Source: Oscillospiraceae bacterium (GTDB lineage Bacteria > Bacillota > Clostridia > Oscillospirales > Acutalibacteraceae). Taken from it: DNA of 64,000 nt. Below are positions 1 to 64,000 of the stretch, piece by piece. Under the pieces are notes generated by a model. The model did not search any database. It saw nothing but the letters and a program-made list of their open reading frames with translations, and was not told where the DNA came from. The number at the start of each line of letters is the position of its first letter. Position 1 is the first letter of the stretch. The position numbers were made by a program, and so were the translations under genes. Location of the stretch: NCBI GenBank assembly GCA_015066105.1, contig SVOY01000004.1:1-64000 (forward strand), written 5' to 3'.

Positions 1-29
1 AGATATTTTTCGAATAAAACGAAATAATA

Positions 30-66
30 AAATTCCCGTAATACTCGCGTATACGGGAATTTTTTA
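30..66 (+). terminator. Rho-independent terminator at left edge
   Basis: An 11-bp inverted repeat (30-40 with 52-62) is followed by a T run. It probably ends a plus-strand gene lying left of the window. I see no gene in positions 67-263. Confidence 0.6.
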
Positions 67-263
67 TGATGTTTTAGCACAAAAGAGCCGATAAAAACCT
101 TAACTTCCTTGCGAAGGGTCGCCCAAGGCTTCCGTTCTTTTTTGTATGATAAAGTCTTTTTCCTGTGATAATAGAAATTTTTACTGATGTTTGTAGGATT
201 TTGATGCTTTTGATAAATTTTGTGCTATTGTATAAATGAGATGTATCTCATTTTTTGCCACAC

Positions 264-311
264 AACTAAAACTCCCCGACGGACAGCTTTGTCTGACGGG
301 GTGTTTTAGTT
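264..311 (-). terminator. Terminator of the group D hydrogenase operon
   Basis: A long, slightly interrupted hairpin pairs 264-284 with 291-311. It contains four G-C pairs in a row and A/T-rich outer arms, just past the stop codon of the last minus-strand gene. The outer A/T pairs supply the U tract on the minus strand. Confidence 0.7.
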
Positions 312-317
312 TAAGTT

Positions 318-1739
318 TTATTTTGCCTCAACGGGCTCTTTCTCTTCTTTCTCTTCAAGTGCTGCTTTCTTTTCGTCGCCGCGCTTTTCAGCGTTTTTCA
401 GTGCCTTCTGATAAGGCATAATCATGCCCTCATTCATCATCTGTGTCATTTTTGCCTTTGCCTTGCCGCCCTTGACAGGCATTGCCATAAGGCCGCCCAC
501 AAGGTACATTGCAAGCACTCTGGGCATCTGCTTCTGGGGGAAGTCGTACTGACCGTGTGCCTTGTAGAACTTATGGTCAGCCTTCATAAGACCCTGCATA
601 ATGAAGATAAGGTCACGGAAAATCTTCATACCGCCCACACCGAGGAAGTCGGCAGGCTGAGTGTACTTGTTCTTCACCGCATAAGCAAGGGTGCCTGCAA
701 GACGGTCAACCTCTCTGTCAGGGTCAAACTCGTCGGTAGCCACACCGCAAAGGTAGTTGCCGCCAACGCCTGCTCTGCCCTCAAGAATCGTCTGCAGATT
801 TTTTTCAATGCTGTATTCACCGCTTACAAGGTAGCCGACGGGTGCGCCCATTGTAACGGTACGGTGACCGTTGCAGAACTGTCTGTCGTCATACATCTTG
901 AAGCGGGGACCCATTGAGTGGTCCTTGATTGTAAAGGCGTAAACAATAGCATCGCTTGACTGAATCTCATCACGAAGAAGCTGCTGGTAGCCGTCCTTGT
1001 AAAAGCAATCGCCCGAAACGGCACACTTGAAGCAGCCCAGACAGCCGCCCTTTATGGGGAATTCTGAAATATTTACAACCTTTGTGTTGAGAGAAACCTT
1101 TTTTCTGAAGCGTTCAATCATTGTAAGAAGATTCTTATCGTCCGGTGTTGCATCGGTAACAATGGCAACGGTGCCGCCGCTTTTTGCAATGTTTTCGCAA
1201 TCATCGGTAGCCTTGACGGGCTTTTTAACCTTACGCTTTTCGCGCTGAGGAAGCTCGTAAAAGTTATTTTCAACCTGCCAGAGAACAAGGCGGAAAAAGT
1301 CCTCCGCGTCCTTCTGACCCTTTTGTGTTGAAAGGTCATCCATATCGGCAGAAAGACCCTTAAGATACTTGAAGCCCATGTCGTAGCAGTTATCCTCAAT
1401 ATACTTGTGTGCGGTTACATCGTAAAAGTGCTTTGAGGTTGAAATCTGCGTTGCAAACTTTTCGGAAAAGTCAATGCCGCTCTTTTTCATAAGGTCAATG
1501 AAATAATGAAGCTGTGAGGGAGCAATGAAGGTGTAAACGGGGTATGAAAAAATTACAAGCTCTGCCCTTTCAAGCATCTCTGCTGCGGGGGTGAAGTCAC
1601 GCTGAAGCTTTTTGATAATCTGACCTGCGTGAATAACCTCAAACCTGTGCTCGGGATAAAGCAGCTCAAGATATTTACCCGTTTGCAGAGTAATGCTGTA
1701 CTTGCCCTTGGGGCTTCCGTTAACGATAAGAATGTTCAT
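318..1739 (-). CDS. Tandem flavodoxin-fold (NADPH-dependent FMN reductase-like) protein
   Basis: This 473-aa protein has two flavodoxin-like halves. The first opens with the FMN-reductase signature ILIVNGSPKGK (about residues 3-13) and contains FSYPVYTF (about 64-71). The second begins near residue 190 (GTVAIVTDATP) and carries a Cys cluster, GCLGCFKCAVSGDC, like those of iron-sulfur flavoproteins. The last 40 residues are a Lys/Glu-rich tail. It is the last gene of the operon, 6 bases after its upstream neighbour, with a clear AAGGAG ribosome binding site. A role as a flavin-dependent electron carrier or reductase is inferred from the fold; the substrate is unknown. Confidence 0.75.
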   Translation of the reverse strand: MNILIVNGSPKGKYSITLQTGKYLELLYPEHRFEVIHAGQIIKKLQRDFTPAAEMLERAELVIFSYPVYTFIAPSQLHYFIDLMKKSGIDFSEKFATQISTSKHFYDVTAHKYIEDNCYDMGFKYLKGLSADMDDLSTQKGQKDAEDFFRLVLWQVENNFYELPQREKRKVKKPVKATDDCENIAKSGGTVAIVTDATPDDKNLLTMIERFRKKVSLNTKVVNISEFPIKGGCLGCFKCAVSGDCFYKDGYQQLLRDEIQSSDAIVYAFTIKDHSMGPRFKMYDDRQFCNGHRTVTMGAPVGYLVSGEYSIEKNLQTILEGRAGVGGNYLCGVATDEFDPDREVDRLAGTLAYAVKNKYTQPADFLGVGGMKIFRDLIFIMQGLMKADHKFYKAHGQYDFPQKQMPRVLAMYLVGGLMAMPVKGGKAKAKMTQMMNEGMIMPYQKALKNAEKRGDEKKAALEEKEEKEPVEAK

Positions 1740-1745
1740 TTTTAT

Positions 1746-2210
1746 TTATCTCCTTTTTTCATATTCCTTTATCATTTGTGTCAGTATGTCCGCCGCATCC
1801 TCAACAGCTCTGAGGCAGGGGCGGCTTTTGTAATACTCCGCCGTGCGGTTTTCGGGCATAGCCGTGTTTTCCATAGGTATATCAAGCTTAAGCATCTCTC
1901 GGCAGATTACCGTACCGCCGTGCCTTTGCTTAAAGCGTTCGGTAAATTCACGCACAAGGGCGTAGTTTTCGGCCTTGCCCTGCTTGTCGTCACCCTGTGT
2001 GGCACAGGCAAGGCTGCCCAGAACCATTGCCGCACCGCTTACGGCTCCGCAGACCTCTCTCATTCTGCCCACGCCGCCTCCAAGGCCGGCAGATACCCTT
2101 TTCGCCGTATCCTCATCCATACCGAAGCGGTGACAAAAGGCGGTGAACACCGACTGCGAGCAGTTAAAGCCTTCAAGAAACAGCTCTGCCGCTTTTTCAA
2201 TTTCGTTCAT
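1746..2210 (-). CDS. C_GCAxxG_C_C family putative redox protein
   Basis: This 154-aa protein matches the C_GCAxxG_C_C family, a group of small redox or metal-binding proteins common in anaerobes. Visible family features are FNCSQSVF near residue 15, a glycine-rich GGGVGRM, then CGAVSGA with the second conserved Cys. Further Cys residues lie at about 85, 105 and 135. Its ATG directly follows the stop of the PHP gene with no gap, so the two are surely co-transcribed. Membership is clear by motif; the biochemical function of the family is not established. Confidence 0.8.
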   Translation of the reverse strand: MNEIEKAAELFLEGFNCSQSVFTAFCHRFGMDEDTAKRVSAGLGGGVGRMREVCGAVSGAAMVLGSLACATQGDDKQGKAENYALVREFTERFKQRHGGTVICREMLKLDIPMENTAMPENRTAEYYKSRPCLRAVEDAADILTQMIKEYEKRR

Positions 2211-2930
2211 TTATATTCCTTCCTTGTTCAAATATCTTAACAGAGCCGGGGCACTGTTTTCCTCCAAATCGAGATAAAACTCCCTCTCTCTCATATTTTC
2301 AAGATAATGGGCATCAGAGCTTTTTAAAAGCCTTTTGCCCTTAAGATAAGCATACTTTTCAAAATAATACTCACCGTCAGCCCCGGGTGTAAGCTCAAAG
2401 GCATTCACCTTAAGCTCAGGCGGAAAATCACCGAGAGAGGATAAAACGCTGTAGCTTTCTCTGTCAATGTGGGCAGGAAAGCAGACTCCGCCGTATTTAC
2501 CTACAAGGTCCGGCAGACTGTCAATGCTGATTGACGAGGCCATTGTAAGCAAAAGCTCCTCCTTGCCGAGCACGCCGTCGCCCTCATCCATAAAAAGCTG
2601 ACTGCCAAAAATTTCCTCACGGTTTTTAACAGGCGGCATTGTTGTTTTCACATAGTCGGAAAAGCTTTCCGCATTGTCAATGCAGTCAAAAAGGCACACG
2701 CAGTGCACCTCCTCTGCCGTGCAAAGCTCCATACCCGGCACAACGGTAATGCCCGCGCTCTGACCGACCTTCATTGCACTGCGGCAGTTTCCGCAGCTGT
2801 TATGGTCGGTGATTGCAATCATATCAAGGCCGAGGATTTTTGCCATATTCACCGTGTTCCAGGGGGTCATATCCTCATCGCCGCAGGGTGAAAGGCAGGT
2901 GTGAAGGTGTAAATCGTAAAAAACTTTCAT
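2211..2930 (-). CDS. PHP-domain metal-dependent phosphoesterase
   Basis: This 239-aa PHP-domain protein begins with the metal-binding DLHLHT motif (residues 6-11). It continues with AITDHNSCGN (about 39-48), PGMELCTAEEVH (about 65-76) and a C-terminal SSDAHYLENM (about 210-219). These are the usual histidine and aspartate ligands of PHP hydrolases such as histidinol phosphatase and nucleases. The substrate cannot be told from sequence. Start and upstream stop overlap as ATGA. A second PHP protein heads the same operon, and this arrangement recurs in clostridial operons around sensory hydrogenases. Confidence 0.85.
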   Translation of the reverse strand: MKVFYDLHLHTCLSPCGDEDMTPWNTVNMAKILGLDMIAITDHNSCGNCRSAMKVGQSAGITVVPGMELCTAEEVHCVCLFDCIDNAESFSDYVKTTMPPVKNREEIFGSQLFMDEGDGVLGKEELLLTMASSISIDSLPDLVGKYGGVCFPAHIDRESYSVLSSLGDFPPELKVNAFELTPGADGEYYFEKYAYLKGKRLLKSSDAHYLENMREREFYLDLEENSAPALLRYLNKEGI

Positions 2931-3253
2931 AAAAGCTCTGAAATGAGCACCGAAAGCTCATAGGCGTTTTTATCGCTTCTGAGAATTGTTACGCCCTGGG
3001 CTTCGGCACGGTTTTTTGCATCCTCGTCAAGGGCGGAGTTTTCGGTAAGCACAATGCAGGCACAGTCCGTAAGCACGGCAACGGCAACGGCATTCACATT
3101 GCCCATAACCGTAAGCCATATGTCGTTTTCCTTTGCCTTTGACATTACCCAGGAAAGCAGGTCGCCGCTGTAGCAGCCCTCACATTCCCTTTCCGTGTTG
3201 CCCTCGCACAAAAGCGTAAGGCCGAGCCTTTCCTTCAAATCCTTAACCTTCAT
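2927..3253 (-). CDS. DRTGG-domain protein (second copy)
   Basis: This small 108-aa protein resembles DRTGG-domain proteins, a ligand-binding fold also found in phosphotransacetylases and next to CBS domains. The pattern is an N-terminal KVKDLKERLGL, a middle WLTVMGNVNAVAVAVLTD, then a helix and LSVLISELL at the end. It is a paralogue of the gene at 5031-5381, sharing the MxVKDxxExLG opening. It overlaps the hydrogenase-like gene upstream by 11 bases and the PHP gene downstream by 4. The ligand is unknown. A regulatory role beside the hydrogenase-like protein is inferred from context. Confidence 0.7.
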   Translation of the reverse strand: MKVKDLKERLGLTLLCEGNTERECEGCYSGDLLSWVMSKAKENDIWLTVMGNVNAVAVAVLTDCACIVLTENSALDEDAKNRAEAQGVTILRSDKNAYELSVLISELL

Positions 3254-4574
3254 CCTTTTTCACCTCGCCCGAATCCTCTGCCATAACCTTAATTCTGAAG
3301 GGCAGCGGCAACCAATCCTCACCCTTATCGGGTGCTTCAATCTGATATTTACGTAAAAGACAGTCCTTTTCCTCAGCATAGCCCCTTACTATATCCTCTG
3401 CAAGGGCACGGCATGAGGGTGCACCGCAGATTCCGCAGTCAAGGCCCGGCAGAGTCTCTTCAATTTCTCTGAGCTTTGTCATCATCCGCATTGCCTTAAC
3501 AACGTTATCTGCAAGCTTCATTGCCGGCGAGGGAGTAAGCTCCTTTGTCCAGCCGAGGCTGTCAATGTCAAAATCCTCCACAATGCTGTTGCAAGAAACG
3601 GGCATAAACTTACGAAGCCGCTGAATTCTTGCCTTTGCAACGTAGGGATTTTCAACAGTAAGCACGCCGCCCACACAGCCGCCCGTGCAGCAGTTGAGCT
3701 CAATAAAATCAAGGTCGTTAAGCTTTTCGTCCTCAAGCTCCTCAAGCACGTTTATAACGTTTTCAATGCCGTCGGCGGCAAGATAACGCTCCTTGAGAAG
3801 ACCTGCCGATTCGCCGCCGCTCTGAGCCCAGCTGACACCGATAATACCCGAATCGTTAATAGGCTCAAGCTCATCGGGAGTAAGCTTATCCATTGTCTGC
3901 ACAAGCACCGGATAAATATCCTTAATGGCAATCGCGCCGCTTATACCGCTTTTTTCATAGCAAAGGGGGCTTCTTGTTGCCGTGCGCTTTGCGGGGCAGG
4001 GAGAGATAAAGAACACGCCTATCTCCTCGTCTGAAAGGCCTGTTTCCTTTTTCGCCTCTTCCCTTGCAAGCCTTGCCGCAAGGTCAACGGGGGCATAAAG
4101 CGGCAGTAAATTACCCAGAAGATTCGGGAATCTTGTTCTAATCAGCCTGAGCACCGCGGGGCAGGCTGAGGAAATCACGGGCTTTCTGAGCCCGCCGCCC
4201 TCAAGCATTATGCGCGTTGCACTGCTTACAAGCTCTGCGCCCTTTGAAACCTCGGTAACCTTGTCAAAGCCCATTCTTTTAAGGCCCGTAAGCACATAGT
4301 CAACGTTTTCAAGGTTGTTGAACTGACCGTAAAGGGCAGGGGCAGGCAAAGCAATTCTGTATTTATAATTCAGAAGCTCGTTAAAGCTTTCCGTAACTGC
4401 AATTTTTGCGTGGTGCGGGCATACTCTTATACACTCACCGCAGTCAATGCAACGGTCAGAGATTATGTAGGCCTTTTTGTTTCTCACGCGGATTGCCTGG
4501 GTGGGGCAACGCTTTATGCAGTTTGTGCAGCCCTGACATTTATCCGCGTCAAGCCGTACGGAATGGAAAATCAT
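3243..4574 (-). CDS. Putative sensory [FeFe]-hydrogenase (group D-like)
   Basis: This 443-aa protein has two [4Fe-4S] ferredoxin clusters (C13/16/19/23 and C42/45/48/52) and an H-cluster domain. The three H-cluster signatures are degenerate: SSACPAV near 134 (normally TSCCPAW), ISPCPAKR near 189, and NCCTGGCVGG near 294. A C-terminal Fe-S module follows (LDCGICGAPSC, near 377). The Ala in the first signature replaces the Cys that relays protons in catalytic enzymes; the cluster-ligating Cys is kept. That Ala is reported for group D HydS of Thermoanaerobacter mathranii. It is flanked by DRTGG, GHKL-ATPase and PHP genes, which fits sensing rather than bulk H2 turnover. The ribosome binding site is AAAGGAG. 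Confidence 0.85.
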   Translation of the reverse strand: MIFHSVRLDADKCQGCTNCIKRCPTQAIRVRNKKAYIISDRCIDCGECIRVCPHHAKIAVTESFNELLNYKYRIALPAPALYGQFNNLENVDYVLTGLKRMGFDKVTEVSKGAELVSSATRIMLEGGGLRKPVISSACPAVLRLIRTRFPNLLGNLLPLYAPVDLAARLAREEAKKETGLSDEEIGVFFISPCPAKRTATRSPLCYEKSGISGAIAIKDIYPVLVQTMDKLTPDELEPINDSGIIGVSWAQSGGESAGLLKERYLAADGIENVINVLEELEDEKLNDLDFIELNCCTGGCVGGVLTVENPYVAKARIQRLRKFMPVSCNSIVEDFDIDSLGWTKELTPSPAMKLADNVVKAMRMMTKLREIEETLPGLDCGICGAPSCRALAEDIVRGYAEEKDCLLRKYQIEAPDKGEDWLPLPFRIKVMAEDSGEVKKDEG

Positions 4575-4608
4575 CGCAACGGTCTCCTTTCCTGTAAATT
4601 GTCAGTTT

Positions 4609-5034
4609 TTACTGAATATACACCTTAAGGCGAAGCGTTGTACCCACGCCTACCTCCGTATCAATTTCAAATTCATCGGTATACTTTTTGATGTTGGGAA
4701 GACCCATACCGGCACCGAATCCGAGAGAGCGCACATTATCGGGGGCAGTGGAGTAGCCCTCCTTCATTGCAAGCTCAACATTCTCAATACCCGGGCCCTT
4801 ATCGGCAAGGGTCATAATAATTTCCGTTTCGGTTATTTCAACGTCAATTTCACCGCCGCCTGCGTGAATAACCATATTTATTTCGCCCTCATACATTGCA
4901 ATGGAAACATTGCGGATAACAGCGGGAGAAATGCCGAGCGTTTTAAGGTTGCGCTTTACGTCGCCCGAGGCGGCACCTGCCCTTGTAAAATCGTCACCGG
5001 GCACAATATAATGAAGCTTAATGCTGTCCGTCAT
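4609..5034 (-). CDS. GHKL ATPase, anti-sigma-factor kinase-like (RsbW/SpoIIAB fold)
   Basis: This 141-aa single-domain HATPase_c protein has the size of RsbW/SpoIIAB-type serine kinases. The N-box helix contains ISIAMYEGEINMVIHA-type spacing (about 41-57). The G1 box is MTLADKGPGI (about 72-81), and GFGAGMGLPNIKKY (about 105-118) is the G2 region. These bind ATP-Mg. Its stop overlaps neither neighbour, but its start overlaps the DRTGG gene as ATGA, and the hydrogenase-like gene follows 34 bases later. No STAS antagonist or sigma factor is visible nearby, so its phosphorylation target is unknown. Confidence 0.85.
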   Translation of the reverse strand: MTDSIKLHYIVPGDDFTRAGAASGDVKRNLKTLGISPAVIRNVSIAMYEGEINMVIHAGGGEIDVEITETEIIMTLADKGPGIENVELAMKEGYSTAPDNVRSLGFGAGMGLPNIKKYTDEFEIDTEVGVGTTLRLKVYIQ

Positions 5035-5381
5035 CTGGCAAGCCCCCCTTTAAGTCCTTTTTCATAAAGCTTACCGCAGGCAGTAAACATACTCAGCTGC
5101 GAGCAGAGGATAACCATATCTCTCTCCTGTGCCATTTCAATCATTTTTTCGTCGGGTCTTTTGCCTCTTACAAAAATTATGCAGGGCATATCAATCATTT
5201 CAGCCGTGCGGATAACCTGAGGGTTGACAAGGCCCGTAAGAAGCACCGCCTGCTCCTTTACAAAAGCAAGCACGTCGCTCATCATATCACTGCCGAAGGC
5301 CAGCTCTACCGTTGTGTCAAGAAGGTCCTCACGGCAGACTACCTCTGCGCCAAGAATTTCTGCAATGTCTTTTACTGTCAT
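5031..5381 (-). CDS. DRTGG-domain protein (first copy)
   Basis: The coding frame is open further upstream, but the start at 5381 is chosen because GGAGGAG lies 8 bases ahead of that ATG. This gives a 116-aa protein beginning MTVKDIAEILGAEV. The body alternates beta and alpha segments, with AFGSDMMSDVLAF and LTGLVNPQVIRTAEMIDMPC typical of DRTGG proteins. It precedes the GHKL ATPase with a 4-base overlap. The homologous second copy lies downstream at 2927-3253. It is probably a small ligand-binding regulator, but nothing in the sequence gives the ligand. Confidence 0.7.
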   Translation of the reverse strand: MTVKDIAEILGAEVVCREDLLDTTVELAFGSDMMSDVLAFVKEQAVLLTGLVNPQVIRTAEMIDMPCIIFVRGKRPDEKMIEMAQERDMVILCSQLSMFTACGKLYEKGLKGGLAR

Positions 5382-5462
5382 ATTTTTCTCCTCCGGAATA
5401 CGAAATGTAAATTTTACAACAAAAGGCTGTCTTAAGACAGCCTTCAAATTACAGCAATAAAT

Positions 5463-6041
5463 TTAAAAAGCAACCTCTTCAAAAGTACACTTTTCTATTT
5501 CCTTTTCAATAAGGTCAACGGCCATATTCCACACGGTTTTTCCTGCAAGAACAAAGCTTTCCTTGTTCTTTACGCTGCAGAGCATTGCAAAGGCCTCGCC
5601 GATATTTTCTGCAAGGTCGCCCTTTTTCTGCAGTGCAAGATAATAAAAGGTGAAGGCCGCGCCGTTTGAAATGTTTTTATAAAAGCCGGGGCTTTGCTTT
5701 TCCATTTTTTCATACATAGCTGTAAGTGCCGCCGTTGAAAGAATGGAAACGGGAATTTCAAGCTGAATAAGCGTTTCGCAGGCGAAAACAAGAAGCACCT
5801 TTATCTGATAAAGAATATCGGGAACGAAAAACCTGGGAGCAAGGTGCTCACGGAGATTTACGCTGATATTTTCTCCGTCAGAGGTGGGAGAAATTGTCGC
5901 AAGTGCCTCACCGAGTCTTCTTGCCTTTTCGATATTACCCACTGCACGGTGAATTCTCACATCGTTTACCGCCGCCGCAATTTCACAGCTTTTGTTAAGC
6001 TCCTTTTTGCTGACATATATTTTTACATCGCTTTCACTCAC
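5463..6041 (-). CDS. Hypothetical protein of the hydrogenase-sensor operon
   Basis: I do not recognise this 192-aa protein. It starts with GTG, 7 bases after GGAGAA. It looks soluble and mostly helical, with a hydrophobic central helix (about 85-115, PDILYQIKVLLVFACETL) and a Phe/Tyr-rich segment near 130. No Cys-cluster, nucleotide-binding or DNA-binding motif is evident. It sits between the first PHP gene (36-base gap) and the DRTGG gene (about 80 bases), so it is probably part of the same transcript and may be specific to this operon type. Confidence 0.6.
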   Translation of the reverse strand: MSESDVKIYVSKKELNKSCEIAAAVNDVRIHRAVGNIEKARRLGEALATISPTSDGENISVNLREHLAPRFFVPDILYQIKVLLVFACETLIQLEIPVSILSTAALTAMYEKMEKQSPGFYKNISNGAAFTFYYLALQKKGDLAENIGEAFAMLCSVKNKESFVLAGKTVWNMAVDLIEKEIEKCTFEEVAF

Positions 6042-6077
6042 GTTGATTCTCCTTCCTTTGCTTATTCTGTGCGGCTT

Positions 6078-6956
6078 TTATTCCGCAGCGGCTGCCGCCT
6101 CAAGCTTTTTCTGCTTTCTGCGTTTTTTTGCCTTGTAGGACATAAGAGCCGCAACCTCGTCCTCACTCGGGCCGTATTCGCCAAGCTTTACGGGATAAGC
6201 GTTGAAGGCACCGTGGAAATCACTGCCGCCCGTTACAACAAGGCCCTTTTTCTTTGCAATTTTAAGCAGCTTCTCCTGCTGCTCCGGTGTGTTTTCGGGG
6301 TGATAAACCTCAACACCGTCAAGCTTTCCGCTTTCTGCAAGCTCTTCAAAAAGCTCAAAGTTATCATAAAAGCCGGGGTGGGCAAGCACGGCTATGCCGC
6401 CCGCCTCATGAATTGCATCAATAATCTCCTCGGGCTCGGGATAGGTAACATCCATAAGCACGTTCATTCTTGACTCTTTGGTGAAAAGCATTTTGTAAAG
6501 GTCGCCGAAAATGCTTGTTGTGTAGCCACATTCCATAAGAGCCTGCATAATGTGCTGCTTGAAGATGTTTGTTGAGCCCTGACAGCATTTAACGATAAAG
6601 TCCATGCTTACGGGGAACTTTCTTGCAACCTTTGCCGCCATAAGCTGACCTGCTCTTTTTCTTAAAAGGGAGTTGCTTTTGCAAAGGCCCTCAAGCCTTT
6701 CGGGTCTGTCGGGAAGATAGCACAGAATATGAGCCTTTGAGCCTCTTTTGGAGTCGGTTGCAGAAAATTCAACAGCAGGTATAACGGTAATGCCGTATCT
6801 TCTGCCGATAATTTCCGCTCTTACAGTGCCCGCCTGACAGTCGTGGTCCGTAACGGCAATGGTGGTTACACCGCTGTTTTTCGCAAGCACAATAAGGTCA
6901 TCAATACCCATTGTTCCGTCAGAAAGTTTTGTGTGACAATGTAAATCCGCTTTCAA
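6078..6956 (-). CDS. PHP-domain phosphoesterase (RNase AM/YciV/TrpH-like)
   Basis: This is a 292-aa PHP protein of the YciV/TrpH type, whose studied member RNase AM is a 5'-3' exonuclease also active on 3',5'-bisphosphonucleotides. Ligand motifs are DLHCHTKLSDGT (4-15), AVTDHDCQAG (about 34-43), PAVEFSA (about 60-66), AVLAHPGFY (about 190) and GGSDFHGAF (about 245). The C-terminus is a Lys/Arg then Ala-rich tail. The start is a TTG at 6956, behind GGAAGAGGG. It is the first gene of the operon, with a good promoter about 110 bases upstream. The substrate is inferred from the family only. Confidence 0.85.
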   Translation of the reverse strand: MKADLHCHTKLSDGTMGIDDLIVLAKNSGVTTIAVTDHDCQAGTVRAEIIGRRYGITVIPAVEFSATDSKRGSKAHILCYLPDRPERLEGLCKSNSLLRKRAGQLMAAKVARKFPVSMDFIVKCCQGSTNIFKQHIMQALMECGYTTSIFGDLYKMLFTKESRMNVLMDVTYPEPEEIIDAIHEAGGIAVLAHPGFYDNFELFEELAESGKLDGVEVYHPENTPEQQEKLLKIAKKKGLVVTGGSDFHGAFNAYPVKLGEYGPSEDEVAALMSYKAKKRRKQKKLEAAAAAE

Positions 6957-7065
6957 ATCTAACTACCCTCTTCCTTTTTTGTCGCCCTTTCAAATTTATT
7001 TTGCCTTGGTTTGTGGTTTTTCGGCTAAAAAAGAGCCTATTAGCGCTATGTTACTATTCTGTATA

Positions 7066-7094
7066 ATTATACTCTTAAAAATCCTTTTTTTCAA
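7066..7094 (-). promoter_or_regulatory. Sigma-A promoter of the group D hydrogenase operon
   Basis: On the minus strand TTGAAA (7089-7094) and a perfect TATAAT (7066-7071) are separated by exactly 17 bases, upstream of the TTG start at 6956. Confidence 0.75.
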
Positions 7095-7137
7095 TAGATA
7101 TAAAGGATTTTTCTTCAAACTTCCGTTAAAAAATTGC

Positions 7138-7180
7138 AAAAAAGATATTGCCGATACGGCTTATTTTTCCGTAGCGGCAA
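7138..7180 (-). terminator. Terminator of inorganic pyrophosphatase gene
   Basis: Read on the minus strand, a 12-bp stem with one mismatch (7149-7160 and 7169-7180) is followed by a run of T residues, right after the ppa stop codon. Confidence 0.7.
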
Positions 7181-7185
7181 TTTAA

Positions 7186-7719
7186 TTATTTGTTGGCAAA
7201 AATTTCGTTATATCTTTCAATGGCTTCGGCAACGATGCGCCTTGCCTCTTCGGGGCTCTTTGCCTCGTCAATGACGGTCTCCTTGTTTTCAAGCATTTTG
7301 TAAACGGAGAAGAAATGAATCATCTCTTCAAATATGTGCTTCGGGAGCTGAGCGATATCCGTATACACATTATAGTTGGGGTCACCCGTGTGTATGGCGA
7401 TGATTTTATCGTCGGGGTCGCCGTTGTCAAGCATTGAAATTACGCCGATGGGATAGCACTCAACAATGCTCATAGGCTCAATTTTTTCAGAGCAGAGAAT
7501 GAGAACATCCAAAGGGTCGTTGTCAAGGGCATAGGTGCGGGGAATAAAGCCGTAGTTGGCAGGATAGTGGGTTGAGGTGTGAAGCACACGGTCAAGGCGG
7601 AGCATACCGGTCTGCTTATCAAGCTCGTACTTCATTTTACTGCCCTTGCTGATTTCAACAACACTGTCAAAAAGGCTGTCGTTGATTCGCTGAGGGTTAA
7701 TGTCGTGCCATATATTCAT
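7186..7719 (-). CDS. ppa: Inorganic pyrophosphatase, family I
   Basis: This 177-aa soluble pyrophosphatase hydrolyses PPi to two phosphates. The start at 7719 (MNIWHDINP) is preferred over an upstream in-frame start because GGAAGGTG precedes it. Family I signatures are KGSKMKYELDKQTG (about 26-39), HYPANYGFIPRTY (about 52-64) and the metal-binding DNDPLDVLIL (about 67-76), then DNGDPDDKIIA near 99. It is monocistronic, with its own promoter and terminator. The genome also carries a membrane-bound ion-pumping pyrophosphatase at 17953-19983, so this cell has both wasteful and energy-conserving PPi hydrolysis. Confidence 0.93.
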   Translation of the reverse strand: MNIWHDINPQRINDSLFDSVVEISKGSKMKYELDKQTGMLRLDRVLHTSTHYPANYGFIPRTYALDNDPLDVLILCSEKIEPMSIVECYPIGVISMLDNGDPDDKIIAIHTGDPNYNVYTDIAQLPKHIFEEMIHFFSVYKMLENKETVIDEAKSPEEARRIVAEAIERYNEIFANK

Positions 7720-7751
7720 ACAATCACCTTCCGCATAAATTTTACACGGAT

Positions 7752-7780
7752 ATGATAACACAAAGATGTCGGCTTTTCAA
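7752..7780 (-). promoter_or_regulatory. Promoter of ppa
   Basis: TTGAAA (7775-7780) and TATCAT (7752-7757) on the minus strand are 17 bases apart. The -10 lies about 30 bases upstream of the ATG. Confidence 0.7.
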
Positions 7781-7811
7781 GAAAAATTTTTCTCTTTTTT
7801 TATAAAAGGTA

Positions 7812-7840
7812 TTGACAATAACTCACAGTTATGATAATAT
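7812..7840 (+). promoter_or_regulatory. Promoter of tRNA-Arg
   Basis: A perfect TTGACA (7812-7817) is followed by GATAAT (7833-7838, 15-base spacing) or TAATAT (7835-7840, 17-base spacing), about 25 bases before the tRNA. Confidence 0.65.
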
Positions 7841-7861
7841 ACTCGGGCAACAAAAAGCAAT

Positions 7862-7938
7862 GCGCTGTTAGCTCAGCTGGATAGAGTGTCTGGCTACGGA
7901 CCAGAAGGTCAGGGGTTCGAATCCCTTACAGCGCGCCA
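7862..7938 (+). tRNA. tRNA-Arg (anticodon ACG)
   Basis: This 77-nt tRNA has a perfect 7-bp acceptor stem (7862-7868 with 7928-7934), discriminator G, encoded CCA (7936-7938), a D-arm, a 7-base anticodon loop CTACGGA and a canonical T-loop TTCGAAT. The anticodon ACG reads arginine CGN codons after A34-to-I editing. Confidence 0.95.
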
Positions 7939-8177
7939 TAAAGGAAAGAGACTAAGCGAGAGCTTAGTCCTTTTCTTTTTATATGCAAAAACTTAATAAG
8001 GGATTCGAACAGAAACGGGGTCCCCGAAAAGCCCGACAGGCTTTTTGGGGAAGAGGAGGCACAACGGAGCGTTAAGCTTTTCCGCAAGGAAAACGATAAG
8101 CGCAGTTTGTGCCGACGACACAGCGCGCCATAAAGAAGAGAGACTATGTGAAAGCATAGTCCTTTTCTTTTTATGTG
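7928..8177 (+). repeat. Structured duplication of the tRNA-Arg 3' end
   Basis: The tRNA 3' end plus its terminator (7928-7984) recurs 192 bases later (8120-8177), with compensatory changes in the terminator stem. Between the copies lie an inverted 14-base copy of the tRNA T-arm (7997-8010, reverse complement of 7915-7928), a 13-bp hairpin (8021-8033 with 8039-8051, one G-T pair), and an imperfect hairpin bounded by GGCACAA/TTTGTGCC (8058-8113). No real protein is encoded. The layout suggests a small mobile or duplicated unit inserted at the tRNA 3' end. Confidence 0.75.
7940..7980 (+). terminator. Terminator after tRNA-Arg
   Basis: An 8-bp stem (7950-7957 with 7962-7969), GAGA loop and T-rich tail. 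The stem can extend with AAAGGA pairing TCCTTT. Confidence 0.8.
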
Positions 8178-8188
8178 CGGATTAAAAT

Positions 8189-8217
8189 TTGACATTTCGC
8201 CCTAAAATTGTTACAAT
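8189..8217 (+). promoter_or_regulatory. Promoter of the FliB-like/ABC importer operon
   Basis: TTGACA (8189-8194) and TACAAT (8212-8217) with 17-base spacing, about 30 bases before the ATG at 8249. Confidence 0.75.
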
Positions 8218-8248
8218 TTCAATAACACTATATAAGGGAGGTCAGTCC

Positions 8249-9235
8249 ATGCTTTTCCGCAGGCCCTGCTACTATGACACCTTCACCTGCACCGCAGAAA
8301 AATGCACCGACAACTGCTGTATAGGCTGGGAGATATGCATTGACAGCGAAACGGCAGAATTTTATAAAAGCGTAGGCGGCGAGCTCGGCAAGCGCCTTAA
8401 AAAAAACATCTGCGGCGATGATGAGCCCTCCTTTATTATGAAGGACGGGCGTTGCCCCTTTCTCAATCAAAGCAACCTTTGCGATATAATTTCAAGTCTC
8501 GGCGAAAATGCCCTTTGCCAGATTTGTACCGACCACCCCCGCTGGTTTGAATGGTACGGCGATGAAAAGGAGGGCGGCATCGGCCTTTCCTGTGAGGAGG
8601 GCGCACGGCTTATTCTTCAGGAGGAAGGCTTTGCCGATTACTTTGAAAGTGAATGTAACGACCTGCCCGACGAGGATTTTGACAAAAATGTCTACGGCTT
8701 TCTTTTTGCCGTAAGGGACAGTATTTTTGATATTCTTACAGAAGAAGGCCTGAGCTTTGTCCAAAGGGCAAACAGGCTTATTGAGCTCAGCTCAGAGGCC
8801 GAGGCAGAGCTGTGCGGCAGAAAAAGCACACCTGAAGCCCGCTTTGATTTCAACACCGAGTTGAAAAATACCCTTTCCGTGCTTGAAAAAACACAGCCCA
8901 TTGACGAAAAATGGACCGCAGAGCTCAACCGCCTTAAGGCTTCACCGCCCGTGCCTGAGCCCGACGGTGAGCAGGAAAAATATCTTACACGGCTTACCGC
9001 CTATTTTGTGTGGAGATATTTTCTCAGCTCGGTTTTTGATTACCGTGTCAGGGAGAAAATCGCCTTTGCACTTTTTTCCGTTACGGTCATTTCCGCCCTT
9101 TACCATATGAATGAAGAAAGGGATTTCAGCACCCTTGTAAAAAGTGCCGTGCTTTATTCAAAGCAGATGGAGTACAGCGAAGAAAATCTTGATATATTTT
9201 TTGAAAGCTATAATGAAAAGGAGTTTTTACAATGA
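8249..9235 (+). CDS. FliB-like Cys-rich protein (lysine-N-methylase family)
   Basis: This 328-aa protein belongs to the FliB family, named after the flagellin lysine-N-methylase of Salmonella. Its N-terminal half has the family's Cys set: CYYDTFTCTAEKCTDNCCIGW (residues 6-26), then RCPFLNQSNLCDI (about 71-83), ALCQICTDHPRWFEW (about 93-107) and GLSCEEGARLIL (about 118-129), probably binding an Fe-S cluster. The start at 8249 is fixed by GGGAGG 6 bases upstream. No flagellar gene is in the window, so the target need not be flagellin. It overlaps the next gene by 4 bases (ATGA). Confidence 0.8.
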   Translation: MLFRRPCYYDTFTCTAEKCTDNCCIGWEICIDSETAEFYKSVGGELGKRLKKNICGDDEPSFIMKDGRCPFLNQSNLCDIISSLGENALCQICTDHPRWFEWYGDEKEGGIGLSCEEGARLILQEEGFADYFESECNDLPDEDFDKNVYGFLFAVRDSIFDILTEEGLSFVQRANRLIELSSEAEAELCGRKSTPEARFDFNTELKNTLSVLEKTQPIDEKWTAELNRLKASPPVPEPDGEQEKYLTRLTAYFVWRYFLSSVFDYRVREKIAFALFSVTVISALYHMNEERDFSTLVKSAVLYSKQMEYSEENLDIFFESYNEKEFLQ

Positions 9236-10170
9236 AAGAAAACAAAGCTGTTGTCTGTACCGTTGACCCCAAGGAGGTTGCCCGCATAAAGGGCCTCGGC
9301 TTTCTGAGGGATAAAACAACACCCGATAAATTCAACTGCCGTGTTATTACCCGTAACGGCAAAATCACCTCAGCCGAAAGCCGCGCCATTGCTGATGCGG
9401 CAGAGAAATACGGCAGCAGTGAAATTACCATGACCTCAAGGCTCAGCATTGAGGTGCAGGGCATTGCCTATGACAATGTGAATGATTTTATCGCCTTTCT
9501 TGCCGAAAGGGGCCTTGAAACCGGCGGAACGGGACCCAAGGTGCGCCCCGTAGTATCCTGCAAGGGCACAACCTGCCAGTACGGTCTCATTGATACCTTC
9601 GGCCTTTCGCAAAAGCTTCATTATGAATTCTACAAGGGCTACCGTCAGGTAAAGCTGCCCCACAAATTCAAAATAGCTGTAGGCGGCTGTCCCAACAACT
9701 GCGTAAAGCCCGACATAAACGACCTTGGCATTATCGGTCAGCGTATGCCCCGCATTGAAAAGGAAAAGTGCGTAGGCTGCGGCCTTTGTGCAAGACTTTG
9801 CCCCATGGGCGCAATCGAAATCAAGGATAAAAAGGCGGTGCGCAACACCGAAATCTGCAACAACTGCGGAAGATGTATCCCCACCTGCAAAATCGGTGCA
9901 ATCGATACGGAGAAATCGGGCTGCAGCCTTTACCTCGGCGGCAGATGGGGCAAAAAGGTTGCCCGCGGTCAGCGCATTGACAAAATATTTGAAAGTGAAG
10001 AGGATGTGCTTTCAGCCGTTGAAAAAACAATTCTTTTCTATAAAGAAAACGGCACCCCCGGCGAACGCTTTGCCGACACGATTATACGTCTCGGCTTTGA
10101 CCAGGTGCAGAGGGCTGTCCTTAACGATGATATACTTTCACGCAAAGAAGAGATTTTAAAGGATGAATAA
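9232..10170 (+). CDS. Nitrite/sulfite reductase-like [4Fe-4S] protein (AsrC-like)
   Basis: This 312-aa protein has an N-terminal ferredoxin-like half-domain of nitrite/sulfite reductases. The siroheme/[4Fe-4S] Cys set follows: SCKGTTCQYG (about 100) and GGCPNNCVKPD (about 145). A two-cluster ferredoxin domain is next (CVGCGLCARLCP near 181 and CNNCGRCIPTC near 208). This order matches anaerobic sulfite reductase subunit C (AsrC), but no asrA/asrB lies nearby. It sits between the FliB-like gene and a metal-chelate importer, overlapping both. A reductase role with siroheme is inferred from the family; substrate unknown. Confidence 0.78.
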   Translation: MKENKAVVCTVDPKEVARIKGLGFLRDKTTPDKFNCRVITRNGKITSAESRAIADAAEKYGSSEITMTSRLSIEVQGIAYDNVNDFIAFLAERGLETGGTGPKVRPVVSCKGTTCQYGLIDTFGLSQKLHYEFYKGYRQVKLPHKFKIAVGGCPNNCVKPDINDLGIIGQRMPRIEKEKCVGCGLCARLCPMGAIEIKDKKAVRNTEICNNCGRCIPTCKIGAIDTEKSGCSLYLGGRWGKKVARGQRIDKIFESEEDVLSAVEKTILFYKENGTPGERFADTIIRLGFDQVQRAVLNDDILSRKEEILKDE

Positions 10171-11119
10171 GAAATTCACGTCGCTTATCTGCCTTTTGAC
10201 TGCCGCAGTGCTTATCGTCTCGCTTATGACCGCCTGCAAAAAAGAAGAAGCGGTGACGGCTGACGAAAACGCATTTTACACCTTCACCGACAGCCTCGGC
10301 AATGAGGTTGTCCTCGAAAAAAAGCCCGAAAGGGTTGCCGTGCTTTTTTCTTCGCTTTGCAACGTGTGGAAAAACGCAGGCGGACAAGCCTCCATAACCG
10401 TAGGTGAAAGCGTGGAAAGAGGCTTTTGCGGCGAGGACGCCCTTTTGGTTGACTCGGGTGCGGGCAAAAGCATAAACACGGAGCTTCTGATATCCGGCCA
10501 CCCTGATTTTGTAATATATTCAAGTGATGTGCCCGCACAAAGGCAGGCGGGAGAGGTGCTTGAAAAGGCAGGTATTCCCTCGGCGGCAATAAGGCTTGAC
10601 AGCTTTGAGGATTATCTCAGGGCGCTTAAAATTTTCTGCGACATTACGGAAAATCCGCATTACTACGGCACCTTCGGCGAAACCGTAAAAGAAAAAATCG
10701 ACTACAGATTAAAAACGGCAAAAAGCCTTAAGGAAGAACCGAAAATTCTTTTCATACGCTCGGGCAGCAATCAGTCAAGCTGCAAGGCAAAAAAGGCAGA
10801 GGATAACTTTGCCGCAAAAATGCTTGAGGAGCTTGGCTGTGTAAACATTGCCGACAGTGCCCCCGTGCTTCTTGACGGGCTGAGTGTTGAGCAGGTGCTT
10901 ACAAACCCTCCAGACTACGTTTTCGTTTCAATTATGGGTGACGAAGAAGCAGGCAGAGCCTATATGGAAGAGGTTTTTGCCTCTGAGGCGTGGCGGAGCC
11001 TTGATTGCGAAATACACTATCTTCCCAAGGAGCTTTTTCAGTATAAGCCCTGCGAAAAGTGGAGCCTTGCCTATGACTATCTGGCAGAAGCACTGTACCC
11101 CGTGCTTTTTGCAAAATAA
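10163..11119 (+). CDS. ABC transporter substrate-binding lipoprotein (iron/corrinoid chelate type)
   Basis: This 318-aa lipoprotein has a Lys-rich signal peptide ending in the lipobox SLMTAC, with Cys25 as the lipidated residue. The mature part is of the FepB/BtuF class III binding-protein type: DSLGNEVVLEKKPERVAVLF (about 45-64) is the usual opening strand region. Two lobes are joined by a long helix near 155-175. It binds an iron siderophore, haem or corrinoid; the sequence does not decide which. It overlaps the upstream Fe-S gene by 8 bases and leads the permease by 12. Confidence 0.85.
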   Translation: MNKKFTSLICLLTAAVLIVSLMTACKKEEAVTADENAFYTFTDSLGNEVVLEKKPERVAVLFSSLCNVWKNAGGQASITVGESVERGFCGEDALLVDSGAGKSINTELLISGHPDFVIYSSDVPAQRQAGEVLEKAGIPSAAIRLDSFEDYLRALKIFCDITENPHYYGTFGETVKEKIDYRLKTAKSLKEEPKILFIRSGSNQSSCKAKKAEDNFAAKMLEELGCVNIADSAPVLLDGLSVEQVLTNPPDYVFVSIMGDEEAGRAYMEEVFASEAWRSLDCEIHYLPKELFQYKPCEKWSLAYDYLAEALYPVLFAK

Positions 11120-11131
11120 AAGGAGTTAACC

Positions 11132-12130
11132 TTGACAGAAAAAAGCAGAAAAGCCGACAGAAGAGTAACGGTACTGCTTGCGGTAATGCTTGTGCTTATC
11201 TGCATTGCGGCACTTGCCTTCGGCTCGGCACGGATGGATTTACAAGGCCTTATCGGCGGCATATTGAAAAGGGATGGCTTTGAAACGGAAAGCACCATCC
11301 TTTATTCATTGCGCCTTCCGCGGCTTTTAGGGGCAATTCTCGCCGGGGTGGGGCTTTCCTGCTCAGGCGTGCTTTTGCAGGCAGTAACGGGCAACAGCCT
11401 CGCTTCGCCCAACATAATCGGCGTTAATGCCGGTGCAGGCTTTGCCGTAATTCTGCTTATGTCATTTTTCCCCGCGGCAGTCGGTGCCCTGCCCTTTGCC
11501 GCCTTTATCGGTGCCTTCTGCACAACAATGCTTATACTGTTTTTATGCTCAAAAATCAGCTTTTCAAAATCCACGGTTATTCTTGCCGGTGTTGCCGTAA
11601 CGGCACTTTTAAACGCGGCAATCAGCCTTATATCCTATTCTGACACCGACCTTATTTCACTTTACCGTGATTTTTCCGTGGGCGGTCTGTCCTCTCTCGG
11701 CACAGAAAGGCTGATTGTTCCCTCTTTCCTGATTTTCACCGGCACGGTCGCCGCCCTTGTTGCGGCCTCACGCATTGATGCCCTTTGCCTTGGCGACAGT
11801 ATTGCGCTTTCACTGGGCATAAAGGTAAAACCGCTTCGCATTTTCTGCCTTATTATTGCTTCACTGCTTGCAGGCAGTGTGGTTTCCTTTGCGGGACTTT
11901 TAGGCTTTGTCGGCCTCGTTGTTCCCCATATTGCAAAAAGGCTTTCGGGAGAAAACAGCTTCCGTGTGCTTATAAACTCAAGCCTTATCGGCGCGTGCCT
12001 TGTCACCCTTTCCGACCTTTTCGGCAGAATAATACTTTCCCCTACCGAGGTGCCCGTGGGAATAATTATGTCCTTTATCGGCGCGCCCTTCCTCTTTTAT
12101 CTTTTGCTGAGGAGGAAAAGAAATGCTTGA
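11132..12130 (+). CDS. FecCD-family ABC permease (metal-chelate importer)
   Basis: This 332-aa integral membrane protein of the FecCD/BtuC family forms the homodimeric channel of the chelate importer. It begins with TTG behind AAAGGAG. Family hallmarks are LRLPRLLGAILAGVGLSCSG (about 57-76), GNSLASPNIIGVNAG (about 84-98) and, near the C-terminus, GLLGFVGLVVPHIAKRLSG (about 255-273), the loop contacting the ATPase. Some nine to ten hydrophobic helices are visible. It shares its last 8 bases with the ATPase gene, so the three subunits form a complete importer. Confidence 0.92.
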   Translation: MTEKSRKADRRVTVLLAVMLVLICIAALAFGSARMDLQGLIGGILKRDGFETESTILYSLRLPRLLGAILAGVGLSCSGVLLQAVTGNSLASPNIIGVNAGAGFAVILLMSFFPAAVGALPFAAFIGAFCTTMLILFLCSKISFSKSTVILAGVAVTALLNAAISLISYSDTDLISLYRDFSVGGLSSLGTERLIVPSFLIFTGTVAALVAASRIDALCLGDSIALSLGIKVKPLRIFCLIIASLLAGSVVSFAGLLGFVGLVVPHIAKRLSGENSFRVLINSSLIGACLVTLSDLFGRIILSPTEVPVGIIMSFIGAPFLFYLLLRRKRNA

Positions 12131-12866
12131 ATTCAAAAACCTTTCCGTCACTGCGGGAAAAACAAAAATACTCGATAATATAAATCTCTCAATTAAGCCC
12201 CAAAGCATAACTGCCCTTATAGGTAAAAATGCGGCAGGTAAGTCCACTCTTCTTTCCTGCCTTACGGGCGAGGTGAAATATACGGGCAGTATTACCCTTA
12301 GCGGAAAAAGCCTTTCGGCTATGCCGTCAAGGCAAAGGGCTCAGCTTATCTCCCTTTTGCCGCAAAAGCTCCCCTGCCCCGAAATTTCCGGCGGTCACCT
12401 TATACGCCTTGGCAGAACGCCCTACCTTGACCTCGGCAGACACCTGACACAAGAAGACAAGGATTACTGCCGAAAAGCCGCCGAGCTTACGGGGGCAACC
12501 GACCTTCTTTCAAAAAAGCTCAGCGTAATGTCCGGCGGAGAAAGGCAGAAGATTTATTTTGCAATGCTGCTTGCGCAGAACACACCCGTCATTGCCCTTG
12601 ACGAGCCTACCTCCTATATGGACGCTCAGCACGAAAGGGAGTTTTCCGCACTGCTCAGTGCCACCGTGAAAAACGAGAAAAAAACCGCCCTTGTTGTCAT
12701 GCACGACCTTACAAGAGCGGTTGAAATTGCCGATTATATAGCCGTGCTCAAGGACGGCAGGATTGTTTTTTACGGCACAAAAGGCGAATGTGCCGAAAGC
12801 GGAATTCTTGAAAGCACCTTCGGTGTGAAGGCCTACAAATGTGACGGGCTGATTATTTACCGCTGA
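12123..12866 (+). CDS. ABC transporter ATP-binding protein (FecE/BtuD type)
   Basis: This 247-aa ATPase drives the chelate importer. Visible motifs are Walker A GKNAAGKST (about 34-42), the Q-loop LLPQKLPC (about 79), signature MSGGERQK (about 139-146), Walker B VIALDEPTS (about 158-166) and switch VVMHDL (about 190-195). The C-terminal 20 residues hold a short YKCDGLIIYR tail. Its 3' end overlaps by 14 bases the 3' end of the convergent nucleosidase gene, with no room for a normal terminator between them. Confidence 0.93.
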   Translation: MLEFKNLSVTAGKTKILDNINLSIKPQSITALIGKNAAGKSTLLSCLTGEVKYTGSITLSGKSLSAMPSRQRAQLISLLPQKLPCPEISGGHLIRLGRTPYLDLGRHLTQEDKDYCRKAAELTGATDLLSKKLSVMSGGERQKIYFAMLLAQNTPVIALDEPTSYMDAQHEREFSALLSATVKNEKKTALVVMHDLTRAVEIADYIAVLKDGRIVFYGTKGECAESGILESTFGVKAYKCDGLIIYR

Positions 12867-13572
12867 AATTATCCGCAAGCATTCTTGTAAAAATGTTGAC
12901 AAGGAGCTCTGTAAGACAGCTTTCCTTTCTGTCGTTCATTTCACGGTAATCCTCAACGGAGGAATCGTCGGCGTCATCGCTGATTTTGCGAAGGGACAGC
13001 ATAGGCACACCCGCCTTGTCGCAAACGCTTGCAATCGCTCCCGTTTCCATATCAAAGGACTGTATTGAGAAGGTGTTCTTAAAGAACTCCTTCTTTTCTT
13101 TATCCGAAAGGAAAATGTCTCCCGTGCCGCATTTTGCCTTCATAATGCCCTCACTTTTAAGGGCGTAGGAAAGAAGCCTTTCATCGGCAGAAAGAAGAGA
13201 TTTCTGGCCGTCGCACTTTTCGCCCGGTGCATAGCCTATTGCAGTAAGGTCAAAGTCACATTCAATGTAGCTTTCGCCTGCAATCATATCCTCTCTTTTA
13301 AGGCCCGATACGGCACCCGAAAGGCCTGCGTTGACAACACAGTCAACATTCCTTGTGCCGATAAGATAAGCCGTTGCGGCGGCGGCATTCACCTTTCCTA
13401 TGCCGCACTTTACGGCAATTATGTTCATTTTTTCTCCGCCGCTTACGTATTCAACCTCTACGCAGTCGTTGCCGAAAAGACTGCCCTCGGTAAATTTCTG
13501 TGTTTTTGCCCAGTCAAGAAAGGGGGCGTATTCCATTGAATCTGCAAAAATCGCTCCTACGGTGATGCTCAT
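12853..13572 (-). CDS. 5'-methylthioadenosine/S-adenosylhomocysteine nucleosidase-like protein
   Basis: This 239-aa member of the PNP/UDP phosphorylase superfamily is of the MTAN type. It cleaves the glycosidic bond of MTA/SAH to adenine and the thioribose, recycling by-products of SAM. Evidence is the N-terminal VGAIFADSMEYAPF, the GIGKVNAAAATAYL motif (about 57-70), the substrate-binding SFDMETGAIASVC (about 172-184), and RKISDDAD with the catalytic Asp (about 194-201). It is longer and more divergent than E. coli Pfs, so a related nucleosidase is possible. Confidence 0.82.
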   Translation of the reverse strand: MSITVGAIFADSMEYAPFLDWAKTQKFTEGSLFGNDCVEVEYVSGGEKMNIIAVKCGIGKVNAAAATAYLIGTRNVDCVVNAGLSGAVSGLKREDMIAGESYIECDFDLTAIGYAPGEKCDGQKSLLSADERLLSYALKSEGIMKAKCGTGDIFLSDKEKKEFFKNTFSIQSFDMETGAIASVCDKAGVPMLSLRKISDDADDSSVEDYREMNDRKESCLTELLVNIFTRMLADNFSGK

Positions 13573-13887
13573 AATTTTTCCTCGCTTTATTTTTATTTCG
13601 CTTTATTATATCTCACTTACCGCCGCAATGTCAACAACGGAAAAACCGCATAAACTGAAGTGTGGGCTTTTCTCACGCTTTTGCGGTGACGTTATCGGTG
13701 GCAAACGCCCTTGAACAGCCGATTCTGCCTCGGCCTTCACCGCTTAACGGCTTACCCCGGTAAGCCTCATAGCTCCGTTTTTTTGAAACGGAGCATTTTA
13801 TTTTGTTTTTATGTTGCATAATCCGTCTTCTTTTGTTATAATAGCGTTAACAGAAAGAAAAAACTGTTAAGCGCAGTTAAGGAGTGT
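13573..13887 (+). other. Intergenic region with orphan hairpins upstream of secreted protein
   Basis: This gap between divergent genes holds two hairpins. One is at about 13750-13765 (GGCTTAC/GTAAGCC); the other is a terminator-like stem at 13772-13794 with a T-rich tail. Both lie upstream of the 13814-13842 promoter. No ORF is convincing, so the hairpins might mark a small RNA end or a decayed gene. Confidence 0.5.
13814..13842 (+). promoter_or_regulatory. Promoter of secreted small protein
   Basis: TTGCAT (13814-13819), 17-base spacer and perfect TATAAT (13837-13842), about 45 bases before the start codon. Confidence 0.75.
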
Positions 13888-14283
13888 ATGAAAATGAAAA
13901 TCAAAGGCTTATTTATAATCCCCCTTGTTGCAATACTTGTTGCAATGCTCACCCTCGGTGTTGTGCCCGGTGCCGCTTCAGACACCACCGCACAGGAAGA
14001 AACAACTCTCAGCGATACCCTCACCTTTGTTCCCCCCACAATGCCCGCAACCTCAAGCATGGATGAAGAAATCGAAGGCTTTATCTCTGACTTTATGGGT
14101 GACGAGCTTCAGTCGGCAGAGGGTCCCCTCAGAGGCTTCAGCGAGCTTATGGCAGGTCTTCTCAACTCAATGAGAAACATCCTCAACTCAATAGTTAAAA
14201 TTTTCCAGATAGGCGGCGGCCTCATCGGTGACGGCGGTGCGCTCGGCAACCTTTCAGGCAGCCTTGGCGGACTTCTCGGATAA
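13888..14283 (+). CDS. Small secreted protein of unknown function
   Basis: This 131-aa protein has a clear Sec signal: a Lys-rich start, a long hydrophobic core (LFIIPLVAILVAMLTLGVV) and a likely cleavage near PGAAS (about 30). The mature part has a Thr/Pro-rich stretch (about 34-55), an amphipathic helix, and ends in a Gly-rich segment GGGLIGDGGALGNLSGSLGG. No Cys and no known domain are present. ATG 13888 and ATG 13894 are both usable with the AAGGAG upstream; the second is better spaced. It is monocistronic with its own promoter and strong terminator. Confidence 0.7.
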   Translation: MKMKIKGLFIIPLVAILVAMLTLGVVPGAASDTTAQEETTLSDTLTFVPPTMPATSSMDEEIEGFISDFMGDELQSAEGPLRGFSELMAGLLNSMRNILNSIVKIFQIGGGLIGDGGALGNLSGSLGGLLG

Positions 14284-14291
14284 AATCTAAC

Positions 14292-14330
14292 AAAAAAAGC
14301 TGTCGGCGAAGGGCGACAGCTTTTTTATTT
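14292..14330 (+). terminator. Bidirectional terminator between secreted protein and flavodiiron genes
   Basis: A 13-bp stem AAAAAAGCTGTCG / CGACAGCTTTTTT flanks a short loop. The arms are A- and T-rich on both sides, so it can end both convergent transcripts. Confidence 0.85.
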
Positions 14331-14345
14331 GGTAAAATACAAGCT

Positions 14346-16133
14346 TTATTTTATGGGCTCAAAATCAGTTGCGGGGTGCTTGCAAAGCGGACAGATAAAG
14401 TCCTCGGGGAGGGTATCGCCCTCATAAACATAACCGCAGATTTTGCATACAAAGCCCTTCTTGCCCTCAGTCTGAGGCTTGGGCTTGACATTGTTCTGAT
14501 AATAGGTATAGGTCATTGTTTCCTTGTCGTTTATCACTCTTGCCTCGGTGATGCGGCAGATGAACATTCCGTGAGTATCGAGGTCAACGTAGGATTCAAC
14601 CTCAAGCGACATAAAGGAGTTGATGTAATTATCAAGGAAAACGAGGCCGTTATCACTGCGGCAGACCTCAGCATCCTTGAATTTATCCGTGTTTCTTCCG
14701 CTGACAAAGCCAAACTGCTCAAAAACCCTGAAGGGTGCTTCAACATTGAGGCAGTTGACGTTCATTTTCTTTGTCTGCGAAATTACGTGGTGGGAGTAGT
14801 TTGCCTTGTTGATTGTTACGGCAATTCTGTTGGGACTGCTTGTAAGCTGCGAAACGGTGTTTACGATAAGGCCGTTATCCTTTTTGCCGTCGTTGCAGGT
14901 GACAACGTAAAGGCCGTAGCCAATGTTGAACAAGGCGGAAAGGTTGTTCTTATCCGCATTGTCGGAGCGGGCAACATAATCGGCACAAAGCTCCTTTGAA
15001 AGCTCATCAAGCTGAGCCTTTGAGGTGCTGTCAAGAGCAGATTTTACAGTTACCGTGTTTTCACAGAAGCTTATACCCTTACAGCCCTCAAGCATAAGCT
15101 TCATCTGTTTTGCGGCAAGAGGTGCCCAGGAGCCGTTTTCAATAAAGGCAACTGTTCTGTTTTTGAAGCCCCTTTCAAAAAGGCCGTGAATGAACTCGTT
15201 CATAAAGGGGAAAAGGCCTGCGTTATAGGTTGTTGTTGCAAGCACAAGCTTGCTGTATCTGAATGCATCTGAAATTGCAAGAGCCATATCACAGCGTGCA
15301 AGGTCGTGCATAACAACCTTTGGCGCACCCGAGGAAAGAAGTTTATTCTGTAAAAGCTCTGCCGCCTTTTTTGTGTTGCCGTAAACGGATGTATATGCAA
15401 TAACGATGCCGTCCTCCTCCGGTGCATAGGATGACCAGATATCATAAAGCTTCAAGTAATGTGCAAGGTTATCCTTAAGCACGGGACCGTGAAGGGGTGC
15501 AATAACCTCTATGGGCAGACCTGCCGCTTTTTTAAGCACGGCCTGCACCTGTGCGCCGTATTTGCCCACAATGCCTATATAGTAGCGTCTTGCCTCATCC
15601 TCCCAGGGGATTTCCGCATCATATGTGCCGAAGCGACCGAAGCCGTCAGCTGAAAAGAGCACCTTCTCCTTGCTTTCGTAGGTCATCATAACCTCGGGCC
15701 AATGCACCATAGGCGCAAAAACAAAGCAAAGCAGATGGCTTCCGAGGGAAAGTGTGTCACCGTTTTCAACTATAACACGTCTGTCCTCATAGCTTTCGCC
15801 GAAAAACTGCTCAATCATTTTTATCGTTTTGGCGTTGCAGACCACCTTTGCCTCGGGATAATTTTTAAGGAAGTTTGCAATGTTTGCGCTGTGGTCGGGC
15901 TCCATATGCTGAACAATAAGGTAATCAGGCTTACGGGAGCCGAGAGCCTTTTCAAGGTTATCAAGCCATTCATGAGTGAAGGCGGCATCAACGGTATCCA
16001 TAACGGCAACCTTCTCGTCGAGAATAACGTAGGAGTTATAGCTCATACCGTAGGGCACCTTGTACTGACCCTCAAAAAGGTCAATTTTTGTATCATTGAC
16101 ACCGATATATACAATATTGTTGCTTATTTTCAT
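14346..16133 (-). CDS. Four-domain flavodiiron protein (beta-lactamase fold, flavodoxin, flavin reductase, rubredoxin)
   Basis: The start at 16133 (MKISNNIVYIG) behind AAAGGACGG gives 595 aa; upstream extension is out of character. Domains in order: a metallo-beta-lactamase diiron domain with HMEPDH (about 78-83), VHWPEV, SADGFG and APLHGPVL ligands; flavodoxin from about 247 (IAYTSVYGNTKK); a flavin-reductase-like domain at about 410-540; and rubredoxin at 558-595 (CKICGYVYEG, PEDFICPLC). Flavodiiron proteins reduce O2 to water or NO to N2O. Having rubredoxin and a flavin reductase in one chain suggests electrons can be taken up without separate partners. It is monocistronic. Confidence 0.92.
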   Translation of the reverse strand: MKISNNIVYIGVNDTKIDLFEGQYKVPYGMSYNSYVILDEKVAVMDTVDAAFTHEWLDNLEKALGSRKPDYLIVQHMEPDHSANIANFLKNYPEAKVVCNAKTIKMIEQFFGESYEDRRVIVENGDTLSLGSHLLCFVFAPMVHWPEVMMTYESKEKVLFSADGFGRFGTYDAEIPWEDEARRYYIGIVGKYGAQVQAVLKKAAGLPIEVIAPLHGPVLKDNLAHYLKLYDIWSSYAPEEDGIVIAYTSVYGNTKKAAELLQNKLLSSGAPKVVMHDLARCDMALAISDAFRYSKLVLATTTYNAGLFPFMNEFIHGLFERGFKNRTVAFIENGSWAPLAAKQMKLMLEGCKGISFCENTVTVKSALDSTSKAQLDELSKELCADYVARSDNADKNNLSALFNIGYGLYVVTCNDGKKDNGLIVNTVSQLTSSPNRIAVTINKANYSHHVISQTKKMNVNCLNVEAPFRVFEQFGFVSGRNTDKFKDAEVCRSDNGLVFLDNYINSFMSLEVESYVDLDTHGMFICRITEARVINDKETMTYTYYQNNVKPKPQTEGKKGFVCKICGYVYEGDTLPEDFICPLCKHPATDFEPIK

Positions 16134-16290
16134 AAGGCATTTTCCGTCCTTTCTTATGTATAATAGTTTACCCTTTAAATATAGCATAATTTTGTATTTT
16201 ATGTCAACGGGGAGGAAGAAATTTACATTTAAAGGGCCGAGGGTCGAGGGGAAACACGTCACGCCGTGTCCGCAGATGAGGGTGACAAAG

Positions 16291-16312
16291 TAGTAAGTAG
16301 TGGGTAGTAAGG
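16291..16312 (+). repeat. Heptanucleotide tract (TAGTAAG-type)
   Basis: About three imperfect units of TAGTAAG/TAGTGGG directly precede the 230-bp dispersed repeat at 16319. Confidence 0.6.
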
Positions 16313-16318
16313 AAAGGG

Positions 16319-16550
16319 GCTGTAAAAAAAGTGCAGATCGCATAAAACAAAATAAACAAAGGGTTTCTTCAGGGATTAAGCTCCCAAAGAAACCCTTTAA
16401 AGCTATAAAAATTATTAAAAGCAGACAAAAACGGTGTTTTTGTGTTTTATGCTATAAACAAACTGCGCCCTCGGGGTACCTTTGTACGCCATCGGGTAAC
16501 CCAAAATAAAGCTAAAAGCTTTATTTTGGCTCGGTTTGTTCATTCTGCGC
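16319..16550 (+). repeat. Dispersed structured repeat, copy 1
   Basis: This about 232-bp non-coding sequence is clearly repeated at 33111-33340. It folds into an outer stem (GCATAAAAC with GTTTTATGC), a long stem with AAAGGGTTTCTT / AAGAAACCCTTT, and a hairpin AATAAAGC-TAAAA-GCTTTATT. The other copy has G-C in place of an A-T pair in that hairpin, so pairing is conserved. Its ends are short inverted repeats (GTGCAGA and TCTGCGC). It fills most of the gap between the flavodiiron and MerR genes. Confidence 0.85.
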
Positions 16551-16580
16551 ATTTTTCACGCCCCTTCAGGCTATTTCGTT

Positions 16581-17786
16581 TTACCACTCCGAGCTGTCAA
16601 AGCCGTTGCGAGCACCCTTCTTAGATACCTGCCCGTAATAACAGCTGAGCCTCACTTTTTTAGTCTTTTCATTAAATGCAAAAACCGGATTGTAGTTTGG
16701 CGGCGCGTGTTCATAATCCTCTCGGTAGTAAATAACCGTCCAATCATCCTTCTTTTCTTCAAAGGGCTCACAGGTACTGTCTGAAGGGCGGAATGCCTTG
16801 TATTTTTCCACAGTCTCGTAAAAAATGTCCTCGTCAAGGGGAATTTCAATGTAAACCCTCGTAGTCGGCGGTTCATGAGAAACACCGTATTCCTTATAAC
16901 GGTATATGTATTTCAATCCGTCAACATCGGGCAATTCTTCGGGTAAGAATTCAGCAAGAGCCTTTTCTGCCCCTTCGGCATCAAAAACCATATAGTTTTC
17001 TGTATTCCGGGTGAGTGATATAACATGGCTTTCAGGGTGAGAACCCCAGAATGAAAGGAAGGCATTTACATAATTGAAAACCGTACACCATGCATATAGA
17101 CACAAAAGCACAAGAGAAACAAGTGTTTTTATTTTCTGCTTTTTCTTTGTACTCAAGCTCTTTTTTCTGTTAAGCAGAATGACGGGCAGAGGCAACAGAA
17201 GTGACCCGAAAAACCAAAGAAAACCAAGCGCGTGTCCGGGTAAATAGCGCGGATAAAGGTAATGAATCCAATCCCTTATTTCAATACGCAGAATCAGCGC
17301 ACAGCAGATAACGGCAAAAATAAGTCCTGCAACACCCACACCGAAAAACAGCTTTCTTATAAATTGTTGCAGCGGTGTCAGCTCGCTGTCCTCGGCAGGA
17401 AGAAGCTTTTCTTCAACAACGGGCTTCTCAAGACTCTGACTTATCTGTTCAGGAACAAGCTTTTCAAGAGAAAGCAAGGGCATAAGACAGGCTACAATTT
17501 CACTGTCCGTTTTTATTCTTTCATTGGTTTTATCAATAAACTCCTGCAGTACCTCTTTACTTTTTTCAGGCTCCTGCTGCATAAGCTTTATCTGTGCAAT
17601 CGAAAAGCCTGCTTTGCGCAAAACAGAAATGCTTTTGAGCCTTTTTACATCCTCTGCGGAAAATTCAACATTGCGCCTTCCCGAATAGGACTCGTTTATG
17701 CTCGGCGCAACAAGGCCGTTTTCTATGTAAAGCCTTACAGCTCTTTCTGTCAGCTTCGTTTTTTCACAGATTTCTTTTATTTTCAT
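16581..17786 (-). CDS. Membrane-anchored MerR-family regulator
   Basis: This 401-aa protein begins with a MerR winged helix-turn-helix: MKIKEICEKTKLTERAVRLY (1-20), then RRNVEFSAEDVKRLKSI (about 37-53) and the dimerisation helix to about 105. After a linker come three hydrophobic segments (about 146-168, 185-206, 222-245) and an extracytoplasmic domain of about 150 residues rich in Tyr and acidic residues. MerR proteins with C-terminal membrane domains are rare among classic MerR sensors. The signal, perhaps envelope-related, is unknown. It probably represses and activates its own promoter through a dyad at 17839-17853. Confidence 0.85.
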   Translation of the reverse strand: MKIKEICEKTKLTERAVRLYIENGLVAPSINESYSGRRNVEFSAEDVKRLKSISVLRKAGFSIAQIKLMQQEPEKSKEVLQEFIDKTNERIKTDSEIVACLMPLLSLEKLVPEQISQSLEKPVVEEKLLPAEDSELTPLQQFIRKLFFGVGVAGLIFAVICCALILRIEIRDWIHYLYPRYLPGHALGFLWFFGSLLLPLPVILLNRKKSLSTKKKQKIKTLVSLVLLCLYAWCTVFNYVNAFLSFWGSHPESHVISLTRNTENYMVFDAEGAEKALAEFLPEELPDVDGLKYIYRYKEYGVSHEPPTTRVYIEIPLDEDIFYETVEKYKAFRPSDSTCEPFEEKKDDWTVIYYREDYEHAPPNYNPVFAFNEKTKKVRLSCYYGQVSKKGARNGFDSSEW

Positions 17787-17828
17787 AAATCCGCCTCCTC
17801 TGAGCTTAATTTTCTTCCTTACGGCTCT

Positions 17829-17859
17829 ATGATATATTCTTACCCAAGGTAAGTGTCAA
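17829..17859 (-). promoter_or_regulatory. MerR-type promoter with dyad in a 19-bp spacer
   Basis: On the minus strand TTGACA (17854-17859) and TATCAT (17829-17834) are 19 bases apart. The perfect dyad CTTACC-3-GGTAAG (17839-17853) lies inside the spacer. An over-long spacer holding the operator is the hallmark of MerR-controlled promoters, so autoregulation is likely. Confidence 0.85.
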
Positions 17860-17889
17860 CAGTTTTTTGAAAAAATTATATGAAATTTT

Positions 17890-17917
17890 AAATCCGCCCC
17901 GAAAACGGGGCGGATTT
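17890..17917 (-). terminator. Terminator after membrane pyrophosphatase
   Basis: A perfect 12-bp stem AAATCCGCCCCG / CGGGGCGGATTT with a 4-base loop, downstream of hppA on the minus strand. Confidence 0.8.
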
Positions 17918-17950
17918 CCTTACTACTAACTACTCGCTACTTACTACTTC
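17918..17950 (+). repeat. Heptanucleotide tract (TTACTAC-type)
   Basis: About four imperfect TTACTAC/TAACTAC/TCGCTAC units lie between the hppA terminator and the hppA stop codon. Confidence 0.65.
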
Positions 17951-17952
17951 AA

Positions 17953-19983
17953 TCACATAAAGATGCCCTGACCTGCGTTAATCATCATAAACAAGGGAGC
18001 AAATACGAGTGAAACAACGCTCATAAGCTTAACGAGAATGTTGATTGAGGGGCCTGAGGTATCCTTGAAGGGGTCGCCTACAGTGTCACCGACAACTGCA
18101 GCCTTGTGAGAGGTTGAGCCCTTACCGCCGTGAGTACCCGTTTCAATGAACTTCTTTGCGTTATCCCAGGCACCGCCTGAGTTTGACATAAAGATTGCAA
18201 GCAGAACACCCGTGATAAGTGAGCCTGCAAGCAGACCGCCGAGAGCCGCAACGCCGAGGAATACACCCACAATAACAGGGGTAAGAACGGCAAGAAGACC
18301 GGGAATAATCATTTCCTTAAGTGCAGCCTTTGTTGAAATTGCAACACAGGTCTTATAGTCGGGCTTTGCAGTACCTTCAAGTATACCGGGAATTTCCTTA
18401 AACTGACGGCGTACCTCTTCAATCATTTCATAAGCGGCCTTACTTACCGATTCCATTGTAAAGGCAGAGAATACAAAGGGAAGCACACCGCCGATGAGGA
18501 GACCGATAACAACCTGATAGTTAAGCAGATTGATGCCTGCCGCATCAAGCTTAACCGACTGTGCATAGGAGAAAAACAGGGCAAGAGAGGTAAGTGCAGC
18601 TGAGCCTATTGCAAAGCCCTTACCCATAGCGGCTGTTGTATTACCTACGGAGTCGAGCTTGTCGGTAATTTCTCTTACTGATTTATCAAGCCCGCTCATT
18701 TCGGCAATACCGCCCGCATTATCGGCGATAGGACCGTAAGCGTCAACCGCAACGGTGATACCCGTTGTGGAAAGCATACCTACTGCGGCAAGGGCAACAC
18801 CGTAGATGCCCATTCCGTCACCGCCGCCCTTACAGCAGACATATGAGACAAAAATACCTACACAGATAAGGATAATGGGGAAGGCTGTTGACTTGAGGCC
18901 GACTGCCATACCTGAAATAATATTTGTAGCTGAGCCTGTTTCGCTCTGCTCTGCAATCTTTTTAACCGACTTATACTGGTCAGAGGTGTAAACCTCGGTA
19001 AGCATACCGATTGCCGTGCCGACAATAACGCCCGCAATAACGGCAAGGGCAAAGCCGAAGGAGTTGAAGAGAATATAGCTTAAAAGAACTGACGCCAGAA
19101 GCACAACAGAAGCGGCAACATAGGTTGCGGTTTTGAGTGACTTATGAGGGTCTGACTTGAATGTACGAACAAAAAGTGTACCCGCCATTGAAGCGAAAAT
19201 TCCGACTGCCGCAATAAGAAGCGGATAAAGTGCGCCGTAAAGAGGAGTTGCACTGTCCTTGAAGCAGGCAACGCCCAGTGTAATTGCAGAAATAATAGCA
19301 CCTGCATAGCTTTCAAAAAGGTCGGCACCCATACCGGCAACGTCACCAACGTTATCGCCTACGTTATCGGCGATAACAGCGGGGTTACGGGGGTCATCCT
19401 CGGGGATACCGGCTTCAACCTTACCTACAAGGTCAGCGCCGACGTCAGCCGCCTTTGTATAGATACCGCCGCCCACACGTGCAAAAAGTGCTATAGAGGA
19501 AGCACCGAGGCTGAAGCCGAAGAGTGCATCCGTATTCTTTGTAATTGCATAAATGGCCGCAATACCCAAAAGGCCGAGGCCGACAACGCTCATACCCATA
19601 ACCGAGCCGCCCGAGAAGGAAATGCGAAGCGCACCCTGAATACCCTTATTCATAGCAGCCGCAGTTGTTCTTACGTTTGTTTTTGTTGCAACGCTCATAC
19701 CGAAGTAGCCCGCAATAATCGAGAACAGCGCACCGAGGACAAAGCTTCCCGCCGTTATCCAGCTAAGGAAAAGGCCTATTGCAACAAAAAGCACAAGGAT
19801 AAAGTAAATAAGGATTTTATACTCCGCAAAAAGAAAGGCCTTTGCACCGTCGTGAATTGCGGCGGAAATTTCCTTCATTCTTTCGTTACCCTTGTCGTAT
19901 CTGCCGATTCTTACTGCAAGAAAAATTGCATAGATAAGACCGACTACACCCACAAAGGGTATGGCGTAAATCAATTTGTCCAT
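17953..19983 (-). CDS. hppA: K+-dependent membrane-bound ion-translocating pyrophosphatase
   Basis: This 676-aa polytopic protein couples PPi hydrolysis to Na+ or H+ export. Substrate-binding motifs typical of the family are visible: [18 protein letters not shown] (about 170-187), [20 protein letters not shown] (about 207-226), and C-terminal [15 protein letters not shown] (about 634-648). In [18 protein letters not shown] the residues are Ala and Gly where K+-independent enzymes have Lys and Thr, which marks it as K+-dependent; many such enzymes pump Na+. It is monocistronic, with a strong promoter. It complements the soluble pyrophosphatase at 7186. Confidence 0.95.
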
Positions 19984-20048
19984 AATAAAACTCCTTTTTA
20001 TTTATTCATAGTGCTCTCTGAAAATCTCCGACTATGTTATAATTAAAT

Positions 20049-20077
20049 ATCATATACTTTTATAACAAAATTGTCAA
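20049..20077 (-). promoter_or_regulatory. Promoter of hppA
   Basis: Perfect TTGACA (20072-20077), 17-base spacer and TATGAT (20049-20054) on the minus strand. Confidence 0.78.
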
Positions 20078-20163
20078 TGAATGTCGCCGTATTTTGTGTA
20101 ATGTGTTAAAGAATTTTATGTAAAGTTTATAATAGAAGGATTACTGCTTTCAGTGTCAGAATT

Positions 20164-20206
20164 CAACAAAGAAGCCGACAGAATACTCCGTCGGCTTCTT
20201 TGTTGT
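20164..20206 (-). terminator. Terminator of the HydS/group B hydrogenase operon
   Basis: A long stem AACAAAGAAGCCGAC / GTCGGCTTCTTTGTT around a short loop, right after the group B hydrogenase stop codon. Confidence 0.85.
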
Positions 20207-20231
20207 GAAAAAGATAAAAAGAACGAAAATA

Positions 20232-21653
20232 TCATTTCAGAACGGCGATGGCATCGCTTATGGTTTTTTCAAAAGCTTCTCTGCCGTATTCATCAACCTG
20301 AGCCTTGTTCTTTTCTCCGTGTGTAAGGCATCCCGCGCCGCCGATACAACCGCCGACACAGGCCATACCCTCAATAAAGTTTGCATCCAGAACATTTTTG
20401 CTCTTTTTGAGAAGTGCAATTTTACAGGCCTCAATGCCGTCACAGACAACGGGCTTTACCGCAAAGTCGATTTTCTGCTCGCTCAACGCCTGCTTGACCG
20501 AATCTGAAAGTCCGCCCGAACGGGCAAAAATTCTGCCGAAATACGATGCGTTGTCAAGCACGTCCTCCTTAAGGGCCGTTATGTCAACATCCTTGCTGTC
20601 AAAAAGTGCCTGAAGCTCTTCAAAGGTGAGCACGGCATCAACATAGGGTCTTACCGTTTCAAGCTGTGCCTCTGATTTTTTTGCAGTGCAGGGTCCTATA
20701 AAAACAACCCTTGCCTTTTCATCGGATTTTTTAATGTATTTTGCAAGCATTGCCATCGGTGACAGGTTGTGCGAAACATGAGGCAGCAGTGAAGGGAAGG
20801 CGGATTTTATATACTGCACAAATGCAGGGCAGCAGGAGCTTGTAAGAAATTCCTTTTCGCTGAGCTCCTTTGCTTCGCTCATTGCCACCATATCGGCTCC
20901 GAGAGCCGCTTCAATCACGGTGAAGAAGCCGAGCTCCTTGAGCCCCGTAATAACCTGACCCAGCTTGGCATAAACAAACTGACTTGAAATTGAAGGGGCA
21001 ACAACCGCGTAAACCTTATATTTTTCATTGTTCTGACTCTTTTTAAGCATATCGATAACATTGAGAATATAGGATTTATCACTGATTGCACCGAAGGGGC
21101 ACTGATATACGCAGGCACCGCACTGAATACATTTGCTGTTATCAATGGCCGCCGCATTATCCTCATTGATTGAAATTGCCTTAACCTTGCAGGCTATCTG
21201 GCAGGGACGCTTACGGTTTACAATGGCCGCAAAGGGACAGACCTTTGCGCAGGCACCGCACTCAACACACTTTGATTTGTCAATGTGTGCCACGTGATTG
21301 TGGTCAAAGGAAATGGCACCGCGTTTGCAAACGTCCTCGCATCTGTGCGCAAGGCAGCCACGGCAGGAGTCCGTTACCTCATAGCCGGCGGCGGGACATT
21401 CGTCACAGGCAATATCAATAACCTCAATCACGTTGGGATTTTCCCTGTCGCCGCCCATTGCAAGCTTTACGCGTTCACCTAAAATTGCCCTCTCCTTATA
21501 TACGCAGCAGCGCATTGTTGAGGTTTTTCCCGGCACAATCATATGCGGTATATCAAAAACGCTCTCAAGAAGGGTATCATTCCAGGCCTGATGAGCAACC
21601 TCACGTAAAACCTTATATTTAAGATGCTGTACCTTGGTATCGAATTTTTTCAT
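20232..21653 (-). CDS. Monomeric [FeFe]-hydrogenase, group B type
   Basis: This 473-aa protein has an N-terminal Cys-rich segment (CDECPAAGYEVTDSCRGC near 80-97), several [4Fe-4S] motifs (CVECGACAKVCP near 131, CIQCGACVYQCP near 174), and an H-cluster domain. The H-cluster signatures look catalytic: TSSCCPAF (near 272), GPCTAKKSE (near 317) and MACVGGCIGG (near 427). The proton-relay Cys is present. This layout matches group B hydrogenases of clostridia and gut anaerobes, which are presumed to evolve H2 from reduced ferredoxin. It is the last gene of the operon, 13 bases after the SpoIIE phosphatase. Confidence 0.9.
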   Translation of the reverse strand: MKKFDTKVQHLKYKVLREVAHQAWNDTLLESVFDIPHMIVPGKTSTMRCCVYKERAILGERVKLAMGGDRENPNVIEVIDIACDECPAAGYEVTDSCRGCLAHRCEDVCKRGAISFDHNHVAHIDKSKCVECGACAKVCPFAAIVNRKRPCQIACKVKAISINEDNAAAIDNSKCIQCGACVYQCPFGAISDKSYILNVIDMLKKSQNNEKYKVYAVVAPSISSQFVYAKLGQVITGLKELGFFTVIEAALGADMVAMSEAKELSEKEFLTSSCCPAFVQYIKSAFPSLLPHVSHNLSPMAMLAKYIKKSDEKARVVFIGPCTAKKSEAQLETVRPYVDAVLTFEELQALFDSKDVDITALKEDVLDNASYFGRIFARSGGLSDSVKQALSEQKIDFAVKPVVCDGIEACKIALLKKSKNVLDANFIEGMACVGGCIGGAGCLTHGEKNKAQVDEYGREAFEKTISDAIAVLK

Positions 21654-21665
21654 TTTGGCATCTCC

Positions 21666-22838
21666 TTAAAAATAACTTACTTTTATCCTTTTACCCATCT
21701 TTTTAAGGGCCCTTGAAAGCTCCTCAACAAGGTTCATTTTAATATTGAAGTTTATGGGAAGGTCAGGATTCTGATGGGCGGGGTTAATTGCACGGCCCAC
21801 ATAGAAATTGATATCGGTTGCCTCTTCAAAAAGCAAACGGCAGATAAGCGATGCACCGTCTTTTTTAAAGCTCCAGTGCTCATAATACTTGTTTTCACAA
21901 AGATAATCGTTTGCGTATTCAACAACCTTGTTGACGGTGATTACGCCCTCCGTTACCAAATCAACACCCTCCAGCTCCGCAGTGGGGGGAATGTCGCTCT
22001 GCTCAAAATTAAGTGAGGGTCTGAGCGGCTTTCTTAAAAATTTTGCGGCAATAGAAGAGGTTGTTCCGCCGCAGATGATGTGCTTACCCTCCTTTGAAAA
22101 GAAAAGAGACATCATTCTGTCTGCATCGTCACGGTTTGACGGCGGACCGAAGAGCATATTCATGGGAACTCTTTTTCTTATTTTCACAATGCAGGCGGTT
22201 GCATCATCGCCCGGCTTGTGCCCGTAAAGCTTGTCACACTCATCAACAAGTATGGTTGAAAGCGTTTTTGCCGTGTATCCGGCAGGGGCAAGGGTTTCGA
22301 GAAAATCCGTTATATCCTCTCTTTTCCAGCCGAAATTGTAAGACATTCCTATTCCGGCGTGGGGACAGCCGTCGCTCATTGCAACAAAAATATCGTTTTC
22401 CTGCAGCTTGATGACGGATTTGAAAATCTTTTTTCCGCCGATATTCATTTCTGTTTTCGGGTAATCCCAATTTTTTTCATCACGTATAATAATCGCGTGG
22501 GGATTATCATATTGAATAAGCTCAGCAGTCTGATTGTTTTTCAGGTGAATAATCGTGAAGGTTGAATAGGCAACGCCTCTGACCGAGCAGACAGGCAGAG
22601 TTGCGGCAATGGTTTCAACACATTCCTCAAGAGACAGACCCTCGGCAAGCATTGTTGAAATAATTTTTGAAGTAAGGGTTGAAAGTATGCTTGCCTTTAC
22701 ACCGCTGCCGAGTCCGTCAGACAGCACGATAACCGTAGAATCGTCACTCGGCTCAACAATATCAACGTGGTCGCCGCAAAGCTCTTCGCCGTGATGATTT
22801 ATACTTTTATATCCGATATCAGCACACAAATCATTCAT
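21666..22838 (-). CDS. SpoIIE-family PP2C-type serine phosphatase
   Basis: This 390-aa protein is a PP2C-like phosphatase of the SpoIIE/RsbU group. Metal-binding Asp residues are in VLSDGLGSGVKA (about 36-47), AMSDGCPHAGIG (about 153-164) and GDDATACIV (about 210-218). The C-terminal 160 residues are a second part of unknown fold. SpoIIE-type enzymes dephosphorylate STAS-domain anti-anti-sigma factors. Its start overlaps the HydS-like gene by 8 bases, which places it directly downstream of a putative H2/redox sensor. No STAS partner is encoded in this window. Confidence 0.88.
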   Translation of the reverse strand: MNDLCADIGYKSINHHGEELCGDHVDIVEPSDDSTVIVLSDGLGSGVKASILSTLTSKIISTMLAEGLSLEECVETIAATLPVCSVRGVAYSTFTIIHLKNNQTAELIQYDNPHAIIIRDEKNWDYPKTEMNIGGKKIFKSVIKLQENDIFVAMSDGCPHAGIGMSYNFGWKREDITDFLETLAPAGYTAKTLSTILVDECDKLYGHKPGDDATACIVKIRKRVPMNMLFGPPSNRDDADRMMSLFFSKEGKHIICGGTTSSIAAKFLRKPLRPSLNFEQSDIPPTAELEGVDLVTEGVITVNKVVEYANDYLCENKYYEHWSFKKDGASLICRLLFEEATDINFYVGRAINPAHQNPDLPINFNIKMNLVEELSRALKKMGKRIKVSYF

Positions 22839-24510
22839 TGGTTATTGACTCCTTCAGCTTTGCAAGAGCAATTTTGGTTTCTGCCGCCGTTTCGCCCAAA
22901 AGAGATGCAATTTCCTGAACAATGCGCATCTGCTTTTCAACAACCTTATCGGCCACCTCAACAGTCTGCTTGCTGATTGCATCCTTTCTTTCCTTTGCGT
23001 ACTGCTCATCGGTTACGTCACGCAGAATACCCACAAGCAGTCTTGAATCTCGGTCATAAACAATCGTCTGCTCAACATAACGCTTATACTCGGCAAAATA
23101 TACTCTTTCGTTATAAATTCCCGCGCCCGTATCACGTACCTTCATAAAGGGAGTGGGATCCAGAATACGGATAACCTGTGTGCCCAGCACGTCGGAGGCA
23201 TAACGGATGTTCATAATATCTCTTGCCGACTTGTTTATCTGCTGAACCTCAAGCTGGTCGTTGAGAACGATAAGTCCGTTAGGCGAATTGTTAACTATTG
23301 TGTCAGAAAAGCTTTCGGCCTTATCCTTAAGGAAGGGCAGACACATTGAGATTTCCGCCTTGCCCTGAATAATGGCAATCGCCTTTTCACGGCAGGTGTT
23401 GTATCCGCAGGAGCCGCAGTTGAGCTCCTGAGAGGGCTTGAATTTACCCATCTGACGCAAAACGTTGCTTATTTCAAGGTCAGAGGGCTGCGGTGAGCGC
23501 TGTTCGATAAATTCAAAGTGCTTTTTAAGTAATTTTGACTTGGGCTGAGAAACCTCAAAATCCTTTTCTCCGGCATAATTTGCAATGGCAATGTAATCCC
23601 TTATTGTTTCCGTATGATGATATTTTTCCATAACGGGGCCGCCCATACAGCTGCCCGTGCAGGCAGACATTTCAATAAAGCACTTATGGATTTTTCCGCC
23701 TTCAATGTCTTTAAGGGCGGCTATACAGTTTTCCACACCGTCAAGGGCAAGATATGTATAGCCCGTGCTTTCCTGAGCCATTGTTTTAAGAACACCGCCG
23801 GTGGTGGGGAAAAATCTTGCACGGGAGCATACGTCGTTATCCGCCTCCTGCTCAAGCTCAATGCCTTCTGCCTTAAGCCACTCGGTCAATTCTTCAAAGG
23901 TGAGCACCGCATCAACAATGCCTTCATAATGCTCGGCCTCATCCTTTTTTGCAACGCAGGGGCCGATGAAAACGGTTTTCGCGTTATTATATCTTTGCTT
24001 GATATCGTTACAGTGCGCCTGCATGGGTGAAACCACATCTGCAAGATACTCAAGTGCACGGGGGTGATGCTTTTGTATGAGAAGATTTATGGAATGACAG
24101 CAGGAGGAAATGATAATATCTCTTTCTTCCTCTTCAATCATTCTTTCATATTCGTTTTTAACTATGGTTGCACCGATTGCCGTTTCCTCAACGTCATAAA
24201 AGCCGAGCTTTTTCAGGGCCTTTCTCATAGAATTGATTCCTGCGCCGTTGTAATTTGCAATAAAGGACGGGGCAAGAGAAACAATCACAGGGTCACCTGA
24301 CTGAAGAAGAACCTTTACCTTTTCGGACTCGTCAACAATTTCCTTTGCATTCTGCGGACACACAACAAAGCATTGGCCGCAAAGAATACACTCGTTGCCG
24401 ATAATATGCGCCTGGTTGCCTGAAAAACGGATAGCCTTTACGGGGCAGTGGCGTATACATTTATAGCAGTTTTTGCAGTTTGATTTTTTTAGTGTCAGAC
24501 AATTTGGCAT
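22831..24510 (-). CDS. HydS-type putative sensory [FeFe]-hydrogenase with PAS domain (group C-like)
   Basis: This 559-aa protein has two [4Fe-4S] clusters (C12/15/18/22 and C41/44/47/51), an H-cluster domain, a CGSCGYNTC Fe-S module (near 367) and a PAS domain (about 400-500, starting SFSDTIVNNSPNGLIVLND). A C-terminal helix follows. The H-cluster signatures deviate from catalytic enzymes: SSCCHSI (Pro to His), GPCVAKKDEAE and MSACTGSCMGG (Gly to Ser). Thermotoga maritima HydS shows the same general architecture and is considered an H2 sensor. Here it is followed by the SpoIIE phosphatase and preceded by two small ferredoxins, supporting signalling. Confidence 0.9.
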   Translation of the reverse strand: MPNCLTLKKSNCKNCYKCIRHCPVKAIRFSGNQAHIIGNECILCGQCFVVCPQNAKEIVDESEKVKVLLQSGDPVIVSLAPSFIANYNGAGINSMRKALKKLGFYDVEETAIGATIVKNEYERMIEEEERDIIISSCCHSINLLIQKHHPRALEYLADVVSPMQAHCNDIKQRYNNAKTVFIGPCVAKKDEAEHYEGIVDAVLTFEELTEWLKAEGIELEQEADNDVCSRARFFPTTGGVLKTMAQESTGYTYLALDGVENCIAALKDIEGGKIHKCFIEMSACTGSCMGGPVMEKYHHTETIRDYIAIANYAGEKDFEVSQPKSKLLKKHFEFIEQRSPQPSDLEISNVLRQMGKFKPSQELNCGSCGYNTCREKAIAIIQGKAEISMCLPFLKDKAESFSDTIVNNSPNGLIVLNDQLEVQQINKSARDIMNIRYASDVLGTQVIRILDPTPFMKVRDTGAGIYNERVYFAEYKRYVEQTIVYDRDSRLLVGILRDVTDEQYAKERKDAISKQTVEVADKVVEKQMRIVQEIASLLGETAAETKIALAKLKESITNE

Positions 24511-24516
24511 TATCCG

Positions 24517-24774
24517 TTACTTCCCTTCTTTAAGTGCATTGAGTACGTTCTGCTCAAAAAATTCTTTAAAGCTGTCCTTTGTTACGCCGACATGTATATC
24601 ATCGTCAATCTGTACGGTAACGCCTACGCGGTTGCATTTTCCTATGCAAAAGCTGCCGGCAAGGGTAACCTCGTCTTCAAGATGATAATCACTTACGGCT
24701 TTCTGAAGAAGCTCAACAATTTCGGGTGAGCCCTTTAAGTGGCAGGAGCTGCCCACACAAATCTGAATCAGCAT
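24517..24774 (-). CDS. Thioredoxin-like [2Fe-2S] ferredoxin (second copy)
   Basis: This 85-aa protein has the thioredoxin-like ferredoxin pattern: Cys6-x4-Cys11 (CVGSSC) and Cys43-x3-Cys47 (CIGKC), the ligand spacing of NuoE/HydC-type [2Fe-2S] clusters. It is a tandem paralogue of the gene 1 base upstream. It ends 6 bases before HydS. It probably passes electrons to or from the hydrogenase proteins. Confidence 0.88.
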   Translation of the reverse strand: MLIQICVGSSCHLKGSPEIVELLQKAVSDYHLEDEVTLAGSFCIGKCNRVGVTVQIDDDIHVGVTKDSFKEFFEQNVLNALKEGK

Positions 24775-24775
24775 T

Positions 24776-25015
24776 TTACACCTTTCCTTTTATGTTCTTT
24801 TCAAAAAATTCTTCTGCCGTGTCGGGAGTAACCGAATAGAATTCGTCATCCACCGTTACGCACACACCCTGCTGACATTTGCCCATACAGAATGTGCCGC
24901 CAAGCTCAACCTTATCGCCGAGACCGTTTTCTGCGATGAGCCGGCGAAACTGTTCCACTACCTGACGTGAGCCCTTGATATGACATGAAGAGCCGATACA
25001 TACTATAACTTTCAT
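24776..25015 (-). CDS. Thioredoxin-like [2Fe-2S] ferredoxin (first copy)
   Basis: The start at 25015 (MKVIVCIGSSC) is taken because AAGGAG lies 10 bases upstream; the frame is open further but lacks a ribosome binding site. The protein has 79 aa with Cys6, Cys11, Cys43 and Cys47 in the [2Fe-2S] thioredoxin-like arrangement, plus an extra Cys at 52. It is the first gene of the hydrogenase operon and a recent duplicate of the next gene by pattern (CIGSSCHIKGS versus CVGSSCHLKGS). Confidence 0.87.
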   Translation of the reverse strand: MKVIVCIGSSCHIKGSRQVVEQFRRLIAENGLGDKVELGGTFCMGKCQQGVCVTVDDEFYSVTPDTAEEFFEKNIKGKV

Positions 25016-25093
25016 TGTTCTTATCTCCTTATATGATTTATTCTCAATCTGCAATATCAACCCGAGAAAGAAAAAGCTCTCTCTTTTTGTTGT

Positions 25094-25159
25094 TTCAAAA
25101 GTGAAATATGCGTATATTTATACATTTTAGAGTATATCACCATATGCCCTTTATTTCAA
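25094..25159 (-). promoter_or_regulatory. Promoter and candidate operators of the HydS operon
   Basis: On the minus strand TTGAAA (25154-25159) and TATACT (25131-25136) are 17 bases apart. Downstream of the expected start site lie a perfect inverted repeat TTTCA-4-TGAAA (25094-25107) and a near-palindrome AAATATGC-GTATATTT (25105-25120). These could be repressor sites. They only loosely recall the Rex consensus, so the regulator is not identified. Confidence 0.65.
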
Positions 25160-25193
25160 CAGCTTTCACTAAATTTGTGCAAAAATATATACG

Positions 25194-25247
25194 AAAAAAC
25201 AGGTGCATTTCCGCAAGCACTGCCCTTGGAAATACACCTGTTTTATT
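25194..25247 (-). terminator. Terminator of the EF-G2-like gene
   Basis: A 16-to-17-bp stem with one bulge (25196-25212 with 25228-25244), with A and T runs at the outer ends, directly after the stop codon at 25259. Confidence 0.8.
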
Positions 25248-25258
25248 ATACTGTATGA

Positions 25259-27328
25259 TTAGTCTTCCATATCCTTCTTAGCTTCTTCAATAACCTTCTG
25301 TGCAACCATTGAGGGAGCGTCCTCGTAGCGTGCAAACTCAAGGGTGAAGTAGCCTCTGCCTGCTGTTACCGAGCGCAGAGTTGTGGAGAAGTCGCCCATT
25401 TCAGCCATGGGAACCTCAGCAACAAGCTCCTGCATCTTGGGCTCGTCTGCGGCACCCATACCGAGAACACGGCCGCGGCGCTTTGTGATGTCGCCCATAA
25501 TATCGCCGAGGTTTGCATCGGGCATATAAACCTTAAGCTCACCGATGGGCTCGAGAATTACGGGGTTAGCCTGAGCCATACCGTTCTTGTAAGCAATCTT
25601 TGCAGCGGTCTTGAAGGCCATTTCGTTTGAGTCAACGGGATGATATGAGCCGTCGTAAAGCACTGCCTTAAGGCCTACCATGGGATAGCCTGCAAGGGGG
25701 CCCTTGAGGATAGCTTCCTGGAGACCCTTTTCAACTGCAGGGAAGAAGTTCTTGGGAACTGAGCCGCCGACAACCTCTGTTTCGAAAATAAGCTCGTCGC
25801 CTGTGTGGGGCTCAAAGCGGATGAATACGTCACCGAACTGGCCTGAACCGCCGGACTGCTTCTTGTGACGGCCCTGAACCTGACAGCTCTTGCGGATTGT
25901 TTCTCTGTAAGCAACCTTGGGAATCTTAAGGTCGATTTCTACACCGTACTTTGCCTTAAGCTTTGAAACAACAACCTCAAGGTGCTGCTCGCCGAGACCT
26001 GAAAGCACCATTTCCTTTGTTTCGTCATTTGATACAAATGAAACTGTGGGGTCTTCAGCCATAATCTTACGAAGGCCGGAGGCAACCTTATCCTCTTCGC
26101 CCTTCTTCTTAACAACAACTGCCATTGAAAGTGAGGGTGCGGGGAAGCTTACGGGTGCAAGGGTGAATACGTTCTTTGCCGAGCAGAGAGTGTCACCTGT
26201 TGCAAGGCCTGAAAGCTTTGTGATAACACCGATGTCACCTGTGCCGATTTCCTTAACATCCTCCTGCTTGATGCCGTTAACGGTTACGAGCTTGCCCATT
26301 CTCTGGCTTTCGCCCGTTCTTGCATTGTAGGCGGGAGTTTCGGCGTTGATTTTACCTGCAAGCACCTTTACAAAGGACATCTTACCGACAAAGGGGTCAG
26401 CGATTGTCTTGTAGCAGATTGCGGCAAGAGGCGCGTCAGCCTTACATTCAATTTCAATTTCGTCGCCGTCTTCAGTTGTAGCGATTTCGGGCTCTGCCTT
26501 ATCGGGTGAGGGAGCTGAGTAAACGATAGCGTCAAGGAGCATATCACAGCCGTCAACCTTTGTTGCCGAGCAAGCATATACGGGCCAGATTTCACCGGTT
26601 TCAACGCCCTTTGTAAGGCCGTGGATGATTTCTTCATTTGTAAGAGGCTCACCCTCAAAGAACTTTTCCATAAGCTCCTCGTCAACGGTGGCAACTGCCT
26701 CTTCAAGTGCGGCTCTCATTGCAAGAATGTTGTCGTCGGAAACAAGGTCGATTTCCTGAGGTCTGCCGTTGGGATACTTGAAGGCTCTGTTTGAGCAGAG
26801 GTTTACAAATGCCTCACATACGGGGCCGTTCATATAGGGAACAACAACGGGGCAAAGCTTGTTGCCGAGCTCAGCCTTGAGTGCGTCAAAGGTTTTGTAG
26901 AAGTCACGGTTATCCGAGTCAACCTTTGTGATTGCAAAGAACTTTGCAATTTTTCTTGCATCGGCTGCCTTGATTGCCTTTTCAAGGCCAACGTCAATGC
27001 CCGAGCCCGCAGATGTAACGATAACTGCACAGTCGGCAGCTCTCATTGCCTCAGCCATACCGCCGGCAAAGTCAAACTTACCGGGTGCGTCAAGAAGGTT
27101 GATTTTTGTATCTCTCCACTCGAGGGAAGCACATGCTGCCGAAATTGAGCACTTGCGCTTCTTTTCCTCTGCGTCATAGTCCATAATGGTGTTACCGTCG
27201 GCAACCTTGCCGAGTCTGTCTGTTACACCTGCAACATAAAGCATTGCTTCTGAAAGTGCAGTCTTACCCTTACCTGTATGACCTGCGATTGCAATATTTC
27301 TGATGTTGTTTACTGTGTAAGCTTTCAA
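25259..27328 (-). CDS. EF-G2-like translational GTPase
   Basis: This 689-aa protein has the full EF-G domain order but a divergent GTPase. The P-loop is AGHTGKGKT (15-23). The G3 box is DAPGKFDF (80-87) instead of DTPGHVDF, so Lys replaces the catalytic His. G4 is TKVD (134-137), and the switch I Thr motif is replaced by KRKCSIS. The same DAPG-type G3 occurs in EF-G-2 of Thermus thermophilus, whose role is unclear. The start is TTG behind GGAGG. It is monocistronic. It is likely an accessory translation factor rather than the housekeeping FusA, which is not in this window. Confidence 0.87.
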   Translation of the reverse strand: MKAYTVNNIRNIAIAGHTGKGKTALSEAMLYVAGVTDRLGKVADGNTIMDYDAEEKKRKCSISAACASLEWRDTKINLLDAPGKFDFAGGMAEAMRAADCAVIVTSAGSGIDVGLEKAIKAADARKIAKFFAITKVDSDNRDFYKTFDALKAELGNKLCPVVVPYMNGPVCEAFVNLCSNRAFKYPNGRPQEIDLVSDDNILAMRAALEEAVATVDEELMEKFFEGEPLTNEEIIHGLTKGVETGEIWPVYACSATKVDGCDMLLDAIVYSAPSPDKAEPEIATTEDGDEIEIECKADAPLAAICYKTIADPFVGKMSFVKVLAGKINAETPAYNARTGESQRMGKLVTVNGIKQEDVKEIGTGDIGVITKLSGLATGDTLCSAKNVFTLAPVSFPAPSLSMAVVVKKKGEEDKVASGLRKIMAEDPTVSFVSNDETKEMVLSGLGEQHLEVVVSKLKAKYGVEIDLKIPKVAYRETIRKSCQVQGRHKKQSGGSGQFGDVFIRFEPHTGDELIFETEVVGGSVPKNFFPAVEKGLQEAILKGPLAGYPMVGLKAVLYDGSYHPVDSNEMAFKTAAKIAYKNGMAQANPVILEPIGELKVYMPDANLGDIMGDITKRRGRVLGMGAADEPKMQELVAEVPMAEMGDFSTTLRSVTAGRGYFTLEFARYEDAPSMVAQKVIEEAKKDMED

Positions 27329-27416
27329 TTAAATTACCTCCAATTTGGCCCCATTATTACGAAGCCGGATATTTGCCAATTCAAACAATTTGCGTTATTT
27401 GAAGTTAACAGATACT

Positions 27417-27445
27417 ATCTTATCATAATTTCACCAAAAAAACAA
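27417..27445 (-). promoter_or_regulatory. Promoter of the EF-G2-like gene
   Basis: TTGTTT (27440-27445) and TAAGAT (27417-27422) on the minus strand, 17-base spacing. Confidence 0.6.
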
Positions 27446-27672
27446 CAGGTTATTAACTAATTTTGTGCAAAAATTTTTATTCAATCTGTATAAAAGCGGA
27501 TAAAATCGGAGCGAAGCGACCCTTAATTATTATCTGTTGTCTGTTATCTTAGCCGCCGATGCGGCGGCGCTACTAATTTTCCTCGGCCCTCGGCCCTAAA
27601 AAAACCGCCCGAAGAGGCGGTTCCCTTACTACTTACTGCTTACTACTTTCTACTTTCTTAATTTTTCTTATC
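27446..27672 (+). other. Repeat-rich intergenic patch
   Basis: No gene is seen. The stretch holds ATCGGAGCGAAGCGACCCT (27506-27524), an inverted match to the segment at about 55685-55704. It also holds heptad units TATCTGT/TGTCTGT, a GCCGCCGATGCGGCGG hairpin, two CCTCGGC units, a hairpin ACCGCC/GGCGGT, and TTACTAC-type heptads (27624-27659). Confidence 0.7.
27624..27659 (+). repeat. Heptanucleotide tract (TTACTAC-type)
   Basis: About five imperfect 7-base units (TTACTAC, TTACTGC, TTACTAC, TTTCTAC) follow directly on the hairpin ACCGCC/GGCGGT. Confidence 0.7.
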
Positions 27673-27701
27673 TTGACTTATACAAACCGCGCAACTATAA
27701 T
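27673..27701 (+). promoter_or_regulatory. Promoter of the aldo/keto reductase operon
   Basis: TTGACT (27673-27678), 17-base spacer, perfect TATAAT (27696-27701). Confidence 0.78.
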
Positions 27702-27728
27702 GTATATAATGAAAAGGAGATGATACCT

Positions 27729-28832
27729 ATGAAAAATCTCGGCTTTGGCCTTATGCGTCTTCCCGTAACAAAAAAGACGGTGAGAAACGAAAAAATAGAT
27801 AAGGAAAAAAGTGCCGCAATGGTTAAGGCTTACCTTGATAAGGGCTTTAACTATTTTGACACCGCATATATGTATCACGGCGGCAAAAGCGAAAGCGCCG
27901 CAGGCGAGCTTATCTGCTCACAGTATGAAAGAGGCTCCTTTATGCTTGCAAGCAAAATGCCCGTGGGAATGCTTGTGACAAGGGGCGACACGGGCAGGGT
28001 TTTCCGCCACCAGCTCAAGCGCTGTCAGACGGAATATTTTGACTATTATCTGCTTCACTGCCTTACGGGCAAAAACTACAAAAAGGCTGAAAAATTAGGC
28101 GTTTTTGATTATCTGCAGAAGAAAAAGGCTGAGGGCAAAATCAAGGTTCTCGGCTTCTCCTTCCATGACACGGCAGAGGCTCTTGACGAAATCCTTACGG
28201 CACACCCCGAAATGGAATTCGTTCAGCTTCAGATAAACTACCTTGACTGGCTTGACGCAAAGGTGCAGTCAAAGCTTTGCTACGAGGTGGCAAGAAAGCA
28301 CGGCAAGGACATAATTGTTATGGAGCCCGTAAAGGGCGGTCAGCTTGCAAAATTGCCCGAAAAGGCCGAAAAGAAGCTCAGAGCTCTCAACCCCGAGGCA
28401 AGCCCCGCCTCCTATGCAATCAGATTTGCCGCCTCACTTGAGGGCGTTTTCCTTGTGCTCAGCGGTATGAGCGATATGCAGCAGCTTACTGACAATATGA
28501 GCTTTATGGGTGATGCTTTTGTACCCGTAAGCGAAGAAGAAAAAAAGGTGCTTTTTGAAATTGCAGAAGAGCTGAACGATGCAAGGCTCATCCCCTGCAC
28601 TGCCTGCAACTACTGCACCGAGGCCTGCCCGAAAAAGCTCCCCGTTGCAGATGCCTTTGCCCTTTACAACAGAAGCATCAAGGGCGACAGAAAAACCAAA
28701 AAGGAATATGCCGCACTTGAAGAAGCATCAAAGCTTTCCGAGTGTCTTACCTGCGGAAAATGCGAAAAGGCCTGCCCGCAGAAGATTGAAATTATAAAGA
28801 AGCTTAAAACAGTAAAGGACAGATTTGACTGA
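27729..28832 (+). CDS. Aldo/keto reductase with C-terminal ferredoxin domain
   Basis: The start at 27729 (MKNLGFGLMRLPV) lies 9 bases after AAGGAG; an earlier ATG is inside that ribosome binding site. The 367-aa protein is a TIM-barrel aldo/keto reductase: GFGLMRLP, FDTAYMYHGG with the catalytic Tyr (about 43-52) and the phosphate-binding C-terminal SGM. A bacterial ferredoxin domain is appended: CTACNYCTEACPKK (near 287) and CLTCGKCEKACPQK (near 337). Members of this fused family are frequent in anaerobes, but substrates are unknown. It shares one base of stop/start with the acetyltransferase gene. Confidence 0.9.
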   Translation: MKNLGFGLMRLPVTKKTVRNEKIDKEKSAAMVKAYLDKGFNYFDTAYMYHGGKSESAAGELICSQYERGSFMLASKMPVGMLVTRGDTGRVFRHQLKRCQTEYFDYYLLHCLTGKNYKKAEKLGVFDYLQKKKAEGKIKVLGFSFHDTAEALDEILTAHPEMEFVQLQINYLDWLDAKVQSKLCYEVARKHGKDIIVMEPVKGGQLAKLPEKAEKKLRALNPEASPASYAIRFAASLEGVFLVLSGMSDMQQLTDNMSFMGDAFVPVSEEEKKVLFEIAEELNDARLIPCTACNYCTEACPKKLPVADAFALYNRSIKGDRKTKKEYAALEEASKLSECLTCGKCEKACPQKIEIIKKLKTVKDRFD

Positions 28833-29284
28833 TGTCACTTGAAATAAGAAAACTCAAAAAAGAGGATAAAGAGCTTTTTCTCTCTTATCTTCACAAATTC
28901 TACCATTCAGAGGCAGTGCTTCACCCCACGGACACACAGCTTCACCTTAACATTTTCAATGAGCTTATGCGCAGTGAGGATTACCTTATCGGCTACAGCT
29001 TTATCCTTGACGGAGAAAATGCCGGATACGGTCTTTTGAGCAAATGCTTCTGTCCCGAGGTAGGTGGCAGCATCGTGTGGATTGAACAGCTTTATATAAA
29101 TGAAGACTGCCGCGGCAAGGGCGTTGCAAGGGCCTTTCTCGGCTTTATTGAAAAGGAGTTCGGCCCGGACAGAATCCGTCTTGAGGTAGAAGCGGACAAC
29201 GAAGGTGCCATTTCACTTTATAAGAAAAACGGCTACCGTTTTCTGCCTTATCTGCAGATGGTTAAGGATAAGGACGGATTTTAA
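28832..29284 (+). CDS. GNAT-family N-acetyltransferase
   Basis: This 150-aa protein has the GNAT fold. The acetyl-CoA loop is CRGKGVARAFLGF (about 92-104), preceded by the strand IVWIEQLYINED. The C-terminal strand SLYKKNGYRFLPYLQMVKD (about 128-146) is the usual GYR motif. It follows the aldo/keto reductase in a TGATG overlap. The substrate is unknown. A strong terminator follows. Confidence 0.88.
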   Translation: MSLEIRKLKKEDKELFLSYLHKFYHSEAVLHPTDTQLHLNIFNELMRSEDYLIGYSFILDGENAGYGLLSKCFCPEVGGSIVWIEQLYINEDCRGKGVARAFLGFIEKEFGPDRIRLEVEADNEGAISLYKKNGYRFLPYLQMVKDKDGF

Positions 29285-29318
29285 TCAAGGCAAGCGCATC
29301 AAAGCATCGGCTTTTTAC

Positions 29319-29346
29319 GGCTCCCCTTTTGCAGGGGAGCCTTTTT
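29319..29346 (+). terminator. Terminator of the aldo/keto reductase operon
   Basis: A 9-bp G+C-rich stem GGCTCCCCT / AGGGGAGCC followed by five T residues. Confidence 0.85.
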
Positions 29347-29387
29347 ATGCCTGCTTTTTTTGTGTGTTCTGAGGCTGATTGGTTATC

Positions 29388-30289
29388 AAAACGGCAAGGC
29401 TGTGCTTTTGTTTCTTTGTGGATGTGGATTTTATGTTCTACCGCCTCAGGCCGGCTGAGCATCGTCACCGAAGCGCCGCCGGTGGCGGATACAGCGAGGT
29501 GAGGATGGCGTAGCGGTCAAAATTCATAGGCGCTCCAAGCCGTTATGAATTTTGGGAACCGCAAGAGGTGTTACTTTTGTCGGTTGTGACAAAAGTAACC
29601 AAAAGCACGCTTTTGGGATGAAATAAGCCGTGCAGAGGAAAATTTTCCGCTTGTACACTTCAAGTAAAAACAAGCCGAGTTACATTATTATAGGTGTGTT
29701 ATATAAACACCTCGTCTGCTTTACGGAAAATTTTCATTTACTACTCGTCTGCTATGCCGATAAAGCTCACGGACAGCTCTGTTTAAAACCACATCCTACT
29801 AACGAGTCCGCTCAATCCGTCGCTTTTATTAAGGTTGCTGCTCGTCTGGCTTTACGGTCAGCAGTTTTGTCACCGTGTACCCGACAGTCGCAGACCGCTC
29901 CGTAGGCTTTTAAGCTATGTTTTACGCCAAGGTTGTACACACTACCTTTATTTATACAAGCGAAGTATTTCCTTTCGGTAAAGATGACGTTTATTCCCTG
30001 GTGTGAGTGGATCATGCGACGGCGAAGTCCGGAGCCTTGGAGCCTTACGGCTTCGAAAGCCATTTATGGCCCTTTGTTAAAAATAGTGCTGACTTCCTGT
30101 AACCCAAAAAAGCGCTTTGGTTACTTTGCCGCTTCGGGCAAAGTAACAAGGCCTAGCGCCTTCGGAGCGTCCGGGGAGCTAAGGCTGTTAAAAGCCGCCT
30201 TGTAAAAGGGGCGGCCGAAGTGTTAATAAAAACCTTTCAGAATGTAAAATCCACATCCGCGAAGAAACAAAAGAACAACCTTGCCGTTT
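29388..30289. mobile_element. Non-coding 0.9-kb element with nested inverted repeats
   Basis: The ends 29388-29439 and 30239-30289 are inverted repeats of about 51 bp that agree at about 45 positions. A second inverted pair lies inside (29569-29617 with 30103-30148); each arm is itself a hairpin of the form GTTACTTT...AAAGTAAC. The core 29620-30100 has no plausible protein; the short frames lack ribosome binding sites and homology I recognise. The core repeats the octamer CTCGTCTG three times (29711, 29744, 29841). It fits a MITE-like non-autonomous element or a large structured RNA gene. Confidence 0.75.
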
Positions 30290-30330
30290 AAAAGAGATAG
30301 CCCCCAAAAGCTGCAGGTGAAAAATAAAAA

Positions 30331-30356
30331 AAGACGCTCCGAAGCGTCTTTTTTTA
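30331..30356. terminator. Terminator-like hairpin beyond the inverted-repeat element
   Basis: AAGACGCT-CCGA-AGCGTCTT flanked by A and T runs. It could end a transcript from either direction; positions 30357-30544 hold no gene that I can see. Confidence 0.6.
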
Positions 30357-30544
30357 TTCATATATTTTCTCGTTTTAAAAGCAAATCCGAATTTGCTGTA
30401 AGTTCTCTTAAGCGATGAATGTATTCTACCACTTTAACGCGTTAAGTTCAATATGTAATTTCAACAAACTAAAGCATTAAATTTTGGTAGTATTTTCGAG
30501 TTAAGAGTAACTATGTACAAGTAAGAAAGTTTTTATTGTATAGT

Positions 30545-30898
30545 TTATACAAAAAACGCACTGTTTCTGTCAAAGGAAATAAAATAGTATCCCTTATAGG
30601 TCAGCTGACCCTTGTCGCCCTCGGTAATCTCATCATAAATTTCCTTTGGCATCTGCAGTTCAAGCTTCTTTCCCTTTTCCGTTCGGAAAACAGCATAAAA
30701 CTCAAACCAACTGGAACCGGAAACACCTGCTTTCGCAAGAGCTTTGGAATAAGGTCTTTTTATCTCTTTTGTCATCACTTCCGCCTGAACGGTACGCTTC
30801 TTCATATTTCTTATGCTTTTAACCGTCTGAACAATAATAAGAATTACAAAAGCTACGACGAAAACACCGAGAGATAAAGACAAAATCAACTCATCCAT
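30545..30898 (-). CDS. DUF2500-like membrane protein (third paralogue)
   Basis: The start at 30898 (MDELILS) is 9 bases from GAGGAGG and overlaps the upstream stop by 8 bases. The 117-aa protein has one N-terminal transmembrane helix (about 5-27) and a soluble beta-rich domain ending GQLTYKGYYFISFDR. It shares this ending pattern with the two genes upstream, and the domain resembles DUF2500 (YhhM-like). Its function is unknown. Confidence 0.75.
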   Translation of the reverse strand: MDELILSLSLGVFVVAFVILIIVQTVKSIRNMKKRTVQAEVMTKEIKRPYSKALAKAGVSGSSWFEFYAVFRTEKGKKLELQMPKEIYDEITEGDKGQLTYKGYYFISFDRNSAFFV

Positions 30899-31265
30899 TT
30901 GCTTCATCCTCCTCAAGCCTTTCAAAGCTTATAAATCTTGTTCCCTGCATTGCAATCAGGCAGGTGTGTCCCTCTCTTGCCCTGTCAAAGGCATTATAGG
31001 GCACCTGACACTTTACAGTCTTACCGTCCTTTGTTACGCCGGTAAGATAATATCTTTTCGGTGATGCCTCATTGCTTAAGCCATTTGCCGCCGAAGCACC
31101 GAGCAGGGCATATTTTTCCTTTTTTTCGGTGATTTTAAGCTCATACTTTATTAGTTCGCTGTGGTTGTTCTCGCTCCAGCGGAAGATTTTTCTGCCAATG
31201 TAAAAGACAGCTCCGACTGCAAGAAGTACAGGTATGGCATAAATAAGAATTTCGTAAATATCCAT
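30891..31265 (-). CDS. DUF2500-like membrane protein (second paralogue)
   Basis: The start at 31265 (MDIYEILIYAIPVLL) follows GAAAGGAG. The 124-aa protein has one N-terminal membrane helix (about 4-24), a basic linker and a beta domain: RYYLTGVTKDGKTVKCQVP (about 70-88) and CLIAMQGTRFISFERL (about 101-116). It is homologous in layout to both neighbours, which suggests local duplication. No known function. Confidence 0.75.
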   Translation of the reverse strand: MDIYEILIYAIPVLLAVGAVFYIGRKIFRWSENNHSELIKYELKITEKKEKYALLGASAANGLSNEASPKRYYLTGVTKDGKTVKCQVPYNAFDRAREGHTCLIAMQGTRFISFERLEEDEANG

Positions 31266-31266
31266 T

Positions 31267-31641
31267 TTATACGCTCCTTTCAAATCCGAGGTATCTTGTT
31301 CCCTGAAAACTGAGCTTTCCCCTATCACCCTCAACAAGCATGCCGTAGTCATAACCCTGAACCTTAAATTCAATTCTGTCCCCGCTTTCAACCTCGAAGG
31401 TTACATAATAGATAGTTGAGGTTGAGGTGTGTCCGACATGTGTGCCTGAATCATGATGGTGATGATGCGAAACATCGGCGCGCTTTGCGACGACTCTTGC
31501 AGGTACGGTAAGCCTCGGAGAACGATTGTTTTTATTCCACTGCATAATGCCCCTTACAAAAACAACCGCAAAAACACCTATAACCATAAAAAATACAATG
31601 CTGAACATAACTGAAAACATATCAAAATTAAAGCCGAACAT
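31267..31641 (-). CDS. DUF2500-like membrane protein (first paralogue, His-rich)
   Basis: The start at 31641 (MFGFNFDMFSV) follows AAGGAAGG. The 124-aa protein has an N-terminal membrane helix (about 8-30), a DUF2500-like domain with PARVVAKRADVS, a run of five His (about residues 59-63, SHHHHHDSG), and the ending GKLSFQGTRYLGFERSV. The His run is typical of DUF2500 members and might bind metal. It is the first gene of three in tandem; its stop is 1 base before the next start. Confidence 0.8.
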   Translation of the reverse strand: MFGFNFDMFSVMFSIVFFMVIGVFAVVFVRGIMQWNKNNRSPRLTVPARVVAKRADVSHHHHHDSGTHVGHTSTSTIYYVTFEVESGDRIEFKVQGYDYGMLVEGDRGKLSFQGTRYLGFERSV

Positions 31642-31750
31642 TGCTTTCACCTTCCTTTTATTTTATTTTAAAACAATCTCATCCTTATTGTCAAGGTCTG
31701 AAAATCGCCGAAGAAATTTTCTCTAACGGGTAGAAAAACGTGAAACATTG

Positions 31751-31759
31751 TGCTATAAT
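31751..31759 (+). promoter_or_regulatory. Extended -10 promoter of ackA
   Basis: TGCTATAAT is a perfect extended -10 element. No good -35 is seen. The transcript leader would be about 60 bases. Confidence 0.6.
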
Positions 31760-31825
31760 ATTTAAGTTATGATATTTCCCGTATCGGATTACGGATAAAT
31801 TTTTAAAAATCAGAGGTGCATTAAA

Positions 31826-33091
31826 ATGAGTTTTAAAGAATTGATTATCAACGCAGGCAGCTCATCACTCAAGTATCAGGTTTTTGAAATGCCTGAAGCA
31901 AAGGTGCTTGCAAAGGGTATCTTTGAGCAGATCGGTACAGACTGTACCTTCACTCACAAGATTGACAAGGACGGCGAGGAAGTAAAGGTTCTTGATAAGA
32001 AATCCGTCGCTGCCAAGGACCATCACGATGCTATCACAATCCTGCTTGAAACACTTACCGATAAGGAAACAGGCGTTCTTGAATCAATGGCCGACATTTC
32101 CGCAGTAGGTCACAGAGTTCTCCACGGCGGTGAGGAATTCAGCGGCTCAGTTGTTGTAACAGAGGACGTTAAGGCCGCAATCAGAAAGTGCATCCCCCTC
32201 GGCCCTCTTCACAACCCTGCAAACCTTATGGGTATTGAGGTCTGTGAGGAAATTATGAAGGGTATTCCCCAGGTAGCAGTTTTTGATACCGCCTTTCACG
32301 CAACAATTCCCGACTTTGCATATATGTATGCACTTCCCTACAAATACTATGTTAAGCACGGCATCCGCCGCTACGGCTTCCACGGCACAAGCCACCGCTA
32401 TGTAAGCGGCAGAACAACCGACTTCCTTATGAAGAAGTATCCCGGCAAGTACAATCCCGACGAGCTTAAGGTTGTTACCTGCCACCTCGGCAACGGCTCA
32501 TCAATCTCCGCAATCAAGGGCGGCAAGTGCTTTGACACAACAATGGGTCTTACTCCCCTTGAGGGCATTATGATGGGTACACGCTCAGGCTCAATCGACC
32601 CCGCAATCATCCCCGTGCTTTGCGAAAAGGAAGGCCTTACCGCAAAAGAGGTTGACACAATCCTCAACAAAAAGTCAGGTATGCTCGGCCTTACCGCAGA
32701 GTATGACGAAAACTTTAACGAAATCCCCGGCACCGCAACAAGCGACAACAGAACAATCGAGGGCCGCTCAAAGAACGGTGACGAAAGAGCTCAGCTTGTT
32801 GAAAAGATGCTCTGCCATCAGCTTGCCAAGTATATCGGCGGCTTTGCCGCAGCAATGGGCGGCGTTGACGCTGTTGTATTCACCGGCGGCATCGGTGAAA
32901 ACAACCCCCACTACAGAACGGATATCGCTAAAAAGCTCGGCTTCCTCGGCACGAAGATTGATGAAGCTCCCAACAGCGTAAGAGGTCAGGAAATCGAAAT
33001 TTCCACCGAGGACAGCGCACTTAAGCTTCTCGTTATCCCCACAGACGAAGAGCTGCTTATTGCTCAGGACACCTACGAGCTTACAAAATAA
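31826..33091 (+). CDS. ackA: Acetate kinase
   Basis: This 421-aa acetate kinase makes ATP from acetyl phosphate in the last step of fermentation to acetate. Family motifs are LIINAGSSSLKYQVF (5-19), VGHRVLHGGEEFSG (about 95-108), VFDTAFHATIPDFAYMYALP (about 153-172), YGFHGTSHRYV (about 183-193), CHLGNGSSISAIKGG (about 221-235) and GGIGENNPHYR (about 354-364). The usual partner gene pta is not adjacent. It is monocistronic. Confidence 0.96.
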   Translation: MSFKELIINAGSSSLKYQVFEMPEAKVLAKGIFEQIGTDCTFTHKIDKDGEEVKVLDKKSVAAKDHHDAITILLETLTDKETGVLESMADISAVGHRVLHGGEEFSGSVVVTEDVKAAIRKCIPLGPLHNPANLMGIEVCEEIMKGIPQVAVFDTAFHATIPDFAYMYALPYKYYVKHGIRRYGFHGTSHRYVSGRTTDFLMKKYPGKYNPDELKVVTCHLGNGSSISAIKGGKCFDTTMGLTPLEGIMMGTRSGSIDPAIIPVLCEKEGLTAKEVDTILNKKSGMLGLTAEYDENFNEIPGTATSDNRTIEGRSKNGDERAQLVEKMLCHQLAKYIGGFAAAMGGVDAVVFTGGIGENNPHYRTDIAKKLGFLGTKIDEAPNSVRGQEIEISTEDSALKLLVIPTDEELLIAQDTYELTK

Positions 33092-33110
33092 GCAGGCAAT
33101 AGTCAGTAGG

Positions 33111-33340
33111 GACTGTAAAAAAAAGCGCAGACCGCATAAACTGAGATAAACAAAGGGTTTCTTTGGATTTGAAAGTCCGAAGAAACCCTTTAAAGCATAA
33201 AAAAGTACAATAATTGCAAAAACTGTGTTTTGCGGTTTATGCCATAAGCAAGCCTCGCCCTCAGAGTACCCTTGTACACCGTCGGGTGACCCCCAATAAG
33301 GCTAAAAGCCTTATTTGGACTCGGTTTGTTCATTCTGCGT
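33111..33340 (+). repeat. Dispersed structured repeat, copy 2
   Basis: This 230-bp non-coding copy corresponds to 16319-16550 along its whole length. Stems are kept while bases differ: AATAAGGC-TAAAA-GCCTTATT here against AAAGC/GCTTT in copy 1, and GCATAAAC/GTTTATGC as outer stem. It follows the ackA stop by 20 bases, next to a short TAGTCAG heptad, and could act as its terminator. Confidence 0.85.
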
Positions 33341-33390
33341 ACAAAATAAGAGCTTGAACACGGAGTGCCGTGACCGCCGGACACAAATGA

Positions 33391-33440
33391 AAAACAGATG
33401 TATTTCCGGGTGTTTTCCGTACCTGAAAATACATCTGTTT
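33391..33440. terminator. Terminator-like hairpin
   Basis: A stem of about 16 bp, AAACAGATGTATTTCC-type arms (33391-33407 with 33424-33440), lies just past the stop of the 33453 gene on the minus strand. Confidence 0.7.
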
Positions 33441-33452
33441 CGCTTTTGAGCT

Positions 33453-33738
33453 TTATTCCCCCGGAATTTCGGGGCCGCTGTAAATCAAATGTGTTTCATA
33501 TCCGTCAAAGGAAATTCCGTCTGTCATATAAAGCACATCCTCGGGGTCAATTTCAACATAATATATATTTCTTATCATTGCCTTTTCGCTGAAGAACTCC
33601 GTCGTTCCCCCTGCGTGCTGATAAGAAGCACATAGCCAACTGCTTGCTCGCCAGAAATTATCCGTCTTGTCTTTATCCTTTAGAATTTTTGTCAACGGTG
33701 TCTGAATAACGGTAAGCCTGCTCAAAATCTTTGTCCAT
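33453..33738 (-). pseudogene. Small gene, probably frameshifted
   Basis: An ATG at 33738, 7 bases from AAGGTG, starts a frame reading MDKDFEQAYRYSDTVDKN that stops after 21 codons. Another frame is then open to 33453 and ends in a protein-like segment (RNIYYVEIDPEDVLYMTDGIS). No ribosome binding site fits that second frame, which would need a TTG start. The simplest reading is one gene of about 95 codons with a frameshift near 33680-33700; a sequencing error would give the same picture. I do not recognise the family. Confidence 0.45.
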
Positions 33739-33795
33739 TGCTTTCACCTTACTTTCGTTTCCGTTCATATGTTATACTTTTTAAAGCCGTTTTCG

Positions 33796-34299
33796 TTACA
33801 GACTTTCAGAAAAAATCTTCAAATTGTCCCACAAAAGCTTTTCCGAGTGTGACAGCTTACCCTCAAAATCCTTGTAATGCCTTGCACCGAGCCTGCGGTA
33901 AAGGCCGCCCGCCTTGTCGTTGCCCCTGACAATGCAGATGCTCATTTTTTCAAATCCGCTTTCAAGGGCATATCTGCCTACAGCTTTTATAAGTGCCGTA
34001 CCGACACCCCTTCCCCTTGCTTTTTGGCACACATGAAGGGAGTCAAGATACCACACATCGGTCAATTCCTCATCGGGCATTGAAGCCGCAAAGCCGAGAA
34101 AAAACCCGTCAGCCTCGGCAACCCACACACGGTTGCTTTTGTCGGCAATATAAGCCTGCCACTTGCTTTCGGCATAGGCTTCTGTAAGATTTTCAAAATA
34201 TTCGGCAGGAAGAAGATTTTTGTAGGTTGCTCTGTGATTGTTAACATAAAGCGAGGCTATGCTTTTTATATCCCTTTCATTTGCGGGCCTTATCTTCAT
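33796..34299 (-). CDS. GNAT-family N-acetyltransferase
   Basis: This 167-aa protein starts at the ATG at 34299 (MKIRPANERDIKSI), behind GAGGGTG. It has the typical GNAT parts: IRPANERDI at the N-terminus, YLDSLHVCQKARGRGVGTAL with the acetyl-CoA loop (about 86-105), and the C-terminal AGGLYRRLGARHYKDFEGKL. It overlaps the 3' end of the CPBP protease gene by 23 bases. The substrate is unknown. Confidence 0.9.
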   Translation of the reverse strand: MKIRPANERDIKSIASLYVNNHRATYKNLLPAEYFENLTEAYAESKWQAYIADKSNRVWVAEADGFFLGFAASMPDEELTDVWYLDSLHVCQKARGRGVGTALIKAVGRYALESGFEKMSICIVRGNDKAGGLYRRLGARHYKDFEGKLSHSEKLLWDNLKIFSESL

Positions 34300-35026
34300 T
34301 TGCTTCACCCTCTTTCATCTTCATCAGATATAAGCCGTAGGCAAGGCTTACAGCCGTAATAAATATGCAGGAAATTATTCTGTCCTTATCCGTAATGCCG
34401 CTCTCGTCAGCAAAAGCACTCAGAGCGTTGAAAACGCCGTGGAAAGCAACGGGCACAATAAGGCTTTTTGTTTTTAAATAAAGCATAACCAGCATAAAGC
34501 CCGTTGCACAAGCGTAAATTATCTGAAGCAAATTCGGCAAAAGCTCTGCGCCCGAGCCGTTGAAAAGATTTATTATGTGCCCCATACCGAAGGTAAGGGC
34601 AGAGACAATAACGGCTGATTTAAGATTATCCTTTTTCATTGCATTGAAAAGAAGTCCGCGGAAAATTATCTCCTCAAGAAAGCCGACAAAAAGCATTGTA
34701 AGAATATAAAGCACCGTTTCGGCCGCGGAAAAATTAAGGGCAACGCCGTGCCACAGATTGACAGTGAGAAGCATAAGCAGCGGCATATAAAAAAGCAGCT
34801 TTGACGCAGGTGCCTGCGCCCTGCAAAGACCGTATTTAAGATTAAGTCCGTTCTTTTTTATAAACAGAAGCAAAGCCGCCGAAAGCAGCAGGGAAACGGG
34901 AAGGGTGACAGCCTTTTCTGTTCCCGCACTTTGGGAAAGACTGTCGCCGACACTCATAAGCACGCAGTAAATTCCAATCCATAAAAGCGCAAAGCCGAGC
35001 TCACTTTTCTGATAAAGCTTTTTCAT
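34277..35026 (-). CDS. CPBP-family intramembrane metalloprotease
   Basis: This 249-aa protein has about eight hydrophobic segments. The Abi/CPBP motifs are GFLEEIIFRGLLFNA (about 114-128, catalytic Glu pair and Arg), LTFGMGHI (about 143-150) and FHGVFNAL (about 195-202). Family members include CAAX-type proteases and bacteriocin-immunity proteins. Nothing nearby suggests a bacteriocin. It is followed by an overlapping acetyltransferase gene. Confidence 0.88.
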   Translation of the reverse strand: MKKLYQKSELGFALLWIGIYCVLMSVGDSLSQSAGTEKAVTLPVSLLLSAALLLFIKKNGLNLKYGLCRAQAPASKLLFYMPLLMLLTVNLWHGVALNFSAAETVLYILTMLFVGFLEEIIFRGLLFNAMKKDNLKSAVIVSALTFGMGHIINLFNGSGAELLPNLLQIIYACATGFMLVMLYLKTKSLIVPVAFHGVFNALSAFADESGITDKDRIISCIFITAVSLAYGLYLMKMKEGEANEDKARK

Positions 35027-35143
35027 TTTGTCACCCCTGACTTCTTGTTTTGTTTTATTATACCACAGCCTACTCCCCTTGGCAAGAAAACAAAATACAC
35101 AAGCCCTTGGCCCTCACTCCTTTGCTCTTGTTCCCTTTCACTC

Positions 35144-35184
35144 GGCCCTCGGCCCTTACTACTTGCTACTCACTACTTACTACT
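35144..35184 (+). repeat. Heptanucleotide tract (CCTCGGC then TTACTAC)
   Basis: Two CCTCGGC-type units run into four TTACTAC-type units (TTACTAC, TTGCTAC, TCACTAC, TTACTAC). They directly precede a hairpin GCACAC...GTGTGC (35191-35218). Confidence 0.7.
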
Positions 35185-35234
35185 AAAAAAAGCACACCCC
35201 CGATTTCTCGGAAGTGTGCAATAAGCGATAAAGC

Positions 35235-35410
35235 AATTATCTCTTTGAGAAGCTGTCGCGGCGTTAATAAAATGCTCCGGGGGAGCATTTTTAGCCGCGA
35301 CCGCAGGAGCTATGCTCCGAGGACCCGAAGTTCTCAAAGAAAAAAAAACTCCCCTGCAAAGCAGAGGAGTCTGATAAAATCCCATTCGGGATAAATTATC
35401 TCTTTGAGAA
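35235..35410 (-). repeat. Direct repeat of the rpsI 3' end around a structured insert
   Basis: A 17-base sequence that contains the rpsI stop codon and last codons (35394-35410) occurs again, exactly, at 35235-35251, and its core also in inverted form at 35330-35340. The 142-base insert contains the rpsI terminator and a nested cruciform (GTCGCGGC 35255-35262 with GCCGCGAC 35294-35301; ATGCTCC with GGAGCAT inside). It resembles the duplicated tRNA-Arg 3' end at 7928-8177. Confidence 0.75.
35349..35370 (-). terminator. Terminator of rplM-rpsI
   Basis: ACTCCCCTGC/GCAGAGGAGT stem followed on the minus strand by a run of nine or more T residues. Confidence 0.85.
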
Positions 35411-35794
35411 CTGAGGTGCACGACGTGCGCCCTTGAGACCGTACTTCTTTCTTTCCTTCATTCTGGGGTCACGAGTGAGGAAGCCTGCCTTCTTGAGAGC
35501 GGGACGAAGTTCCTCGTCATACTGAAGAAGAGCTCTTGAAAGACCGTGACGGATGGCACCTGCCTGGCCTGTTACGCCACCGCCTGTTACGCGGCAAACG
35601 ATGTCAAACTTCTCAGTTGTACCTGTGAGATTGAGAGGCTGACGAACGATGAGCTTAAGTGTTTCAAGACCGAAATAATCGTCGATATCTCTGTCGTTGA
35701 TGATGATTTTACCTGTACCTGCATATACACGTACTCTTGCGATTGACTTCTTTCTGCGGCCTGTGCCGTAGAAGAACGGTGTTGTTTCGTACAT
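35396..35794 (-). CDS. rpsI: 30S ribosomal protein S9
   Basis: This 132-aa protein carries the S9 signatures: [20 protein letters not shown] (11-30), a central [20 protein letters not shown] (about 71-90) and the basic C-terminal tail ending FSKR that reaches the ribosomal P site. GGGAGG is a strong ribosome binding site. It follows rplM by 20 bases, the usual order. Confidence 0.97.
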
Positions 35795-35814
35795 TTACTT
35801 TTCCTCCCTTTCTA

Positions 35815-36243
35815 TTAAAGTTCAACTGCTTCGGGCTTCTGAGCTGCGTGTGCGTGTTCAGCACCTGCATATACGCGAAGTCTTGTGAGAGCGTTGCGGC
35901 CGATTACTGTGTCGGGAATCATACCCTTAACAGCCTTGGTCATTGCGAATTCAGGCTTCTCCTTCATGAGGGTTGAATACTTAACCTTCTTCATGTTGCC
36001 GATATAGCCTGTGTGATGATAGTACATTTTCTGGTCGAGCTTCTTACCGGTGAGAACAACCTTATCAGCGTTGATGATGATAACGTGGTCACCGCAATCA
36101 GCGTGGGGTGCGAATGTTGCCTTGTGCTTACCGCGAAGAAGAACTGCGGCCTTTGCTGCAACTGCACCGAGAGTCTTACCTTCGGCGTCGATTACATACC
36201 ACTTACGTGTGATGTCGCCGGCTTTGGGCATATAAGTTGACAT
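35815..36243 (-). CDS. rplM: 50S ribosomal protein L13
   Basis: This 142-aa protein has the L13 landmarks: KWYVIDAEGKTLGAVAAKAA (about 14-33), the GDHVIIINADKVVLTGKK segment (about 46-63), and YHHTGYIGNMKKVKY. It is co-transcribed with rpsI from a strong promoter immediately upstream. Confidence 0.97.
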   Translation of the reverse strand: MSTYMPKAGDITRKWYVIDAEGKTLGAVAAKAAVLLRGKHKATFAPHADCGDHVIIINADKVVLTGKKLDQKMYYHHTGYIGNMKKVKYSTLMKEKPEFAMTKAVKGMIPDTVIGRNALTRLRVYAGAEHAHAAQKPEAVEL

Positions 36244-36288
36244 ATGCGTTTACCTCCAAAAATATTTCTTTTCTTGATTTGCCCGCAT

Positions 36289-36317
36289 ATCTTACCACAA
36301 AGCAAAGGCCTTGTCAA
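36289..36317 (-). promoter_or_regulatory. Promoter of rplM-rpsI
   Basis: TTGACA (36312-36317) and TAAGAT (36289-36294) on the minus strand, 17-base spacing. The leader to the ATG is about 40 bases. Confidence 0.8.
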
Positions 36318-36433
36318 CACCTTTTTTTAAAAAAATTATATGATAAATTGTTTTCTTCGTTTTTCTCTTGTTTTCTTCTGTTTTTATGTGATTTGCTCAC
36401 TTGCGATTTTTTGAAAATTTTGCAAAAATCGCC

Positions 36434-37768
36434 TTATTTTGTCAAAACGCCACCGTCAGAGTAAAGAAGAATGAGAATGTCCCGTTGCTCGGCGGTGTAA
36501 GCATCAAGGTAAACCAGCACCTCCTGACCCTCGCCGTCCTTGCAGTGAAGCTCATAGCAAAGGGCCTCCTTGCCCGTATCAAGGGGAATAAAGGCCGGCT
36601 GAGCGTCAATAAGCGTCAGTGCGGGCGAAAGCCTTTCTGCAACCTCTTTTTCAGTGAGGGGTGTTTTGCTTACCCTTCTGTTTTTGTGTGAGAGAAGAAA
36701 GGATGTTGCATCAAGGGCAACAGCCTTACCCGAATCAAGGCTGACGCTTACCTTTATAAGGTCGCCGTAGCAGATTACGCCCTCATCCTCATAGGCATAA
36801 TTAACGGTGCAGATTCCGTCATATATGCTGTAATAGCTGCTTTTCATATTTTCATAGCCCAGCTTCTGCAGAAATTCCGCGCCGCGCTTCACTGCCTCCT
36901 TGGCGCTTATTGTCTCCTCAAGGGCATAGGTATCACTGAGCACCGAGCAGATGCAGCCGCCTTTTTTTGTTACGGTAATATCCGTTTTACCCTTTGAAAA
37001 GCTGTAAAGTTCAAGGCTGCCGTTGATATCCTCCTCCCTTTTCAGGCTGCCCTTGCTTATACCCAGAAACTCTTCAATTTTACTTGCCGCCTCCTCAGCG
37101 GTCACTTCGTTTTTCTCCTTTAAAAAATCCGACCTTACGGCGGCAATATTATCGGCAAAGGGGCCGTCATAAACAAGGGTGGGATAGTCCGAAAGTGACT
37201 GCGCCGTGTCGTATACCCTTTTGTAAAAATCACCGTCGGGAGCATCGGTCTTGTTTTCAAGGTTACCAAGAGCATCAGAAAATGAAACATCCGTATTGTA
37301 ATAGTCAACGCAGATTTCGTTCATCCCCTCAGAAAGCTCAGAGGCATAGCCGTAAAGCTCCTGAAGAGCCTTTATCCCCTCTTCACTCACCTGACCCTCA
37401 CCCTCTGCAAGTGAAAGCGTATAGTTGCCCACCTGGGAAAGAAACTTAAAAAGCTCGTCGGCAATCTCTCTGTCGGGCGAAAGCAGACTCAGGCTCTCCT
37501 TGGCGGCCGCCGCCTGACGGCAAAGCTCGTTGCCCGCCTTTGAAAGCGCCTTTTTGTCGGCACTGTAGATGCTTTTTTTAAGGCTTACGCTTATGCTGTC
37601 AAGGCTCTCGCAAAGGGAGCTTACCGCCTTTTCGTTAACCGTTCTTTCGCGCTGCCTGTAGCTGTTGCCCGCAAAGGCAAAATACATTGATGCGCCGGCA
37701 AGAATAAGGCACACAATGCAAAGAAAGCCGATGATTTTTCCCTGCTGCCTTTCCTTTAAGTTTTCCAT
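36434..37768 (-). CDS. ypeB: Germination protein YpeB
   Basis: The start at 37768 (MENLKERQQGK) has GAGGAGG upstream; the long upstream frame is not coding. The 444-aa protein has an N-terminal membrane helix (about 13-33), a helical middle region and a C-terminal part made of PepSY-like repeats: AAKIEEFLGI near 215, then SAKEAVKRGAEFLQKLGYEN and TEKEVAERLSP. YpeB is a spore protein needed to localise the cortex-lytic enzyme SleB. The usual neighbour sleB is absent here, so it must be elsewhere or lost. No clear sporulation-sigma promoter could be fixed. Confidence 0.9.
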   Translation of the reverse strand: MENLKERQQGKIIGFLCIVCLILAGASMYFAFAGNSYRQRERTVNEKAVSSLCESLDSISVSLKKSIYSADKKALSKAGNELCRQAAAAKESLSLLSPDREIADELFKFLSQVGNYTLSLAEGEGQVSEEGIKALQELYGYASELSEGMNEICVDYYNTDVSFSDALGNLENKTDAPDGDFYKRVYDTAQSLSDYPTLVYDGPFADNIAAVRSDFLKEKNEVTAEEAASKIEEFLGISKGSLKREEDINGSLELYSFSKGKTDITVTKKGGCICSVLSDTYALEETISAKEAVKRGAEFLQKLGYENMKSSYYSIYDGICTVNYAYEDEGVICYGDLIKVSVSLDSGKAVALDATSFLLSHKNRRVSKTPLTEKEVAERLSPALTLIDAQPAFIPLDTGKEALCYELHCKDGEGQEVLVYLDAYTAEQRDILILLYSDGGVLTK

Positions 37769-37892
37769 AAATTGTCCTCCTCTTTTCCCGACGGCCGCGG
37801 CCTCGGGAATTTTTAAGTAATTTTGAGTAATTTTTACTAAAATTAGTTTGTCAAAGGGGGCTAAAAATATCCCTGTTTTTTTCAAAGTATCA

Positions 37893-37921
37893 TTGCACAT
37901 TTTCTTTATATATAGTATAAT
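37893..37921 (+). promoter_or_regulatory. Promoter of the cysteine desulfurase gene
   Basis: TTGCAC (37893-37898), 17-base spacer, TATAAT (37916-37921), about 35 bases before the ATG. Confidence 0.7.
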
Positions 37922-37957
37922 ATATTTAATTATGATAAAATGAGGAGGTATGCCTGT

Positions 37958-39085
37958 ATGGAAGCTTATCTTGACAACAGCGCCACCACTCCCCTTTGCA
38001 AAAGCGCAAGGGACGAAATGGTGAACGCAATAGAAAATATATGGGGCAATCCGTCCTCTCTTCACGAAAAGGGCATTGAAGCAGACCTGCTTCTGAAAAA
38101 CGCAAGAAAGACCCTTGCGGCTCTTCTCTCCTGCACGGAAAAGGAAATAATTTTCACCTCGGGTGGCACAGAAGGCAACAACCTTGCCGTTTTCGGTGCG
38201 GCCCACGCAGGCAGGCGAAGGGGCAACCGAATTATCACCTCGGCCGTTGAGCACCCGAGCGTGTCAAAGGCCTTTGACCGTCTTGAAGGCGAGGGCTTTG
38301 AGGTTATAAGAATCCCGACGGACAAAAAAGGCCTTGTTGACCTTACGGCTCTTGAAAACGCCGTAAATGAAAAAACGGTGCTTATCAGCATTATGGCAGT
38401 CAACAACGAGGTCGGCACCGTTGAGCCCTTTGAGGAATTATCAAAAATTGCAAAGTGCAAGGGCTCACCCGCCCTCATTCACGTTGACGCGGTGCAGGCC
38501 TTCGGCAAAATTCCCCTCACGCCGAAAAAGTGGGGCATTGACCTTATGACCGTAAGCTCACACAAAATCCACGGCCCCAAGGGCGTCGGTGCTGTTTTTG
38601 TAAAAGAGGGCACAAGGCTTTCACCCGTTGCCGCAGGCGGCGGACAGGAAAGAGATATCCGCCCGGGCACGGAGCCTATGCCTGCAATAGCCGGCTTTAC
38701 GGGTGCAATGAAGGAGCTTAAAATAAAGAACAGCCTTGCAGGGCTTACAGAGCTTCGCGACTATCTTGTGTCAGAGCTTGAAAAAAGAGATTTTGTAACA
38801 ATAAACTCACCCGAAAACGCTCTGCCCTATATCGTCAACCTTTCACTCAAAGGCTTAAGGAGCGAAACGGTGCTCAATCTGCTTTCAGATATGGAAATTT
38901 ACATTTCCTCGGGCTCAGCCTGCTCAAAGGGGCACAAAAGCCCGGTGCTGACGGCCATGGGACTTGATGACAGCATTATCGACTCCTCACTTCGCGTGAG
39001 TATGTCGCGCTTTACAACAAGGCAGCAGCTTGATTATTTCCTTCAGGGCATTGATACGGCGCAGAAGGTAATAAGGAAGAAATGA
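37958..39085 (+). CDS. Cysteine desulfurase (NifS/IscS type)
   Basis: The start at 37958 follows GAGGAGG. The 375-aa PLP enzyme removes sulfur from cysteine. Signatures: YLDNSATTPL (4-13), the PLP-lysine in SSHKIHGPKGVG (about 197-208), HVDAVQAFGK (about 174-183) and the active-site Cys in SSGSACSKGHKSPV (about 318-331). The partner gene thiI follows by about 80 bases, so this desulfurase probably supplies persulfide for 4-thiouridine synthesis in tRNA. Confidence 0.93.
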   Translation: MEAYLDNSATTPLCKSARDEMVNAIENIWGNPSSLHEKGIEADLLLKNARKTLAALLSCTEKEIIFTSGGTEGNNLAVFGAAHAGRRRGNRIITSAVEHPSVSKAFDRLEGEGFEVIRIPTDKKGLVDLTALENAVNEKTVLISIMAVNNEVGTVEPFEELSKIAKCKGSPALIHVDAVQAFGKIPLTPKKWGIDLMTVSSHKIHGPKGVGAVFVKEGTRLSPVAAGGGQERDIRPGTEPMPAIAGFTGAMKELKIKNSLAGLTELRDYLVSELEKRDFVTINSPENALPYIVNLSLKGLRSETVLNLLSDMEIYISSGSACSKGHKSPVLTAMGLDDSIIDSSLRVSMSRFTTRQQLDYFLQGIDTAQKVIRKK

Positions 39086-39166
39086 GTCGGCAATAGTAAG
39101 TAGCAAGGGTCAGGGAAATCGGAAATTCCGGAATTTTACATTCTGCATTTATAAAAGAGGTTTATT

Positions 39167-40339
39167 ATGAAAGAAGTTTTACTTATCAAAAACGGTGAAA
39201 TCGCCCTTAAGGGTCTCAACCGTTCAACCTTTGAGGATATACTCGTAAAAAACATACGCCGCAGACTTCTTGCTTCTGTGGGCAAGTTCACCTTCACAAA
39301 GTCACAGTCCACAATCATTGCAGAGGCTAACGATGAGGATGCCGACTTTGAGGCGGCCGTAGAAACGCTTAAGAAAATTTTCGGCATTGCCGCATTTTCA
39401 AGAGCCGCCGTATGCGAAAAGGATTTTGACGAGGTTAAAAGGGTAGCTCTCGATTATCTCGGTGACGAGCTCAGAGCCGTAAAAACCTTCAAGGTCAACG
39501 CAAAAAGAAGCGACAAGAAGTTCCCCATGACCTCACCGGAAATCTGCCGCGAGGTTGGTGCTCACCTTCTTCGCTCAATCCCCTCGCTGAAGGTTGACGT
39601 TCACAACCCCGATATTATCGTAACCGTTGAGGTGCGCGACAAAAACGTATTCATCCACGGCAATCAGATAAAGGGCGCAGGCGGTATGCCCGTCGGCTCG
39701 GCAGGCAGGGTGGCGCTCCTCGTTTCGGGCGGCATCGATTCTCCCGTTGCCGGCTGGATGATGTCCAAAAGAGGCCTGCAGCTTGACGCAATCCACTTTG
39801 CCGCACCGCCCTACACAAGCAAGCGTGCAGAAATGAAGGTGCACGACCTCGTTTCCATCGTTGCAAAATATTCGGGCAGAATAAACTTTGCCGTTGTCAA
39901 CTTCACGGAAATTCAGGAAGCAATAAAGGAGCACTGCCCCGAGGAGCTTTTTACAATCATTATGAGAAGACTTATGATGAAAATTGCGGTCCGCCTTGCA
40001 GAAAAGGACGGCTGCGGTGCCCTTGTAACCGGCGAGAGCCTCGGTCAGGTTGCCTCTCAGACTCTCGGCGCCATTGCCTGCACCGATGCGGCAGTTGATA
40101 TGCCCGTTTTCCGTCCCCTCATAGGTATGGACAAGGATGAAATTATCACAATCTCCCGTGCTATCGGAGCCTTTGAAACCTCCATTCTCCCCTATGAGGA
40201 TTGCTGCACCGTGTTCACACCCAAGCACCCGAGAACAAGACCCACTTTAAGGCTCATTGAAGAAGCTGAGGGCGCCTTTGATTTTTCAGAGATGATAGAC
40301 AGAGCGGTGGAAAACGTAAAATACGAGTGCGTTGATTAA
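39167..40339 (+). CDS. thiI: tRNA 4-thiouridine synthase ThiI
   Basis: This 390-aa protein adds sulfur to uridine-8 of tRNA. It has an N-terminal ferredoxin-like/THUMP region (about 1-165) and the PP-loop ATPase motif SGGIDSPVAGWM (about 186-197), with the family's GESLGQVASQT (about 287-297) and a Cys-containing YEDCCTVFTPKHP (about 343-355). There is no rhodanese domain, as is common in Firmicutes, so persulfide transfer must differ from the E. coli enzyme. It is transcribed with the upstream NifS-like gene. Confidence 0.95.
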   Translation: MKEVLLIKNGEIALKGLNRSTFEDILVKNIRRRLLASVGKFTFTKSQSTIIAEANDEDADFEAAVETLKKIFGIAAFSRAAVCEKDFDEVKRVALDYLGDELRAVKTFKVNAKRSDKKFPMTSPEICREVGAHLLRSIPSLKVDVHNPDIIVTVEVRDKNVFIHGNQIKGAGGMPVGSAGRVALLVSGGIDSPVAGWMMSKRGLQLDAIHFAAPPYTSKRAEMKVHDLVSIVAKYSGRINFAVVNFTEIQEAIKEHCPEELFTIIMRRLMMKIAVRLAEKDGCGALVTGESLGQVASQTLGAIACTDAAVDMPVFRPLIGMDKDEIITISRAIGAFETSILPYEDCCTVFTPKHPRTRPTLRLIEEAEGAFDFSEMIDRAVENVKYECVD

Positions 40340-40381
40340 AAATATATTCACTTTTTGTTCTCATACTTTTACACATTGAAA

Positions 40382-40390
40382 TGATATAAT
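40382..40390 (+). promoter_or_regulatory. Extended -10 promoter before cinA
   Basis: TGATATAAT matches the extended -10 consensus (TGnTATAAT), about 35 bases upstream of the cinA ATG; no good -35 is visible. Confidence 0.6.
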
Positions 40391-40424
40391 TATTAACTTG
40401 AAAACTGCGGAAAGGAGAGGTCTT

Positions 40425-41729
40425 ATGAACTGTGAGCTTATAAGCGTCGGCACGGAAATACTTTTGGGCGATATCGTAAACACAAACGCTCACTTTCTTT
40501 CACGTCAGCTTGCAGAGCTTGGCATAAATGTGCTTTTTCAGTGCACCGTGGGCGACAACAAAGGCCGTCTTCTTACCGCGCTTGATACAGCCTTCGGCCG
40601 CAGTGACCTTATTATTCTCACGGGCGGTCTCGGCCCCACACCCGACGATATGACAAAAGAGGTGTGCGCCGAATTTATGGGTAAGGAGCTTGTTCTTCAC
40701 GGGCCCTCGCTGAAAAAGATTGAAGACTTTTTCGCACTCAAAAAAATTGCAATGCCCGAAAGCAACAAAAAGCAGGCCCTTATGCCCGAGGCTTCGATAA
40801 TACTCGAAAACGCTAACGGCACCGCGCCCGGCTGCATTATGGAAAAGGACGAAAAGGCCGTTATCATTCTCCCCGGCCCGCCCAAGGAAATGATTCCCAT
40901 GTTCCTTGACGGCGTAAGGCCCTATCTCAAAAAGCTTTCACATGAAACAATCTTCTCTCACAATATACGCACCTTCGGCATAGGTGAAAGTGCAATGACC
41001 GAGCTTGTAAGCGACCTGCTTGAAAGCGAAAACCCCACCGTTGCCCCTTACGCAAAAAACGGCGAGGCCCTTTTAAGAGTAACGGCAAAGGCAGGAAGCA
41101 AGAAAGAGGCAGAGGCTCTGCTGACTCCCCTTATCGGTGAGATAAAAAAACGCCTCGGCTCTTACATCTACGGCATTGACCTTGAAAGCGTTGAAGAAGC
41201 CGCCGTGGCCCTGCTTAAAGAAAAAAAGCTGACCGTTGCCTTTGCGGAATCCTGCACGGGCGGCCTTTGCGCCAAAAGAGTTACGGATATATCGGGAGCC
41301 TCCTCGGTATTTCACTGCGGCGTGGTTTCCTATTCAAACGAAATCAAGCACAAGCTTCTCGGTGTAAGTGAAGAGAGCCTTGAAAAGCACGGTGCCGTGA
41401 GTGCCCTTGTTGCGGCAGAAATGGCTCTTGGCGTAAAAAAGCTGTCGGGTGCTGACTTCGGCGTTTCCGTAACGGGAATGGCTGGCCCCGAAAGCGATGA
41501 CCCCCGCATCCCCGTGGGCACAATTTTTATTGCCGTAACAGACGGCGACAGACTTTATCTCAAAAAGCTCGCCACGGGCCACTCCGGCAAGGATTGCCGA
41601 GACTACAACAAATTTGTAAGCGCATCAAACGCTCTCAACGAGCTTCGCCTTTGCGCTTTAAGCTACCCTGAAAAAAGGTCAGAGGGTACAGATATAAGAG
41701 AATTCACAGGCTCATTCAAGGAGTTATAA
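40425..41729 (+). CDS. cinA: CinA-family protein (nicotinamide-nucleotide amidase/ADP-ribose pyrophosphatase type)
   Basis: This 434-aa protein starts at 40425 behind AAAGGAGAGG. The N-terminal molybdopterin-binding-like (MoCF) domain shows CELISVGTEILLGDIVNTN (3-21), TGGLGPTPDDMTKE (about 73-86) and LPGPPKEMIP (about 152-161). The C-terminal CinA domain has FAESCTGGLCAKRVTDISGA (about 273-292) and GVSVTGMAGPES (about 346-357). CinA proteins repair or recycle pyridine nucleotides and are linked to competence in some bacteria. The next two genes follow without gaps: a sortase, and a protein whose N-terminal half appears to be a degenerate copy of this one. Confidence 0.92.
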   Translation: MNCELISVGTEILLGDIVNTNAHFLSRQLAELGINVLFQCTVGDNKGRLLTALDTAFGRSDLIILTGGLGPTPDDMTKEVCAEFMGKELVLHGPSLKKIEDFFALKKIAMPESNKKQALMPEASIILENANGTAPGCIMEKDEKAVIILPGPPKEMIPMFLDGVRPYLKKLSHETIFSHNIRTFGIGESAMTELVSDLLESENPTVAPYAKNGEALLRVTAKAGSKKEAEALLTPLIGEIKKRLGSYIYGIDLESVEEAAVALLKEKKLTVAFAESCTGGLCAKRVTDISGASSVFHCGVVSYSNEIKHKLLGVSEESLEKHGAVSALVAAEMALGVKKLSGADFGVSVTGMAGPESDDPRIPVGTIFIAVTDGDRLYLKKLATGHSGKDCRDYNKFVSASNALNELRLCALSYPEKRSEGTDIREFTGSFKEL

Positions 41730-41730
41730 A

Positions 41731-43479
41731 ATGAAAAATATTTATCAGGACGATTTTTCCTCAGAAATCCCCGTCAGCGATAAGGCCGTTTCAGAAAAGG
41801 GTACGGCCCCGCAAAAGCCCGTCCGCCCCGCCAGACACGCACCTCCGCCGATTAAAAGGTCGGTAATTACAAATAAAAATGATGCGCCCCCCGAAGCCGG
41901 TGCACAGACCGTGCCCTACGGACAGCCGGGCTTTTATCCTCAGCCCGTTTTCTATCAGCCCGATGCCAACGGTCAGCCCGTGCCCGTTTTTTATGCACCC
42001 GTTGCGCCACAGCAGTTTGCACCCTACACTCAGCCGACGGTTTCACCTGCGGCACCTCAGTCCGAGGCCGCAACCAACGATGCGGGCACAAGAGTGCTTT
42101 TTCAGAGTGCAGACTTTGACAAAAAGGATGACTTGCCAAGGCAAGACGGTTTCGGCCAAAGCAGCTTTTCCGGAAGCATTGACCTTACGGAAATCAACCT
42201 TGCTTCAAAAAAGCGCGCCCCCGCCCCCAAGGGCACCGAGGGCAGCTTCAGGGTTGACGAGATGGAAATCGGCACCTACGAGTTCAACATAATGACCGCA
42301 GGCCAGGGCGCAAAGGCAAAAAGCGTGCTCACCCCCGCAGAGGAGGCCGAGCAGGATGCTCTTCATGAGGAAAGCTACATAGACGAAATTTACGAGGACA
42401 GCTTTGAAGAAGAGGAAGAATACGACGAGCAGGATACAGCCGACGAAAAGGCGGAAAGCAAGCTCCCCTCAAGAGAAATTATCCGCCGCTCGGTGCTTGC
42501 CGTTGCGATAGTTGCAATAGTAATTGCAGCCGCAACGCTCATAAACGAATACCGTCTCCACCTGCAGAACAAAAGCCTTATGCAGGATATGTCAGAGCTG
42601 ATTATAACCGAACCTTCAACAGAGACCACAACACAGGGCAACAAAAAGCCGGACAAAGGTTCCGACAAGGAAATTCCCACCACTCTCCCGCTTCAGGAAA
42701 GACCCCTTAGCGTTGAGGAGCAGTGGGAGGTGCTCAGGCAGGAAAATCCCGACATCACCTTCCCCGAGGGGCTTCAGCTCAAATATGCAAAGCTCTACGC
42801 ACAGAATACGGACTTTGTAGGCTACCTCAAGGCAGAGGGCTCAGAGCTTGACACGCCCATTGTTCAGGGTGAGGATGACGAAGAATACGTTGAAAAGAAT
42901 TTTTACGGTGAAAGCACAAAATACGCCTGCCCCTTTGTAACCTATACAAACAAGATGCTGCCCCTTGACGGCAACACGGTCATTTACGGCCACCGTATGA
43001 GAGACGGCTCCATTTTCGGCACCCTTGACCAGTACAAAACCCTTGAGGGCTACAAAAAGGCTCCCGTTATTTCCTTTAACACTCTTTATAACGACTATAA
43101 TTTCAAAATTATCGCCGCAATGATTACAAACATTGACCCCAAGGACGATAACGGCTACGTATTCACCTATTACTGGACAAATCTCAACAACGAGCTCAAC
43201 ACCACGGCCTATCTCAATCAGCTGAGCCAGCGTTCACTTTACGATACGGGCGTTGACGTGCTCCCGACGGATAAGCTGCTTACACTTTCCACCTGCTGTA
43301 AGGATTTTGAAAACGCACGCTTCGTTATCGTTGCAAGGCTTGTACGTCCCGGTGAAAGCACCGAGGTTGACACAAGCCTCGCCGTTGAAAATCCCAACCC
43401 AAGATATCCGCAGGCTTACTACGATGAAAAAGGCGAAGAAAACCCCTTTGCCAACGCATATAAATGGGAGATTTCCTAA
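41731..43479 (+). CDS. Class B sortase with long cytoplasmic N-terminal region
   Basis: This 582-aa protein is far longer than usual sortases (about 220-250 aa). Residues 1-250 are cytoplasmic, disordered, Pro/Gln-rich (QPVPVFYAP-type repeats, about 70-110) then very acidic (about 215-245). A membrane helix lies at about 252-273 and a Thr-rich linker follows. The sortase domain has the catalytic His in VIYGHRM (about 419-425), Cys in LTLSTCCKD (about 512-520) and Arg in FVIVARLVR (about 526-534), the class B pattern. It is 1 base after cinA and 15 before the SpoIID-type gene. A substrate with a sorting signal is not evident here. Confidence 0.9.
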   Translation: MKNIYQDDFSSEIPVSDKAVSEKGTAPQKPVRPARHAPPPIKRSVITNKNDAPPEAGAQTVPYGQPGFYPQPVFYQPDANGQPVPVFYAPVAPQQFAPYTQPTVSPAAPQSEAATNDAGTRVLFQSADFDKKDDLPRQDGFGQSSFSGSIDLTEINLASKKRAPAPKGTEGSFRVDEMEIGTYEFNIMTAGQGAKAKSVLTPAEEAEQDALHEESYIDEIYEDSFEEEEEYDEQDTADEKAESKLPSREIIRRSVLAVAIVAIVIAAATLINEYRLHLQNKSLMQDMSELIITEPSTETTTQGNKKPDKGSDKEIPTTLPLQERPLSVEEQWEVLRQENPDITFPEGLQLKYAKLYAQNTDFVGYLKAEGSELDTPIVQGEDDEEYVEKNFYGESTKYACPFVTYTNKMLPLDGNTVIYGHRMRDGSIFGTLDQYKTLEGYKKAPVISFNTLYNDYNFKIIAAMITNIDPKDDNGYVFTYYWTNLNNELNTTAYLNQLSQRSLYDTGVDVLPTDKLLTLSTCCKDFENARFVIVARLVRPGESTEVDTSLAVENPNPRYPQAYYDEKGEENPFANAYKWEIS

Positions 43480-43494
43480 AAGTTGGAGGTTAAA

Positions 43495-45708
43495 ATGATA
43501 AGACTATTTACTTTGGATGACATTTCAGCATTTTCCTCAGATACCGTTTATAAAATCGGTCTTGCCGCAGAGCCCTTCGGTCTTCGCGACGAAAACGTCA
43601 CATCCTTCCCCTCGCGCGATGAGCTTTGCAACGAGGCTCTTGTTGCAACACAAAACGGCGACTATGTAATTGTTGCCTGCGAGTGCAAGGAATATAACTC
43701 CTTTAAAAGAGAGCTTATTTCAAGGCTTCTTCTCGAGGAATACGAAAGCGATGAAATCAAGGACCTTATCGCTCTGCACGCAGGTGAGGACATTGCAGAC
43801 ATTGACCTTACGGGTCACAGCCTTGTCCCCCGCGGAAGCATTTATCACTTTACCGCAGACGGCCTTTACTGCGGCTTTACCGCAGAGGTGCTTCACGGTA
43901 GACTCACCTGTCTGCCCCTTGACTTCCTTCGCATTGACGAGGCTCTTACAAGCCTTGTTGAGGATGTGCTTGAGCCGCTTGACGCACTTTCAAGGGGTGA
44001 AAGACCTCCCATAAGAATGCCCGAGGCAGATATTCTCACCCACGTTGAGCAGATGGTTGAAAGCCTTTCCTCCTCAGAGCTTCGCCTTGCCCTTGCAACC
44101 GGCGAGGCAACCATGTGGGTTTACAACCTTTATGACAAGGTGCCCGCGCTTACGGACAGAATCAGCTTTGTTGAGGTTGTTGACGAGGACGGAGAAGCCC
44201 TTCAGGAGGCCACTGCCGAAACCGAATCCGTTAGAATTATCCGCCACGCCCGTGAGGCAATGTCAAATTCGGGTGCAGATATGGGCGGTGCCGTTTCGGA
44301 AATCTATTCAACGGAAAACGAAAACGGCAAAACCCTTTACTTTGCTTATGCCGCCATTGTTGACAAGGGCACCGCAAAGGCAAAAAAAATCACCACAACC
44401 AACCCAGAGGACCTTACGGCAATTCTCCCCCACGCACTGAGCGTGCTCACCTCACTTATCAAGGCAAAGGCAGAAAAATCCCTCGAGGCTCTTTCTGCCG
44501 CAAAAAGGCTTTACGAGGACGACGTTGACACAGAGCCCTCAATGCCCACACCGCCCGCAAAGGACAAGCCCCTTTCAAAAAATATGATGATAGGTGCAAT
44601 CTGCGCTCTCGCACTTGCCGTTATCATTCCCGTTATTCTTGTTGTAAGCCTTGTAAGCAAGCCCGAGCCCACAACAACCACTCTGCCCCCCATTTCCTCC
44701 ACAACAACCACGGCTCCCCCTCAGACTACAACGGGCAACAACATTTTCAGCCCCACGGACAATCAGGTTACGGTTAACCCCGCTGTTACCGAGCCCGTAG
44801 CTCCCGACGTTTCCGTATCGGACACCTCTGCGCCCTCATCTTCAACAAGCGGCGACTTCACCTTCTACGTTTTCGGCTACGGCCACGGCGTTGGTATGAG
44901 CCAGACGGGTGCAAACTACCTTGCAGGCCTCGGCTGGAGCTGGGCAGATATTCTCGCCCACTACTATTATGATGCAGAGGGCAAAACCTACATCGTTACG
45001 GGCGAAAAGTATCCCGATAAAATCACCTACGAGGGCAAGCAGTACTCCACAAGAGAATATCTTGCAAGAGCCCTTGAGGCAGAAATGCCCTCATCATCAA
45101 ACCTTGAGGCCCTTAAGGCTCAGGTGGTTGCCCTTTATACCTTTGCAAGATACTACAACGCAGAGGCTGTTGCAGACAGAAGCCCCGTGTTCACCGCAAA
45201 GCTTACAAAAAGCTCACACGCCTTCCTTGCAGAAAGCAAAACTCCCACACCCAACACCTATGCGGCCGTTGATGCAATTATTGCAATCGGCCCCTATATT
45301 GAAAATAACGGCGTAACCGCCCTTACCCCCTACCACGCTATGAGTGCAGGTAAAACAACCTCCTACTACAACTGCTGGGGCAAGGACAGCGGCACAAGCG
45401 TTTCATATCTCAGCGGTGCAAGAACCTCAATAGGCGACTACTATGACGAAAACTTCAAGTCAACGGTTACAATCTCAAGCTCAGAGCTTCGCGCACTCGC
45501 CTCAGAGCAGGGCATTGAGCTTTCCGGTGACCCCGCAACCTGGCTGAGCATCATCAGCCACGACGCCGCCGTAAGAGAGGATATCGGCTACGTTTCCTCA
45601 ATCAAGGTCGGCAGCAAGGTTATGACGGGTAACGATTTCAGAATCAAGCTTCTCGGCGGCAGAATCCGCTCTCACTGCTTTGCAATTACCTATACCCCCA
45701 CTGCTTGA
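43495..45708 (+). CDS. Fusion: degenerate CinA-like region, membrane helix, circularly permuted SpoIID/LytB domain
   Basis: The start at 43495 follows GGAGG; 737 aa. Residues 1-340 appear homologous to the neighbouring CinA along both domains: SLVPRGSIYHF aligns with ALMPEASIILE, and SGADMGGAVSEIYS with SGADFGVSVTGMAG. The ESCTGG and TGGLGPT motifs are lost, so it should be inactive. A membrane helix lies at about 362-386, then a Thr/Pro/Ser linker. The outside part is SpoIID/LytB-like, but the GYGHGVGMSQTG motif (about 461-472), normally C-terminal, precedes the AEMPSS...LEALKAQ motif (about 529-542). The protein ends where standard SpoIID would continue into GHGVGMSQ. SpoIID enzymes are lytic transglycosylases acting on peptidoglycan. 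Confidence 0.85.
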   Translation: MIRLFTLDDISAFSSDTVYKIGLAAEPFGLRDENVTSFPSRDELCNEALVATQNGDYVIVACECKEYNSFKRELISRLLLEEYESDEIKDLIALHAGEDIADIDLTGHSLVPRGSIYHFTADGLYCGFTAEVLHGRLTCLPLDFLRIDEALTSLVEDVLEPLDALSRGERPPIRMPEADILTHVEQMVESLSSSELRLALATGEATMWVYNLYDKVPALTDRISFVEVVDEDGEALQEATAETESVRIIRHAREAMSNSGADMGGAVSEIYSTENENGKTLYFAYAAIVDKGTAKAKKITTTNPEDLTAILPHALSVLTSLIKAKAEKSLEALSAAKRLYEDDVDTEPSMPTPPAKDKPLSKNMMIGAICALALAVIIPVILVVSLVSKPEPTTTTLPPISSTTTTAPPQTTTGNNIFSPTDNQVTVNPAVTEPVAPDVSVSDTSAPSSSTSGDFTFYVFGYGHGVGMSQTGANYLAGLGWSWADILAHYYYDAEGKTYIVTGEKYPDKITYEGKQYSTREYLARALEAEMPSSSNLEALKAQVVALYTFARYYNAEAVADRSPVFTAKLTKSSHAFLAESKTPTPNTYAAVDAIIAIGPYIENNGVTALTPYHAMSAGKTTSYYNCWGKDSGTSVSYLSGARTSIGDYYDENFKSTVTISSSELRALASEQGIELSGDPATWLSIISHDAAVREDIGYVSSIKVGSKVMTGNDFRIKLLGGRIRSHCFAITYTPTA

Positions 45709-45733
45709 CAATAAGCCTTATTTATTGTATACT
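45705..45733 (+). promoter_or_regulatory. Promoter of fba
   Basis: TTGACA (45705-45710) overlaps the stop codon of the SpoIID-type gene; TATACT (45728-45733) follows after 17 bases. Confidence 0.8.
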
Positions 45734-45781
45734 TTTGAAAGCAAATTATTTTAAATCAATTCATATAAAGGAGTAATTATC

Positions 45782-46717
45782 ATGGCATTAGTTACAACAA
45801 AAAAGATGTTTGAGGATGCTTACAAGGGCGGCTACGCCATCGGTGCCTTCAACGTAAACAACATGGAAATCATCCAGGGTATCACAAGAGCTGCCAAAAA
45901 GCACAACTCACCCGTTATCCTTCAGGTTTCCGCAGGCGCAAGAAAGTACGCTTCACACGATTACCTTGTTGCAATGGTAAAGGCTGCAGCTGAAGAAACA
46001 GGCCTTCCCATCGCTCTTCACCTTGACCACGGCCCCGACTTTGAAACCTGCAAGTCCTGCATTGACGGCGGCTTCACATCAGTTATGATTGACGGCTCAC
46101 ACCTTGACTACGAAGAGAATGTTGCTCTTACAAAGAAGGTTGTTGACTATGCACACGCACACGGCGTTGTTGTTGAAGGCGAGCTCGGTCAGCTTGCAGG
46201 CATTGAGGACGATGTTAACGTAAGCGAAGAGGATGCAAACTTCACAGACCCCGCTCAGGTTTACGATTTTGTTACAAGAACAGGCGTTGACTCACTTGCA
46301 ATCGCTATCGGTACAAGCCACGGTGCTTACAAGTTCAAGCCCGGCCAGAAGCCCCAGCTCCGCTTTGACATTCTCAAGGAGGTTGAAGAAAAGCTTCCCG
46401 GCTTCCCCATCGTTCTCCACGGTGCTTCATCAGTTAACCAGGATGACGTTAAGACAATCAACGAGTTCGGCGGCGAGATGCCCGATGCTATCGGTATCCC
46501 CGAGGAAATGCTCCGCGAGGCTGCTTCAATGGCAGTTTGCAAAATCAATGTTGACTCCGACATCCGTATTGCAATGACAGCTGCTGTGCGCAAGCACTTC
46601 TCACAGAACCCCAAGCACTTTGACCCCAGACAGTATCTCACCCCCGCAAGAGACGCTATTGAGGGCGTTGTTTCACACAAGATTGAAACAGTTCTCGGCT
46701 GCGCAGATAAGGCATAA
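45782..46717 (+). CDS. fba: Class II fructose-1,6-bisphosphate aldolase
   Basis: This 311-aa zinc enzyme splits fructose 1,6-bisphosphate in glycolysis. Motifs: GYAIGAFNVNN (17-27), the Asp/His pair LHLDHGPDFETC (about 79-90), FTSVMIDGSHLDYEEN (about 95-110), VEGELGQLAG (about 131-140), IAIGTSHGAYKF (about 174-185) and VLHGASS (about 208-214). Codon use is strongly biased toward single codons (AAG, GTT, CTT), as expected of a highly expressed gene. It has its own promoter and a strong terminator. Confidence 0.96.
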   Translation: MALVTTKKMFEDAYKGGYAIGAFNVNNMEIIQGITRAAKKHNSPVILQVSAGARKYASHDYLVAMVKAAAEETGLPIALHLDHGPDFETCKSCIDGGFTSVMIDGSHLDYEENVALTKKVVDYAHAHGVVVEGELGQLAGIEDDVNVSEEDANFTDPAQVYDFVTRTGVDSLAIAIGTSHGAYKFKPGQKPQLRFDILKEVEEKLPGFPIVLHGASSVNQDDVKTINEFGGEMPDAIGIPEEMLREAASMAVCKINVDSDIRIAMTAAVRKHFSQNPKHFDPRQYLTPARDAIEGVVSHKIETVLGCADKA

Positions 46718-46718
46718 G

Positions 46719-46746
46719 AAAAAACGCCCTACGGGGCGTTTTTTTA
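46719..46746 (+). terminator. Terminator of fba
   Basis: AAAAAACGCCC-TACG-GGGCGTTTTTT: a perfect 11-bp stem (tight loop) with U tail. Confidence 0.9.
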
Positions 46747-46776
46747 GTAGTCAGTAGTCAGAAGCCAGTAGTCAGG
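46745..46776 (+). repeat. Heptanucleotide tract (TAGTCAG-type)
   Basis: Four units (TAGTAGT, CAGTAGT, CAGAAGC, CAGTAGT) begin inside the T run of the fba terminator. The remaining gap up to 47033 holds the left inverted repeat of the next element, and no other gene. Confidence 0.7.
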
Positions 46777-47033
46777 GATGAGGGCAAAATGAATATGACA
46801 GTGCAAAGAATGTAAAGTTCTTTTGATTACTTTTCTTTCAAGAAAAGTAATGCCCGACCGGCGAGGTCATAAAACAAATTACACCGTTAAGACTTTTAAG
46901 TTTTAACGGTGTTTTGTTATAAAAAGTATCATTTTGAATACTTTTATACTGCAAAAGTATTATTTTTAATATTGCATTTTCACGTGAAATGTAATATGCT
47001 TTTATCATACCAAATAAAAAGGAAGAAAATACA

Positions 47034-47864
47034 ATGGCAGAAAACAAAAAGAGAAAAAGACAAAAGAAAAGGAAAAAGCCCTATCCGCCACTGTCGAAAA
47101 CGGATAAACTGCTGTATATCATATTCGATGTTTTGGGCGCAATTGTCCTTTTCGGCTCAGTGTTCGGGTATCTTTACTTTGCACCGAAAATTGTTTTCAA
47201 AAACCCGGATGTGCTTGCTTTTAAGGAAAGAACAACCATTTTCCTTATATTCCCATTCTTTTTTGTGTGGTTGATAGTTTTATTTGACAGCACAAGAAAA
47301 AGGTTGCCCGTTTTCGGCAACAAAAAGGTTGACTATTACAACACTCTCAAATTCCGCTTTGTTCTTCCTCTTTTTGACAAAAGGTATCAGCATATTGAAA
47401 GCTGTCAAAAGGCAAAAAAGAAGTTTTTTAAGAAAGCATCAATATGGTCTGTTGTTTTTGCCATGCTTTTCGGCATAGGCTTACTCGGCTACACAGGGCG
47501 TCACGAATTTCACGATAACGGAATTACAACCTACAGTGTTTTCAATAATCCTATTAAGGAATACAGCTACGATGAGGTTGAAAGCTATGAAATAAGTGCC
47601 GAAAGAGATATTCATATCGGTCACGGTAAATATTCAACAAGCTACACAACCTATTATCTGTACCTTACGGTAAGGCTCAATAACGGTAAAAGCTTTTCTG
47701 CCGAATACGGCTTCACACGGGATATCCACGCAATGAAGGAGCTTGATAGCCTGCTTGCAGGCAAGCCTAAAACAACAGATGCCGCCCATCTTACTGAGTT
47801 TATAAACAGACATGACTTTACTGACAGTGAGCTTAAGGTCTTATATGAGCTTTTTGAGCAGTAA
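47034..47864 (+). CDS. Membrane protein of unknown function inside the inverted-repeat cassette
   Basis: I do not recognise this 276-aa protein. It begins with a strongly basic segment (KKRKRQKKRKKP, 5-16), has two membrane helices (about 27-47 and 64-82), a basic cytoplasmic loop (about 85-138), a third helix (about 138-158), and a C-terminal beta-rich domain with YDEVESYEIS, TYYLYLTVRLNNGKSFS and a final helix. Its A/T-rich codons differ from those of fba and galM. A good ribosome binding site, AAAGGAAG, precedes the ATG. It may be cargo of the cassette. Confidence 0.7.
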   Translation: MAENKKRKRQKKRKKPYPPLSKTDKLLYIIFDVLGAIVLFGSVFGYLYFAPKIVFKNPDVLAFKERTTIFLIFPFFFVWLIVLFDSTRKRLPVFGNKKVDYYNTLKFRFVLPLFDKRYQHIESCQKAKKKFFKKASIWSVVFAMLFGIGLLGYTGRHEFHDNGITTYSVFNNPIKEYSYDEVESYEISAERDIHIGHGKYSTSYTTYYLYLTVRLNNGKSFSAEYGFTRDIHAMKELDSLLAGKPKTTDAAHLTEFINRHDFTDSELKVLYELFEQ

Positions 47865-47886
47865 AGCATACTGCGACAAGCACAAA

Positions 47887-47910
47887 GGTCACGGATTTTA
47901 CTCCGTGACC
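47887..47910 (+). terminator. Hairpin after the cassette gene
   Basis: A perfect 9-bp stem GGTCACGGA/TCCGTGACC, 23 bases past the stop codon; the T tract is poor. Confidence 0.55.
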
Positions 47911-48004
47911 TCGTCTGTTAATACGATTGTTTTATGACCTCGCCGGTCGGGCGTTACTTTCTTATAAGAAAGTAACCAAAGAATTTTTACTGTCCTTCGG
48001 ACTT

Positions 48005-48907
48005 TTAATAGCTGTATCTCAGGCCCTCAATCCATTCGCCCTTGATGAAATCTCTGCCGCGTACAACAATTTCATTTTCATAAACCTCGATAACAATACC
48101 GTCGCCTGCTGCATAATCTACAGTTTCGGTACAACGGGGAAGGTTGATGCAGTCAACACCGCCTACATTGTAGAAATTATCCTCGCCGAGGTCATCGTGA
48201 ATGTGACCGTGTACATAGATAAGCTTATCATAGCCCTTGCAAAGGTTGATAAGACTGTCTGCGGGAACACCCTCAAGGTAGTTGATGGGATGATGGTTGA
48301 ACACAACAATCGGTGCATTCTTTGCCTTTGCCTCATCAAGTACGCCTGCAAACCAGTTAAGCTGTTCCTCTGACATAATGCTTGTGTTTACTGTAAGGTC
48401 CTCAAGGCTGAGGAAAATCATATAACAACCGTTTACTACTCTGTAATAATAGCCCTCACCTACATTGTTTCCGAGGAAGAGTCTGTTATTTGTAATAAAG
48501 TTGTTTTTGTGGTCAAGATAATCGCCTGTACCGTTGCCGATATCGTGGTTACCCATAACAGCAAAGTTCTTTTCGGCAGGCATTACACCTCTTATACCAA
48601 GATAGAAGAAAAGGTTTTCGAGAAGCTGACCGTTCATAACGTTGTCGCCTGTATAAACAGCTGCGTCAACATCCTCGCCGCCCTTGATTCCTTCAAGCAC
48701 TGCCTTGAAGTTATTGAAGCTTGTGGGATTGTTTGTTTCAACGTGAATGTCTGAAACTACTGCAAAGCTTGCTACAAGCTCTTCAGGCTTTTCTGCTGTG
48801 TATTTTGCTCCTGTGCTGTCGAAAGCAGGTGAAAGCATCATAAGCAATGTAAGTACAGTTGCAATAAGGTCTTTTGCAAAATTGAAAATTGTCTGAATAT
48901 CCATCAT
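48005..48907 (-). CDS. Calcineurin-like metallophosphoesterase
   Basis: This 300-aa protein has the whole metallophosphoesterase ligand series: SDIHVE (about 52-57), YTGDNVMNG (about 85-93), MGNHDIGNG (about 117-125), VVFNHHPIN (about 204-212) and YVHGHIHDD (about 233-241). An N-terminal hydrophobic stretch (about 8-27) suggests export or membrane attachment. The substrate is unknown. It follows galM by 28 bases and is probably co-transcribed. Its 3' end lies 20 bases from the right repeat of the neighbouring cassette. Confidence 0.9.
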   Translation of the reverse strand: MMDIQTIFNFAKDLIATVLTLLMMLSPAFDSTGAKYTAEKPEELVASFAVVSDIHVETNNPTSFNNFKAVLEGIKGGEDVDAAVYTGDNVMNGQLLENLFFYLGIRGVMPAEKNFAVMGNHDIGNGTGDYLDHKNNFITNNRLFLGNNVGEGYYYRVVNGCYMIFLSLEDLTVNTSIMSEEQLNWFAGVLDEAKAKNAPIVVFNHHPINYLEGVPADSLINLCKGYDKLIYVHGHIHDDLGEDNFYNVGGVDCINLPRCTETVDYAAGDGIVIEVYENEIVVRGRDFIKGEWIEGLRYSY

Positions 48908-48935
48908 TATTCTCCTTCTTTATTTAAATTATGAA

Positions 48936-49976
48936 TTAAACCTTGAAAATCGTAAGACTTTCAAATTTTTCACCTTTTTTAAATGTGCACTGGGGGAAAT
49001 CGGGATGATTCGGTGTGTCGGGATAATACTGGGTTTCAAGGCAGAAGCCGTAGTGCTTGCCGAGCTTTATTCCGCCCTTGCCGACTTCACTGCCGTCAAG
49101 GAAGTTGCCCGTGTAAAGCTGAACACCGGGAAGGTCGCTCCAAACCTCAAGCTTTCTGCCGCTTTTTTCGTCCCTTGCCTTTGCAACAAGGCGAAGCTTG
49201 CCCTTTTCTCCGTTTACGCAGAAGTTGTGGTCATAGCCGCGGCACATAATAAGCTGCTCATCGTCTGCGCCTATATCCCTGCCGATTTTCTTGCCCTCAG
49301 TAAAGTCAAAAGCTGTACCCTTTACGCTCCTTAATTCGCCCGTGGGGATGCTGTCGGCATCTGTGGGAGTATAGTAATCACAGTTGAGTATAAGCTCTGT
49401 GTCAAGCACGTCGCCGTTTTCCAAACCGCCGAGATTGAAATAAGCGTGATTTGTCATATTGATAACAGTATCCTTATCACTGACCGCCTTATAGTGAATT
49501 TCAAGCTCGTTTCTGTCTGTAAGCACATATGTTACGGTTACGTCAAGGTTGCCGGGAAAGCCCTCCTTGCCGTCGGGGCTTTTGTAGGTGAATTCCACTG
49601 CATCGTCGTCAATGATAATGGCATTCCAGATTGCGCTGTTGAACTCTCCGCCGCCGTGAAGGCAGGTTTTGCCCTTTTCGTTCTGCGTAACCTGATATTC
49701 CTCACCGCCCACGGTGAACCTTCCGCCGCAGAGTCTGTTTGCATACTGGCCGATAATGTTACCCGTATAGGTGCCCGATGCCATATGACCCGCCACGGTG
49801 TCAAAGCCCATAATAATATCGCCGTATTTGCCGTCCTTGTCGGGGCAGCTGAAGCTCTGAAGGGTTGCACCCCTTGTAATAATGCCTGCCGAAACACCGT
49901 TATTGTTTTCAATGGTAAAAAGGTGAACGGGTGTGCCGTCGGACATTGTGTCAAAAAGTGTTTTTGTAATGCTCAT
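48936..49976 (-). CDS. galM: Aldose 1-epimerase (galactose mutarotase)
   Basis: This 346-aa enzyme interconverts alpha and beta anomers of galactose or glucose. Landmarks: GATLQSFSCPDKDGKYGDII (about 35-54), the GQYANRLCGG loop (about 75-84), INMTNHAYFNLGG with the catalytic His (about 168-180), and CLETQYYPDTPNHPDFP with the catalytic Glu (about 309-325). AAAGGAG is the ribosome binding site. It probably serves the oligosaccharide breakdown genes nearby. Confidence 0.95.
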   Translation of the reverse strand: MSITKTLFDTMSDGTPVHLFTIENNNGVSAGIITRGATLQSFSCPDKDGKYGDIIMGFDTVAGHMASGTYTGNIIGQYANRLCGGRFTVGGEEYQVTQNEKGKTCLHGGGEFNSAIWNAIIIDDDAVEFTYKSPDGKEGFPGNLDVTVTYVLTDRNELEIHYKAVSDKDTVINMTNHAYFNLGGLENGDVLDTELILNCDYYTPTDADSIPTGELRSVKGTAFDFTEGKKIGRDIGADDEQLIMCRGYDHNFCVNGEKGKLRLVAKARDEKSGRKLEVWSDLPGVQLYTGNFLDGSEVGKGGIKLGKHYGFCLETQYYPDTPNHPDFPQCTFKKGEKFESLTIFKV

Positions 49977-49998
49977 ACTGTTCTCCTTTAGCTAATAA

Positions 49999-50032
49999 AA
50001 AATTAACCGATATTTTCCTGTCGGTTAATTTT
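49999..50032 (-). terminator. Terminator of the DUF554-EamA operon
   Basis: A perfect 12-bp stem AAAATTAACCGA/TCGGTTAATTTT with 10-base loop, between the EamA stop and the galM start. Confidence 0.75.
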
Positions 50033-50066
50033 AACACACATTTTTCCGTTTGTAAATTAAATTTTA

Positions 50067-50984
50067 TTATTTGGCTGATTTCTTTTTTTCGGGCAGCTGA
50101 GCCACAATAATTGCGGCAAACATTATAACACAGCCTGCGGCCTCACGCGCAGTGGGTGCAAGGTGAAGCACAGCCATTGAGGTGAGCACGGCAAAAACGC
50201 TTTCAAGGCTCATTATCATTGAAGCAAGGGCAGGCTCGGTTTTCTGCTGACCTAAAATCTGCAGGGTGTAGGCAACACCGCTTGACATAATGCCCGCATA
50301 AGCAACAGAGGGCATTGCGGCAGCAATGGCCCCGGGGTCAAAGCCCTCATAAATAAGTGCGGGCACAAGGCTTATGGCACCCGCCACAAAAAACTGCACG
50401 CAGGAAAGCTTTACGCCGTCAACATGGGGTGAAACCCTGTCAATAACAAGTATATGCACCGTGTAAAGTGCCGCACAGATAAGCACAAGCAAGTCTGAAA
50501 GCTCAACGGAATTACTTTCGGTTACACAAAGCAGATAAAGCGCAACCACCGAGGCGGCTATGCAGGGCCATATTATGGGGCGCACACGCTTTTTCATAAA
50601 CAGCGAGGAAAGGGGAACAAGCAAAATATAAAGCGCCGTAATAAAGCCGGCCTTGCCGGGGTCCGTGCCCTTATCAATGCCTGCCTGCTGAAAAACCGAG
50701 GCAAAGCAAAGAGCAACACCGCACACAATACCGCCCGTAAGAAGTGTCCTTTTACCGACCTTGGCTGTTTTTTCTTCTTTGGAATTTTTGCTTTTGATTT
50801 TACCCGCTACAAATATAACGGGAAGAAGCACTGTGCCGCCAAGAAAGGAGCGCAGATATATAAAGGTAAAGGGGCCCACATATTCCGCACCCGTGGTCTG
50901 CGCAACAAAGGCACTGCCCCATATAAACGCACAGATTAAAAGCAGAAGTGAGCCGACAAGCTGATTTTTACCGTTTTGTTTCAT
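50067..50984 (-). CDS. EamA/DMT-superfamily permease
   Basis: This 305-aa protein has ten hydrophobic helices in two EamA repeats: LLICAFIWGSAFVAQTTG (about 15-32) in the first, and LLVLICAALYTVHILVIDRV (about 166-185) in the second. The first helix carries the family's WG(S)AF motif. DMT proteins move metabolites or drugs, and the substrate is unknown. It follows the DUF554 gene by 21 bases. Confidence 0.88.
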   Translation of the reverse strand: MKQNGKNQLVGSLLLLICAFIWGSAFVAQTTGAEYVGPFTFIYLRSFLGGTVLLPVIFVAGKIKSKNSKEEKTAKVGKRTLLTGGIVCGVALCFASVFQQAGIDKGTDPGKAGFITALYILLVPLSSLFMKKRVRPIIWPCIAASVVALYLLCVTESNSVELSDLLVLICAALYTVHILVIDRVSPHVDGVKLSCVQFFVAGAISLVPALIYEGFDPGAIAAAMPSVAYAGIMSSGVAYTLQILGQQKTEPALASMIMSLESVFAVLTSMAVLHLAPTAREAAGCVIMFAAIIVAQLPEKKKSAK

Positions 50985-51005
50985 GTGGAAATCCGTCCTT
51001 TTGAA

Positions 51006-51722
51006 TTATGCAAGTGCGGGGATGTATCTGCCGAGAAGCTCAAACAAAAAGCAGACAAGGGGAGCAAAAAGCAAGGCAGGCAGATAGTTTGCAACCTTGA
51101 ATTTTCCTATGCCCGTAAGATTGAGGCCGAGGGCAAGAATCATAAGCGAGCCCACGCAGGTAATTTCCGCAATGGCGGCGGTGCTTAAAAGAGGCTCAAG
51201 CACACCCGCAAGAAGCACAATACCACCCTGAAAAACAAGGACAAAAATTGCCGCAAAGGGAACACCGATGCCTAAAGAAGCCGAAAGCATCATTGAAGAG
51301 AAGAAATCGAGAAGGCTTTTTGTATAAATCATACTGTGGTCGCCCTTGAGGCCCGAATTGAGTGAGCCCACGATTGTCATTGCACCCACACAGAAAAGAA
51401 GGCTCGCAGTAACAAAGCCCTCTGCAAGGCTCACCTTACTGTCGTCACCCTTTCTGAGCTTTTTTGAAAGAAGCTCGCCTGCTCCGTTGAGCCTTTTGTC
51501 AATATCCGCGGCGGTGCCGACAATTGCGCCGAGCACCATTGAAATGATGGAAACGAGAACATTTTCGCCCTTGAGCATACCCTGAACACCGATAAGAATT
51601 GTGCAAAGTCCGATGCCCGTCATAACGGCATCGGTATATTTTTTTGAAATGCCCTTTTTGAACACAAGACCGATAAAGCTGCCGAGAAGCACCGTTGCCA
51701 CATTGACAAATACACCTGTCAT
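51006..51722 (-). CDS. DUF554-family membrane protein
   Basis: This 238-aa polytopic protein starts like DUF554 members: VNVATVLLGSFIGLVFKKGI (about 6-25). Further family parts are GLCTILIGVQGML (about 37-49), FCVGAMTIVGSLNSGLKGDH (about 109-128), and a C-terminal GLNLTGIGKFKVANYLPALL (about 199-218). Seven or so helices are visible. The function of the family is unknown (YdfK of Bacillus is a member). First gene of the operon with the EamA permease. Confidence 0.9.
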   Translation of the reverse strand: MTGVFVNVATVLLGSFIGLVFKKGISKKYTDAVMTGIGLCTILIGVQGMLKGENVLVSIISMVLGAIVGTAADIDKRLNGAGELLSKKLRKGDDSKVSLAEGFVTASLLFCVGAMTIVGSLNSGLKGDHSMIYTKSLLDFFSSMMLSASLGIGVPFAAIFVLVFQGGIVLLAGVLEPLLSTAAIAEITCVGSLMILALGLNLTGIGKFKVANYLPALLFAPLVCFLFELLGRYIPALA

Positions 51723-51766
51723 TTTACATCCTCTTTTCAGATTTGGTTTGAATTAAATCAAGTGGT

Positions 51767-51795
51767 ATTATAGCACAGTTTTTTTCAAAGGACAA
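51767..51795 (-). promoter_or_regulatory. Promoter of the DUF554-EamA operon
   Basis: TTGTCC (51790-51795), 17-base spacer and extended -10 TGCTATAAT with TATAAT at 51767-51772, on the minus strand. Confidence 0.7.
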
Positions 51796-51890
51796 TAATT
51801 TTTAAGGCTCTTTTTTGTTTTTATGAATGAATTTGCCCCGAGCACCCAAAAATAACAGCAGTATCAAGTGTTAACGAAAGGATTCTGTAA

Positions 51891-53282
51891 ATGAACAACA
51901 TCACAAAGCCCTTTGGCATAAAAGATAAGCTTGGCTACCTTTTCGGCGACCTGGGCAACGATTTCACCTTTCTTTTTTCCTCAAGCTTTCTTATGAAGTT
52001 TTACACCGATGTTATGGGGGTCAGTGCAGGCGTTGTGGGCATTGTAATGATGGCCGCCCGCATTGCCGACGCCTTCACTGACGTTGCTATGGGCAGAATA
52101 TGCGACAAAAGCAGGGTTACTCCCCACGGCAAATTCAAGCCCTGGCTGAGAAGAATGTGCGGCCCCGTTGCAATTTCCTCATTTCTGCTTTATCAGGGCT
52201 CTCTCGCCTCACTGCCCTACGTCTTTAAGGTTGCCTATCTTTTTGTAACCTACATTCTCTGGGGCTCGGTATTTTACACGTCAATAAATATCCCCTACGG
52301 CTCAATGGCCTCTTCAATTTCCGCCGACCCCGGCGACAGACAGTCCCTTTCCACCTTCCGCACCCTCGGCGGTATGCTTGCGGGCGGAATAGTTACGGCA
52401 GGTGTGCCCCTTTTTGCCTTTAAAAAAAGTGAGGCGCTTGGGATTGACGTGATTGACAGCACCCGTTTTACAATTACGGCAGGTGTTTTTTCAATTCTTG
52501 CGGTAATCTGTTACCTTTTGTGCTTCAGCCTTACAACCGAGCGTGTCCGTACAAGCGAGGCCGCAGAGGCGGCAGTGAGCAACAATGTTTTTGTTATGCT
52601 TAAAAACGCAGCAAAAAACCGTGCTCTTATTTCAATAATCGCCGCAAGCGTTGTAATGCTGCTTGCTCAGCTTACAATGCAGCAAATGGCAAACTACGTT
52701 TATCCCGTAACTTACGGCAGTGCAAAAATGATAAGCCTTTCAACGGTGCTTATGACCGTGGGTATGGCGGCGGCAGCAGCCTTTGCAAAGCCGCTTTCGC
52801 AAAGGCTCGGCAAGGCGGAGATAAGTGTTATATCAAACCTTTTTGCAGGTGTAACAACTCTTATTCTGTTTTTTGTGCGGCCGAAAAGCGTTTTTGTTTA
52901 CATCGCCTTTCAGGGCCTTGCCTGGGTGGGGCTCGGCATTTTTGCAATGGTCAACTGGGCCCTTATCACCGACGTGATAGACTACAGCGAAATCAGAAAC
53001 GGCGTGCGTGAGGACGGCTCGGTATACGCCCTTTACTCCTTTGCAAGAAAGCTCGGTCAGGCGGCCTCCTCGGGCGTTTCGGGAGCACTTTTATCCTATA
53101 TCGGCTATGATGCGGAAAATATAACCGACGGTGTAAAGGCGGGAATTTTCAACATTTCCACCCTTGTGCCCGCAATAGGTCTCATTCTGCTTGCGGCAAT
53201 ACTGTGGTTCTGGTACCCTCTTCACAAAAGGCAGGTTGAAGAAAACGTCCGCATACTCAGAGAAAAACACGAAAACAACTGA
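51891..53282 (+). CDS. GPH-family sugar:cation symporter
   Basis: This 463-aa protein has 12 hydrophobic helices and the glycoside-pentoside-hexuronide (MelB/UidB/LacS) layout: KLGYLFGDLGNDFTFLFSS (12-30), the conserved MAARIADAFTDVAMGRICDK (about 53-72), GKFKPWL (about 78-84) and NIPYGSMASSIS (about 131-142). Such carriers import beta-galactosides, melibiose, xylosides or glucuronides with Na+ or H+. It precedes the GH2 gene by 15 bases, so the imported sugar is probably hydrolysed by it. Confidence 0.92.
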   Translation: MNNITKPFGIKDKLGYLFGDLGNDFTFLFSSSFLMKFYTDVMGVSAGVVGIVMMAARIADAFTDVAMGRICDKSRVTPHGKFKPWLRRMCGPVAISSFLLYQGSLASLPYVFKVAYLFVTYILWGSVFYTSINIPYGSMASSISADPGDRQSLSTFRTLGGMLAGGIVTAGVPLFAFKKSEALGIDVIDSTRFTITAGVFSILAVICYLLCFSLTTERVRTSEAAEAAVSNNVFVMLKNAAKNRALISIIAASVVMLLAQLTMQQMANYVYPVTYGSAKMISLSTVLMTVGMAAAAAFAKPLSQRLGKAEISVISNLFAGVTTLILFFVRPKSVFVYIAFQGLAWVGLGIFAMVNWALITDVIDYSEIRNGVREDGSVYALYSFARKLGQAASSGVSGALLSYIGYDAENITDGVKAGIFNISTLVPAIGLILLAAILWFWYPLHKRQVEENVRILREKHENN

Positions 53283-53297
53283 AAAAGGAGAATATAT

Positions 53298-55541
53298 ATG
53301 CGACAGATTACAAGCATTAACAACAAGTGGTTTTTCCGCAAGGGAGTTTCGGTGCCGCCCGAAAAAACAGACAACAGCTGGTGCATAGTAAACCTGCCCC
53401 ACACCTACAACGCCATTGACGGCCAGGACGGTCAGAATGACTATTACAGGGGCTTTGCCTGCTATCAGAAGGAAATGAGCCGCAGTGACCTGCCCGGGGC
53501 AGAAAGGCACTTTTTAGAAATAAGGGGCGCAAATTCCTCGGCAGAGGTTTTTGTAAACGGAGTCAGCGTAAAAAAGCACGACGGCGGCTACAGCACCTTC
53601 CGCGTTGACATAACCGACAGAATAAAGGACAGCTTTATCATTTCCGTTGTTGCGGATAACAGTGCAAACGACCGCGTTTATCCTCAGATGGCTGACTTCA
53701 CCTTTTACGGCGGCCTTTACCGCAGCGTTAATATTATCTCCGTTGCCGAAAGTCACTTTGACCTTGAATACTACGGTGCGCCGGGCATTGAGGTCACTCC
53801 CGAGGTGAGCAGGGAAAAAGCGGATGTGAAGCTTATTGCCCACGTGAAACACGGCGAGGGCACGACTGTACGCTTTCACCTTATTGACGGCGAGGGTAAT
53901 CCCGTAGCCACAGCCGATGCAGACGAAAAAACAAACAGTGCCCTCATCACCCTTGAAGCTCCTCATCTGTGGCAGGGCAGAAATGACCCCTACCTTTATA
54001 CGGCAAGGGCAGAGCTTATTAAAAACGGCGAGGTAATTGACGAGGTAAGCACCCGCTTCGGCTGCAGATTTTTTGAAATCACGGCTGACCGCGGCTTCAT
54101 TCTCAACGGCGAGGAATACCCCCTGAGGGGTGTTTCACGTCACCAGGACAGATGGAGCCTGGGCAACGCTCTTTTACCCGAGCACCACCGTGAGGACATT
54201 GAGCTTATTTGCGAGGTCGGCGCCAACACGGTGCGCCTTGCCCACTATCAGCACGACGAGTATTTTTATGACCTTTGCGACGAAAAGGGGCTTCTTGTCT
54301 GGGCAGAGATTCCCTACATCTCACAGCATTTGCCCAATGCAAGAGAAAACACCGTAAGCCAGATGAAGGAGCTTATAGCGCAGAATTACAACCATCCTTC
54401 AATTTTTGTGTGGGGCCTTTCCAATGAGATTTCAATGAAGGGTGACAAGGACCCCGATATGCTTGAAAATCACCGTATTCTCAACAGCCTTTGTCACGAA
54501 ATGGATAAAACAAGACCAACAACAATAGCCGTGCTTTCCCCCTGCCCCACGGACTCACCTTATATTAAAATTCCCGACACGGTGGCATACAACCACTATT
54601 TCGGCTGGTACGGCGGAGATACCTCTATGAACGGGCCCTGGTTTGACAAATTCCATAAGGAGCACCCCGACATTCCCATTGCCTGCAGTGAATACGGCTG
54701 TGAAGGCCTTGACTGGCACACCTCAACACCTCACCAGGGTGACTACACCGAGGAATATCAGGCCTATTATCACGAGGAGCTTATAAAGCAGCTTTTCGCA
54801 CGCAAATATCTTTGGGCAACCTATGTGTGGAATATGTTTGATTTCGGTGCCGATGCGAGAAATGAGGGCGGCGAAAACGGACAGAATCACAAGGGACTTA
54901 TAACCTTTGACAGAAAATATAAAAAGGATGCCTTTTATGCCTATAAGGCTCACCTTTCAAAGGAGCCCTTTGTGCACATCTGCGGCAAGCGTTACGCGGA
55001 AAGAGAGGGCGACACAATAAGGCTGACGGTTTATTCCAACCTTCCCGAGGTTGAGCTTTATGTGAATAAAACCCTTTTTGAAAAGAAAAAGGCCGAGGAC
55101 CGCTTCTTCCGCTTTGAGGTGCCGAATAACGGCACAACCCTCATCACCGCCCTTTCAGAGGGTTATATGGACGAGTGCGTTTTCCGTAAGGTTGAGCAGT
55201 TTAACGAAAAATACCGCCTTAAGGAAACGGGTGCCGTGCTCAACTGGTTTGACGTAAGGGAGGTTGACGGCCGGCTTTCCCTCAACTCAAAAATCAGCGA
55301 CATTGTGAAAACGGGCAGAGGCAAGGAGATTTTTGACGACCTTATGCGCGCCTCTCTTGCTGCCAACAAGGAGGACAACTCCCTTTCCCACGCGGCTATG
55401 AAAAGCGAGGGCATGATGGAAATGCTGGGCTCCTTCACACTGCTTCGTATGCTCAATATGGCAAGCGGTATGCTCGGCTTTGAGCTTGACAAAAAGCAGC
55501 TGCTGAGCCTTAACGAAAACCTTAATGAGGTAGAGCTGTGA
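53298..55541 (+). CDS. Glycoside hydrolase family 2 enzyme (beta-galactosidase/glucuronidase type)
   Basis: This 747-aa GH2 enzyme has a sugar-binding jelly-roll domain (about 5-165), an immunoglobulin-like domain (about 170-265) and a TIM barrel. The start of the barrel has LRGVSRHQDRW (about 275). The acid/base is in WGLSNEIS (about 372-379), the nucleophile in ACSEYGCEG (about 460-468). No signal peptide is present, so it acts on imported sugar. The last 120 residues are an extra helical region (LRMLNMASGMLGF...LLSLNENLN) resembling the C-terminus of the GH3 protein at 59407. The exact substrate (beta-galactoside or other) is undecided. Confidence 0.9.
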   Translation: MRQITSINNKWFFRKGVSVPPEKTDNSWCIVNLPHTYNAIDGQDGQNDYYRGFACYQKEMSRSDLPGAERHFLEIRGANSSAEVFVNGVSVKKHDGGYSTFRVDITDRIKDSFIISVVADNSANDRVYPQMADFTFYGGLYRSVNIISVAESHFDLEYYGAPGIEVTPEVSREKADVKLIAHVKHGEGTTVRFHLIDGEGNPVATADADEKTNSALITLEAPHLWQGRNDPYLYTARAELIKNGEVIDEVSTRFGCRFFEITADRGFILNGEEYPLRGVSRHQDRWSLGNALLPEHHREDIELICEVGANTVRLAHYQHDEYFYDLCDEKGLLVWAEIPYISQHLPNARENTVSQMKELIAQNYNHPSIFVWGLSNEISMKGDKDPDMLENHRILNSLCHEMDKTRPTTIAVLSPCPTDSPYIKIPDTVAYNHYFGWYGGDTSMNGPWFDKFHKEHPDIPIACSEYGCEGLDWHTSTPHQGDYTEEYQAYYHEELIKQLFARKYLWATYVWNMFDFGADARNEGGENGQNHKGLITFDRKYKKDAFYAYKAHLSKEPFVHICGKRYAEREGDTIRLTVYSNLPEVELYVNKTLFEKKKAEDRFFRFEVPNNGTTLITALSEGYMDECVFRKVEQFNEKYRLKETGAVLNWFDVREVDGRLSLNSKISDIVKTGRGKEIFDDLMRASLAANKEDNSLSHAAMKSEGMMEMLGSFTLLRMLNMASGMLGFELDKKQLLSLNENLNEVEL

Positions 55542-55578
55542 TATTTTGGAGCAAAGATAACCCGGATGGCAGGCAATT

Positions 55579-55601
55579 ATAGTAGTCAGTAGGCAGTAGT
55601 C
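55579..55601 (+). repeat. Heptanucleotide tract (TAGTCAG-type)
   Basis: Three units (TAGTCAG, TAGGCAG, TAGTCAC) follow the GH2 gene. Confidence 0.65.
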
Positions 55602-55652
55602 ACGCGCGATTAAGGTCAGATGTAGCTTTTACTTTTGTGCCCGCGCGAAAAA

Positions 55653-55682
55653 ATTCGGAATTCGGAAGTCGGAATTCGGAAT
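55653..55682 (+). repeat. Heptanucleotide tract (TCGGAAT unit)
   Basis: Four consecutive 7-base units TCGGAAT, TCGGAAG, TCGGAAT, TCGGAAT. Confidence 0.75.
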
Positions 55683-55776
55683 TGAGGGTCGCTTCGCTCC
55701 GATTGTATCCGATTTTACAGAGATAAAAAAACAACCCTTTCCCCGCCGAATACAATTTATCTTTACTGCAAAAAGG

Positions 55777-55814
55777 AAAAGCAGGTGCTTTCATTTTCTG
55801 AAGCATCTGCTTTT
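55777..55814. terminator. Terminator-like hairpin
   Basis: AAAAGCAGGTGCTT (55777-55790) pairs with AAGCATCTGCTTTT (55801-55814) with one G-T pair. It is about 235 bases past the GH2 stop. Confidence 0.6.
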
Positions 55815-55913
55815 ATACTATTTCATTTGGCGGGAAACAACCTTCATCGTTTCAACGCTGTAGGGCGCGATTGCGAAGTGCGACTTTTCTTTCCTTGCCC
55901 CTTAGCCCAAAAA

Positions 55914-55983
55914 AAACCGCCCGAAGGGGCGGTTTCCTTACTACTTACTACTTACTACTTACTGCCTACTGCCTACTGACTAC
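55914..55983. repeat. Hairpin plus heptanucleotide tract
   Basis: The hairpin AAACCGCC/GGCGGTTT (55914-55935) runs directly into about six 7-base units (three TTACTAC, then TTACTGC/CTACTGC, then CTACTGA). The same hairpin-plus-heptad layout occurs at 17890-17950 and 27603-27659. Confidence 0.75.
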
Positions 55984-56005
55984 TTTTCAACTCGGCCCTT
56001 ACTAC

Positions 56006-56857
56006 TCAACTGCTCACAATCAGCTTATTAGTGGTAATCACCTCTGCGCCGATAAGCACCATAACATCCTTGTAAACCGTGTTGTCAACCGTCCACGCGG
56101 CAAGGCGCACACCCTTTTCCTTTGCAAGGCGATAGGCCTTAAGACCCTTTATGAAGCCCATATAATGGAAATTGATTGTGTCAACGCCGTTTTCAACACA
56201 CCAATAAATATCGTTTTCAGACATAACGCTTGTAAGCAGCATCATTTCCGCATCAACGTCAAGTGCCCTGTAGGCTTCAAGGTATTCCCTTGTGAAGGAA
56301 ATAATCTCAGCCCTTTCGGCAAGGCCGTTTTTTTCAAGCATCTTTTTAAGCGAGGGAAGATACTTCACGTCGCACTTTTTGATTTCAATAACGGGGATGA
56401 TGTCACTTTCTGCAATTATCTCAAGCACCTGTTCAAGGGTGGGCACCTGAAGATTTTCATAATTTTCAAGGCCGTGGCCGCTGTCAAGCCTTAACTCAAG
56501 AATTTCCTTAAGAGTATAATCCTCAACGTTGCCCTCGCCGTCGGTCATTGCATCAACCGTATCATCGTGGATAACAACCCACTTGCCGTCCTTTGTTGTG
56601 TGAATATCAAATTCACAGCCGTCATAGCCGTATTCAATGGCCTTTTCAACGGCGGGAATTGAATTCTGTGGGGCAATGCTTGAAAGGCCTCTGTGAGCAA
56701 CCATAAGAGGCTGACGTGAGGTGTGGCTTGAAATTGAAATTGAGTCGCTGATTGTGGGGATATACATATGAGGCACCATTATTGCCGCAACCCCGAGACC
56801 GAGACATAAAACCGTTATCAAAAATGCAACAAGTCTTTTCTTCGTTTTCTTTTTCAT
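56006..56857 (-). CDS. Glycerophosphodiester phosphodiesterase, membrane-anchored
   Basis: The start at 56857 (MKKKTKKRLVAF) follows GAAGGAG; 283 aa. An N-terminal helix (about 8-28) anchors or exports it. The catalytic core is a TIM barrel with VAHRGLSSIAPQNSIPA (about 53-69), the metal-binding CEFDIHTTKDG (about 80-90) and VVIHDDTVDAMTDGEG (about 93-108), then VIEIKK (about 158). It releases glycerol 3-phosphate from deacylated phospholipid or possibly from teichoic acid. It stands alone. Confidence 0.92.
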   Translation of the reverse strand: MKKKTKKRLVAFLITVLCLGLGVAAIMVPHMYIPTISDSISISSHTSRQPLMVAHRGLSSIAPQNSIPAVEKAIEYGYDGCEFDIHTTKDGKWVVIHDDTVDAMTDGEGNVEDYTLKEILELRLDSGHGLENYENLQVPTLEQVLEIIAESDIIPVIEIKKCDVKYLPSLKKMLEKNGLAERAEIISFTREYLEAYRALDVDAEMMLLTSVMSENDIYWCVENGVDTINFHYMGFIKGLKAYRLAKEKGVRLAAWTVDNTVYKDVMVLIGAEVITTNKLIVSS

Positions 56858-56952
56858 TTTAATTCTCCTTCGCTTTTTAGCTACTGTAATTATACACCAA
56901 TTTTTCCCTACAGTCAATTAAGGAGAACTGCTTATTTACCCGTGAAAACCGC

Positions 56953-57915
56953 TTATTTGCGATAAACTATTCTGTAGGCTTCGGGATAAACCGAAAGCAC
57001 GCTTTGCAGTGTTTTGCGTGTGTTTGAGCCCGGGTCATTCACAAGAAAGGCAGAGGCCGTAAGCTTTTCTCCGCCCTCATAGCCGTAAACGGTGACCCAA
57101 TGCTGACTTCCGTTTGCCTTTTTCATGCCGAAAACAACGGGCCTGCCTGCTCTGAGCACAGAGTATATCTCCTGCAGATAATCTGCCGAGGCATTTGAAA
57201 CACTGTAGCTTGCAGGCCAGTAAAGTGAGCCCGAGGACGAATAGGAAAGCTGCCTTGACATTTCCGGCGGAGTTATCTCATAGTCTTTATAAAAGGATTC
57301 CGTCATTGCAAGAGCCGTTGTTGTACAGCCTATTGTGCCGATTGTGCCTCCCGTTGTGCCGATGGGATAACTGCTCCAGCGTGAATCAGTCTGCTTGAAG
57401 GAGGGCACACTGAGCCTGACTGCCTTGTAGTCCTGTGCCGTGTCTTCCTTTGTTTTTTCAAGGTAGGCCTTGGCAACGTAGCCCGTTTTGTTTCCGCGGT
57501 AAACTATGCCGCACCAGGTGTCGTTGCTTTTTACAACAACCACCCTTTCACCATTATAAAGGCTGTCCTTTACGGCGTAAGCCGTGCCCGCACCCGAGCG
57601 CACGTTGAGTGTGCCGCTTTTGAGCTTTACGGTTGCATCTACGCTCTTGGGGTAGCTTTTAACAAAGCCTTCACTTACATAAGCCTCCTTGCCCTCAGAG
57701 TATTCCGCAAGGTACCAGCTGCCGCTTTTTCCTTTAAGGGTGAGCCAGGTGCCGTTTTTTATACTGCCGATTACCGTGCCCCCGGGCGAGCTTCTTATGT
57801 TGAGCCTTCCGCCCTCGGTCTGCACCCTGCCTGCCGAATTCAGTGCCGACGCAGAAAACGTCATACAGATTACCGTCAGCACAAAAGCAAGCATAAAATA
57901 AATAATCTTTTTCAT
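56953..57915 (-). CDS. Secreted SH3-domain protein with C39-like peptidase domain
   Basis: The start at 57915 follows AGGAGG; 320 aa. A signal peptide (1-24, ending SASA) is followed by two bacterial SH3 domains (about 28-88 and 92-155, with LNIRSSPGG and LNVRSGAGTAY motifs). A C39-family cysteine peptidase-like domain begins SVPSFKQTDSRWSSYPIG (about 170). Its catalytic Cys is in TIGCTTTALAM (about 195), His in SQHWVTVYGY (about 265-274) and Asp/Asn in VNDPGSN. It probably cuts or binds cell-wall peptides outside the cell. Its leader contains a hairpin at 57929-57967. Confidence 0.88.
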   Translation of the reverse strand: MKKIIYFMLAFVLTVICMTFSASALNSAGRVQTEGGRLNIRSSPGGTVIGSIKNGTWLTLKGKSGSWYLAEYSEGKEAYVSEGFVKSYPKSVDATVKLKSGTLNVRSGAGTAYAVKDSLYNGERVVVVKSNDTWCGIVYRGNKTGYVAKAYLEKTKEDTAQDYKAVRLSVPSFKQTDSRWSSYPIGTTGGTIGTIGCTTTALAMTESFYKDYEITPPEMSRQLSYSSSGSLYWPASYSVSNASADYLQEIYSVLRAGRPVVFGMKKANGSQHWVTVYGYEGGEKLTASAFLVNDPGSNTRKTLQSVLSVYPEAYRIVYRK

Positions 57916-57928
57916 TTTTACCTCCTGA

Positions 57929-57967
57929 GATATCCGCAAATTCAAAAGGCGGCCTTCGGCGGATATC
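57929..57967 (-). promoter_or_regulatory. Leader hairpin next to the ribosome binding site of the SH3-C39 gene
   Basis: A perfect 9-bp inverted repeat GATATCCGC/GCGGATATC (57959-57967 and 57929-57937), with an inner CCGAAGG-type stem, ends 2 bases before AGGAGG. An extended -10 TGCTATAAT lies just upstream (57975-57983), so the hairpin would be at the very start of the mRNA. Confidence 0.6.
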
Positions 57968-58136
57968 CAAGAAATTATAGCATATAACACTCACTGTTTT
58001 TACAGGTAAATAATGTAAGGATAAATTTATTAACTTTACTGTCTTTTTTTATATAGGTCTTGAATATTTGACAAAAATGTGTTAATCTATTATGGAACAT
58101 ACTATAAACCAATCCTCACCGAAAGGAAGAAATCAT

Positions 58137-58826
58137 ATGCTTGAACAGGTTGAAAACAAAATACAGGAATTAAAAAAGCTTCGCGCAGAAGAATACTATA
58201 AGAAAAAGGAAGAGGACCTTAAGGCCTGGGGCCTTACCACAAAGGTTGACGGTAAAAAGGTTACTCCCATAATCGTTACGGACGAGGAATACGAGGAGCT
58301 TGTAAAGGCTTCAAACGGTGTCGGCAAGGTCGGCAGAAACTCCGTTGCAAATATGCTCAGCGTTTTTTCCTGGGTGATTCTTGTAATAGGTGCAATTGCC
58401 GGTGCGGTTGCCGCCTCACTTTCAAAGGATTATGCAGTTATTGCCTTTACAATTTCAATCGGCATTGCCGCAATCGTTGCAGTTATCTTCACCGGCCTTG
58501 CAGAGGCTATCAAGCTTCTTCAGCAGCTGCTTGACGGCAGAAATCTTGAAAAGCCCGATGCCTCACTTGTTAAAAAGCCTAAGATAAAAAAGGTTGACAA
58601 TGCTGCCGCCGCTCCGGCTCCCGCTCAGGCTCAAGCACCCTTATACGTGCCCTATCCCGTTCAGGGCCAGAATTACGCTTATCCCTATCCCGTTTATGCG
58701 GCTCCCCAGCCTGTAGTTCCCGGTCAGGAACAGCCTGTTGCAGCCTACACACCCGAAAAGCTTCAGGCTTACTATCAGCAGCCCGTTACGGAAAACATTG
58801 CCGAAGAGGTTTTTAACGGCAAATAA
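58137..58826 (+). CDS. Membrane protein with coiled-coil start and Tyr/Pro-rich tail
   Basis: The start at 58137 follows GAAAGGAAG; 229 aa. Residues 1-30 are a charged coiled coil (LEQVENKIQELKKLRAEEYY). Two membrane helices follow (about 77-97 and 101-125). The C-terminal 85 residues are Ala/Pro/Gln/Tyr-rich (YPYPVYAAPQP), of low complexity and resembling the Pro/Gln/Tyr region of the sortase at 41731. Not recognised; perhaps an envelope scaffold protein. It is monocistronic with a terminator. Confidence 0.7.
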   Translation: MLEQVENKIQELKKLRAEEYYKKKEEDLKAWGLTTKVDGKKVTPIIVTDEEYEELVKASNGVGKVGRNSVANMLSVFSWVILVIGAIAGAVAASLSKDYAVIAFTISIGIAAIVAVIFTGLAEAIKLLQQLLDGRNLEKPDASLVKKPKIKKVDNAAAAPAPAQAQAPLYVPYPVQGQNYAYPYPVYAAPQPVVPGQEQPVAAYTPEKLQAYYQQPVTENIAEEVFNGK

Positions 58827-58882
58827 ATCAAATTGCAATCACGCAGAGGCTGTTGCATAAAGCACAGACCAAAAAGCATAAC

Positions 58883-58936
58883 AAAAGCAGATTTGTTTCA
58901 GTAGTTTTTTACCGGAAAAATCTGCTTTTATTTTTT
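58883..58936 (+). terminator. Terminator of the 58137 gene
   Basis: A perfect 12-bp stem AAAAGCAGATTT/AAATCTGCTTTT with T run at 58930-58936. Confidence 0.8.
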
Positions 58937-59044
58937 CGAAAAGAATTTCCGAGTGTTGCACAAGAAGAATATTGCTTTTTCAGGCTTTTTCTTACACGTG
59001 AAACATTGCCGCCGCCCTGTCATATACTTAACAGAGGTGATATT

Positions 59045-59344
59045 ATGAACTGCTCAATTACGGAGCTGAGAAACAAGGAAGTTATAAACGGAAAAACCGG
59101 TTGCCGCCTCGGCTGTGTCAGCGATGTGGAAATTGACACCTGCTCGGGCTGCATCGTTTCCATAATAATCTGGGGTAAGGGGCGGTGTCTCGGCCTTATC
59201 AAGGGTAACGACGATATAAAAATCCCCTGGAAGGACATTGAGGTAATAGGCGACGACACAATCATTGTCTGCTGTGACATAAGCTGTCAGCCCTGCCGAA
59301 GCTCATCGCAGAGAAGAAGCTTCATTGACTCACTTTTCAAGTAG
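59045..59344 (+). CDS. YlmC/YmxH-family PRC-barrel sporulation protein
   Basis: The start at 59045 follows GAGGTG; 99 aa. The protein has the PRC-barrel-like YlmC/YmxH pattern: LRNKEVINGKTGCRLGCVSD (8-27), VEIDTCSGCIVSIII (about 28-42), IPWKDIEVIGDDTIIV (about 60-75). It is Cys-rich (C19, C23, C33, C36, and a CC pair near 76, CQPC near 81), which may bind metal. YlmC-type genes are conserved in endospore formers. The upstream CATATACTT may be part of a sporulation-sigma promoter. Confidence 0.87.
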   Translation: MNCSITELRNKEVINGKTGCRLGCVSDVEIDTCSGCIVSIIIWGKGRCLGLIKGNDDIKIPWKDIEVIGDDTIIVCCDISCQPCRSSSQRRSFIDSLFK

Positions 59345-59347
59345 CTC

Positions 59348-59376
59348 TTGACCCGAAGGGATATTGAAGCTATAAT
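59348..59376 (+). promoter_or_regulatory. Promoter of the GH3 gene
   Basis: TTGACC (59348-59353), 17-base spacer, perfect TATAAT (59371-59376), about 30 bases before the ATG. Confidence 0.8.
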
Positions 59377-59406
59377 TAAAGAGAAGAAAATTACAGGAGG
59401 ATAAAT

Positions 59407-61845
59407 ATGAAACATCAGGAGCTTTTAAACAAACTCACCCTTGAAGAAAAGGTCGCCCTCTGCTCAGGCAAGGACTTCTGGACCCTCAAGGGCATTGACC
59501 GTCTCGGCATACCCGAAATCACACTCACCGACGGCCCTCACGGTCTTAGAAAAAAGAACCCCGACAGCAACAAGTCAAGCCTTTCGGCCTCCGTGCCCAC
59601 CACCTGCTTCCCCACGGCGGTAACAACCGCCTGCTCCTGGGATGAGGATTTGCTTTTCAGCATGGGTGAGGCCCTTGGCGAGGAATGCTTAAGCGAAAGG
59701 GTCAGCGTCATTCTCGGCCCCGGTGTAAACATCAAGCGTTCCCCTCTCTGCGGCAGAAACTTTGAATATTTTTCAGAGGATCCCCTGCTTGCAGGCAAAA
59801 TGGCCGCCGCCCTCATAAGAGGTATCCAATCAAAGAACGTCGGTGCCTCCCTCAAGCACTTTGCGGCAAACAGCCAGGAAAAAAAGCGTATGACAATCGA
59901 CAGCGTAATTGACGAAAGAGCTTTACGTGAAACATATCTCACCGCCTTTGAAATTGCCGTAAAAGAGGCTCAGCCCTGGACGGTGATGAACGCTTACAAC
60001 AAGCTCAACGGCACCTACTGCTCAGATAACGGCTATCTTCAGAATAAGATTCTGCGTGACGAATGGGGCTTTGAGGGCCTTGTTGTAACAGACTGGGGTG
60101 CCGCAAACGACAGAGTTACGGGTATGATTAACGGCAACGATCTTGAGATGCCTACCTCAGGCGGATATAACGATGCAAAGGTCTGTAAGGCAGTACGCGA
60201 GGGCAGAATGTCGGCTGAAAGCGTTGACATCTGCACAGACAGAGTCCTTGACCTCATTATGAAATCAAAGGCCGCCTTAACCGAAACCTGCTACGATAAA
60301 AACGCTCATCACGACCTTGCGGCAAAAATCTGCAGTGAAAGCCTTGTGCTTCTCAAAAACGAGGATAACACACTCCCCCTCAAAAAGGAGCAGACCGTTG
60401 CCGTAATCGGCGAGATGGCACGCTGTCCCCATTATCAGGGCGCAGGTAGCTCAAACATAAATCCCACAAGGCTTGACGATGCCTTTGATGCACTTCTCAA
60501 AAAGGGCTACAAGCTCAGTTTTGCCCCGGGCTACAACAAAAAGAAGGACGAAATCAACGAGATTATGCTCAAGGATGCCTGCATTGTTGCACAGCGCGCA
60601 GACAGTGTTCTTCTTTTCATCGGCCTTACAGAGGAATATGAATCAGAGGGCTACGACAGAAGCCACCTCAATATGCCCTCATCTCACGTGAAGCTTCTCG
60701 AGGAGATTCTTAAGGTTAACAGCAATGTTACGGTTGTGCTTTACGGCGGCTCTCCCGTTACCGTCCCCCACCTTGACAAAATCAAGGCCCTTGTAAACGG
60801 CTACCTCGGCGGCCAGGCAGGCGGCACTGCCCTTGCAGAGCTTTTAAGCGGCGACAAGAATTTCAGCGGCAAGCTTGCAGAAACCTATCCGCTTTGCCTT
60901 GAGGATACGCCCTGCGCAAAAAATTATCCCGCAACGGGCACAACGGCAGAGCACAGAGAGAGCATCTTCATCGGCTACAGATATTACGACAGTGCAAAAA
61001 AGGATGTTCTTTTCCCCTTCGGCTACGGCCTTTCCTACACCGAATTCAAATACAGCTCACTTAAGCTTTCAAAGAAAAAAATCAAAGACACCGACGAGCT
61101 TACCGTATCCTTCAGAATAAAAAATACCGGCAAAGCTGACGGTGCCGAAATTGCACAGCTTTACGTTAAGGATGTTGACTCCACCGTTTTCCGCCCCGAA
61201 AAGGAATTGAGAGGCTTTAAAAAGGTCTTCCTTAAGGCCGGCGAGGAAAAGACCGTTGAAGTCGTTCTTTCAAAAAGAGCCTTCGCATACTACAACGTCA
61301 ACATCAACGACTGGCACGTTGAAAGCGGCGACTTTGAAATTCTTGTCGGAGCTTCCTCACGCGACATCCGCCTTGAGGGCAAGGTTAAGGTTGAAAGCAC
61401 CGTTGAGGCCCTTGTTCCCGATTACCGTGAAGCAGCACCCTGCTACTATAACGGCACAATGAACAACGCAACGGCAGAGGAATTTGAAGCAATTCTCGGC
61501 AGAAAGCTTCCGCCCTCACAGCGTAATCCCATGGAGCCCTTCACTTTGCTGAGCACCCTCGACGATGCCGCCGATACAAGGTGGGGCAAGGTTATAAACG
61601 GCTTTATTGCAAAGGTGTTTTACAACACCTCCGATGACGAATCAATGAAAATGCTTGAGCTCATGGTGCTTGATGTGCCGATAAGAAACTTTATCACTAT
61701 GGGCAACGGAGTATTCACCGAGGAAATGGCAAATGGCTTATTGATGATACTCAACAACGAAAAACCCGCCCTCGGACTCGGCAAAATCATTGCAGGTCTT
61801 GTCGGCGCGATAAAAAAGCTTCCTGATTTACTTAAGGCGATATGA
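59407..61845 (+). CDS. Glycoside hydrolase family 3 beta-glucosidase
   Basis: This 812-aa GH3 enzyme cleaves terminal beta-glucosides or related sugars. Order: the N-terminal barrel (DGPHGLR near 42; SLKHFAANSQEKKR near 152) with the nucleophile Asp in LVVTDWGAAND (about 227-237); the C-terminal alpha/beta sandwich (VAVIGEMARCPHYQGAGSSN, about 331-350); a fibronectin-III-like domain (about 550-680); and a final helical region of about 110 residues. No signal peptide is visible, so it is probably cytoplasmic. The last region resembles the end of the GH2 protein at 53298. AGGAGG precedes the ATG. Confidence 0.93.
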   Translation: MKHQELLNKLTLEEKVALCSGKDFWTLKGIDRLGIPEITLTDGPHGLRKKNPDSNKSSLSASVPTTCFPTAVTTACSWDEDLLFSMGEALGEECLSERVSVILGPGVNIKRSPLCGRNFEYFSEDPLLAGKMAAALIRGIQSKNVGASLKHFAANSQEKKRMTIDSVIDERALRETYLTAFEIAVKEAQPWTVMNAYNKLNGTYCSDNGYLQNKILRDEWGFEGLVVTDWGAANDRVTGMINGNDLEMPTSGGYNDAKVCKAVREGRMSAESVDICTDRVLDLIMKSKAALTETCYDKNAHHDLAAKICSESLVLLKNEDNTLPLKKEQTVAVIGEMARCPHYQGAGSSNINPTRLDDAFDALLKKGYKLSFAPGYNKKKDEINEIMLKDACIVAQRADSVLLFIGLTEEYESEGYDRSHLNMPSSHVKLLEEILKVNSNVTVVLYGGSPVTVPHLDKIKALVNGYLGGQAGGTALAELLSGDKNFSGKLAETYPLCLEDTPCAKNYPATGTTAEHRESIFIGYRYYDSAKKDVLFPFGYGLSYTEFKYSSLKLSKKKIKDTDELTVSFRIKNTGKADGAEIAQLYVKDVDSTVFRPEKELRGFKKVFLKAGEEKTVEVVLSKRAFAYYNVNINDWHVESGDFEILVGASSRDIRLEGKVKVESTVEALVPDYREAAPCYYNGTMNNATAEEFEAILGRKLPPSQRNPMEPFTLLSTLDDAADTRWGKVINGFIAKVFYNTSDDESMKMLELMVLDVPIRNFITMGNGVFTEEMANGLLMILNNEKPALGLGKIIAGLVGAIKKLPDLLKAI

Positions 61846-61862
61846 GACCTTTTAAAGACAAA

Positions 61863-61900
61863 AAAATCACCCACGGTAGTTCTGCCGTGGGCTTTGTTTT
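61863..61900. terminator. Bidirectional terminator between GH3 and UDP-glucose dehydrogenase genes
   Basis: CCCACGG/CCGTGGG stem (61870-61876 with 61885-61891), with an A run before and a T run after, so it serves both convergent genes. Confidence 0.85.
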
Positions 61901-61901
61901 T

Positions 61902-63197
61902 TTATTTTACTGTTCTTCTGCCGATTGAATCATAGATTATTCCGCTTCCTTCAAACTGCTCCGGCTTAAAGCAGTTACGTCCGTCAAGAATAATCGGATT
62001 TTTCATCGCCTTAAATTTTTCAACATCAAGGCTCTTAACCGCATCCCATTCGGTGAAAATAAAGCAGATGTCTGCATTCTGCAGAGCTTCCTCTATTGTG
62101 TCACAATATGTGATTTCATCCTGACAAATCCTTTTAAAGTTTTCTACGCCAACGGGGTCAAATGCCTTAACATTTGCACCCTCATCAACAAGTGCGGGAA
62201 TATTTACAAGAGACGGTGCCTCTCTCAGGTCATCTGTGTTAGGCTTGAAGGTAAGGCCGAGAACTGCAATGTTCAAGCCGTCAAAGCTTTCGTAATACTT
62301 TCTAGCCTTTTTAAGAAGCTTAAGCTTCTGCATATCATTTACTTCAATAGCCGCCTTTACGGTTTTAAGCTCTCTCTCGTTAATGTTTGACACCCAATGA
62401 AGAGCCTTTGTATCCTTGGGGAAGCAGGAGCCACCGTAACCGATACCTGCATTAAGGAAACGGTTTCCGATTCTCACATCAAGGCCCATACCTCTGGAAA
62501 CATCGTCTATATCTGCGCCGAGAACCTCACAAAGATTTGCAATTTCGTTTATATAAGAAATCTTGAGTGCAAGGAAGTCGTTAGAGGCGTACTTAATCAT
62601 TTCAGCACTTCTTCTGTTTGTGTATACAACCGTCTGACCAAGTTTTTCATAAACCTTTTCCATAACAAGGCGTGCTCGCTCTGTTTCCGTGCCGATTACT
62701 ATTCTTGAGGCATTGAGAGTATCCTTTACTGCCGTGCCCTGTGAAAGGAATTCGGGATTTGAAACAATATCAATGTTGATATTCTCAGGAGCGAGCTTGT
62801 TCATCATCTGCTCAATTCTGTCATTTGTTCCGATGGGTACGGTTGATTTTATAACAACAACGCAGTCATTTTCCACGCTTTCGGCAATCTGCTCACAAAC
62901 AGCTTTGACATAAGCAAGATTTGCCGAGCCGTCACGCTTTTCAGGCGTACCTACACCTACAAAGATTACCTCTGCATCCTTATATGCGCTTTTGTAATCG
63001 GTGGTATAGGTAAGACGATCTGCATTTTTCTGCATAAGCTCTTCAAGGCCCTCTTCATAAATCGGAGAGATGCCCTTGCGCATAATTTCTATTTTCTTTT
63101 CATCAACATCAACACAAGCTACGTCGTGACCTATGTGTGCAAGCACTACACCGGTAACAAGGCCAACATATCCTGTACCTGCAACTGCAATTTTCAT
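61902..63197 (-). CDS. ugd: UDP-glucose 6-dehydrogenase
   Basis: This 431-aa enzyme oxidises UDP-glucose to UDP-glucuronate with NAD+. Start 63197 (MKIAVAGTGYVGL) is better spaced from AAGGAAAGG than the ATG two codons upstream. Features: the NAD-binding GTGYVGLVTG (7-16), VCVGTPEK-type VGVGTPEKRDGSAN (about 82-95), the catalytic Cys in GYGGSCFPKDTKALH (about 257-271), and GLTFKPNTDDLREAPS (about 317-332). It follows the glycosyltransferase gene by 28 bases, suggesting a capsule or glycan operon extending to the right. Confidence 0.95.
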   Translation of the reverse strand: MKIAVAGTGYVGLVTGVVLAHIGHDVACVDVDEKKIEIMRKGISPIYEEGLEELMQKNADRLTYTTDYKSAYKDAEVIFVGVGTPEKRDGSANLAYVKAVCEQIAESVENDCVVVIKSTVPIGTNDRIEQMMNKLAPENINIDIVSNPEFLSQGTAVKDTLNASRIVIGTETERARLVMEKVYEKLGQTVVYTNRRSAEMIKYASNDFLALKISYINEIANLCEVLGADIDDVSRGMGLDVRIGNRFLNAGIGYGGSCFPKDTKALHWVSNINERELKTVKAAIEVNDMQKLKLLKKARKYYESFDGLNIAVLGLTFKPNTDDLREAPSLVNIPALVDEGANVKAFDPVGVENFKRICQDEITYCDTIEEALQNADICFIFTEWDAVKSLDVEKFKAMKNPIILDGRNCFKPEQFEGSGIIYDSIGRRTVK

Positions 63198-63225
63198 TGT
63201 CATTCATCCTTTCCTTTAAGAAGCT

Positions 63226-64000
63226 TTACTTTGATTTTTTTATGCTCTTTAATATATTCTCCAGTTTGACAAACAAACGGACATACCATTTTTTTCTCAA
63301 GGCCATAAAGCTCGCATTAACAGTACGGTATTTTTTTTCAAAATCCGTTTTTTCTGCCCGCTCTTTTTTCAGCTCTGTTTTTGCTTGCTTCAGCTTTTCC
63401 TTGTTTTCATTAAGCTGTGCCTGCAAAGAGGCAACACGTTGCTTTAATTCAGCGTTATCGGCTTCAGCCTTTTCTAACTGCTTTGTCTTTTTATCAAGCT
63501 GCTGCTTGCGTTTTATCGAGGTGGATTTGATTTTATCCTTTGATTTTCTCGCTTCTCCGAATTTGTAAATCATATGCTCCGTGGGTGTTCTTGAATACAC
63601 GCTTTGAATATCATTATACACCCACTGTGCATCGTAAACATCTTTTTCACAGAGAAGTCCCAACTTTTCAAAGCCTTCGTTTATAAGAAATTCCCTTACG
63701 GCCATATAATCCTGCTCAACTGCAGGAAGATGTAATATTCTCAGCATTCCGCGTGCCGCTCGGTTAATAAAGGATTTTTTGTTTTCCTCGGTGTAGCTTT
63801 CCTGCTTTTCAAGCTCTGTCTTCAGATAAAAATAGGCCTCAAAGGCTCCCGGAGGAATACTCACCTTGCCCGATGTGATGCTGCCTTCGCTATCACATCT
63901 GTAATGCACCAGCCTGTTCTTTACATAGGTGATTTTTTCTGCAAGAAAAATCGCCATAAGGACAAAATAGGTGTCATTAGCCTGCCTTACAGGCTGAAAT
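63226..64000 (-). CDS. Glycosyltransferase (GT2-like), 5' end beyond the window
   Basis: The frame stays open to the right edge: before the internal ATG at 63957 it reads QPVRQANDTYFVL, typical of the core of family 2 glycosyltransferases. So only the C-terminal 258 residues are seen. After a helical region comes a long charged coiled coil (about 150-225 of the visible part, KQLEKAEADNAELKQRVASL) and a basic end (ILKSIKKSK). Such tails anchor surface-glycan transferases or set oligomerisation. It lies upstream of ugd in one operon. Confidence 0.8.
   Translation of the reverse strand, partial: FQPVRQANDTYFVLMAIFLAEKITYVKNRLVHYRCDSEGSITSGKVSIPPGAFEAYFYLKTELEKQESYTEENKKSFINRAARGMLRILHLPAVEQDYMAVREFLINEGFEKLGLLCEKDVYDAQWVYNDIQSVYSRTPTEHMIYKFGEARKSKDKIKSTSIKRKQQLDKKTKQLEKAEADNAELKQRVASLQAQLNENKEKLKQAKTELKKERAEKTDFEKKYRTVNASFMALRKKWYVRLFVKLENILKSIKKSK

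Follow-up and report, generated by a model that had tools for sequence, protein, structure and literature searches.

DNA ligation and the use of NAD give rise to NMN and ADP-ribose as by-products. The described protein closest to the one analyzed here is CinA, which combines a COG1058 ADP-ribose pyrophosphatase, a KH domain and a PncC NMN deamidase. In the available portions of the literature the chemistry of CinA is known, and its physiology is scattered over NAD recycling, competence and drug tolerance. According to the accessible parts of two papers, CinA is a dimer whose active sites take parts of the partner chain (PMC4246079, PMC5384747), and in T. thermophilus CinA the KH domain closes the COG1058 site of the partner (PMC4246079). 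The window, that is, the whole 64,000-nucleotide stretch of DNA that was analyzed, comes from a member of the Acutalibacteraceae (order Oscillospirales, class Clostridia) and encodes a protein whose N-terminal 340 residues resemble CinA in having both catalytic domains in order. However, this protein differs from CinA in that it lacks the KH domain and the catalytic residues at the aligned sites, contains a hydrophobic segment and is joined to a wall enzyme.

This enzyme is most similar to the SpoIID/LytB lytic transglycosylases, with profile matches to 5i1t, 5txu and 4rwr and a retained catalytic Glu. In the accessible part of PMC6221140, E101 of SpoIID is described as the catalytic residue, and its change to Ala abolished activity. 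In contrast to known SpoIID/LytB proteins, the domain in the window is permuted and has a dead CinA across the presumed membrane. The spore cortex-lytic enzyme SleC (PDB 9h68) is weakly related to the SpoIID domain (0.00012 by profile, 0.052 by Foldseek), but the SleC segments are in the normal order in the profile alignment and not permuted. A third known component is the class B sortase (TIGR03064), which is similar to the product of the upstream gene with its set of His, Cys and Arg (HCR), and in sister lineages a domain of this kind is fused to CinA; what sets the present system apart from described class B sortases is the occurrence of CinA-sortase and dead sortase-SpoIID fusions. In the open-access literature, most subscription papers being outside its scope, we found no paper on CinA together with sortase and SpoIID, none that joined CinA with a class B sortase or SpoIID with circular permutation, and nothing relevant on a CinA-sortase domain architecture or an inactive sortase with SpoIID. 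The component parts are known, and the combined system is one for which no paper was found in that literature.

Domain organization of the protein

The reading frame occupies positions 43483-45708 of the forward strand, on which all features described below are located. A TTG start at 43483 would give 741 aa, and the first ATG at 43495 gives a protein of 737 aa (43495..45708). From N to C terminus, the 737-residue protein consists of a soluble region of ~345 residues, a hydrophobic segment, a Ser/Thr-rich linker and a SpoIID-type domain. The soluble region comprises a dead COG1058/MoCF half (residues ~1-170, 43495..44004) and a dead NMN-deamidase half (residues ~178-330, 44026..44484), both delineated by comparing a family profile with the corresponding CinA domain and by a census of active sites, and the former also by fold search. 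The lone hydrophobic segment identified by a hydropathy scan (44581..44649) is presumed to be transmembrane, and the Ser/Thr/Pro-rich linker seen in the translation (44650..44847) is presumed to be extracellular. We infer from this domain layout around one hydrophobic segment that the dead-CinA half is on the cytoplasmic side. Profile alignment to 5i1t divided the remainder into a segment with GYGHGVGMSQ, which is the C-terminus of normal SpoIID (44848..44985), and the catalytic core, which is the first part of normal SpoIID (44986..45705; PF08486, 2e-7). Within the core, the Glu of EAEMP (codon 45082..45084) is aligned with residue 101 of the chain in 5txu, the SpoIID of C. difficile.

Homology of residues 1-340 to CinA

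Residues 1-340 share homology with CinA over both of its catalytic domains (COG1058/MoCF and NMN-deamidase), which are collinear. A profile of 33 related N-domains aligned with 28 CinA proteins over 329 columns at an E-value of 2.3e-22 (profile-profile E-values are pairwise, not database, E-values), and the KH domain of CinA was skipped in this alignment. Each half of the family profile matched its own CinA domain (1.1e-14 for MoCF and 1.1e-13 for the C-domain), with wrong pairs at 0.028 or worse and the KH domain at 0.28 and 0.028. Among the controls, the best of 40 column-shuffled CinA profiles reached 0.041 and the reversed profile 0.38, and five unrelated families matched the N-domain profile at 0.012 or worse. 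The strong signal derives from 25 distant relatives, which matched CinA at 7.2e-22 and the close group at 4.4e-45, and not from the window or its closest sequences: the eight closest sequences matched the CinA profile at 0.0014, and the window sequence alone at 0.024, no better than the five unrelated families. In HMMER searches of whole genomes, the N-domain profile picked up CinA proteins, at 4.6e-14 in G053 and at 1.0e-7 for the CinA of the window itself.

Residues 1-360 had no match in Pfam, NCBIfam or a single-sequence PDB search, and direct BLASTP of the protein against the CinA at 40398-41729 gave no match (best E 0.42). In a fold search with the predicted model of the CinA-like half, ranks 1-10 were CinA, and MoaB2/MogA were also matched; both AlphaFold models were weak (pLDDT 55.8 and 62.8). 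By profile comparison, homology of residues 1-340 to CinA is confirmed. The original prediction had proposed a likeness to the whole length of CinA, and it holds up well here: the three residue pairings it quoted are all present in the profile alignment, both domains were recovered in order by profile comparison of the halves, and CinA topped the fold search, though with a weak model. It had also claimed that the ESCTGG and TGGLGPT motifs are absent, which proved right in the residue census of aligned sites described below.

Loss of active sites and selection on the dead half

Active-site residues were mapped as named in the accessible parts of PMC4246079 and PMC5384747. The catalytic set tested comprised E12, D45, D76 and E156 of COG1058 and S31, Y58, K63 and R145 of PncC, with R145 (the phosphate Arg) taken as the invariant Arg at alignment column 395. 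Not one of the 18 aligned sites that are conserved in CinA (27 or 28 of 28 proteins) is kept in the window, where the Mg-binding Asp-76 site of COG1058 is Tyr and ESCT is replaced by ATGE. Across the dead family, Tyr or Phe occupies the Asp-76 site in 33/33 members, the E156 site is Arg in 24/33 and Glu in none, and the late invariant Arg site is Glu in 30/33. The CinA residue occurs at the E12 site in 4/33 (Glu), at the D45 site in 5/33 (Asp) and at the S31 site in 5/33 (Ser), and Y58 and K63 of PncC have no aligned column. When all 51 invariant CinA columns that align were considered, 5 retained the CinA residue in 16 or more of the 33 members, and 4 of these were the structural Pro, Gly, Gly and Pro of the COG1058 domain; Gly, Pro, Ala, Leu and Phe account for most of the conserved positions of the dead family. 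Because the catalytic residues are gone at the aligned sites, the protein is a CinA homologue but not an active CinA. The dN/dS ratio was 0.105 for the dead half versus 0.10 for CinA in one genome pair of the same genus, and 0.164 between the window and L004, all rough values with dS >1. The dead half is under purifying selection equal to that on CinA and is not decaying.

A conserved gene cluster with CinA and sortase

The dead-CinA gene is the last in a conserved cluster. The first gene of the block (37940..39085) is presumably an iscS-like cysteine desulfurase and the next (39167..40339) presumably thiI-like, as named from their sequences, and both had BLASTP matches in most related regions. 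They are followed by a CinA with COG1058/MoCF, KH and NMN-deamidase domains (40398..41729; PF00994, 2.9e-36; PF18146, 5.8e-28; PF02464, 1.1e-48), whose catalytic residues are in place by the residue census, and by a class B sortase with an N-terminal extension (41731..43479), which has the His, Cys and Arg and scores 140.1 bits against TIGR03064, just below the cut-off of 153.75. By gene order, iscS-thiI-cinA-sortase-dead-CinA is a conserved gene cluster, which would at most be a putative operon.

The dead gene is present in 68 genomes including that of the window, and the regions of 54 others (40 + 14) were examined. Together, 59 regions were available, namely, the window, L002-L004, those of 40 mostly best-scoring genomes, G048 and 14 more (L005 is a repeat of the window). 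In 58 of them (44/45 + 14/14) the dead-CinA gene is preceded by a sortase on its own strand, and cinA is in the cluster in 50 (40/45 + 10/14), which makes the sortase the more constant neighbor. The single sortase miss, L128, is at a contig start. The cinA misses are contig ends (L107, L128, G013, G140 and G060), three genomes of genus g76, in which cinA is outside the cluster, and G056. This last genome (97% complete) has the dead copy and no PF02464 match anywhere, and G060 (82% complete) and G140 (56%) likewise have the dead copy and no PF02464 match. The G056 locus (L222) contains a dead CinA, two sortases and a separate permuted SpoIID ORF, with no CinA deamidase and no Spo0A match.

In 20/59 regions the neighboring CinA is the deamidase domain alone. 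Such a deamidase-only CinA was seen beside a two-half dead copy in L102, L105, L106, L110, L114, L115, L118, L121, L125, L126, L129, L131, L132, L221, L224, L225 and L227-L230. The deamidase residues S, Y, K, T and R are intact in 77 of the 79 CinA copies of the clusters, the exceptions being L113, which is contig-cut, and L132, with Ser replacing Thr. All four COG1058 residues remain in 26/41 unfused CinA copies; the other 15 include 13 without the COG1058 domain, the contig-cut L113, and L203, in which the sites are lost.

The presence of SpoIID was variable. Among 61 dead-CinA genes, 25 have a permuted and 4 a normal-order SpoIID domain, 9 are followed by a separate permuted SpoIID ORF, 22 have no SpoIID nearby and 1 is contig-cut. 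Since no SpoIID is in or beside these 22 genes, lysis is not the constant part of the system. Separate adjacent dead-CinA and permuted-SpoIID ORFs were observed in L134 (6323-8972), L220-L225, L227 and L228, and tandem dead-CinA pairs with SpoIID on the second copy only in L112 (5487-9385) and L117 (5326-9236).

Circular permutation of the SpoIID domain

A profile of 25 permuted domains matched C. difficile SpoIID 5i1t in two blocks at 4.8e-43: profile positions 53-248 aligned with 5i1t residues 55-269, and positions 2-46 with residues 283-327, as was also the case in the single-sequence alignment. Across 5i1t, 5txu and 4rwr, E-values ranged from 4.8e-43 to 2.2e-37. The order of segments is reversed relative to normal SpoIID, with the HGVGMSQ segment first and the core after it, and judging by these alignments the outer SpoIID domain is a circular permutant. 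It scores 91.1 bits against TIGR02669, over the cut-off of 83.3, with both the core and the HGVGMSQ segment present, and 80.3 bits against TIGR02870 (the sporulation SpoIID equivalog), under the cut-off of 234.75. The catalytic Glu is present in 25/25 permuted domains examined, and the permuted SpoIID is probably an active lytic transglycosylase. The description of the protein in the original prediction, a dead CinA paralogue forming one half of a SpoIID-type membrane protein, agrees with the sequence features: both CinA domains are in order with no aligned catalytic site kept, and they are followed by one hydrophobic segment and a SpoIID domain recognized by TIGR02669 and retaining its catalytic Glu. 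The permutation was absent from that prediction, as were the missing KH domain, the conserved gene cluster, and the CinA-sortase fusions and dead sortases of sister genera.

A tree was built from 49 SpoIID domains, 48 of them from this system, with permuted domains re-ordered and a midpoint root drawn. The 29 domains from dead-CinA loci grouped together (91/90, not starred). Four of these 29 are in normal order, three from genus g98 and one from G267, and the latter is sister to the permuted domain of G194 (99/96), inside starred permuted groups. The starred branches imply at least two changes of SpoIID segment order. BLASTP between G194 and G267 located the 48-residue segment at one end of the domain in the former and at the other end in the latter; identity was 73% for this segment and 48% for the core. 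The latest change, in G267, looks like a return to normal order. The loci concerned are the window (44848-45705), L111 of G267 (4854-7247, normal order) and L120 (5208-7601). Two more SpoIID genes are present in the genome of the window, and the 321-aa one is in normal order.

CinA-sortase fusions and dead sortases in sister layouts

A CinA frame of >600 aa was found in 37 genomes of a 150-genome sample, and a sortase domain was in the same frame in 37/37, with L180 marginal and a few contig-cut. CinA and class B sortase in one frame can be seen, for example, in L170, L171, L182, L189 and L209. This shared frame is a rosetta-stone sign that the two work together. Seven fusions run on into a normal-order SpoIID (L172, L176, L177, L178, L181, L192 and L200), and in twelve genomes a second gene encodes sortase-SpoIID. 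In these twelve second genes, the region preceding the sortase matched CinA MoCF at 2.8e-16 (profile of 12) and the deamidase domain at 0.61. GGLGPT was found in 0/12 of the COG1058-like parts, and in L175, with only 123 residues ahead of the sortase, no COG1058-like domain was seen. In the CinA-sortase fusions (37 plus G072), deamidase residues are intact in 38/38 versus 22/38 for COG1058 residues, so that it is the deamidase that is kept functional.

Among 114 sortase domains, the His/Cys/Arg set was lost in 17/19 located ahead of SpoIID; of the other two, one ends in a gap and L172 is intact. Of the 95 sortases not ahead of SpoIID, 83 have the complete set, 10 do not (one of them lacking just the Arg) and 2 are truncated. 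Catalytic residues were scored in sortase matches other than those of <60 bits (L168, at a contig end, and L180). The dead sortases ahead of SpoIID, which form an apparent pseudosortase lineage, occur fused with CinA in L176, L177, L178, L181, L192 and L200, and also in L166, L167, L175, L182, L184-L186, L190, L191, L194 and L196. It is a recurrent pattern that dead and intact copies of one domain are found next to each other. In L176, L178, L181 and L192, which have a CinA-dead sortase-SpoIID polypeptide, an intact sortase gene is located upstream of thiI; it stands at the place of iscS, which may be farther out.

Fused CinA was found in 0/33 genomes with the dead gene versus 37/102 without it (Fisher p 7e-6, the genomes being related), or in 0/34 versus 37/101 if G048, which is under the 1e-24 threshold, is counted. 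We considered that fused CinA and full-length dead CinA might be mutually exclusive, and rejected this idea: the counts describe only two layouts, the genomes are not independent of each other, and a COG1058-like part is frequent in the second gene of those with the fusion.

Distribution and Spo0A

Dead CinA was detected in 68/300 family genomes (E <1e-24 with the N-domain profile; weak matches listed in part), and in 147 genomes drawn from the order only in that of the window. Named relatives of the family include genomes from goat-cecum and roe-deer-rectum metagenomes. Beyond this family, fusions of CinA to a sortase were found in L209 and L213, which represent two other families of the order. 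In a survey of 196 class genomes, there was no CinA frame >532 aa among the matches listed, which are part of those from 173 genomes.

Spo0A is present in 133/150 family genomes. A strong Spo0A match was found in 21/24 genomes with SpoIID joined or adjacent versus 5/11 without (p 0.015), a recount that leaves out G014 (contig end) and G063 and takes the weak match of G107 as absent. G056, in spite of 97% completeness and the presence of SpoIID, had no Spo0A match. An earlier candidate, that SpoIID occurs only in sporulators, came from a frame-length count (14/14 versus 11/22) and was weakened by the 14 further regions, in which SpoIID proved to be a separate next ORF in eight genomes counted as having none. 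A loose tie between Spo0A and SpoIID beside dead CinA is best treated as a lead.

Discussion

We tentatively propose, with a probability of roughly 0.42, that a membrane-anchored pseudo-CinA serves a CinA-sortase-SpoIID assembly, most likely by pairing with the CinA of its cluster. It would be a type II membrane protein, with the CinA pseudoenzyme inside and the permuted SpoIID lytic transglycosylase outside. The pseudo-CinA may join a membrane assembly of the class B sortase and CinA from its own cluster, and its pairing with CinA would keep the NMN deamidase close to both the sortase and the domain that cuts the wall, such that pyridine-nucleotide turnover inside could be coupled, in a presumed direction, to wall processing outside. 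We prefer this explanation because of the collinear homology, the lost sites with CinA-like selection and the conserved cluster, and also because of the sister CinA-sortase fusions, the recurring dead and intact copies and the sharing of sites in the CinA dimer. Of the two roles that the original prediction had suggested, nucleotide sensing or scaffold, the gene cluster and the fusions appear to favor a scaffold or partner over a free nucleotide sensor. However, the neighboring CinA is deamidase-only in 20/59 regions, cinA is off-cluster in g76 and the dead copy has no KH domain, all of which speak against this explanation; moreover, pairing with CinA is not general, because G056, G060 and G140 have no PF02464. 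The weak AlphaFold models, the retention of COG1058 residues in only 22/38 fusions and the 22/61 dead-CinA genes with no SpoIID nearby also count against it.

The most constant neighbor, the sortase (58/59), is consistent with a different origin and role, which we consider doubtful: an inherited cytoplasmic domain serving the sortase, or protein stability or oligomerisation, without CinA, and derived from a duplicated CinA-sortase-SpoIID unit whose second copy lost its enzymes. The sister second genes, with their COG1058-like part, dead sortase and SpoIID, resemble stages of such a process, and the absence of a CinA deamidase in G056 also fits, but selection matching that on CinA and new fixed residues at the old active sites go beyond what a mere foot would need. 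These new residues at former catalytic places, some of them charge-reversed (Arg at the E156 site in 24/33, Glu at the late Arg site in 30/33), and the strong purifying selection could also be explained by a stand-alone sensor that binds nucleotide unhydrolysed and signals via the helix to SpoIID or the sortase. A sensor would account for genomes with the dead copy and no CinA deamidase; we nevertheless think it rather unlikely, as the dead half has lost the residues that bind Mg and phosphate, Y58 and K63 have no counterpart in the alignment and the KH lid is absent. Conserved residues at former active-site positions might even point to a new enzyme on the CinA scaffold with another substrate, but we see no known catalytic set and most of the conserved residues are Gly, Pro, Ala, Leu or Phe, making this very improbable. 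That the resemblance to CinA reflects only chance or a shared alpha/beta fold is in effect refuted, and we give it a negligible probability.

The pseudo-CinA assembly might be part of something larger, although we find this improbable: a transmembrane machine of CinA and dead CinA and, in sister lineages, of intact and dead sortases, which would connect the turnover of pyridine nucleotides (NMN and ADP-ribose) with the action of sortase and with SpoIID-type cutting of the wall, such that the NAD cycle gates wall remodelling, and in which the SpoIID order flipped more than once. Such a reading concerns one bacterial family, with CinA-sortase fusions also in two others.

Across this Clostridia family, gene order and fusion connect CinA or its dead copy with a sortase and a peptidoglycan-cutting domain. 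The layout suggests a link of inner metabolism with outer wall remodelling. The family also contains natural circular permutants of SpoIID, one of them apparently reversed. If the proposed explanation is true, CinA and sortase would be added to the known pseudoenzymes, and NAD recycling would be tied to wall remodelling.
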